Positions 1 to 33,610 of a stretch of DNA of 33,610 nucleotides are shown in pieces. The translations under genes and the position numbers were made by a program. The notes under the pieces are model-generated. The model did not search any database and had not been told where the DNA came from. It saw only the letters and a program-made list of their open reading frames with translations. Position 1 is the stretch's first letter. Each line of letters starts with the position of its first letter. This DNA comes from Bacillota bacterium. Its GTDB lineage: Bacteria; Bacillota; Dethiobacteria; Dethiobacterales; Dethiobacteraceae. The stretch covers positions 1 to 33,610 of the forward strand of contig JAAZJT010000148.1 of assembly GCA_012800215.1 (NCBI GenBank), written 5' to 3'.

Positions 1-138
1 CTTATCCAGAGTGGTGGAGGGACTGGCCCTGTGAAACCCGGCAACCGGACAGCTGTTACGGTGCTAATTCCAGCAGATATAATTCTGGAAGATGAGAGTC
101 GTGCTTGCGATATCTCTTTCTTTCGGAAAGAGTTTTTT
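1..138 (+). ncRNA. SAM-I (S-box) riboswitch, 5' edge cut by window
   Basis: The S-box core is readable: GAGGGACTGGCCC near 18-30, GAAACCCGGCAACC near 33-46 and GGTGCTAATTCC near 60-71. Helix P1 pairs CTTATC (1-6) with GATGAG (91-96). It probably extends two bases further, because the 3' side reads GATGAGAG, so the 5' end lies just outside the window. GAGA and TCG (94-100) can pair with CGA and TCTC (108-117) as an antiterminator that competes with the terminator at 114-138. In this family SAM binding stabilises P1 and favours termination. The operon at 190-2567 is therefore expected to be on when SAM is low. Confidence 0.95.
114..138 (+). terminator. Intrinsic terminator of the SAM riboswitch
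   Basis: CTCTTTC (114-120) and GAAAGAG (126-132) form a 7-bp stem with a 5-base loop, followed by TTTTTT (133-138). This is the off-state hairpin of the S-box expression platform. Confidence 0.9.
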
Positions 139-189
139 ATTTACTTAAAAGGTTTATGTTTGCAGAAATCAGATTAGGGAGGATGAGCA

Positions 190-1404
190 ATGTCACAATT
201 GCGCAGCATTAAAGAAATTAACGAAAAGATTAGTAAAGGGCAAGCTGTGGTAGCTACGGCGGAAGAAGTTTTATCCATTGTGGCTGAGCAGGGAGTAGAA
301 GAAGCTGCCCGCCGGGTTGATGTTGTTACCACAGGTACCTTTGGGCCCATGTGCTCTAGCGGAGCTTTTCTTAATTTGGGGCATACAACACCGCGGATGC
401 GTATGACAAAGGTTTATCTTAACGGAGTAAATGCTTATGCCGGTATCGCTGCTGTTGATGTTTACTTAGGGGCGACGGAGATTCCTGAAACAGATCCGGC
501 TAATACAAATTTCCCTGGAGATTTTAATTATGGCGGTGCCCATGTTATAGAAGACCTGGTGGCGGGTAAGAAAGTCCGTTTGGAGGCCCTTTCCTACGGT
601 ACTAACTGTTACCCACGCAGGAAGCTGGAGACATATATTACACTTGACGATATTAATGAAGCTTATCTTTTTAACCCACGTAACTGTTACCAAAATTATA
701 ATGTGGCTGTTAATTTGTCGGAACGTACAATTTATACCTATATGGGCATTTTAAAGCCGGAACTGGGTAATGCCACTTATTCCAGTGCCGGACAATTATC
801 ACCGCTTTTAAATGATCCTTACTACAGAACAATTGGAGTGGGGACAAAAATATTTTTAGGCGGAGGCATCGGTTATGTGGCCTGGCAGGGTACACAGCAT
901 AATCCATGTGTGCAGCGCAGTGCCAATGGCGTTCCCCGGGAAGGAGCGGGAACTTTGGCGCTGATAGGCGATTTGAAACAAATGAAGGCAAAATATTTGC
1001 GGGGAGTTAGCTTTTTGGGTTATGGTGTATCTATGCAGGTGGGAGTAGGTATACCGATTCCGATTTTAGATGTAGAGACAATGCGCTACGCCACTGTAAA
1101 GGATGAAGATATTGTGGCGCAGGTTGTTGATTATGGGGAAGCTTATCCGCAAGGCAGTGGCGGCAGCCTGGGAGAGGTGACTTACGCGGAATTAAAATCA
1201 GGTAAGATAATTGTTCAGGGCAGGGAAGTACCCACAGCGCCCCTTTCCAGTTATCCGAAAGCTTTAGAAATTGCACAGCTGCTTAAGCACTGGATTGAAA
1301 AAGGTGAGTTTACTCTCGCAGAGCCGGTAGCAACTTTGCCGTCTGCTGATTCCTCTATTAAAATGCATAAATTAACAGAAAAAGGGGGCAACACTAATGA
1401 TTAA
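190..1404 (+). CDS. Homocysteine biosynthesis protein, DUF39 (COG1900) family
   Basis: This 404-residue soluble protein belongs to the DUF39/COG1900 family. In methanogens this family, together with a NIL-ferredoxin protein, is needed to make homocysteine from aspartate semialdehyde and sulfide without the usual acyl-homoserine route. Visible features are the GTFGPMCSSG segment with Cys55, SYGTNCYPRRK with Cys140, and Cys166; these Cys are candidates for carrying sulfur. A glycine-rich region (IFLGGGIGYVAWQGTQHNP) follows near residues 220-240. The start is ATG 190 behind GGGAGGATGAGCA. The next gene starts 8 bases before this one ends, so the two are probably translationally coupled. The SAM riboswitch in front independently supports a role in methionine/SAM synthesis. 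The exact chemistry remains inferred from homologues. Confidence 0.92.
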   Translation: MSQLRSIKEINEKISKGQAVVATAEEVLSIVAEQGVEEAARRVDVVTTGTFGPMCSSGAFLNLGHTTPRMRMTKVYLNGVNAYAGIAAVDVYLGATEIPETDPANTNFPGDFNYGGAHVIEDLVAGKKVRLEALSYGTNCYPRRKLETYITLDDINEAYLFNPRNCYQNYNVAVNLSERTIYTYMGILKPELGNATYSSAGQLSPLLNDPYYRTIGVGTKIFLGGGIGYVAWQGTQHNPCVQRSANGVPREGAGTLALIGDLKQMKAKYLRGVSFLGYGVSMQVGVGIPIPILDVETMRYATVKDEDIVAQVVDYGEAYPQGSGGSLGEVTYAELKSGKIIVQGREVPTAPLSSYPKALEIAQLLKHWIEKGEFTLAEPVATLPSADSSIKMHKLTEKGGNTND

Positions 1405-1816
1405 AAGCAAAGTAGTGCTGCGTTTTCCTGCTTCAGTGGTGGAACAGCCCTTCATTTATACCTTGATTAAGGAATATAACATCATTGCTAATATACTTAA
1501 AGCTAATATCAACCCGCGTAAAGAAGGCAATATGGTTGTGGAACTTAAAGCTGCAGAGAGCGATTTCAAAGCAGGTATAGAATTTTTACAGGAGCGCGGT
1601 GTAATGGTGCTGCCTTTGGAGCGGCAGATTGTCTGGTGGGAAGACCGCTGTACGCAGTGTGGTTTCTGTACAGCAATCTGCCCGACTGACGCCTTATGGA
1701 TGGAAAGGCCGAAAATGACGGTATCGTTTTGCAGTGAAAAGTGTATTGTCTGTGAACAATGCCTGAAGGCTTGTCCTGCCCGCGCTATGGAAGCACTATA
1801 TCAGGCTGAGGAGTAG
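1397..1816 (+). CDS. NIL domain / 4Fe-4S ferredoxin protein, homocysteine biosynthesis partner
   Basis: This 139-residue protein has an N-terminal NIL domain (about residues 3-75), a fold often found in methionine-related proteins. A two-cluster ferredoxin domain follows. The cluster ligands are Cys85, 88, 91, 95 (CTQCGFCTAICP) and Cys116, 119, 122, 126 (CIVCEQCLKACP), both complete. In methanogens the homologue acts with the DUF39 protein, probably supplying electrons or handling sulfur during homocysteine formation. The start ATG 1397 lies inside the end of the DUF39 gene and is preceded by GGGGGC at a normal spacing. UPF0280 follows 7 bases downstream, so the three genes form one operon. 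Confidence 0.92.
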   Translation: MIKSKVVLRFPASVVEQPFIYTLIKEYNIIANILKANINPRKEGNMVVELKAAESDFKAGIEFLQERGVMVLPLERQIVWWEDRCTQCGFCTAICPTDALWMERPKMTVSFCSEKCIVCEQCLKACPARAMEALYQAEE

Positions 1817-1823
1817 GTAAAAC

Positions 1824-2567
1824 ATGCCGGATCATTCGCGCCGTCACTATAGAAAGTGTATGCAGCCTGCAGGTTTTGTCAGCTTTAATTGCAAAATTAA
1901 GGAGACAGATTTACAAATTGCAGTGGATGAAAAAAGTTACTACCCGCAGCTTGAGGCATTAGTTGAAAAACGTATTCTGGCTTACCGTTTGCAATTGGAA
2001 CAATATATTGTTCAGGATCCCCTTTTTGCTGAGACTTTACAGCCACATTTAGTACCACTGCAGGCACCGCTTATAGTGTTGGCCATGACACGGGCAGCAA
2101 ACCAGGCTGAAGTGGGGCCAATGGCCGCAGTGGCGGGAGCAGTGGCAGAATTTGTGGGGCGTGATTTATTAGCTGCTGTGGATGAAGTGATAGTAGAGAA
2201 CGGAGGAGATATTTTTCTCGCGGTGAAGAAAAAAACTAAAGTTGCCGTTTACGCGGGAAATTCACCTTTAAGCAACCGTTTGGCCATAGAAGTGCCGCCG
2301 CAAAAAAACGGCTTTGGTATTTGTACCTCGTCGGGAACAGTGGGGCCATCATTTAGTTTTGGTCGTGCCGATGCAGCTGTTATTGTTTCTTCCTCTGCAG
2401 TGTTGGCAGATGCTGTAGCTACGGCTGCAGCAAATCGTGTGCAGACAAGTGAGGATTTGCAAAATGCGCTGCAATTTGCCCGTCAAGTCCCCGGAGTTTC
2501 CGGCATCTTGCTGATTAAAGATGATAAACTTGCTGCCTGGGGGCAGCTTAAGCTTGTTTCCCTTTAA
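1824..2567 (+). CDS. UPF0280 (COG2122) ApbE-like protein
   Basis: This 247-residue protein is of the UPF0280 family, which shares an ApbE-like fold. Conserved pieces are GPMAAVAGAVAE (99-110), the ENGGDIFL motif (125-132) and GICTSSGTVGPSFSFGRADA (165-184). The family co-occurs with DUF39 and NIL-ferredoxin genes and has been linked genetically to homocysteine synthesis. The position here, third in a SAM-riboswitch operon, agrees with that. ApbE proteins transfer flavin, but whether this one handles a flavin or acts as a scaffold cannot be told from sequence. The start is ATG 1824, with GAGGAG about 12 bases upstream. Confidence 0.9.
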   Translation: MPDHSRRHYRKCMQPAGFVSFNCKIKETDLQIAVDEKSYYPQLEALVEKRILAYRLQLEQYIVQDPLFAETLQPHLVPLQAPLIVLAMTRAANQAEVGPMAAVAGAVAEFVGRDLLAAVDEVIVENGGDIFLAVKKKTKVAVYAGNSPLSNRLAIEVPPQKNGFGICTSSGTVGPSFSFGRADAAVIVSSSAVLADAVATAAANRVQTSEDLQNALQFARQVPGVSGILLIKDDKLAAWGQLKLVSL

Positions 2568-2610
2568 CTTATTTGCGGTAAAACAGCAGTAAAATGGTAA
2601 CCATTAATTC

Positions 2611-2639
2611 TTGATTTTATAGCTTTTTTAGACTATAAT
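2611..2639 (+). promoter_or_regulatory. Sigma-A type promoter for tRNA-Thr
   Basis: TTGATT (2611-2616), a 17-base spacer and TATAAT (2634-2639) lie 12 bases ahead of the mature tRNA 5' end. The element is placed as expected for a tRNA promoter. Confidence 0.8.
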
Positions 2640-2650
2640 ACTTAATGCAC

Positions 2651-2726
2651 GCCGGCATAGCTCAATCGGTAGAGCAGCTGAATCGTAATCAGCATGTTGG
2701 GGGTTCAAGTCCTCTTGCCGGCTCCA
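2651..2726 (+). tRNA. tRNA-Thr (anticodon CGT)
   Basis: This is a full 76-base cloverleaf with CCA encoded. The acceptor stem GCCGGCA pairs with TGCCGGC. The D arm is GCTC/GAGC, and the anticodon stem is GCTGA/TCAGC with loop ATCGTAA, giving anticodon CGT, which reads ACG. The variable loop is ATGTT, and the T loop TTCAAGT sits on a GGGGG/CCTCT stem. The discriminator base is T. It stands alone, with its own promoter and a terminator-like hairpin after it. Confidence 0.96.
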
Positions 2727-2747
2727 ACTAAAAAATACCATGTTTAA

Positions 2748-2776
2748 AGGGCTCACAGCGATTTGCTGTGAGCCCT
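2748..2776 (+). terminator. Strong hairpin after tRNA-Thr
   Basis: AGGGCTCACAGC and GCTGTGAGCCCT form a perfect 12-bp stem with a GATTT loop. Only a weak T run follows (GATTTATTA), so termination is likely but not typical. It may also trim or protect the tRNA precursor. Confidence 0.7.
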
Positions 2777-3068
2777 GATTTATTATCTGTATGCACTAGG
2801 AGATAAAATTACTAAAGATATAAAATTATTAATAAAAAATTAATTTGGTAGAACATTCTATAGTATTTTATTAATTTTCACTAGACAAATATGCATACGT
2901 ATGCTAATATTGTAATAGTTAAGACATTACTTACATGTATATACAAGTACATGATAAGTGAAACGCTTAAAATTGGCAAAACTGAATACGTTAAATATTC
3001 TGATGAATAGGGAAATATAGAATTGGTTACAATGAATAGCAGGAATATTAAAGGAGGGGAACATAAAG
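2777..3068. other. AT-rich gene-poor stretch
   Basis: These 292 bases are strongly AT-rich and hold no convincing gene. A reverse-strand open frame across 2881-3075 is hydrophobic and low-complexity, with no ribosome binding site, and is discounted. Near the right end GGTTACAATG could be part of a promoter for the small gene at 3069, but no good -35 box is seen. Otherwise nothing recognisable is present. Confidence 0.5.
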
Positions 3069-3209
3069 ATGGCAAGTTATGCTTACAATCTTAATGCAGT
3101 ACGTGAAAGCTTGCTGCGGGAGTACATGGCAGCATCAGGAGAAAATAAAGTTGAACTTCTGACTAAAATCATGGAAATTGATGAAGAAATTGAAAGTGCG
3201 AATAAGTAA
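3069..3209 (+). CDS. Small hypothetical protein, 46 residues
   Basis: A 46-residue frame starts at ATG 3069 behind a strong ribosome binding site (AAAGGAGGGG, about 3051-3060) and ends just before a good terminator. The product begins MASYAYNLNAVRESLLREYM and is acidic, charged and likely two short helices (about 9-21 and 27-44). The length and helical-hairpin look recall Spo0E-like phosphatases, but the SQELD signature of that family is absent, so I do not assign it. It appears to be a single-gene unit. The function is unknown. Confidence 0.7.
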   Translation: MASYAYNLNAVRESLLREYMAASGENKVELLTKIMEIDEEIESANK

Positions 3210-3221
3210 TTAAATTAATGA

Positions 3222-3248
3222 GGCTGGCCTTTTATGCCAGCCCTTTTT
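3222..3248 (+). terminator. Intrinsic terminator after the 46-residue gene
   Basis: GGCTGGC (3222-3228) and GCCAGCC (3236-3242) form the stem, followed by CTTTTT. The T run overlaps the stop codon end of the reverse-strand gene, so the hairpin may serve both strands. Confidence 0.85.
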
Positions 3249-3915
3249 AAGATAAAGTTACTGTTTCTCCCGGTGCCAGAATAATACAGTGGCTGGGAGT
3301 GTTTTTTGTTACCTTTTCTGCAAACTCATGCGGGTCTGCTTTGATGAGTGGCCAGGTATTATAATGAAAAGGTATAATTGTTTTAGCATTTATTAGTTTT
3401 GCTGCATAGACAGCATCATCAATATCCATAGTGTAATAGCCGCCGATAGGCAGTAAGAGCAGATCAATTTTTTCGATAGCGCCATACAGTTTTAAATCGC
3501 CAAAGAGACTGGTATCCCCTGTGAAATACAGAGTAAAACCATCTAAGTCTACTATAAAACCACATGCTTCGCTGCCAATACCGGCATGATGTAGAGCTTT
3601 TGTTGTGCGGACAAAGCCAAAGTCAAAATAATGTTTTACGCCAATATTCATGGCATGTTCCTTAACTTGATGTTTCTTACATTCTGCTGCCAGGTCCATT
3701 GTTGTGATAATGGTGGCACCGGTTCGCTTTGCAATATCAAGGGCATCGCCGAGGTGATCGTAATGCCCGTGAGAGACAAGAATATAATCGGGCTGAAGTT
3801 CATCTGCGGACACGGCTGCTTGAGGGTTGTCAGTAAGGAAGGGATCAAAAAGTAACTTTTGCCCATTATGTTCCACTTGAAAACAGGCGTGACCGAAAAA
3901 ACTTATTTTCGGCAT
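3247..3915 (-). CDS. UPF0173 metal-dependent hydrolase (metallo-beta-lactamase fold)
   Basis: This is a 222-residue protein of the UPF0173 / YtkL-type family. The metal-binding motif SHGHYDH (His49, His51, Asp53, His54) is intact, with later ligands in FTGDTSLFGD and IPFHYNTWPL. The N-terminal strand KISFFGHACFQVE is typical of the family. The length matches the usual 225-230 residues. On the reverse strand, AGGAGGATTTTAC precedes the start. The gene is monocistronic and converges on the small gene to its left. The family has a hydrolase fold, but its substrate is not established. Confidence 0.9.
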   Translation of the reverse strand: MPKISFFGHACFQVEHNGQKLLFDPFLTDNPQAAVSADELQPDYILVSHGHYDHLGDALDIAKRTGATIITTMDLAAECKKHQVKEHAMNIGVKHYFDFGFVRTTKALHHAGIGSEACGFIVDLDGFTLYFTGDTSLFGDLKLYGAIEKIDLLLLPIGGYYTMDIDDAVYAAKLINAKTIIPFHYNTWPLIKADPHEFAEKVTKNTPSHCIILAPGETVTLS

Positions 3916-4094
3916 GTAAAATCCTCCTAATTACTAATATTACCCATATTATACTATATCTTACGTGCATTTAAAAGTTAGCGGCGGTGACAGTATAAGC
4001 ATGGGTTATATAGTTTTTTTAAGATTATGTTTATCGACATAAAGCGCTCTGTGAAGTAAACTATAAATAATGAGAGCATAAGGAGGAATGATCA

Positions 4095-4949
4095 ATGCAG
4101 CAATTTGATGTGGCAATTATTGGCTGTGGTCCGGCTGGGTTATCGGCGGCTATAAATGTAAAGGCACAAAACCGTACAGTATTATTGGTAGGACCAAAAA
4201 TTTGTAGCCTTTCTTTACATAAAGCACATCAGGTTAATAATTACTTAGGATTTTATGGACTTTCAGGGGAGGAGCTGCGTCAGCAGTTTCTGAAACATAT
4301 TGAAGCAGCGGGAATTGAAATTACAAACATTACCGTTTCCGGTATTTACCCAATGGGAAAGGTTTTTCAGCTGCAAATCCGTGATGATTTTGTAGAAGCA
4401 AAGGCAATTATCCTTACAACCGGTGTTACCGCAAGTAAAGTCTTGCCGGGAGAAGATTCCTTTCTGGGCAAAGGAGTTTCTTACTGTGCTGCATGTGATG
4501 CCATGTTTTATCGGGATAAAACAATTGTGGTCAGCAGTGATTCGGCAGAGCATGAAGATGAAGTCAGATTATTAACGGAAGTTGCGGCGAAAGTTTACTA
4601 CTTGCCGCAGTATGAAGTAAAAATGAACTTGCCTGACAATGTGGAGGTACTGGATAGTAAGATTAAGAAGTTAAAAGGTTCAGACCGCCTTGAAGTTGTG
4701 GAGCTGCAAAATGGGCAGGAATTAACAGTGGATGGTGTTTTCCTCCTGAAAGAACAATTGCCGCCAACACAGATTGTTCCCGGACTGCAGCTGGAAGACA
4801 AACATATAAAGGTTGATGAAAAAATGGCGACCAATATACCTGGTGTCTTTGCCGCCGGTGATGTAACAGGAAGACCATATCAGGTGGCTAAAGCGGTGGG
4901 ACAAGGGCAAATTGCCGCTTTTAGTGCTGTAGCTTGGGTGCAGAATTAG
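4095..4949 (+). CDS. Thioredoxin-reductase-like flavoprotein lacking NADPH motifs
   Basis: This 284-residue FAD protein has the TrxR layout. The FAD-binding GCGPAGLSAA lies at 10-19, a redox CAAC at 131-134 is followed by DAMFYR, and the C-terminal FAD motif GVFAAGDVTGRPYQVAKAVGQG is present. The NADPH-binding GGGDSA/HRRxxxR pair of normal TrxR is missing. The first site reads VVSSDSAEHEDE (145-156) and the second reads YYLPQYE. The protein is also shorter than the usual 305-315 residues. Clostridial ferredoxin-dependent flavin thioredoxin reductases lose the same motifs, so ferredoxin or another non-NADPH donor is a reasonable inference. The start ATG 4095 has AAGGAGGAATGATCA in front. The MoxR gene begins 51 bases after its stop, so co-transcription is possible. 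Confidence 0.85.
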   Translation: MQQFDVAIIGCGPAGLSAAINVKAQNRTVLLVGPKICSLSLHKAHQVNNYLGFYGLSGEELRQQFLKHIEAAGIEITNITVSGIYPMGKVFQLQIRDDFVEAKAIILTTGVTASKVLPGEDSFLGKGVSYCAACDAMFYRDKTIVVSSDSAEHEDEVRLLTEVAAKVYYLPQYEVKMNLPDNVEVLDSKIKKLKGSDRLEVVELQNGQELTVDGVFLLKEQLPPTQIVPGLQLEDKHIKVDEKMATNIPGVFAAGDVTGRPYQVAKAVGQGQIAAFSAVAWVQN

Positions 4950-5000
4950 AGCCATGGAAACAGTAGGGGAATTTTATTAGCAAGGGGAAGGGTGAATTGA

Positions 5001-5891
5001 GTGGAGTTGACTGTGGCAGATTTGCGTAAAGCCTTTTTGCAGGCAGGTTACATTACCAACGAAGAAGTGCTGCTGACAGTTTTTTTGGCCCTGCAGTTAG
5101 AAAAACCTCTTTTAGTTGAAGGTGAACCAGGCGTAGGAAAAACAGAACTGGCAAAAGTATTGGCCACTGCTTTTCAGACGGAACTTATTCGCCTGCAATG
5201 TTATGAAGGTTTGGATGAAAATAAAGCTCTTTATGAGTGGAATTATCAAAGGCAGCTTCTGAAAATTCAAATGTCTAAAGATTTATCCGGCAGCAAAGAG
5301 TTGGAGGATGATTTGTTTTCTCCTGCCTATCTTTTGCAGCGGCCTTTATTGAAAGCTATTCAATCTCAGCAAAAAGTGGTACTTTTGATTGATGAAGTCG
5401 ATAAAACTGATGAAGAATTTGAAGCTTTTTTATTTGAAGTGTTATCTGACTTTCAAGTTTCTATCCCTGAATTGGGTACAATTAAATCTTTACAAATCCC
5501 CATTGTTATTTTAACCAGTAATAATGAGCGTGAATTATCAGATGGATTAAAACGACGTTGTGTTTATCTTTATTTAGATTACCCGCCGGTGGAGCAGGAG
5601 GTTAAAATGATCCAGGCTCGTCTGCCTGATGTAGGTGAAAAGTTGGCGCACGAAGTTGCTCGGGCCATTTCTTTAATTAGGCAGGAACAGGAAATCAGAA
5701 AAAAACCTTCAATAGCTGAAACGCTTGACTGGGTCAGGGCATTAATGGCCTTGGGGAAAGACCGCCTTGATGCGTCGTTAATTGATCAAACACTAAACTT
5801 TATTCTTAAAACCAAAACAGACCAAGATGTTTTTCAAAGAAAGGTTGGTGCTTCCCGCTTACTTGCAGCTGCACGGGCGGAAAAGCCATGA
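5001..5891 (+). CDS. MoxR-type AAA+ ATPase
   Basis: This 296-residue AAA+ protein is of the MoxR class. Walker A GEPGVGKT is at 41-48, Walker B VVLLIDE at 126-132, sensor-1 TSN at 172-174, and RR at 185-186 is a probable arginine finger. MoxR ATPases work with a VWA partner to remodel or metallate target enzymes (CoxD/CoxE, NorQ/NorD, CbbQ/CbbO). The partner is the next gene, which overlaps by 4 bases. The start is GTG 5001 with GGGTGA upstream. The third gene of the group is CooC, pointing to CO dehydrogenase as the target. That target is an inference, because no catalytic subunit lies in the window. Confidence 0.9.
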   Translation: MELTVADLRKAFLQAGYITNEEVLLTVFLALQLEKPLLVEGEPGVGKTELAKVLATAFQTELIRLQCYEGLDENKALYEWNYQRQLLKIQMSKDLSGSKELEDDLFSPAYLLQRPLLKAIQSQQKVVLLIDEVDKTDEEFEAFLFEVLSDFQVSIPELGTIKSLQIPIVILTSNNERELSDGLKRRCVYLYLDYPPVEQEVKMIQARLPDVGEKLAHEVARAISLIRQEQEIRKKPSIAETLDWVRALMALGKDRLDASLIDQTLNFILKTKTDQDVFQRKVGASRLLAAARAEKP

Positions 5892-7222
5892 AAAACTATT
5901 TGGAAATAAATATTGTTAGATTTATACAGCTTTTACGCCATGCAGGTTTGCGTATTGGCAGTGGCGAAGTAATGGATGCTCTGCGGGCATTAACCTTCAT
6001 TGATTTAAGGAAGCGTGATGATGTGCGTATTGCACTGCAGGCTACTTTAGTAAAACATCCCGAAGAACAGCAAGTTTTTACAAAAGCTTTTGACATTTTT
6101 TTTGCTTCTCCACAGTCTCGCCAGGAATTACAAAAGCAATACCAGCAAAAAGAAGAAAATAAGAAACAGCAGCTGGAGCAGGCAGCCAAGGAATTAACTT
6201 TTCAGGGTAAACCTTTAGAATTGTCGGCACGAGAAAAAATGATATATGCCAATATTCCTGAAGCAGATCGCCAGCGCCTGCTGTCATATATTCGCAAAAC
6301 GGCTACTGGGATTAATGTTGAGGGGCACTTTCAGCCGGTTTTGGAAAGTGTCATCAGAGGTTCCCTTGCTTACTGGCGCCGTAGTTTGCGTAATGAACTG
6401 GACCTTACATTGACACCGCCTACAGAAGACGAAGAATTAAATGCTTTTTTAGCTGAGATAGGAAATACAGATTATGGCCGTACTGATTCCCTACTGGCTG
6501 AAGATATGCAGAATATACCAGATAAAGATTTGCCGCGCGCACGGGTATTAATACGCAAGTTGGCGCGGCAGATGGTGGCAAGGATTGCCCGCCGCTACCG
6601 CCAAAGCCGCAAACAAAAAAAATTGGATTTACGTAAAAGTATTAGGCATAATCTGCGCTATGGCGGTTCAATGTTTACTTTACGTTATCGCAGCCGCCGG
6701 GTGCAAAAACCAAAAATATTATTACTCTGTGATGTCTCCGGGTCTATGGCACGATATGCCAGTTTTGTGCTACAATTCATTTATGGTATTCATGATGTTG
6801 TTGCCGATATTGAGAGTTTTGTTTTCGCAGAAGGGATAGAACGTGTAACAGCTTATTTTCAGGGCAATATTGATTTCACGGAAACTATGCTCACAGTGAT
6901 GAATAATTCACAAGAATGGGGGCGTGGTACCAATTTAGGCGCAGCTTTACAAGCTTTACAGCAGGACTTTGAGCGACTCTTGACTAATCAAACTTATCTC
7001 TTAGTTGTTAGCGATACAAAAACACTCCATGTAGCTGATGCAGTGCAGGAGTTAACACAGATAAAAAGAGTGGTAAAAGATATAATCTGGCTGAACACAT
7101 TGCCGGCTTCCAGTTGGGAGACCACCGTTTCTGTAGAGTCGTTCAGAAAAATAGTACGCATGTATCCCTGTAATACTTTATCTGATTTGGAACAGGTAAT
7201 GCGTGAAAAAATAATTGCCTAG
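5888..7222 (+). CDS. VWA domain protein, CoxE-like
   Basis: This 444-residue protein has a helical, charged N-terminal half and a C-terminal von Willebrand A domain from about residue 275. The metal-dependent adhesion site is intact: CDVSGSM gives Asp282, Ser284 and Ser286, and GRGTNLG provides the following Thr348. It matches the CoxE-like family that pairs with MoxR ATPases. A Lys/Gln-rich helix around 82-105 and an Arg-rich stretch around 215-275 could be binding surfaces. There is no signal peptide, so it is cytoplasmic. The start ATG overlaps the stop of the MoxR gene, indicating coupled translation. Confidence 0.88.
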   Translation: MKNYLEINIVRFIQLLRHAGLRIGSGEVMDALRALTFIDLRKRDDVRIALQATLVKHPEEQQVFTKAFDIFFASPQSRQELQKQYQQKEENKKQQLEQAAKELTFQGKPLELSAREKMIYANIPEADRQRLLSYIRKTATGINVEGHFQPVLESVIRGSLAYWRRSLRNELDLTLTPPTEDEELNAFLAEIGNTDYGRTDSLLAEDMQNIPDKDLPRARVLIRKLARQMVARIARRYRQSRKQKKLDLRKSIRHNLRYGGSMFTLRYRSRRVQKPKILLLCDVSGSMARYASFVLQFIYGIHDVVADIESFVFAEGIERVTAYFQGNIDFTETMLTVMNNSQEWGRGTNLGAALQALQQDFERLLTNQTYLLVVSDTKTLHVADAVQELTQIKRVVKDIIWLNTLPASSWETTVSVESFRKIVRMYPCNTLSDLEQVMREKIIA

Positions 7223-7246
7223 ATTAGAGCACAGGAGGGATTTAAT

Positions 7247-7999
7247 ATGAAACAAATTGCTATTGCTGGGAAAGGCGGCGTAGGGAAAACAACGTTTACA
7301 GCATTATTGATGCGCTATTTAATGCAAAACAAGCCGGGTAAATCAATGCTAGCTGTAGACGCAGATCCCAATGCCAATCTGAACGAGACGCTTGGGGTTG
7401 AGGTGGAAAATACTATTTCTGCTATTTTGGAGGATACCAAGAAACCCAATGCTGTTCCCACAGGCATGTCGAAAGAAATGTATATTGAATACAAAATGCA
7501 GGCTGCCATGGTTGAGACTAATGAATTTGACCTATTGGTAATGGGTAATCCACAAGGAGCCGGCTGCTATTGTTATCCTAATGATTTGCTGCGTAAGCAT
7601 TTAGAGAAACTGCGCAGTAATTATGATTACGTTATTGTTGATAATGAAGCAGGCTTGGAGCATTTAAGCCGCCGTATAATTTCCGATGTGGATATGCTAA
7701 TCGTGGTCAGTGACGCTGCTGCCCGCAGTATTCGTTCAGCAGCTCGTGTGCATGAGATTGTCAAATCTGTGGGACTTGATATTAAGGAAATATATTTAGT
7801 GGTAACAAAGGTAACAGGTAATGAAATAGAAATGCTGCAGCCGGAGATTGAAAAAACAGGGCTGCAGTTAATTGGCACAGTCCCAATGGATCCGTTAGTT
7901 GCAGAATATGATGTGCAGGGTAAGGCTCTGCTGAAATTACCTGACGATGCGCCTGTAGTTAAAGCAACAAATGAGATTCTAAATAAACTTACATTATAA
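7247..7999 (+). CDS. cooC: CooC-type nickel-inserting ATPase for CO dehydrogenase
   Basis: This is a 250-residue MinD/ParA-type P-loop ATPase. The deviant Walker A KGGVGKTT is at 9-16 and VDADPNANL near 37-45. The CooC-specific CYC motif (Cys107 and Cys109) lies in GCYCYPNDLLRKHL; in CooC dimers this pair binds the metal. The segment YVIVDNEAGLEHLSRR is also typical. CooC uses ATP to mature the Ni-Fe-S C cluster of anaerobic CO dehydrogenase. The start ATG 7247 has AGGAGGGATTTAAT and lies 24 bases after the VWA gene, so one transcript with MoxR/VWA is likely. The CODH itself is not in the window. Related CooC-like ATPases of unknown target also carry CxC, so the exact client is uncertain. Confidence 0.88.
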   Translation: MKQIAIAGKGGVGKTTFTALLMRYLMQNKPGKSMLAVDADPNANLNETLGVEVENTISAILEDTKKPNAVPTGMSKEMYIEYKMQAAMVETNEFDLLVMGNPQGAGCYCYPNDLLRKHLEKLRSNYDYVIVDNEAGLEHLSRRIISDVDMLIVVSDAAARSIRSAARVHEIVKSVGLDIKEIYLVVTKVTGNEIEMLQPEIEKTGLQLIGTVPMDPLVAEYDVQGKALLKLPDDAPVVKATNEILNKLTL

Positions 8000-8000
8000 A

Positions 8001-8040
8001 AAGTGCGGAAACTCCTGGTCGCAGGAGTTTCTGTACTTTA
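8001..8040. terminator. Convergent-gene hairpin after cooC
   Basis: GAAACTCCTG (8008-8017) and CAGGAGTTTC (8022-8031) form a perfect 10-bp stem with a GTCG loop. The flanking AAAGT and TACTTT may extend it. The T run is short on both strands. It sits between converging genes and may end transcription both ways. Confidence 0.75.
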
Positions 8041-8049
8041 ACACCTAAT

Positions 8050-8661
8050 TTAATGATGGCGCGGGCGGCGCGGCAAATACCAGCGATAACGAATGGCGAG
8101 AATACGTAAACATATTACCAGAAGAGTTGTAGCGGCCATTGCCGGCTGTCTGGGCAGACCCATATTTTTCAACATAATAAAAGTTATGCCACCTAAAACG
8201 CAGGTTATGGCGTAGAAATCTTTAGTCAATACATAAGGAATTTCCTGCGCAAGTATATCGCGGATCATGCCCCCTGCTACAGCAGTGATGGCTCCCAGAA
8301 TCACTGCGCTGGTAGGGGTAATGGCAGCGGCAAGAGCTTTTGTTACTCCAATGGTAACAAAAGTGCCTAACCCTAAAGCATCGGCCAGCAGGATAACCGA
8401 CTGAATGTGCAGCAGCTGTTCAACAAATAAAAAAGTAAAAAGAGAGCCGGCAATGGCGAGATAAAAATAAAGATCCTGCTGAAAGACAAAGGGCGGGAAA
8501 TTTCCCAAAAACAATTCACGCAATGTGCCACCACCCAGTGCGGTAACTGTCCCTAAAACAATAATACCCAAAAGATCCATATCTTTTTTAATGGCTACCA
8601 TGGCGCCTGAGACAGCAAAGAAAAAAGTGCCTGTTAAATCTAGTATCAGCAGCAAATTCAT
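8050..8661 (-). CDS. TRIC cation channel family membrane protein (UPF0126)
   Basis: This 203-residue, very hydrophobic protein has about six to seven membrane spans. It shows the two tandem UPF0126/TRIC repeats. Each repeat has a glycine-rich kinked helix followed by an arginine: VTALGGGTLRELFLG near 38-52 and ITAVAGGMIRDILAQ near 124-138. Bacterial members of this family form trimeric potassium-type channels, though some relatives have been linked to amino acid transport. On the reverse strand, GGAAAGGAACTT precedes the start. The gene is divergent from sfsA and convergent with cooC, so it is probably monocistronic. Confidence 0.88.
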   Translation of the reverse strand: MNLLLILDLTGTFFFAVSGAMVAIKKDMDLLGIIVLGTVTALGGGTLRELFLGNFPPFVFQQDLYFYLAIAGSLFTFLFVEQLLHIQSVILLADALGLGTFVTIGVTKALAAAITPTSAVILGAITAVAGGMIRDILAQEIPYVLTKDFYAITCVLGGITFIMLKNMGLPRQPAMAATTLLVICLRILAIRYRWYLPRRPRHH

Positions 8662-8717
8662 AAGTTCCTTTCCTTCCTGATAAAAATTATTTGGCTGCGT
8701 TGAAAGGTGAATCTGTA

Positions 8718-9419
8718 ATGAATGTAAAATATATTCCTTTTAAACCAACACAAACTGCCTACTTTAAAGAACGTTTAAATCGTTTTGTGGCAGTGGTAGA
8801 ACTAAATGGTGAGCCGGTACAGGCTCATATTGCCACATCTGGCCGTTTAGGAGAATTGCTGGTGCCTGGTGCAGAAGTCCTCCTTGAAGCCAGTACTTCC
8901 AAAACCAGGCGTACCCCGTTTAGTTTGCGTGCTGTGCGCTATCAAGATATCTGGGTGTCTATTGATGCTCAGCTACCGAATAGGCTGATGCGGCAAATAT
9001 TGGTTGCCAGTGAACTGCCGCCTTTGGTAGATTGTCAGTTTATAAGAAGTGAGCCCTCATATAGTCAAGGGAGATTTGATTTTTTATTAGAGTCAGCAGG
9101 TCAACCTGTTTTTGTGGAAGTAAAATCTGTAACTTTGGTAGAAGGGGGAATAGCACTTTTTCCTGATGCACCAACAGAGCGGGGCAGGCGTCATCTAAAC
9201 AATCTAACTGTTTTGTGCAGCGAAGGAAATCGCTGTGCCGTTATTTTTGTTGTGCAGAGGTCAGATGCAACTGCCTGTGCCGCCAATAGGCAGACTGATC
9301 CTGCTTTTGCGGAAGCTCTTGCTCAGGCTGTACATGGTGGAGTAGAAACATATGCATATGGCTGTACAGTAGATCCTGGTGGTGTGACACTTAATGAAAG
9401 ACTGCCGGTTTTAGTGTAG
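8718..9419 (+). CDS. sfsA: SfsA family DNA/RNA-binding nuclease-like protein
   Basis: This is a 233-residue protein of the SfsA (sugar fermentation stimulation) family. The N-terminal OB-like part carries RFVAVVELNGEPVQAHIATSGRL. The C-terminal nuclease-like core has SQGRFDFLLE and FVEVKSVTL, with the acidic and lysine residues of the PD-(D/E)xK type fold, then TERGRRHLNNL. ATG 8718 is preferred, because AAAGGTGA lies 8 bases ahead and it gives the normal family length. An in-frame TTG at 8691 would add nine residues without a good ribosome site. E. coli SfsA is implicated in maltose gene expression; the role in Firmicutes is unclear. Confidence 0.9.
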   Translation: MNVKYIPFKPTQTAYFKERLNRFVAVVELNGEPVQAHIATSGRLGELLVPGAEVLLEASTSKTRRTPFSLRAVRYQDIWVSIDAQLPNRLMRQILVASELPPLVDCQFIRSEPSYSQGRFDFLLESAGQPVFVEVKSVTLVEGGIALFPDAPTERGRRHLNNLTVLCSEGNRCAVIFVVQRSDATACAANRQTDPAFAEALAQAVHGGVETYAYGCTVDPGGVTLNERLPVLV

Positions 9420-9516
9420 TAAGAGAATTTATTACAAAGAGGAATATATCTTAGAAGAGCAGAATTATTTTTGTAGGAATATTATGAACCAAGCATAGAG
9501 ACCGGGGGGTTATATT

Positions 9517-11103
9517 TTGAAACTGACATTTTGCGGGGGTGCCCGTACTGTAACGGGGTCTTCATTTCTTTTAGAAGCTGCAGGATTAAAAATTCTTTTG
9601 GATTGCGGTATGTTTCAGGGGGGACGCCGTTTACGGGAGCGTAATTACCAACCATATCCTTATAATCCGGCAGAAATTGATTATATTATTCTTTCCCATG
9701 CACATATTGACCACTCAGGACTTATCCCGCGCCTGGTTAAAGATGGTTTTCGCGGGCAGATTTTAGCAACTCCAGCCACTGTTGATCTGGCTTCTATTAT
9801 GTTACCCGATAGCGGTTATATTCAGGAAATGGAAGCGGAATGGCAAAACCGCAAAAATCTGCGTGCCGGCAAGCCTTTGGTTGAACCTCTATATACAATT
9901 GAGGATGCTGAAGCTGCATTACGTTACTTCCGGGAAGTTGATTACTATACAACTTTTTATCTTTCCGACCGTATTAAACTGTTTTTTTATGATGCCGGTC
10001 ATATTTTGGGCTCGGCCATTACTGAATTAACTATTTGGGAAGAGGGAAAAGTAGAAAAGATTGTTTTTACCGGCGACTTGGGCAAATCAGAGCGGCCAAT
10101 TTACCGTGATCCTGATATTGTTGAGGAAGCTGATTATGTAATTATTGAAGGGACATACGGCACACGTGACCATGAAATAGAAACGGAAAGAGCTGAAAGA
10201 TTACAACAAGTAATTCAGCAAACTGTGCTCCAGCAGGGAAATGTGGTAGTACCTTCCTTTGCTGTGGGGCGGACACAGGAATTACTATATTGTTTAAGCC
10301 GCCTGATGGGGAAGGGGCAGATCCCCAACCTGCCCATTTATATTGACAGTCCTTTGGCTATTTCGGCAACAGAGGTTTTTTCCCGTCACCCCGAATGTTA
10401 TGACGTGCAAATGAGGCAAATGCTGCATGCCGGCCAAGATCCTTTTAATTTTCCTGAAGTTATTTTTACCAGGAGTGTGGAAGAATCAAAACTTATTAAC
10501 GAAAGTCCGGGAGGAGCACTAATTATTTCTGCCAGCGGCATGGCTGATGCGGGAAGAATAAAACACCACTTGAAGCATAATTTATGGCGGCCGGAATCAA
10601 CTGTCCTCTTTGTCGGCTATCAGGCAGAAGGTACATTGGGGCGGCAAATTAGGGATGGAGCTAAAAGAGTTAAAATTTTTGGCGAAGAAATAAAAATTAA
10701 TGCTCAGATTATGGCTCTAGACGGTTTTTCTGCCCATGCCGACCGGAACGAACTGGTGGCATGGTTGGGTAAATTTCACAAAAAGCCCAAACAAGTGTTT
10801 CTGGTACATGGTGAAGAAGATGTGCTGATACAATTTTCCGCTAAAATTGAAAAGGAGCTGGGCTTAGCCACTTATGTGCCGGGTTACCTGGAAACATGGG
10901 AATTTAGCCAGGCAAAAGCAAGAGCAGAGCAAAAAATGCTGCTGCCCGGTACAAAGGCGCAGCAATTGTGGCAACAATGGCAGGATTTTCAGCAGCAGTA
11001 TAGTGAAAAATTAGCCGGCCTGTTGGTAGAGGATGCTGAAGATTTGGCTGCTGTAGAAAAAGAATTGACAGCTATGACAACCTTGCTAAAGGATAATGCT
11101 TAA
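9517..11103 (+). CDS. Beta-CASP metallo-beta-lactamase RNase-like protein (COG1236)
   Basis: This 528-residue protein has a metallo-beta-lactamase core with HAHIDH at 61-66. Further ligand motifs are [10 protein letters not shown] and [11 protein letters not shown], followed by a beta-CASP segment with [13 protein letters not shown] and [13 protein letters not shown], then [12 protein letters not shown] and FLVHGEED near the C-terminus. This arrangement matches the Ysh1/CPSF-73-like family that processes RNA. The last 60 residues are a Gln-rich, helical tail. The start is TTG 9517, behind GGGGGGT. The spacing to sfsA is 97 bases and to fabZ only 11 bases. An RNA substrate is inferred from the family; these bacterial proteins are little studied. 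Confidence 0.88.
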
Positions 11104-11114
11104 GGAGGTACGTA

Positions 11115-11549
11115 ATGAACGAAACATGGGATATTCAAAGTGTTTTACCGCATCGCTACCCATTTCTATTAGTGGACCGCATCTTGGAGGTAGAGCCGGG
11201 GAAAAGAGCCAAAGGAATAAAAAACGTAACCATTAATGAACCCTTTTTTCAGGGGCATTTTCCCGGTTACCCTGTAATGCCCGGTGTTTTAATTGTGGAA
11301 GCTTTGGCGCAGGTAGGAGCCTTTGCCATTTTAAGCATGCCGGAACATCAGGGCAAAATTGCTCTTTTTGCCGGCATTGATCAGCTGCGTTTCAAGCAGC
11401 AGGTGGTGCCTGGTGATGTGTTGGAACTGGAACTTGAAGTGCTTAAACTCCGCGGTACCGTTGGTAAAGGTCGTGGTGTTGCTACAGTGGGCGGCAAGGT
11501 GGCAGTCAGCGGTGAATTAATGTTTGCTTTAACGGAAAAAAAGATTTGA
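11115..11549 (+). CDS. fabZ: 3-hydroxyacyl-[acyl-carrier-protein] dehydratase FabZ
   Basis: This is a 144-residue hot-dog fold dehydratase of type II fatty acid synthesis. The opening [13 protein letters not shown], the catalytic His48 in [12 protein letters not shown] and Glu62 in IVEALAQ are all present. The length equals the family norm. The start ATG 11115 follows AAGGAGGTACGTA, 11 bases after the beta-CASP gene. Its stop codon lies inside the promoter of the metK riboswitch, so the next unit is separately transcribed. No other fab genes are nearby. Confidence 0.95.
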
Positions 11550-11575
11550 CAAGAACAGCCAAAATAGTCTATGAT
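11546..11575 (+). promoter_or_regulatory. Sigma-A type promoter for metK leader
   Basis: TTGACA (11546-11551), an 18-base spacer and TATGAT (11570-11575) overlap the fabZ stop codon. Transcription would start near 11582, about 20 bases ahead of the S-box P1 helix. Confidence 0.82.
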
Positions 11576-11601
11576 TGTAACGGTAAAAAAGCAACTGCAT
11601 A

Positions 11602-11747
11602 CTCTTATCAAGAGTGGTGGAGGGACTGGCCCGATGAAACCCGGCAACCGGGCAAATAGCCACGGTGCTAATTCCAACAGGTGCGATGCCTGGTAGATAA
11701 GAGAGGTTATTCGCATGAAAACCTCTTATATCCAAAGAGGTTTTTTT
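11602..11747 (+). ncRNA. SAM-I (S-box) riboswitch controlling metK
   Basis: This is a complete S-box. P1 pairs CTCTTATC (11602-11609) with GATAAGAG (11696-11703). Core motifs GAGGGACTGGCCC, GAAACCCGGCAACC and GGTGCTAATTCC are present. The 3' strand of P1 runs into AGAGGTT (11702-11708), which can pair with AACCTCT (11720-11726) as an antiterminator. That pairing excludes the terminator hairpin at 11720-11747. SAM binding should hold P1 and end transcription, so metK is made when SAM is scarce. Confidence 0.97.
11720..11747 (+). terminator. Intrinsic terminator of metK riboswitch
   Basis: AACCTCTT (11720-11727) and AAGAGGTT (11735-11742) form the stem, with TTTTTTT running through 11747. It shares its left arm with the antiterminator. 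Confidence 0.92.
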
Positions 11748-11816
11748 GTTTGCGCAGCTGCTGACTAAGGATTAAGATACATAATTTGTGTTAACCTATT
11801 AAAGGGAGGTATGAAT

Positions 11817-13010
11817 ATGGGCAAAGATTATCTTTTTACTTCTGAGTCTGTCACAGAAGGCCATCCCGATAAAGTGGCGGATCAAATTTCCGACGCCATT
11901 CTCGATGCTATTTTAGCGAATGACCCACAGGCACGTGTGGCGGCAGAGACTCTGGTAACAACGGGGCTTGTGCAGGTAGTAGGCGAGATTAGTACATCTA
12001 CTTATGTGGATATTCCTAAGATTGTTCGTGAAACAATTAAAGAAATCGGTTATACCCGTGCCAAGTATGGATTTGACGGGGATACATGTGCTGTTCTTAC
12101 TTCCATTGACGAGCAATCTCCGGATATTGCCTTGGGTGTAAACCGTAGTTTTGAGGCAAAAATAGGTGAATTCAGTGAATCAGAGCTTGAGGCCATTGGA
12201 GCTGGCGACCAGGGCATGATGTTTGGTTATGCGTGTAATGAAACGCCGGAATTAATGCCGCTGCCTATTGCTATGGCTCACCGTTTAGCACGAAGCCTAG
12301 CGGAAGTACGTAAGCATAAAATCTTACCATATCTACGTCCCGATGGTAAAACGCAAGTTACTGTCCGCTACGAAAATGGCAAGCCGGCTGCCATTACTAC
12401 TGTTGTAGTTTCCGCACAGCACAGGGAAGATGTGCCGCTGGAAAAGATTAAAGATGATATTATTGAATCGGTTATTAAAAAAGTAATTCCTGAAAAATAT
12501 CTTTTGCCTGAAACGAAGTTTTATGTCAATCCCACAGGGCGTTTTGTTGTAGGTGGCCCACAGGGGGACGCCGGTTTAACAGGACGTAAAATAATTGTAG
12601 ATACCTATGGCGGTTATGCCCGTCATGGCGGTGGAGCTTTCTCCGGTAAGGACCCAACTAAAGTGGACCGCTCGGCAGCATATGCTGCACGCTATGTAGC
12701 TAAAAATATAGTTGCTGCCGGCTTGGCCGAAAAGTGTGAGGTGCAGTTGGCTTATGCCATTGGAGTAGCACGACCCCTTTCACTTTTGGTAGAAACATTT
12801 AATACGGCAAAGGTTGACGAAGCAAAAATTGAAACTCTGGTAAAGAAGCATTTTGATTTGCGACCGGCAGCAATTATTCGGGATCTGCAGCTGCGCCGCC
12901 CCATTTATAAACAGATTGCCGCTTATGGTCATTTTGGCCGTATTGATCTCGATTTGCCCTGGGAAAAAACGGATAAAGCGCAGCTGCTAAAAAGTGAAGC
13001 GGGTTTATAA
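11817..13010 (+). CDS. metK: S-adenosylmethionine synthetase
   Basis: This 397-residue enzyme makes SAM from methionine and ATP. The signatures [32 protein letters not shown] and [19 protein letters not shown] are intact, and the length is normal. ATG 11817 is chosen because GGGAGG at 11804-11809 is 7 bases ahead. The in-frame ATG at 11811 would sit right against the ribosome site. The gene is alone behind its riboswitch and is followed by a strong terminator. Together with the homocysteine operon at 190-2567 it forms part of the SAM-controlled methionine network. Confidence 0.98.
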
Positions 13011-13023
13011 AATATAGTAGTAA

Positions 13024-13059
13024 AACAGAGTAATGGACAAGCATTACTCTGTTTTTTTT
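13024..13059 (+). terminator. Intrinsic terminator after metK
   Basis: AACAGAGTAATG (13024-13035) and CATTACTCTGTT (13042-13053) form a 12-bp stem, followed by an unbroken T run to 13059. Confidence 0.95.
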
Positions 13060-13182
13060 CTGTAAAAAAATTAGCAGCAGGAGAGTTAACTTTTTAAGAG
13101 TTTTAGCAAAAACAATAAAATATTTGTCGAGTTAATGCAAAAAGTGTTCTTTCTCGACACTATTTGTGTTCAAAGTCAGCAT

Positions 13183-13212
13183 TTGACCTATTTTCTTTGG
13201 CCTGGCTATAAT
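13183..13212 (+). promoter_or_regulatory. Sigma-A type promoter for the DUF1659/DUF2922 pair
   Basis: TTGACC (13183-13188) and TATAAT (13207-13212) are separated by 18 bases, 30 bases ahead of the chosen start of the next gene. Confidence 0.8.
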
Positions 13213-13242
13213 TTAGTTGATCTTAGCAAGGAGGTGAGATAT

Positions 13243-13467
13243 GTGGCTGTTGTTTTAGATCCTAATTACAGCCGGTGCCTAGTGAGATTGCAGAAGGGCG
13301 TCGATGAGGATGGAGATCCGATTCTTGTCAGCAGAACCTATGGCAGGATTCTGCCCACAGCTTCTCATGATGATGTTTATGAAGTGGCTACGGCTTTAAT
13401 GAGTTTGCAAAATTTAACGATCTATTCCATTCACCGCTTGGAGGATGGAGAGTTAATTAACGAATAA
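13243..13467 (+). CDS. DUF1659 domain protein
   Basis: This is a 74-residue protein beginning MAVVLDPNYSRCLVRLQKGV. It fits the DUF1659 family, small proteins found in Firmicutes and often next to DUF2922. GTG 13243 is used because AAGGAGGTGAG lies just upstream. Longer in-frame starts near 13135 would place the promoter inside the gene. There is no signal peptide or membrane span, and the protein is likely a compact beta-rich fold. The function is not known for the family. It is co-transcribed with the next gene, whose start follows 32 bases later. Confidence 0.85.
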   Translation: MAVVLDPNYSRCLVRLQKGVDEDGDPILVSRTYGRILPTASHDDVYEVATALMSLQNLTIYSIHRLEDGELINE

Positions 13468-13499
13468 GTAAAGAGCAAAACAGGCGGGGAGGTGAAAGC

Positions 13500-13721
13500 A
13501 TGGAAAGCACCTTACAATTGGTATTCAGGAACGAAGATGGACGTTTGTTTACCCTGAGTGTGCCGGAACCTAAAGAGGATTTAACGGAAGCTGACGTCAC
13601 TGGGGTAATGGATTTAATCTTAGCTAAAAATATTTTTCAGACTACCGGTGGCGCATTGGTGTCAAAAGTAAGGGCGCGTATAGTCTCACGAGACAGTATG
13701 GATGTTGCTGCCTTTGAATAG
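13500..13721 (+). CDS. DUF2922 domain protein
   Basis: This is a 73-residue protein of the DUF2922 family, with LQLVFRNEDGRLFTLSVPEPKEDLTEADVTGVMDLI and a C-terminal strand region. The start ATG 13500 has GGGGAGGTGAAAGC in front. Pairing with DUF1659 is a recurrent arrangement in Firmicutes, which suggests the two act together, but no role is established. A perfect GC-rich hairpin follows the gene. No YvrJ-type third small gene, sometimes found with this pair, is visible here. Confidence 0.85.
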   Translation: MESTLQLVFRNEDGRLFTLSVPEPKEDLTEADVTGVMDLILAKNIFQTTGGALVSKVRARIVSRDSMDVAAFE

Positions 13722-13725
13722 AACA

Positions 13726-13745
13726 ACGGGAGGTTTTCCTCCCGT
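13726..13745 (+). terminator. Hairpin after DUF2922 gene
   Basis: ACGGGAGG and CCTCCCGT form a perfect 8-bp stem with a TTTT loop, but no T run follows. It may be a transcript 3' end stabiliser or a weak terminator rather than a classic one. Confidence 0.5.
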
Positions 13746-13817
13746 ACATAGAAGAGTGCCTGGTGTTGGCAGGAAATAATGAGCAGGTGTGGAATACAGT
13801 CAAACGGAGGGAAAGCT

Positions 13818-15995
13818 ATGCAACGCCTGGAAGGGATAATTGAGCGAATTACATACTACAATGAAGAAACTTTGTTTTTGGTGGCCAGGCTGCGTACTGA
13901 TGATGGACAGCTTCATGCCATTATAGGCAATATGCCGTGTTTTTCTGTAGGGGAAAGGGTAAATTTGGAGGGAGAATGGACGCAACATAAAACTTTTGGC
14001 AGTCAGTTTAAAGTGCAGCGCTATGAAGTGGAGGCACCGCAAAATGAGCGGGGCATCCGTAATTTCCTTGCCTCCGGATTAATTAAAGGTGTAGGTCCTG
14101 TGACGGCGGAGAAGATTGTGGAACATTTTGGCGTGGAGGCACTGAAGATTATTGAGGAGGAGCCGGAGCGCCTGTGCGAAATCGATGGTATAGGCAGTAA
14201 AAAAGCAGCAATGATTGCCAAAAGTTTGCAGGAGAGGCAGGAAATAATGAAGATTATGACTTTCCTGCAGGGTTATGGGGTCAGCATAGGCTATGCTTCC
14301 CGTATTTATCGTAAATATGGTGAAGAAACTGTCATTCGTGTCAGAGAAAATCCATACCGTCTTGCTCAGGAAGTATATGGTATTGGTTTTAAAACGGCGG
14401 ATAAAATAGCGCTGGAAATGGGGCTGGCACCGGATTCGCCCCAGCGTATGCAGGCAGCGCTTTTATATAAATTGTATGAAGCCCAGGAGCAGGGACATGT
14501 TTATTTGCCACAGCAGGAATTAATAAAGCGCGTTGTTGAAGCTTTAACAACTAAAGAGCAAACGGTGGCAGCTTCAGCAGTTGAGCAGCAGCTGGAATCT
14601 TTGGCCAAAAATAAGTATGTGGTATTAGATACTGCCCAGTCTGAGGTTGCAGTTTATCTGTTTCCTCTTTATTATGCAGAATGCTATGTGGCAGAGCGCT
14701 TGCTGCAAATTGCGCAGTGCCAGGTATCTTATACCACACTAAAAAATATCGCTTGGTCGCAGGATGGTCTAAGCCTGGCAGCGGCACAGCGGCAGGCTGT
14801 AAATAAAGCATTGGAAACTGGGTTGCTGGTGATTACGGGTGGCCCAGGTACCGGAAAAACTACTACTATCCGTTCATTAATAACTATATTTCATGCCAAT
14901 GGTTTAGAGGTCTTATTAGCGGCACCAACCGGACGGGCAGCAAAAAGAATGACGGAGGCTACCGGAATAGAGGCAAAAACCATTCATCGTTTGCTGGAAT
15001 ATGCACAGACAGAAGCGGAAGGAAGCGGTTTTGCTTTCCAAAGAAATGAGGACCGTCCCTTGAAAGCTCATGTGCTGATTGTAGATGAAGCCTCAATGAT
15101 TGATTTGCCGCTTTTCTACCATTTACTGCGGGCTTTGCCGCAGGGATGTAAATTAATACTTGTGGGAGATATGGATCAGCTGCCCTCAGTCGGGCCTGGC
15201 AATATCTTGCGTGACATAATTACTTCCGAGGCTGTACCGGTGGTTCGCCTGGAGCAAATCTTTCGCCAGTCCCACCAAAGTATGATTGTAAGTAATGCCC
15301 ACCGTGTTAACAGTGGGCAAATGCCTGAGCTTGGCAACAGCGAAGATTTCTTTTTCATGCAGGAAAGCGATCCGGAAAAAATTTTAAGCCTGATTTTGGA
15401 TTTGTGCAGCCAGCGCCTGCCGCGCTTTAAAAACCGGGACGCCATTGCCGATATTCAGGTTCTAAGCCCCATGCGCCGTCATCTTTTAGGGGTTGACAAT
15501 TTAAATCTTAAGCTGCAGGAAGCGCTGAACCCTCCGGCATCTTATAAACCAGAGTTAAAGTATGGTAATACAATTTTTCGGCTTGGCGATAAAGTAATGC
15601 AGGTGCGTAATAATTACCAAAAAGAAGTTTTTAATGGTGACGTCGGCCGCATTACTTACATTAATCGCGAAGATGGTGAAATTATAGTGCTGTATCCTGA
15701 TTCCACAGGAGCACGCGATGTTATATATGAGCAGGCTGAATTGGATGAATTGGTACTTGCTTATGCTACTTCGGTGCATAAAAGCCAGGGCAGTGAATAT
15801 CCAATAGTGGTACTGCCTGTAGTAACGCAGCATTACATTCTTTTACAGAGAAACCTGCTTTATACTGCCATTACACGGGCAAAAGAGCTGGTAGTGCTAA
15901 TTGGTACTAAAAAAGCACTTGCCATTGCCGTACATAACAATAAGGTTGAGACACGTTACACAGGGTTAGCAATGAGACTGGCAAATAATTGCTAA
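13818..15995 (+). CDS. recD2: RecD2 (YrrC-type) ATP-dependent DNA helicase
   Basis: This is a 725-residue SF1B helicase of the RecD2 class found in bacteria without RecBC. The N-terminal OB-like and helix-hairpin-helix region includes GLIKGVGPVTAEKIVEHFG and IDGIGSKKAAMIAKSL. Walker A GGPGTGKT is at about 341-348, Walker B is LIVDEASMID, and LVGDMDQLPSVGPGN and the late motif YATSVHKSQGSEYP follow. It unwinds DNA 5' to 3' and helps replication fork repair. ATG 13818 is chosen because ACGGAGGGAAAGCT precedes it. An in-frame ATG at 13779 would add 13 residues without a ribosome site. The comF-type gene follows 14 bases later. Confidence 0.95.
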   Translation: MQRLEGIIERITYYNEETLFLVARLRTDDGQLHAIIGNMPCFSVGERVNLEGEWTQHKTFGSQFKVQRYEVEAPQNERGIRNFLASGLIKGVGPVTAEKIVEHFGVEALKIIEEEPERLCEIDGIGSKKAAMIAKSLQERQEIMKIMTFLQGYGVSIGYASRIYRKYGEETVIRVRENPYRLAQEVYGIGFKTADKIALEMGLAPDSPQRMQAALLYKLYEAQEQGHVYLPQQELIKRVVEALTTKEQTVAASAVEQQLESLAKNKYVVLDTAQSEVAVYLFPLYYAECYVAERLLQIAQCQVSYTTLKNIAWSQDGLSLAAAQRQAVNKALETGLLVITGGPGTGKTTTIRSLITIFHANGLEVLLAAPTGRAAKRMTEATGIEAKTIHRLLEYAQTEAEGSGFAFQRNEDRPLKAHVLIVDEASMIDLPLFYHLLRALPQGCKLILVGDMDQLPSVGPGNILRDIITSEAVPVVRLEQIFRQSHQSMIVSNAHRVNSGQMPELGNSEDFFFMQESDPEKILSLILDLCSQRLPRFKNRDAIADIQVLSPMRRHLLGVDNLNLKLQEALNPPASYKPELKYGNTIFRLGDKVMQVRNNYQKEVFNGDVGRITYINREDGEIIVLYPDSTGARDVIYEQAELDELVLAYATSVHKSQGSEYPIVVLPVVTQHYILLQRNLLYTAITRAKELVVLIGTKKALAIAVHNNKVETRYTGLAMRLANNC

Positions 15996-16009
15996 TCCAG
16001 GAGGATAAA

Positions 16010-16711
16010 GTGGATTTATTGCAACCACTTTTTGACCTCTTGTTTCCGCCGCGCTGTCGTATTTGCCGCAGCTTTTTAAGAGGTGAGAAAGAAAAATTTT
16101 TATGCACTCGCTGTGCAGAATTAATTTTAAATCCGGCAGACTGCTGCAGATATTGCGGCTATCCTCTAGATAAGGAAAAAAAGTTTTGTGATTTTTGTGT
16201 CAGACAAAACTTTGCTTTTGCCGGCGTCTGTGCCGTCAGTCGTTATCACGGGCCTTTTAAAAAGGCAATTCAGCGCTTTAAATATACCGGTCACTTAGAA
16301 TTAGCATCTGTTTTTGGCAAATTATTAGCGCAGCAGGTAAGACAAAGAAACTGGCCACAGGTAGAAGTACTGGTGCCTATTCCCTTACACCCAAAAAAGC
16401 TCTGGCAGCGTGGTTATGATCAGTCGCAGTTATTAGCAGAAGCAATGGCACAGGAACTGAAAATACCGGGCCAAAACCTTTTAGAGCGCAAACGCTACAC
16501 AGTTAGTCAAACAGAATTGTCTGCAGGCGAGCGCTGGCAGAATATGAACAACGCCTTTACGGCGGTGGAGAAACAAGCTATGCCAAGCTGTGTACTGCTG
16601 GTGGATGATTTATTAACAACGGGAGCCACTGCACACTTTGCTGCCTTGGCTTTGCGCCGAGCAGGTGTGAAGGAAGTGTATCTTGCGGTTATTGCACGGG
16701 CAGTAAAATAG
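16010..16711 (+). CDS. comFC: ComF family phosphoribosyltransferase-like protein
   Basis: This 233-residue protein is of the ComF family. An N-terminal zinc-binding part has CRICRSF, LCTRC, CRYCGYP and CDFC cysteine pairs. A phosphoribosyltransferase-type domain follows, with VPIPLHPKKLWQRGYDQSQLLA and the PRPP-loop-like VLLVDDLLTTGAT. Homologues are needed for DNA uptake in natural transformation, but the biochemical activity is unclear. GTG 16010 has CAGGAGGATAAA in front. An in-frame TTG at 15989 lies within the recD2 end and lacks a ribosome site. It is probably in one operon with recD2. No other competence genes are in the window. Confidence 0.9.
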   Translation: MDLLQPLFDLLFPPRCRICRSFLRGEKEKFLCTRCAELILNPADCCRYCGYPLDKEKKFCDFCVRQNFAFAGVCAVSRYHGPFKKAIQRFKYTGHLELASVFGKLLAQQVRQRNWPQVEVLVPIPLHPKKLWQRGYDQSQLLAEAMAQELKIPGQNLLERKRYTVSQTELSAGERWQNMNNAFTAVEKQAMPSCVLLVDDLLTTGATAHFAALALRRAGVKEVYLAVIARAVK

Positions 16712-16743
16712 TTTATCTTTTTTGCGCTGTGGGACGGTTTAAG

Positions 16744-16772
16744 TTGACTTTGCCGGTGGAATGTGATACTTT
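16744..16772 (+). promoter_or_regulatory. Probable promoter of the cold-shock gene
   Basis: TTGACT (16744-16749) is followed 17 bases later by TACTTT (16767-16772); GATACT at 16765 is an alternative -10. The leader of about 50 bases contains a small hairpin, GCTAG (16774-16778) with CTAGC (16788-16792), which could matter for cold-dependent control. Confidence 0.55.
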
Positions 16773-16830
16773 ATGGCTAGTGTTAATGCCTAGCATCGAC
16801 ATAGTTTGATTAAATGCAGGAGGAATGTAA

Positions 16831-17028
16831 GTGTACGGTAAAGTTAAGTGGTTTAACCAAGAAAAAGGTTACGGGTTTATTGAGCGGGAAGATGGTGGCG
16901 ATGTATTCGTCCATTACTCCGCAATTCAACAAGAAGGCTTTAAAACCTTAGCTGAAGGTGAAGAAGTAGAATTCGACATCGTAGAAGGTACCCGCGGCCC
17001 ACAGGCGGCAAATGTTGTAAAAAAATAA
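16831..17028 (+). CDS. Cold-shock domain protein (CspA family)
   Basis: This is a 65-residue single cold-shock domain beginning [23 protein letters not shown]1 (KGYGFIE) and RNP2 (DVFVHYSAI) are intact, so it should bind single-stranded RNA and DNA as an RNA chaperone. The start is GTG 16831 behind AGGAGGAATGTAA. It is a single-gene unit with its own promoter and a strong terminator. The length is normal for the family. Confidence 0.96.
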
Positions 17029-17057
17029 CCTTTACGGTTGTTTAGCATATTGCCCAA

Positions 17058-17093
17058 AAAAACGCAAGTTCGCTTGCGTTTTTCTTTTTTTTT
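17058..17093 (+). terminator. Intrinsic terminator after cold-shock gene
   Basis: AAAAACGCAAG and CTTGCGTTTTT pair around a TTCG tetraloop (17069-17072), followed by a long T run to about 17093. Confidence 0.95.
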
Positions 17094-17119
17094 AACAAAT
17101 AACCTTTATAATTTGTTAA
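17092..17119. promoter_or_regulatory. Perfect 9-bp inverted repeat upstream of hpf
   Basis: TTAACAAAT (17092-17100) and ATTTGTTAA (17111-17119) are perfect inverted copies with a 10-base spacer. It overlaps the tail of the previous terminator and precedes a sigma-H-like promoter. It could be a repressor or activator site; the regulator is unknown. Confidence 0.4.
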
Positions 17120-17129
17120 TATTTCCTCT

Positions 17130-17157
17130 GAAGGATTTTTATTTAGCTAAATGGAAA
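17130..17157 (+). promoter_or_regulatory. Possible sigma-H promoter of hpf
   Basis: GAAGGATTT (17130-17138) matches the sigma-H -35 pattern RNAGGAWWW. After 12 bases ATGGAAA (17151-17157) matches six of seven positions of RNNGAAT. B. subtilis hpf (yvyD) is known to be under sigma-H and sigma-B, which makes the match credible. A TATAAT at 17164 has no -35 partner. Confidence 0.5.
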
Positions 17158-17245
17158 TATATATATAATTAAGAACTCCGTTCGCTAGGCTTTAAGTGTC
17201 ACAAGGAGTGGTAATTTTAATAAGCGAGAAGGAGCTGGTAAAAGA

Positions 17246-17782
17246 ATGAAACTGCTTGTGCGCGGTAGAAACATTGAGGTCACTGATGCGCTCAAAAACT
17301 ATGCGGAAAAGAAGCTAAGCAGAATTGACAAGTATTTTACTTTTGATGCAGAGGCTCAAGTGACTATGACCGTGGAGCGCGGCATCCATAAGGTAGAGGT
17401 TACTGCCGGTATAAACGGGATGATCTTACGGGCGGAAGAAGCAACGGAGGATATGTATGCATCAATTGATCAGGTAGTAGATAAACTTGAACGACAGCTG
17501 CGGAAATACAAAACAAGAATTAATCGCAAAGCACGTCAAAATGGCGGGTTAAAAATTAAAAACGACAATTTTGAGGAAAATAATGAGGAAGAGGATACTT
17601 TAGAAGTAGTTAAAAATAAAAGATTTCTAATAAAACCAATGGATGTTGAAGAAGCTATCTTACAAATGAATTTACTGGGCCACGACTTCTATGTTTTTGT
17701 TAATAGCGAACTCGCTGAAGTTAATGTGGTTTATCGCCGCAAAGACGGTAAGTATGGCTTGATTGAACCTACACTGGAGTAA
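17246..17782 (+). CDS. hpf: Long-form ribosome hibernation promoting factor
   Basis: This 178-residue protein has the RaiA/YfiA-like N-terminal domain (about 1-100, MKLLVRGRNIEVTDALKNYA) that binds in the 30S decoding region. An acidic linker (EENNEEEDT) follows. The C-terminal domain (about 125-178, DVEEAILQMNLLGHDFYVFVN to GLIEP) mediates 100S ribosome dimers. This long form is typical of Firmicutes. The start ATG 17246 has AGAAGGAGCTGGTAAAAGA. A sigma-H-like promoter and an inverted repeat lie upstream, and a terminator follows. Confidence 0.96.
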   Translation: MKLLVRGRNIEVTDALKNYAEKKLSRIDKYFTFDAEAQVTMTVERGIHKVEVTAGINGMILRAEEATEDMYASIDQVVDKLERQLRKYKTRINRKARQNGGLKIKNDNFEENNEEEDTLEVVKNKRFLIKPMDVEEAILQMNLLGHDFYVFVNSELAEVNVVYRRKDGKYGLIEPTLE

Positions 17783-17798
17783 ATAGTAAAGCCAAATT

Positions 17799-17826
17799 AA
17801 TAAGCCGGCGTCAGCCGGCTTATTTT
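17799..17826 (+). terminator. Intrinsic terminator after hpf
   Basis: AATAAGCCGGC (17799-17809) and GCCGGCTTATT (17814-17824) pair around GTCA, followed by a short T run. Confidence 0.92.
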
Positions 17827-17835
17827 TCGTTTGGC

Positions 17836-17915
17836 GTGTGCCAGGGGACGGTTCCTTGTCACACCTAAAAGACTGAGATGCGAGGGAGCGTGCCAGGAAA
17901 CCGTCCCCTGGCACG
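17836..17915. repeat. REP-like inverted repeat element
   Basis: This 80-base element has GTGCCAGGGGACGGTT at 17838-17853 and its inverse, AACCGTCCCCTGGCAC, at 17899-17914. Each arm also folds on itself: CGTGCCAGG (17889-17897) pairs with CCTGGCACG (17907-17915), and GTGTG (17836) pairs with CACAC (17860-17864). From memory, the GTGCCAGGGGACGGTTC core is widespread in clostridial genomes next to Y1 (IS200-like / RAYT) transposases. No transposase is in this window. It sits between hpf and the next gene. Confidence 0.8.
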
Positions 17916-18010
17916 TGATATGTAGCAAGGAAAAAAACTGTTTGCGCTGAAATAACAGCTGCGGTGTAAAGAATTTTGCTGTATGATAGAAATAAAGGTG
18001 GGGATAAAAA

Positions 18011-19111
18011 ATGGATGTAGTGATTTTTGAAGGTAATGAAACTAAAAGCCCTGTGGAAGAAATGCTGCTTGCTGTCCGGCATGCTGCACTGCGGGACAAC
18101 CTTGACAAACTAATAATGGTGCCGGAAATTAAGCGTATTATTCTTGCTACCAACAGAGAAGAGTTTCGTTCTTTTTCAGTACTGCCAAAGCTAATTGTGG
18201 AGGTTAATTCTATTCCTCCGTCAGATTTTCATTTTGGCAGTCAGCTGAGATCTTTAATTGAACGCTATCAAATTAAGACTGTACTTTGCATGGGTGGTGC
18301 TGCTGTTCCCTTAATGAAAGTAGAAGAGCTGCGTACACTTGTTCAGCAAGCGCTGGCAAAAGAAGGACGCTTTATTACCAATAATGTTCAGTCTGCTGAT
18401 ATTATTGCTTTTAATCCTGCAAATGTGCTGCACAATTTTGCAGTCCCGTCCACTGATAATGCCCTCGCACTACTCTTGCGCTATGATGTTAAATTTGAGC
18501 AGATTCTATTACCGGTAACTTTAGGCTCACAATTTGATATTGATACCCCTACTGATTTATTAATTTTAGCTGCTTCTCCTTTTGGCGGCAAACATTTGCG
18601 CCGAACATTGGACAACTTGGCGCTAGACACAGGAAATATTGAGCGGGTAAAAAATGTACTACGGGGAGCGTATAACGATCTGGCGCTAATTGGGAGGATT
18701 GGTGCGCCTGCTATTGAGAGACTGAATAAACATTTAAAAGTAAGGTTGCGTGTTTTTTCAGAGGAGCGGGGTATGAAGGCTTTAGGTCGCCTTGAGCGCA
18801 ATGAAGTTGTATCTTTGCTTGGTTTTTGGCTGGATCAAATTGGCCCTGACCGCTTTTTTGCCTACCTGGCACAGACTGTAAAGGCTGCACTGATTGACAC
18901 CAGGGTTCTTTTTGCACATCGTAAGATTTCACCTACGGATGCAGATCGTTTTTATTCAGACTTAGGGTTATATGAAAAAGTTGAAGATCCCTTTGTGCGT
19001 GATTTTACAAGGGCTGCCAAAGAATGTTCTATTCCAGTGGTTTTAGGAGGGCATTCTCTGGTTGCAGGCGGGGTTTTGGCTTTTATTGAGGAACTTTGCT
19101 GTCAAAAATAG
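18011..19111 (+). CDS. Hypothetical protein with possible NTP-transferase-like N-terminal half
   Basis: I do not recognise this 366-residue protein with certainty. The N-terminal half has alternating strands and helices (RIILATNREEF, TVLCMGGAAVPLM) and ends with QFDIDTPTDLLILA. That closely resembles the DIDTPEDL element of MobA/CofC-like nucleotidyltransferases. The usual N-terminal GGxSxRMG glycine loop is not seen, so activity is doubtful or the relation is distant. The C-terminal half is helical, with RIGAPAIERLNKHL and an ending VVLGGHSLVAGGVLAFIEEL. No signal peptide or membrane span is present. The start ATG 18011 follows AAAGGTGGGGATAAAAA. It stands alone downstream of the REP-like element. 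Confidence 0.75.
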   Translation: MDVVIFEGNETKSPVEEMLLAVRHAALRDNLDKLIMVPEIKRIILATNREEFRSFSVLPKLIVEVNSIPPSDFHFGSQLRSLIERYQIKTVLCMGGAAVPLMKVEELRTLVQQALAKEGRFITNNVQSADIIAFNPANVLHNFAVPSTDNALALLLRYDVKFEQILLPVTLGSQFDIDTPTDLLILAASPFGGKHLRRTLDNLALDTGNIERVKNVLRGAYNDLALIGRIGAPAIERLNKHLKVRLRVFSEERGMKALGRLERNEVVSLLGFWLDQIGPDRFFAYLAQTVKAALIDTRVLFAHRKISPTDADRFYSDLGLYEKVEDPFVRDFTRAAKECSIPVVLGGHSLVAGGVLAFIEELCCQK

Positions 19112-19234
19112 ACCTTTTCCTTTCTAAAGGAAGGATTTTAATGTGCTAGGTCGAAATAGGATAGGATCTATTGCAATATTTGGAATATTATTGAGCTCTT
19201 GGAAGAGCCTGTGAAAAGCAAAGGGGTGAATTTC

Positions 19235-19873
19235 TTGGCCGAAACACAAAAAGAAATTAACTTAATACAATGTGAAAAAATGATTAAGCAGATTCGTGAT
19301 GTTCTTTCTGTCAATATTGTATTAAGTGAGCAAAAAAAAATAGAAGAAATACATGTATTGGCTGAAGACACCCGTAATGCAAAGCAAATAGTGCGTGATA
19401 TTGAAACGCTTCTGCGGGTAGAATATGGCATTGATTTGGATCATAAAAAAATATCAGTGGTGCAGCTGCAGAAGGAACAACTAACAACAGGTAAAAGACT
19501 TAAATTCACAGGTATGAGCTATTCATTAAAAAAGAATCAACTGGAAGTTACGGTGGAATTAACCGGTGGCAATCGTACCTGCCAGGGGCATAGTTCCGGC
19601 ATAAATACTAAAAGGAATAGTTTACGTTTATTTGCAAAAGCCTCCATTGAGGCAATTAACCAGTTTTTAGAGCCTCATAATTTAATTACACTGGAAGATG
19701 TTGCTCAATTTACTCTCGGGAATCAAGATGTTATTTCAACAACGCTTATATTTTGCCGGGGGCTCTCTGAAGAGATACTTGTGGGGAGTGCTTTGGTGCG
19801 GCAAGACGACAAAGATGCTGTAGTACGGGCCACTTTGGCTGCAGTTAACAGAAGGGTACCAATGGAAATTTGA
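19235..19873 (+). CDS. Conserved hypothetical soluble protein, 212 residues
   Basis: The function is not recognised. The protein begins MAETQKEINLIQCEKMIKQI. It has an N-terminal alpha/beta unit ending EEIHVLAEDTRNAKQIVRDI, then EYGIDLDHKKISVVQL. A second unit rich in strands follows (LEVTVELTGGNRTCQG, VISTTLIFCRG, EILVGSALVRQDDKDAVVRATLAAVNR). The two halves may be related small domains. TTG 19235 is chosen because AAAGGGGTGA lies 6 bases ahead; in-frame starts at 19199 and 19211 add residues without a good ribosome site. No membrane span is present. The RNA-like element with the microprotein begins only 15 bases after its stop. Confidence 0.75.
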   Translation: MAETQKEINLIQCEKMIKQIRDVLSVNIVLSEQKKIEEIHVLAEDTRNAKQIVRDIETLLRVEYGIDLDHKKISVVQLQKEQLTTGKRLKFTGMSYSLKKNQLEVTVELTGGNRTCQGHSSGINTKRNSLRLFAKASIEAINQFLEPHNLITLEDVAQFTLGNQDVISTTLIFCRGLSEEILVGSALVRQDDKDAVVRATLAAVNRRVPMEI

Positions 19874-19977
19874 CATTAACTTTGTAATAAAAGGACCGAC
19901 ACTTCCCCAAGCGGAGCGGTTTGCCTGCCGTCTGATAGCGGATCACGGTGGAGATGACCGTAAAGGGGGACAAAGAA

Positions 19978-20055
19978 ATGGCAAAAGTTTTACGTGCTCT
20001 GGTAGCTTTGACAGCGCTCGTGCTTGCTGGTGGTGCTGCATACAAATGGGTATAA
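19978..20055 (+). CDS. 25-residue membrane microprotein
   Basis: This tiny frame encodes MAKVLRALVALTALVLAGGA followed by AYKWV. Basic residues at the N-terminus and one hydrophobic helix of about 18 residues suggest a single-span membrane peptide. The ribosome site AAAGGGGG sits 8 bases before ATG 19978. The gene lies within a long inverted repeat and ends 42 bases before the HD-GYP gene. It might be a leader peptide, a regulatory membrane peptide or a small toxin. The good ribosome site and hydrophobic pattern argue that it is translated. No family is recognised. Confidence 0.6.
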   Translation: MAKVLRALVALTALVLAGGAAYKWV

Positions 20056-20058
20056 AAT

Positions 20059-20077
20059 AGGACTGTCGGTCCTTTTT
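20059..20077 (+). terminator. Possible terminator or attenuator before HD-GYP gene
   Basis: AGGAC (20059-20063) and GTCCT (20069-20073) pair around TGTCG and lead into TTTT. The 5-bp stem alone is short; the long-range stem with 19889-19901 is the stronger partner. Either would end or attenuate transcription before 20098. Confidence 0.55.
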
Positions 20078-20097
20078 CTACATCAGGAGGAATCATA

Positions 20098-21345
20098 GTG
20101 TCATTCCAAAAAGAACCAGTAGCTAGTAAAATATATATTTTTCTAATAACTGCTGTGGCAATTGTATTTTTAAGATTTCACTCTCCTGATCAGCTAATGT
20201 TTTCCCAGGCTTATCTTTTTTTCATTTTATTACATATTTTTGTTGACCAATTAGATGTTCTGCTTCCTAAGGGTAGCAGTGCTGTTTCAGTCAGTTTTGC
20301 CGTTGACTTGGCATTAATTATTCTCTTTGGGCCAACAGCAGCAGCTTATGCCAGTTTGAGCACTTTGTTTAATATCCGGACTTTCAGGCATTTTCACCAG
20401 TCTTGGTATAAGATGCTGTTTAATGCTTCCCAGATGGCTTTAGCCACTGGGTTGGCGGGGCATACTTATATATTATCCGGCGGGCAAATTGGACAGGTTA
20501 ATCTGCCTTCAGATTTGCTGCCCATTATTGCCAGTACCCTTGTCTTCTTTTTCTTGAATACAACGATGGTTATGCTGGCTGTTTCCTTTTCTGAAAAAGT
20601 TTCTTTTATTGCTGTTTGGCTTACAAGCTTTAAATGGTCTGTGCCCAATTATTTATCTAACTGTCCCTTGGGTGTATTGATTGCAGCTGTTTATTTAAGT
20701 ATGGGCATTCCCGGCGTACTGCTGCTAATTTTGCCTTTAATGGTGGCGCGCCGCAGCTTTATCATGTATATGGATATGCGCAATCAGTACATCAGTACAA
20801 TTAAGGCTTTAACAAAAGCAATTGATGCCAAAGACCATTATACTCACGGGCATTCAGAACGTGTTGCCAGGTATGCGGTGCAAATTGCTGAAGAAATGGA
20901 TTTGCCGGCCGACTATATTGAAAATCTGGAATATTTAGCTTTAATGCATGATGTGGGCAAAATAGGAGTCCCGGAGCAGCTTCTCAATAAACCCGGCAGC
21001 CTGTCGAAAGAAGAATTTAAGCTAGTTAGAAATCATGCCGCCATTGGGGCTGAGATTATCAGCACTATCAAGTTTATTGGCGAACATGCCAATATTGTCA
21101 GGCATCATCATGAGCGTGTTGATGGCGGCGGCTACCCTGATGGTTTAAGAGGTGAAGAGATACCATTAGGTGCCAAAATTGTAGGGGTAGCAGATGCCTT
21201 TGACGCCATGACTTCTGAAAGGGTCTATCGCTCACCGTTGACAAGAGAGGAAGCAATAGACGAACTAAAGCGGTGCAGCGGCACTCAGTTTGACCCTAAA
21301 GTGGTACAAGCTTTTTTAAAAGTGCTGAAGCGTAGGGGGAATTAG
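20098..21345 (+). CDS. Membrane-bound HD-GYP domain phosphodiesterase
   Basis: This 415-residue protein has an N-terminal membrane sensor of roughly six to seven spans (about 10-215) and a C-terminal HD-GYP domain. The HD signature HDVGKIG begins at His284. Upstream is HSERVARYAVQIAEEM, and HHHERVDGGGYPDGLRG begins at His336. The GYP tripeptide and metal ligands are intact, so it should cleave cyclic di-GMP or a related dinucleotide. The start is GTG 20098 behind AGGAGGAATCATA. The DUF5317 gene begins on the base after its stop, so the two are translated together. The upstream RNA-like element may control it. Confidence 0.92.
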   Translation: MSFQKEPVASKIYIFLITAVAIVFLRFHSPDQLMFSQAYLFFILLHIFVDQLDVLLPKGSSAVSVSFAVDLALIILFGPTAAAYASLSTLFNIRTFRHFHQSWYKMLFNASQMALATGLAGHTYILSGGQIGQVNLPSDLLPIIASTLVFFFLNTTMVMLAVSFSEKVSFIAVWLTSFKWSVPNYLSNCPLGVLIAAVYLSMGIPGVLLLILPLMVARRSFIMYMDMRNQYISTIKALTKAIDAKDHYTHGHSERVARYAVQIAEEMDLPADYIENLEYLALMHDVGKIGVPEQLLNKPGSLSKEEFKLVRNHAAIGAEIISTIKFIGEHANIVRHHHERVDGGGYPDGLRGEEIPLGAKIVGVADAFDAMTSERVYRSPLTREEAIDELKRCSGTQFDPKVVQAFLKVLKRRGN

Positions 21346-21885
21346 ATGATTCCAGTCAGTATTATTCTGGCTGTGCTGATCGGCAAATTGCGTGGTGGCA
21401 GTCTGGCCAGATTACAAAACTTAGACATAAAGGCACTGCCTTTAATTTTGACCGCATTACTATTACGAGTGGCAGTAGGCAAATTGGCTGATTATGGTCT
21501 ATTGCTGCCTTGGCTGCAGGTGCTGGCATACTTAATCTTTTTCTATGCCCTGGTTTTAAATTATAAAATACCGGGATTAAAAATGTTTGCTTGCGGCTGC
21601 TTTTTGAATTTCCTGGCTATAATTGCCAATGGCGGTACCATGCCTGTTTCTGCCGCTGCCATTGCTTATTCCGGCGTTAATTATGGCGACCCCACCGGTG
21701 GGATGCATAGTTTACTTACTGATGAGACACGGCTTAGCTTTTTGGCAGATATTATTCCTTTAAGACCGCCTTATTTTCCGCTTGCCCAAGTTGTGAGCGT
21801 CGGTGATATTTTAATTATAGTTGGCATTTTCTATTTTATACAGCGTCAGATGCTCAACAAGGGAGACTTGCTTGTACTGGATTAG
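21346..21885 (+). CDS. DUF5317 membrane protein
   Basis: This 179-residue hydrophobic protein has about five membrane spans. The conserved NGGTMPVSAAAIAYSG and a following short polar loop (LLTDETRLSFLADIIPLRPPYFP) point to the DUF5317 family. ATG 21346 immediately follows the stop of the HD-GYP gene, a typical coupling. The function is unknown; the context suggests it works with the membrane sensor of the HD-GYP protein. A terminator follows. Confidence 0.8.
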   Translation: MIPVSIILAVLIGKLRGGSLARLQNLDIKALPLILTALLLRVAVGKLADYGLLLPWLQVLAYLIFFYALVLNYKIPGLKMFACGCFLNFLAIIANGGTMPVSAAAIAYSGVNYGDPTGGMHSLLTDETRLSFLADIIPLRPPYFPLAQVVSVGDILIIVGIFYFIQRQMLNKGDLLVLD

Positions 21886-21916
21886 AATTAATGATAAAAT
21901 AAATTTGGCTTCTGTG

Positions 21917-21947
21917 AAGGAACCGTAAGGTTCCTTTGTTGTCTTTT
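21917..21947 (+). terminator. Terminator before secA
   Basis: AAGGAACC (21917-21924) and GGTTCCTT (21929-21936) pair around GTAA, followed by TGTTGTCTTTT, an interrupted T run. Confidence 0.75.
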
Positions 21948-21975
21948 AGATAATGCTTGTAATGGAGGGTTTGCA

Positions 21976-24828
21976 ATGCGCCGTTTACTGGCGAAACTTA
22001 TTGGTGATGTAAACCAAAGGGAAATAAAAAAAATAAAACCCCTTGTTGATAAGATTAATAGTTTAAATAACAAAATGCAGTCACTAACTGATGCCGAGCT
22101 ACGTGCCAAAACGGATGAATTAAAAGCACGCCTGCAGGAAGAATTGTCCCAGCCGCGCGCATTGGTCGAAGAAGTTAAAGCAAAACTGCCGGCAGCAGAG
22201 AGTGGATCGGCACGGCAGGAACTTCTTGATGCAGAAAAGCAATTATTCCTGGCTGAGCAGGAGGCATTATGGAAAATCCTGCCGGAGGCTTTTGCAGTAG
22301 TGAGAGAGGCAAGTTGGCGTGTGCTTAGAATGCGCCATTTTGATGTGCAGCTGCTGGGCGGTATAGTATTGCACCAGGGCAGAATTGCCGAAATGAAAAC
22401 CGGGGAAGGGAAAACACTTGTTGCCACACTGCCTGCTTATTTAAATGCCCTGGCAGGACGTGGTGTGCATATAGTTACGGTTAATGATTATTTAGCTACC
22501 CGTGACAGTGAATGGATGGGACCTGTCTATGAATTTTTAGGCTTATCAGTAGGCTTAATTGTTCATGGACTAACACCTTCCGAGCGCCGTGCAGCTTATG
22601 TTGCCGATATTACTTACGGTACTAATAACGAATTTGGTTTTGATTACTTGCGTGATAATATGGTGCGATATCAGGAAGATCTCGTGCAGCGTCCGCTTTA
22701 TTATGCCATTGTAGACGAAGTGGATAGTATTCTTATTGATGAGGCCAGAACACCTTTAATTATTTCCGGGCAAATGAAGGGTGATGAACAGCAGCATGCT
22801 GATTATATCCGTATTGATGCTGCTGTAAGACGGTTAAAGGAAGAAAAACATTATACCATTGATGAAAAGGCCAAAACTGCCTTACTGACAGAAGATGGCG
22901 AATATGAAATTGAGAAGCTACTGGGAGAAAAGGGCCTGTATGGAGCAGAAGAAATAACAGAAGAAGAGATGCAAAATGAACTGGAATCTGACATGCAGGA
23001 AATTCAAAGAAAAAACATTATCAAGAAGAAAATAGAAAACGCTTTGCGGGCTCATTATTTAATGAAGCGTGACCGTGACTATGTGGTTAAAGATGGCCAA
23101 ATTATTATTGTAGATGAATTTACAGGCCGCTTAATGTACGGCCGCCGCTACAGTGAGGGACTGCACCAGGCTATTGAGGCCAAGGAAAATGTAAAAGTTG
23201 CCAAGGAAAGTATGACACTGGCGTCCATTACCTTTCAAAATTATTTTCGTATGTATAATAAGTTGGCAGGTATGACCGGTACGGCAGCAACTGAAGAAAC
23301 AGAGTTTCAGAATATTTATGGTATGGATGTAGTGGTTATCCCCACTAATAAGCCAATGATTCGGGAAGACTTGCCCGATGTTATTTATAAAACAATGCGT
23401 GGTAAATTCCGTTGGGTCGTGGAAGAAATTGTGCGGCGCCATCAGACAGGCCAACCACTCTTAGTGGGGACTATTTCCATTGAAATATCAGAGGCCTTAA
23501 GCCAGCTCTTAAAAAAACGTGGCATTAAGCATGAAGTGTTAAATGCCAAACACCATGAAAGGGAAGCTAAGATTATTGCTCAAGCAGGACGCTTAGGCGC
23601 TGTTACCATTGCTACCAATATGGCCGGTAGGGGAACAGACATTTTATTGGGTGGTAATCCGGAAGTACTGGCTAAGGAGGAGTTTATAGCCACTTATGGC
23701 TGTGAACCGGAGCAATATTTTGCAAAAAATGAAGTGCCGGCTGCGGAGAAGGAAAACGCCCGTAATATTTATAACCAGCTGCTAGAAAAGCACTATGAAC
23801 AAACGGAGCGGGAACGCAAGCAAGTAATCGCCGTTGGTGGTTTGCATATATTGGGTACAGAGCGCCATGAAGCGCGGCGTATTGATAATCAGCTGCGCGG
23901 GCGTGCCGGGCGGCAGGGGGACCCTGGTTCCAGTCAATTTTATATTTCCTTGGAAGATGATTTAATGCGCCTCTTCGGCGGGGAAAATATTTATAATATT
24001 ATGGAGAAACTCGGCCTCGATGAAGACACTCCCATTGATCATCCGCTTATCAGCCGTGCCATTGAATCAGCCCAGAAGAAAGTGGAAAACCGAAACTTTG
24101 AAACGCGCAAGCACATATTAGAATACGACAATGTAATTAATGAACAGCGTGAAGTGATTTACAGCCAGCGCCGCCGTGTATTGGAAGGAGAAAACCTGCG
24201 TGAAACTGTTTTGGAGTGGGCGCAGGAAATGATTGCAGAGGCATTAGAGCAATATGTGCCGGAAAAAACCAGTGAAAATGAATGGGATTTGCGTGGACTT
24301 TTGAAGTGGGCAGAAAGTACTTTTTTAGCGCCGCGAAGTCTGACTGAGCAGGAACTGCAAAACAAGAGCAGAGAGGAAATTTATTCGCTGTTGTCGGATG
24401 CAGCACAAACAGCTTATCGTACGCGTGAAGCGAGAATTGGTGAAGATAATATGCGCGAAGTGGAGCGGGCTGTCATTTTACGTGCTGTAGATGCCAAATG
24501 GATGGTGCATATAGACGCGATGGATATGCTGCGCCATGAAATTGGCCTGCGGGCTTATGGGCAGCGCGATCCGCTGATAGAGTATAAGTTTGAAGCGAAG
24601 AATATGTTTGATCAGATGATTAGCGAGATTCAGGAAGAATCTGTAGAAATGCTGTTTAGGGTGCAGTTTGTTGCTCCTCCGGAGCGTCAGGCAGTGGCAG
24701 TAACCAATGAAACGCCTCCCAGCCAAGGGACTGCAGTACATGGTCCGGCCCGCTCAACTAAGGTTGGACGTAATGACCCTTGCCCTTGTGGCAGTGGTAA
24801 AAAATATAAAAAATGTTGTGGGAAGTAG
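21976..24828 (+). CDS. secA: Preprotein translocase motor SecA
   Basis: This 950-residue ATPase drives proteins through SecYEG. Walker A MKTGEGKT is at 140-147, Walker B reads [20 protein letters not shown], and NMAGRGTDI and [18 protein letters not shown] mark the second motor domain. A C-terminal zinc SEC-C motif ([13 protein letters not shown]) ends the protein and would bind SecB or ribosomes. It is longer than the roughly 840-residue Bacillus form. Extra charged helical segments lie at about 55-95, before [12 protein letters not shown], at about 325-360, and near 575-620. The start ATG 21976 follows ATGGAGGGTTTGCA. prfB begins 8 bases after its stop. Confidence 0.97.
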
Positions 24829-24836
24829 GTGTTAGT

Positions 24837-25947
24837 GTGTCTATTGATCTTAAAAATGAGTATCAAAAGCTATCCCGGCGCCTGGCAGAAATGAGTGTTT
24901 CCCTTTGACATCGATAATAAAAATAAACGCTGTCAACAATTAGAGGCAGAAGTTAGTAAAGCTGATTTTTGGCAGGATACAGAAAAAGCACAAAAGACAA
25001 TCCAAGAATTAAATACCCTGCGAGATGAACTTACTCCCCTCATACAGGTGCGTCAGCAGTTAGAGGATTTAGAGGTTACTTTACAGCTGGCAGAAGAGGC
25101 TCAAGATGGGGAGTTATGGGCAGAAGCAGAAAAAAGCATTCTCCAACTGCATGAGGCAGTGGCCAAACTGGAGCTGGCTGTTTTATTTCGTGGTCCCTAT
25201 GATCAGCGAGATGCCATTATTGCTATTCACCCGGGAGCGGGAGGTACGGAATCACAGGATTGGGCATCAATGCTGTTACGTATGTATACGCGCTGGGCAG
25301 AACGGAAAAATTACCAGGTAGAGGTATTGGATCTATTACCTGGTGATGAAGCGGGAATTAAAAGTGCTACAATTTTAATTAAAGGGAAAAATGCTTACGG
25401 ATATTTGAAAGCAGAGCGCGGTGTACACCGATTGGTACGTATTTCCCCCTTTGATGCAGCTAGAAGGCGCCATACTTCTTTTGCTTCTCTTGATGTTTTG
25501 CCAGAAATAGGAGATGCAGATAATGAGATTGAAATCCGTCCGGAAGATTTAAAGATCGACACTTATCGTGCCAGTGGTGCCGGTGGACAACATGTTAATA
25601 CAACGGATTCAGCAGTGAGAATAACTCATTTGCCAACCGGTTTTATCGTGCAATGTCAAAATGAGCGTTCTCAGCATGCTAATCGCGACCGGGCGATGAA
25701 AATATTGCGGGCGCGCTTAGCTGACCTATATGAAAGGCAAAGATTGGAGGAAATAAGCAGTTTGCGGGGAGAACAAAAAGATATTGCCTGGGGCAGTCAA
25801 ATTCGCTCCTATGTTTTCCATCCTTATACTTTGGTAAAAGATCATCGCACCGGACTAGAGATTGGCAATATTAATGCCGTTATGGATGGCGAAATTGATC
25901 CTCTCATGGAGTTATACTTAAGAAAAACAGCCGGGAATGACAAGTAA
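24837..25947 (+). CDS. prfB: Peptide chain release factor 2, +1 programmed frameshift
   Basis: Two frames join to give about 369 residues. Frame one starts at GTG 24837 (VSIDLKNEYQKLSRRLAEMS) and reaches CTT TGA (24903-24908). Shifting +1 at CTTTGAC continues with DIDNKNKRCQQLEAEV in the second frame to 25947. The anticodon-like SPF motif (VRISPFDAA) and the catalytic GGQ (about 249-251) are intact. RF2 reads UGA and UAA stops, and the in-frame UGA makes its synthesis self-regulating. The Shine-Dalgarno-like stimulator usually just before CTT is poor here (AGTGTT in place of AGGGGG). The order secA-prfB is the common Firmicutes arrangement. Confidence 0.95.
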
Positions 25948-25960
25948 GCAGGGGGGTCCC

Positions 25961-26809
25961 GTGGTGGTTAAGTGGAAACATCTTAAAGAGCTTGTTGGCG
26001 TGTTAATTGGGACTGCCGTTATTGCTGCTGCCTTTAATATGTTTTTGACACCTAACCAGATAGCTGCCGGCGGCATAAGCGGTTTGGGAGTTATCCTTTA
26101 TTATTTGTTTAATATCCCCGTTGGGGTTACTATGTTTATTTTTAATTTGCCCCTCTTTTTTCTTGCTGCCAAGTTGTTCGGCTTCCGCTTTATAGTACGA
26201 GGGTTGTTTGGATCGGTGGCTCTATCAGTCATGGTAGAAGCATTAACCTTTTTGCCTGTGGTTACAACAGATTTGTTGCTGGCTTCTTTGTATGGAGGTA
26301 TAGTGATGGGAATTGGTGTTGCCTTAGTTTTCCGTGCCCACGGCACCACCGGCGGCACTGATCTGGCAGCGCAAGTTTTAAATAAATTATTTGGTTTTTC
26401 TATGGGGCAAAGTTTACTAGGCGTAGATTTCCTCGTAGTATTTTTGGCTGGGCTTGTTTTTAATTTGGAATTGGCCATGTATGCACTAATTTCACTTTTT
26501 GTTACCAGTCGCGTTATAGATTTGGTGCAGGAAGGCCTCAGCCAAAGCAAAGCAGCTTTAGTTATTTCGGCGCAAACTCAAGAAATTGCGGACAGAATCT
26601 TACATGAAATGGACCGCGGTGCTACAATTCTTAGCGGCAAAGGGGCATACACCGGAGAAGAGCGGACTATGGTTATGACAGTTGTTGCCCAATCAGAAGT
26701 TTCGCGTTTAAAAACCATAGTGCATGAAGTTGATGAGCAAGCTTTTGTTATATTAGGTAATGCCCATGAAGTATTGGGTGAAGGTTTCAGTGCCATAAAA
26801 AAATCGTAA
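25961..26809 (+). CDS. YitT family membrane protein (DUF161/DUF2179)
   Basis: This 282-residue protein has five to six membrane spans in the first two thirds (NMFLTPNQIAAGGISGLGVIL, HGTTGGTDLAAQVLNKLFG). A cytoplasmic DUF2179 domain of about 90 residues follows (LVISAQTQEIADRILHEM to VILGNAHEVLGEGF). This is the YitT layout; transport function is suspected but not shown. GTG 25961 is chosen because AGGGGGG precedes it. The in-frame ATG at 25937 lies inside prfB without a ribosome site. It ends the secA-prfB group with a terminator. Confidence 0.9.
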   Translation: MVVKWKHLKELVGVLIGTAVIAAAFNMFLTPNQIAAGGISGLGVILYYLFNIPVGVTMFIFNLPLFFLAAKLFGFRFIVRGLFGSVALSVMVEALTFLPVVTTDLLLASLYGGIVMGIGVALVFRAHGTTGGTDLAAQVLNKLFGFSMGQSLLGVDFLVVFLAGLVFNLELAMYALISLFVTSRVIDLVQEGLSQSKAALVISAQTQEIADRILHEMDRGATILSGKGAYTGEERTMVMTVVAQSEVSRLKTIVHEVDEQAFVILGNAHEVLGEGFSAIKKS

Positions 26810-26815
26810 AAAGAT

Positions 26816-26838
26816 ACCGCCAGACAGGCGGTTTTTTT
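26816..26838 (+). terminator. Intrinsic terminator after yitT-like gene
   Basis: ACCGCC (26816-26821) and GGCGGT (26827-26832) form the stem around AGACA, followed by Ts to 26838. Confidence 0.9.
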
Positions 26839-27017
26839 ATACAATGTTTAACAAATTTTTAACAGATAAAAGGAATAGGAACAAAAATTTACTTTAAAAA
26901 AAATAGTTTTACTAAAGGTTTTTCCCTATAACTGTCGAACTTATGTTAAGTAGACGCAACAATTTTGTAAACTTTTGTAAAATTATACACGTGCAGACGG
27001 GAGGGAGCCAGTGCAGC

Positions 27018-27707
27018 ATGATAGAAATCCAACACGTAAATATGGTCTACCCTAATGGTGTCGGAGCACTAAAAGATATAAACCTGACGATTGAGCAGGG
27101 TGAATTTGTTTTCATTGTTGGTACCAGTGGTGCTGGTAAATCGACACTAATTCGTTTAATAGGCCGTGAATTTTTACCTGCCGGTGGCCGTATTCGCGTT
27201 TTTGGCAGAGATATAACCAAACTGCGCCGCCGTGAAGTTTCTATGTTTAGAAGAAATATTGGCGTGGTTTTTCAAGATTTTCGGCTGCTTGATAATCGTA
27301 CAGTTTTTGAGAATGTGGCCTTTGCTATGCAGGTGGTGGGGGCAAAACCACGTGAGGTGCGCCGCCGGGTACCAGAAGCGCTGGAGATGGTGGGTTTAAC
27401 AGGAAAAGCCAAATTGAAACCGTTGGAGCTGTCCGGCGGAGAACAGCAGCGTGTCTGTTTAGCCAGGGCTATTATTAATCAGCCTTCTCTGATTATTGCT
27501 GATGAACCGACGGGTAATCTTGACCCTAAAACATCTTTGGGGATTATGGATTTATTAAAAAACATTAATATTCGCGGCACTACAATATTAATGGCTACAC
27601 ACGACCGGGAAATAGTGGATCGCATGAAACAACGTGTCATCATGTTAGAAAATGGCCGAATTGTACGTGATGAGCAGAGAGGAGTCTACAGCCAAGATGC
27701 TCATTAG
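27018..27707 (+). CDS. ftsE: Cell division ATP-binding protein FtsE
   Basis: This is a 229-residue ABC ATPase. Walker A GTSGAGKST is at about 35-43, the Q loop is in VFQDFRLLDNRTVFENVAF, the signature is LSGGEQQRVCLARA and Walker B is LIIADEPTGNLD. With FtsX it forms the complex that switches on peptidoglycan hydrolases. ATG 27018 (MIEIQHVNMVYPNG) fits the family start, with GGGAGGG about 12 bases upstream. An in-frame start at 26943 would add 25 residues of AT-rich leader. It overlaps ftsX by 11 bases. Confidence 0.97.
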   Translation: MIEIQHVNMVYPNGVGALKDINLTIEQGEFVFIVGTSGAGKSTLIRLIGREFLPAGGRIRVFGRDITKLRRREVSMFRRNIGVVFQDFRLLDNRTVFENVAFAMQVVGAKPREVRRRVPEALEMVGLTGKAKLKPLELSGGEQQRVCLARAIINQPSLIIADEPTGNLDPKTSLGIMDLLKNINIRGTTILMATHDREIVDRMKQRVIMLENGRIVRDEQRGVYSQDAH

Positions 27708-28581
27708 AAATATTATTTACTACTTCAAGGAAGCTTTTGCCAGCATTTTGCGTAATGGCTGGATGAGTTTTGCGTCCATCGCGGTTGTGGCTGTTACTTT
27801 ATTTATTTTTGGTTCATTTTTTCTGTTAAACACTAATGTTCAGTATGTAACAGACGATATTAAAGAACAGGTAGAAATAATTGCCTATGTTCAAAATGAC
27901 TTGACAGCTGCAGAAACTGAGCAATTGCGCCTGCAGCTAATCCAGTTGGACAAGGTGAAAGAAGTCAAATATGTAAGTAAGGAAGAAGCTCTGGAGCGCC
28001 TGCGGGAACAATTAGGTGATTTGGTGGCAGGATATGAGGAAGAAGGGCGTAATCCATTAGATGATTCTTTTGAAGTACGTACCACGATTCCGGAGGATAT
28101 TCCGGAAGTGGCGGCAGTCATTGAAACACTGCCTGGCATTAGACGGGTAGACTATGGTACAGATGTGGTTAAAAAACTTTTTAATTTTATTGCTGCTGTT
28201 AAATGGGTTGGTCTGGCTTTTATGATCGGCTTAGCTTTTACTGCCATGTTTTTAATCGCCAATACAATTAAACTGACTGTTAATGCCCGTGCCAAAGAGA
28301 TAATGATTATGAAATGGGTAGGAGCAACGGAATGGTTTATTCGCTGGCCTTTTGTTATTGAGGGAATTATATTAGGCTCTTTAGGCTCACTACTGCCTGC
28401 ATTGGGGCTAACTTATCTCTACAATGAAGCAGTAACATGGGCTCAGATTAATCTTTATTTCTTACCACTTGTTAATCCCGACATAATTTTAGCGCCATTA
28501 GTTAAACTGCTGCTTTTAATAGGTGCTACCATTGGTGGTTTGGGAAGCCTGTTTTCAATGCGGCGCTTTTTGAAAGTTTAA
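27697..28581 (+). CDS. ftsX: Cell division protein FtsX
   Basis: This 294-residue membrane protein has a first span near 22-45, an extracellular domain (about 48-165, VQYVTDDIKEQVEIIAYVQ onward) and three more spans in the C-terminal half, the standard FtsX topology. The extracellular part contacts a cell wall hydrolase, most likely the M23 protein encoded next. ATG 27697 gives the family-typical opening MLIRNIIYYFKEAFASI. The ATG at 27670 is an alternative. AGAGGAG lies 13 bases upstream within ftsE. Confidence 0.95.
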   Translation: MLIRNIIYYFKEAFASILRNGWMSFASIAVVAVTLFIFGSFFLLNTNVQYVTDDIKEQVEIIAYVQNDLTAAETEQLRLQLIQLDKVKEVKYVSKEEALERLREQLGDLVAGYEEEGRNPLDDSFEVRTTIPEDIPEVAAVIETLPGIRRVDYGTDVVKKLFNFIAAVKWVGLAFMIGLAFTAMFLIANTIKLTVNARAKEIMIMKWVGATEWFIRWPFVIEGIILGSLGSLLPALGLTYLYNEAVTWAQINLYFLPLVNPDIILAPLVKLLLLIGATIGGLGSLFSMRRFLKV

Positions 28582-28599
28582 GCTAGGGGGAGGATTGTT

Positions 28600-29784
28600 T
28601 TGTCACAAAGAAAGTTTACTGTAGTTCTGCTCTTGGTACTCATGCTTTTTGCTGTCGCCTTACCGGCAATGGCCACCACGATTGAGGAAAAACAAAATGA
28701 GTTATCAGAAGTTCAGAAGAATATTAAGCAGCGGGAAGCAGAATTAAAACAGAATAAACAGGAACAGGATAAAGTTTTAAAAGAGATTAGGCAGCTGCAG
28801 AATGAAATAAAGGTTATTGAAGCAGAATTACGTTCACTGGCTAATAAGATTACGACAACAGAAAGTGAGATTGCTGCAGTGGAAGAAGACTTGGCAGCGG
28901 CTGAGGAAAAACTGCTGCAGTTGGATGAGACACTGGCTGTACGGCTGCGTGCCATTCATGAACATGGAAAAGTAAGTTATTTAGAGGTTTTACTTAATAG
29001 TACTTCTTTTGTTGATTTCCTCACCCGCTATAACGGTTTGCGCCAGTTAATTGAACAGGATAAACAGTTATTAACGGAGGCAAAGGCGGAGCGTGACCGG
29101 ATTAATGAGCTAAAAGATGCTTTAGAAGAACGCCGTCAGGAACTCTTAACTTTGCGGCGGGATAATATTAATAAAAAACAGTCACTGGTAGTAAAACAGG
29201 CACAGCGAGAGCAACTGGTAGCGGCACTGCAAGCTGCTTACCGTGAAAATGATGCTCAGGTGCGTCAATTGGAAGCAGAAGCCCAGCAAATTCAAAATTT
29301 AATACTGCAACTGCAGGCCCAGCAAAATGGTTCTTCAAATAAAGGGACAGGTACTTTACTGTGGCCGGTACAAGGGTATGGTAAGGGCTGGATTACTTCC
29401 AGTTACGGCGCCAGGCGCGATCCTATTACAGGCGAGTTGGGGACTTTCCATCATGCTATTGATATCGGTATACCGCATTCTCGTTGGCCCGGCTCAGCTA
29501 GTTATACTGGCACGCCGGTAAATATCCTGGCTGCAGATTCAGGTGTTGCCTATACATATAGGAACTATGGAAGTTATGGAAATTTAGTTATTGTCGATCA
29601 TGGCAACGGCATGGCTACAGTTTATGCCCATACACATGACTTCTTGGTAGCCAACGGACAGGCAGTTTATAAGGGGCAAGCCATTGCCATTGTGGGTTCC
29701 ACAGGCAGATCCACTGGTCCCCACTTACACTTTGAGGTGCGAATTAATAATGACCGTGTAAACCCCTTAAAATATCTGCCTTAA
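28600..29784 (+). CDS. Secreted murein hydrolase, coiled coil plus M23 (LytM) domain
   Basis: This 394-residue exported protein has a signal peptide ending near ALPAMA (about residue 25), a long coiled coil (about 27-245) and a C-terminal M23 domain. Zinc ligands are present: HHAID at 284-288 (HxxxD) and HLH at 375-377. Unlike E. coli EnvC, which is a degenerate activator, this one should be catalytically active. The coiled coil is the part that docks on FtsX in related systems. The start is TTG 28600 behind GGGGGAGGATTGTT, 18 bases after ftsX. No ctpA-type protease follows, as it does in many Firmicutes. Confidence 0.93.
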   Translation: MSQRKFTVVLLLVLMLFAVALPAMATTIEEKQNELSEVQKNIKQREAELKQNKQEQDKVLKEIRQLQNEIKVIEAELRSLANKITTTESEIAAVEEDLAAAEEKLLQLDETLAVRLRAIHEHGKVSYLEVLLNSTSFVDFLTRYNGLRQLIEQDKQLLTEAKAERDRINELKDALEERRQELLTLRRDNINKKQSLVVKQAQREQLVAALQAAYRENDAQVRQLEAEAQQIQNLILQLQAQQNGSSNKGTGTLLWPVQGYGKGWITSSYGARRDPITGELGTFHHAIDIGIPHSRWPGSASYTGTPVNILAADSGVAYTYRNYGSYGNLVIVDHGNGMATVYAHTHDFLVANGQAVYKGQAIAIVGSTGRSTGPHLHFEVRINNDRVNPLKYLP

Positions 29785-29840
29785 ACTGTAGTTATTTGAA
29801 TTGGCTTGATACTACACAATAAACTTTAAAAATACAGATA

Positions 29841-29888
29841 AAAAAACAAGCTCTGGTTAATAATAGCTGCCATGAGCTTGTTTTTTTT
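29841..29888 (+). terminator. Intrinsic terminator after the ftsEX operon
   Basis: AAACAAGCTC (29844-29853) and GAGCTTGTTT (29874-29883) form the stem around a 20-base loop, followed by an unbroken T run to 29888. Confidence 0.88.
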
Positions 29889-29963
29889 AAAGAATTGCTA
29901 TGCTAAAATGAATCTTGCTTAAGTACATTATTAGTATACCACAACAGTATTAAGGGTGATGGT

Positions 29964-30653
29964 ATGAAGCGTTTATTAGTAGTCGAAGATGAAAAGATTA
30001 TGGCAAAGAATATTGCTTTCTTTTTAGAACGGGAAGGCTACCAGGTTGATGTGGAATATGACGGGCAGGCAGCTTGGACTGCTTTCAAAGCTAAAGCATA
30101 TCATTTGGTTTTACTGGATTGGACCCTGCCTAAACTAGACGGCCTGGAGCTATGCAGGCGCATTCGCAAAGATTCAGACGTTCCCATTATCATGATTACC
30201 GCCAAAGGGGAAATACTTGATAAAATCATTGGCTTAGAAATAGGTGCAGATGACTACATTGTGAAGCCTTTTGACCAGCGGGAATTACTGGCGCGTATTC
30301 ATGCTTTACTGCGCAGATCGGAATCTTTAAAAAATGAGGATAGTGATAAAAAATATCTTCAGTATGATGGCCTCAAATTAGACCGCGAAAAACTGCTGCT
30401 TACTTGTGGCGAGCAATCCATTAGCCTTACGGCCAATGAATATAAATTGATGGAAATAGTCATCAAAAGACCTCACAATGTCTATTCGCGGGAGTTTTTG
30501 TATGAGCAGGTTTGGGGAGAGATGGCAACAGCTAATGACCGTACTGTTGATGTCACCATTAGCCGCTTGCGTAAAAAACTCATGGACCTTTCCGGCAAAA
30601 GGTATTTTCATGCCGTCAGGGGCATGGGATACCGCCTAGGAGAAGAGTCATGA
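29964..30653 (+). CDS. OmpR/PhoB-family response regulator
   Basis: This 229-residue regulator has a receiver domain (1-115) with acidic Asp9 and Glu10, phospho-acceptor Asp52 (LVLLDWTLPKLDG) and Lys101 in VKPF. A winged-helix DNA-binding domain (about 130-228) includes SLTANEYKLMEIVIKRP and DRTVDVTISRLRKKL. The start ATG 29964 follows AAGGGTGATGGT. Its stop overlaps the sensor kinase start by 4 bases. A direct-repeat site ahead of the gene at 32109 is a plausible target. Confidence 0.95.
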   Translation: MKRLLVVEDEKIMAKNIAFFLEREGYQVDVEYDGQAAWTAFKAKAYHLVLLDWTLPKLDGLELCRRIRKDSDVPIIMITAKGEILDKIIGLEIGADDYIVKPFDQRELLARIHALLRRSESLKNEDSDKKYLQYDGLKLDREKLLLTCGEQSISLTANEYKLMEIVIKRPHNVYSREFLYEQVWGEMATANDRTVDVTISRLRKKLMDLSGKRYFHAVRGMGYRLGEES

Positions 30654-32014
30654 AAATCCGGTATCAACTGTGGCTGATATTTGCCGGCCTGTTTATTACT
30701 TTTTCTTTTGCCCTGTATATGGTGATTGCAAACTCTTACGAAGAACGTTTACAGGCCGGATATGAGCAGATTGCCCTTGCCCAGGGTTCAATCATTCTGG
30801 ATAAGGTAGCAGGTACTTATCCAGAATCACAGCAGCGGAGTATTGGCTATCTGCAAAAATATAGTGAGCAGCTTAAGGCCAGGCTTATTGTGCTAAATGA
30901 GGACAAAAGCGTTTTTGCCGACAGCTTTGCAGAACTGAAACAAGGCACCACACTAAAACTGGCCATTTTGGAGCAGGAGGGGTATGCTTCTGACTTTTTG
31001 TATACGGATGATTTTGGCTACCTGCAGTATACCTTACTGCCCTTTAAGGCAGCAGTAAATCAGGGCTATTTATTAATGATTCAGCCAGCTGAAATGCTTT
31101 ATGCTGAGTTAAGCTCTTTTAGGTACTGGGTACTGCAAGCTTTGCTGCTTTCACTGCTTATCTTTTTTATATTATCCTATGTAGTTTCAACCTGGCTGAC
31201 TAAGCCCATTGGGCAAATTATTACTGCACTAAAAAAAATAACGCCGCGAAAACGTTTTTTTTCCTTGACTTACCGGCGCCAAAATGAAATTAAAGAGCTA
31301 ATTGATGCCATACAAAGAATGGTTGAAGAATTAAACCTTTATGATGAAAGACAGCAGCGTTTTTTAAGCACATCCTCCCATGAATTAAAGACACCCTTGG
31401 CGACCATGCAGTTAATTTTGGAGAATCTGCCCTATGTGCGGGAAAACGAAGAAAAGTATCTGGAGTTTACACACGACCTTACACTGCAAGTGCAAAAAAT
31501 GAAGCAAATGGTTGAGCAATTATTACAGATTACACGCTTAGGAAAAGCGCCTCTGAAAAAAGAGATAATCAGCGAGCAAGACATTGGCGAACACCTTTTG
31601 CAATCGTTTCAATATCTGGCTAAAAACAAAAATATTGTTTTGCAATTTAAATTGCAGAAAGCCTTTTTCAATGTTGACAAACGTTTATTTTTTCGCGCCC
31701 TTGATAACCTTGTTGCCAATGCTATTCGTTATTCACCGGCGGAAACTGTGGTAACAATTAAAACTAAAAGTCTAAAAGAAGAAAATATAGTGAGTGTCTT
31801 TGATCAGGGTATAGGTATTTCTCCGTCAGATCTCCCACATATTTTTGATCCTTTTTTCCGTGCTAACGATGCAACAGCCTGGAGTCAAGAAGGCAGTGGG
31901 TTAGGTTTAGCAATTGTTAAACAAATCATCGAACTCCATCGGGGTAAAATAACTGTTAACAGCAAACCCGAAAAAGGAACATCTGTTTATTTAACTCTAC
32001 CTAGACCAAAGTAA
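30650..32014 (+). CDS. Membrane sensor histidine kinase
   Basis: This 454-residue kinase has spans at about 7-27 and 160-180 around an extracellular sensor domain, then a HAMP-like linker (TKPIGQIITALKKI). The H box SSHELKTPLATMQ has His244. The N box is NLVANAIRYSP, G1 is DQGIGIS, F is DPFFRAN and G2 is GSGLGLAIVKQI. All catalytic motifs are intact. It starts at ATG 30650 inside the response regulator stop. The signal sensed is unknown; the neighbouring lipoprotein and binding protein suggest an envelope or nutrient cue. Confidence 0.95.
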   Translation: MKIRYQLWLIFAGLFITFSFALYMVIANSYEERLQAGYEQIALAQGSIILDKVAGTYPESQQRSIGYLQKYSEQLKARLIVLNEDKSVFADSFAELKQGTTLKLAILEQEGYASDFLYTDDFGYLQYTLLPFKAAVNQGYLLMIQPAEMLYAELSSFRYWVLQALLLSLLIFFILSYVVSTWLTKPIGQIITALKKITPRKRFFSLTYRRQNEIKELIDAIQRMVEELNLYDERQQRFLSTSSHELKTPLATMQLILENLPYVRENEEKYLEFTHDLTLQVQKMKQMVEQLLQITRLGKAPLKKEIISEQDIGEHLLQSFQYLAKNKNIVLQFKLQKAFFNVDKRLFFRALDNLVANAIRYSPAETVVTIKTKSLKEENIVSVFDQGIGISPSDLPHIFDPFFRANDATAWSQEGSGLGLAIVKQIIELHRGKITVNSKPEKGTSVYLTLPRPK

Positions 32015-32069
32015 CAAAATTGTTACACTTTATCAATCGCAGTGTTACAAAAGCTGGTTATAGTATAGT
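32011..32069 (+). promoter_or_regulatory. Candidate operator and promoter for the GerMN lipoprotein
   Basis: GTAACA-AAAT-TGTTAC (32011-32026) is an inverted repeat, and TGTTACA recurs at 32021-32027 and 32043-32049, a 22-base repeat or about two helical turns. The second copy sits in the -35 position for TATAGT (32064-32069). Direct TGTTACA-like sites are typical of OmpR/PhoB-type regulators, so the regulator at 29964 is a candidate binder. Confidence 0.5.
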
Positions 32070-32108
32070 CAGAGCAAAATAACAGTACGACATATGGGAG
32101 GCCTGACG

Positions 32109-33059
32109 ATGAAAAAATTGCTTACTTTGATCTTAGTTATGGTTTTATGTTTGGTATTTTTTGCCGGCTGTGCGCAAAATCAAACGGGGGCACAACCGGA
32201 AAAACAACCACAAAAGGAAGTAGCGGATAATTCTGACCAAGAAGTGGAACAAACAGAGGAGCCATTGGATGTGACTGAACTGTCCCCCACTCCTTCTGAA
32301 GACAAAGAAACCCATTCTGTTGTCCTTTATTTTCCTGACCATGATTTAATGTGCACTTACCGTATTAAAACAGAAATTGCTGTCCGTAAAAACGAACAAG
32401 TAGCCAAAGCTGCCCTTGAAGCATGGATAAAAGGCCCGGATCACAAGGAATTAACGGGGCTTGTTCCTGCTAATTTAATAGTTGAATATGTTGAAGAAGT
32501 TAATGGCGTTGCCCATGTAAGTTTTTCTAAAGAAGTCAAAGACATTAATTTGGGATCCGGCGGCGAATTGATGTTTGCCGAGCAGATTGCGATGATTATG
32601 CAGCAATTTGGCTATCAGCAGACGCAAATTTTAGTTGAAGGCAAAAAGGTTGAACAACTGCTTGGCCATTTATACGTTGGCGAACCCATTGTAGCAGATT
32701 CACCTGAAAGGTTCCCTTGGATTGATGAAAAAGATCCGCGTGATTTTGTTCTGCAAAATGTAGCCTTCCGGATTTATGAGCCGGCACCCGGTGCAGAAGT
32801 TAAAGACAAAATCGTTATTTCCGGTTTGGCCCGCGTTTTTGAAGCATCATTCTCGTATGAATTTAAAGACGGCGATGTAGTTTTCGATAAAGGATTTACC
32901 ACAGCCACAGAAGGTGCTCCCGGCTGGGGAAAATTTGAAATTGTCATTGACATTGACAATATTACCAGTTCAACAGGTACAGTTTTCATCTATGAAACTA
33001 GTGCCAAGGATGGTTCCAGGGTTAATGAATTACGCATACCTGTAAAGATTGTAAAATAA
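32109..33059 (+). CDS. GerMN and Gmad2 domain lipoprotein
   Basis: This 316-residue exported lipoprotein has signal LTLILVMVLCLVFFAGC with lipidated Cys21, then a low-complexity acidic linker (about 22-70). A GerMN domain (about 75-195) includes VAKAALEAWIKGPDHKELTGL and VAHVSFSKEV. A Gmad2 immunoglobulin-like domain (about 215-316) includes RIYEPAPGAEVKDKIVISG. Such proteins occur in spore formers in germination or sporulation roles, but also in vegetative envelopes. ATG 32109 is used because GGGAGG is 7-12 bases ahead. The longer ATG at 32094 overlaps that site. Confidence 0.92.
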   Translation: MKKLLTLILVMVLCLVFFAGCAQNQTGAQPEKQPQKEVADNSDQEVEQTEEPLDVTELSPTPSEDKETHSVVLYFPDHDLMCTYRIKTEIAVRKNEQVAKAALEAWIKGPDHKELTGLVPANLIVEYVEEVNGVAHVSFSKEVKDINLGSGGELMFAEQIAMIMQQFGYQQTQILVEGKKVEQLLGHLYVGEPIVADSPERFPWIDEKDPRDFVLQNVAFRIYEPAPGAEVKDKIVISGLARVFEASFSYEFKDGDVVFDKGFTTATEGAPGWGKFEIVIDIDNITSSTGTVFIYETSAKDGSRVNELRIPVKIVK

Positions 33060-33063
33060 ACTT

Positions 33064-33092
33064 AAAAAACCGGCAGCTGCCGGTTTTTTTTT
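33064..33092 (+). terminator. Intrinsic terminator after GerMN gene
   Basis: AAAAAACCGGCAG (33064-33076) and CTGCCGGTTTTTT (33077-33089) form a perfect palindrome, followed by further Ts. Confidence 0.93.
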
Positions 33093-33146
33093 AAAGGTAA
33101 GGATCATAAATTCACAATATTTCTAAAAATACTTTATTACTTTACC

Positions 33147-33175
33147 TTGACAGCGAATTAAAGTTGACATACAAT
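33147..33175 (+). promoter_or_regulatory. Sigma-A promoter for the binding-protein gene
   Basis: TTGACA (33147-33152), a 17-base spacer and TACAAT (33170-33175) form a near-consensus promoter 87 bases ahead of the ATG at 33263. A second TTGACA at 33164 has no -10 partner. Confidence 0.85.
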
Positions 33176-33262
33176 GATAGGAAAATTAATTGCAATGAGG
33201 TTCTGATTGTTAATGGGTGGGGCCCAAAAACAATAAAAAATTATTGGGAAGTAGGTGTAGAA

Positions 33263-33610
33263 ATGAGGAGAAGGATTATATATTTGCTGATGGCAGTCCT
33301 CATGATTGTGGCAGTAATGATTACAGCCTCGGGATGCCGCAGGGAAGATGGCGGACAGAAGACAGAAGGTGACACAATTATCATTGGCGGCGCAATGTCT
33401 CTGACGGGTATCCAAGGGCCACTTGATGCTCCGGCCATAGAGGGCATCAAAGTGGCTGTTGAGGAGATCAATGCCAGTGGTGGTATTAACGGAAAATTGT
33501 TGGAGTTTCGCAATATGGACTCTAAATCGGATTCGGCGACAGCAGCGGAAGTAGCCAAGCAGCTTATCGACCAGGGTGCCGTAGCCATTATCACCTCTTC
33601 AGATTATGAC
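33263..33610 (+). CDS. Branched-chain amino acid type ABC transporter binding lipoprotein, partial
   Basis: The first 116 residues are present and the gene runs off the window. The signal peptide ends in MITASGC with lipidated Cys25, followed by a short linker. The start of a type 1 periplasmic-binding fold (IIIGGAMSLTGIQGPLDAPAIEGIKVAVEEINASGGINGKLL) matches the LivJ/UrtA-like Peripla_BP_6 family. It continues with AKQLIDQGAVAIITSSDYD. The substrate cannot be told: branched-chain amino acids, urea or other small molecules are possible. The permease and ATPase genes probably lie beyond the edge. The start ATG 33263 has AAGTAGGTGTAGAA in front. Confidence 0.88.
   Translation, partial: MRRRIIYLLMAVLMIVAVMITASGCRREDGGQKTEGDTIIIGGAMSLTGIQGPLDAPAIEGIKVAVEEINASGGINGKLLEFRNMDSKSDSATAAEVAKQLIDQGAVAIITSSDYD

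Follow-up and report, generated by a model that had tools for sequence, protein, structure and literature searches.

The Wood-Ljungdahl pathway has CODH/ACS as its central enzyme, which makes acetyl-CoA from CO2 and is a target for biotechnology. The way in which nickel reaches its metal sites is only partly understood. CbbQ/CbbO, a MoxR-VWA pair, is a Rubisco activase that removes inhibitors. Another such pair, NorQD, inserts iron (FeB) into the nitric oxide reductase cNOR, and has been proposed to twist and stretch NorD, opening cNOR (PMC13036017). CoxD/CoxE belong to the aerobic Mo-Cu CO dehydrogenase (PMC4240915, PMC3471820). Some CODHs, according to a genomic-context study, require maturases to reach their active form (PMC13056359).

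A MoxR-VWA-CooC locus

The window (the whole stretch of DNA analysed, 33,610 nt) belongs to a Bacillota assembly of 1.8 Mb in 187 contigs. Its features of concern here are:

4095..4949, + strand: thioredoxin-reductase-like flavoprotein (TIGR01292, E 1e-53, below cut-off)
5001..5891, + strand: MoxR-type AAA+ ATPase (GTG start, 296 aa)
5888..7222, + strand: CoxE-like VWA protein (ATG start, 444 aa)
7247..7999, + strand: CooC-type ATPase (ATG start, 250 aa)
8008..8031, no strand assigned: inverted repeat between the CooC gene and the convergent next gene

An initial annotation had described a tight MoxR-VWA-CooC cluster, and the ORF coordinates and family matches agree: the MoxR and VWA reading frames share 4 nt, and 24 nt separate VWA from CooC. 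The flavoprotein gene ends 51 nt upstream of MoxR and is possibly in one transcription unit with the trio; it has the equal position in two related genera (L037 and L038) and not in a third locus (L039). The inverted repeat has a terminator-like score on the minus strand only, and shuffled sequence would be expected to give about as many sites of this kind. Elsewhere in the window (190-2567), genes for an HcyBio (PF01837) protein, a ferredoxin-type protein and a UPF0280-type protein lie in a row that resembles the sulfide-to-homocysteine set of methanogens and some anaerobes.

The MoxR protein matches Pfam AAA_5 (E 2.4e-11) and an NCBIfam MadB-like model (E 4e-83, under its curated cut-off). 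Its Walker A (GEPGVGKT) and Walker B (LLIDEVDK) motifs are intact, and their residues are invariant among 12 orthologs of 54-71% identity. The VWA protein, which matches VWA_CoxE (PF05762, E 1.1e-36), has a helical N-terminal half and a C-terminal VWA domain with a complete MIDAS (D282-S284-S286, T348, D376), invariant across 38 orthologs. Thus two marks of a MoxR AAA+/VWA pair are present, intact Walker motifs A and B and an adjacent VWA partner with a MIDAS. A PDB search with the VWA sequence gave no match; its AlphaFold model, of modest confidence (pLDDT 80, pTM 0.51), has NorD of NorQD (9qhg) as top fold match at E 7.9e-6, with many other VWA domains matching too. The third protein is a CooC/MinD-type ATPase whose top PDB match is CooC 3kje (E 2.8e-20); it carries the deviant Walker A (GKGGVGKTT) and the CxC (residues 107/109) of the CooC nickel ATPase family. 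No Mo-CODH genes (coxMSL) were found among the window proteins scanned.

The window CooC is on contig C93 of the source genome, with acs genes on C119 and C39. C119 has a cooC-cooS-acsB operon whose acsB is cut by the contig end, and C3 has a lone second cooS. On C39 a divergent second acsB (L034:4107-6233), 47% identical to the native type, stands alone outside any acs operon; G420 and G414 likewise have both acsB types.

Co-occurrence with CODH/ACS

We searched 399 Bacillota genomes for VWA orthologs (E below 1e-50), CooS (TIGR01702) and ACS (PF03598), and found a VWA ortholog in 80. The initial annotation had proposed a check for co-occurrence with cooS and acsB, which proved strong: CooS was present in 78 of the 80 ortholog genomes vs 86 of the remaining 319 (Fisher p 1e-33, a value that ignores relatedness), and acsB in 69/80 vs 44/319, rising to 72/80 if three acs operons truncated at contig ends are counted in. 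The pattern that the initial annotation had named as refuting its idea, a trio widespread in genomes without any cooS-type gene, is not what we see, with CooS missing from two of the 80. A second sample, chosen by VWA similarity alone and overlapping the first in part, gave acsB in 27 of 33 genomes vs none of 14 that have a distant CoxE-type VWA.

Nine genomes with the VWA ortholog and CooS seemed to be without acsB. Six of these are 61-89% complete, and in the three complete ones (G253, G277, G344) the acs operons are broken at contig ends. Monofunctional CooS as the sole partner is rejected, because 43 genomes with CooS and no detected acsB are without the pair and because the three complete apparent exceptions have these cut operons. 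Seven of the 52 CooS genomes without detected acsB have a CooC of the window type (at least 45% identity), and each of the seven also has the VWA ortholog. The partner of the pair therefore looks like the CODH/ACS complex. Counting against this, a few genomes with the pair had no visible CODH (G017, G421; G339 has the second CooC). We rejected the idea that the VWA gene of G421 is decayed, since the gene runs off its contig.

A different client with a CODH/ACS-like phyletic pattern, such as the corrinoid protein AcsCD, the activator AcsV or another anaerobic enzyme, would fit with the pair seldom lying within acs operons and with a survey that covered CooS and acs genes as partners. We nevertheless consider such a client unlikely, as G260 and G431 keep acsB-acsC-acsD-acsE yet are without CooS and the pair, and as the pair at locus L067 sits in a cooS operon. 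The same two observations, together with the absence of the second CooC (see below) from G260 and G431, favour the CODH subunit (AcsA) as the more likely client within CODH/ACS. These two genomes, of one genus, apparently have ACS without its CODH; their operon (L251 and L250) has acsB, acsC, acsD and acsE, and neither cooS nor a CooC gene.

Relation of the pair to acs type

For typing we used one acsB as yardstick, type 1 being at least 54% identical to it and the divergent type at most 51% over the full length. Type-1 acsB was present in all 36 VWA-positive genomes tested, and the 22 genomes that have only divergent acsB (in one case a fragment) are all without VWA (p 9e-8, relatedness ignored). 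The pair is nonetheless dispensable for type-1 ACS genomes, being missing from 22 of the 58 tested (~40%), many of them complete. In the window's family the pair occurs in 12 of 13 genomes with native acsB and in none of seven without it, a contrast that may reflect one or a few evolutionary events. Across the whole class the association is weaker (p 0.003, relatedness again ignored), with 15 genomes that have native acsB and no pair detected; in at least one of these (G401) the pair went undetected since the contig ends inside it.

Gene neighbourhoods of the pair

The MoxR gene lies directly 5' of VWA in 67 of the 74 ortholog loci surveyed. This preserved order, and the presence of CooC behind the pair in most class genomes that keep the pair, argue that the arrangement is not due to chance. 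Of the neighbourhood conservation that the initial annotation had suggested checking, this part held up and the CooC part did not extend beyond one class: what is conserved as a unit is MoxR with VWA, found in very different surroundings, and the full trio is confined to the window's class. There CooC follows the pair in families f1, f2, f3, f4, f142 and f144, and in family f5 it is close to the pair but in divergent orientation. CooC as a universal neighbour is ruled out, being absent beside the pair outside the class. A CooC-like gene beside the pair in G027 (L102) was also rejected as evidence for such a neighbour, since it reads as MinD and has MinE behind it.

The pair is rare inside acs operons. 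Direct linkage to CODH genes occurs at L067 of G004, with the order crp/fnr-cooS-moxR-vwa, and coordinates give identical cooS-moxR-vwa spacing in G051, of the same genus. At L065 and L127, cooC-cooS-acsB follows within a few genes downstream of the pair. Genes for bacillithiol synthesis (bshA, bshB, bshC), Fur-family and Crp/Fnr regulators adjoin the pair at L048, L055, L099-L101, L109, L118 and others. Additional copies also occur: family f43 genomes (L069, L078, L093, L105) have a second VWA copy with no MoxR identified immediately before it, and those of family f32 (L042, L043, L047, L111, L113) have a second, divergent MoxR-VWA pair near the CODH-linked one. The second pair of L043 scores best with MadB/MadC, under the cut-off.

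The recurrent neighbours bear on the main rival to a maturation role, namely that MoxR-VWA repairs CODH/ACS, reactivating enzyme that is O2-damaged or nickel-depleted or stripping an inhibitor from it, as CbbQO does on Rubisco. Fur, Crp/Fnr and bacillithiol synthesis genes are frequent beside the pair (29, 17 and 19 of 74 loci, respectively), the window has a thioredoxin-reductase-like gene just upstream, many ACS genomes do without the pair, and CbbQO sets a precedent for a MoxR-VWA activase. A nickel-handling CooC as third gene suits assembly better, however, and we regard repair as a serious but rather improbable alternative to maturation.

A second type of CooC

In a tree of 71 CooC proteins, those encoded upstream of acsA, including PDB 3kje, split with support 100/99 from a second clade whose members mostly adjoin acsD in acs operons. 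The window CooC and all other trio CooCs nest inside this second clade, and the window protein is ~30% identical to 3kje; the split rules out its identity as CooC1/AcsF. In a Sporomusa annotation of the standard acs operon, the upstream gene is acsF and that between acsV and acsD is cooC. We read G048 as Carboxydothermus-like because the CooC encoded upstream of its acsA matches 3kje almost exactly. The CxC motif is kept in all trio (22/22), acsD-adjacent (13/13) and acsA-upstream (19/19) CooCs.

We found the second CooC in 78 of 80 ACS genomes tested, in 59 of them no more than 8 kb from acsB. The acs operon is thus its usual, though not universal, site (59/78), and the window CooC is not in one. 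The five acs operons of the window's class that are readable from acsC to acsD (L228-L231, L234) are without a second CooC there; in this class the gene has left the acs operon and is now behind or close to MoxR-VWA. The second CooC is also outside the acs operon in G004 and G090 (L264, L266), beside a D-Ala-D-Ala-ligase-like gene identified by eye.

A possible objection is that the second CooC moved only once, in one class, and came by accident to lie beside an unrelated housekeeping MoxR-VWA pair. The restriction of the trio to that class would agree with this, as would several class genomes in which CooC has stayed in this position and MoxR-VWA is missing. Such an accident would leave unexplained both the phylum-wide co-occurrence and the separate linkages to cooS and to acs genes, and we think it very improbable.

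Proposed function

The initial annotation had suggested that the AAA+/VWA pair works on the nickel CO dehydrogenase. The link to that enzyme finds support here and can be sharpened to the bifunctional CODH/ACS system, and the accompanying CooC turned out to be of the second acs-operon type rather than CooC1; the maturation role itself is suggested by comparative sequence data. Given the near-constant co-occurrence with CODH/ACS, MoxR-VWA and CooC are probably a helper machine for building or reviving this complex. More specifically, we lean somewhat towards the pair being a NorQD-like accessory chaperone machine for CODH/ACS maturation. This proposal draws on gene order, CODH/ACS co-occurrence, CooC orthology, the preservation of the ATPase, MIDAS and CxC motifs, and the resemblance of the modelled fold to NorD.

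In such a maturation machine, the MoxR hexamer would spend ATP on turning and stretching the VWA protein. With its N-terminal half and its MIDAS the latter would grip the folded apo-enzyme, so that remodelling of the VWA protein would open the buried metal site of CODH/ACS. The CooC encoded behind the pair, using its CxC metal motif, could then supply or lock in nickel, or prime the cluster. Direct contact between machine and client, nickel insertion as the assisted step, and AcsA rather than ACS as client are inferred parts of this scheme.

In a broader statement, which we judge about as likely as not, a dedicated AAA+/VWA motor and a CooC paralog of its own form an undescribed module that matures or reactivates bacterial CODH/ACS. 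It would be missing where the divergent acs type is present alone, and many anaerobes among the Bacillota would use it (Desulfosporosinus, Sporomusa, Thermacetogenium, Dethiobacter and others). MoxR-VWA metalloenzyme helpers are already known as a kind; a CODH/ACS client and the added CooC would be new. The initial annotation had considered the link little described, and our literature search for MoxR together with CODH, CooC, acetogens or ACS, made outside supplements and most subscription papers, likewise gave no paper on it. Neither MoxR nor VWA comes up in the main texts of PMC13056359 and PMC6344411, which both deal with the genomic context of CODH. Operon-centred studies of CODH would mostly miss the pair, because it is rarely in a CODH operon; co-occurrence exposes it. 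MoxR-VWA is thus a concrete candidate helper of CODH/ACS, and the second acs-operon CooC is offered a possible role.

Comparison with known systems

MadB and MadC are the best NCBIfam models for the window MoxR and VWA proteins, but these are not members, because they score 279 of the 475 and 93 of the 600 bits needed at the curated cut-offs; a literature search on MadBC found nothing. CbbQ/CbbO, as described in the literature, resemble the window pair in being a MoxR-VWA pair that acts on a CO2-fixing enzyme.

CoxD/CoxE likewise combine a MoxR ATPase with a PF05762 VWA protein, and the CoxD Walker motifs (GEAGVGKT and DEVD) resemble those of the window MoxR. The CoxD/CoxE comparison of the initial annotation needs correcting in that the CoxE-like VWA proteins of mostly aerobic genomes are only distant relatives, ~23-34% identical to the window protein vs 30-68% over the full length for its orthologs. 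The client enzyme is unrelated, coxMSL is missing among the window proteins scanned, the pair was found in the survey with CooS and acs genes, and acsB occurs in 0/14 genomes with the CoxE-type VWA.

The nickel ATPases CooC1/AcsF of CODH/ACS share the CooC family, the P-loop and the CxC with the window CooC, which differs by its place in the other clade, that of second acs-operon CooCs. NorQ/NorD (PMC9976466, PMC13036017) is likewise a MoxR AAA+/VWA gene pair with a metalloenzyme client, and its NorD is the top PDB fold match. The window VWA differs from NorD in having no PDB sequence match, the proposed client is a nickel-iron-sulfur enzyme, and a CooC ATPase is attached to the pair.
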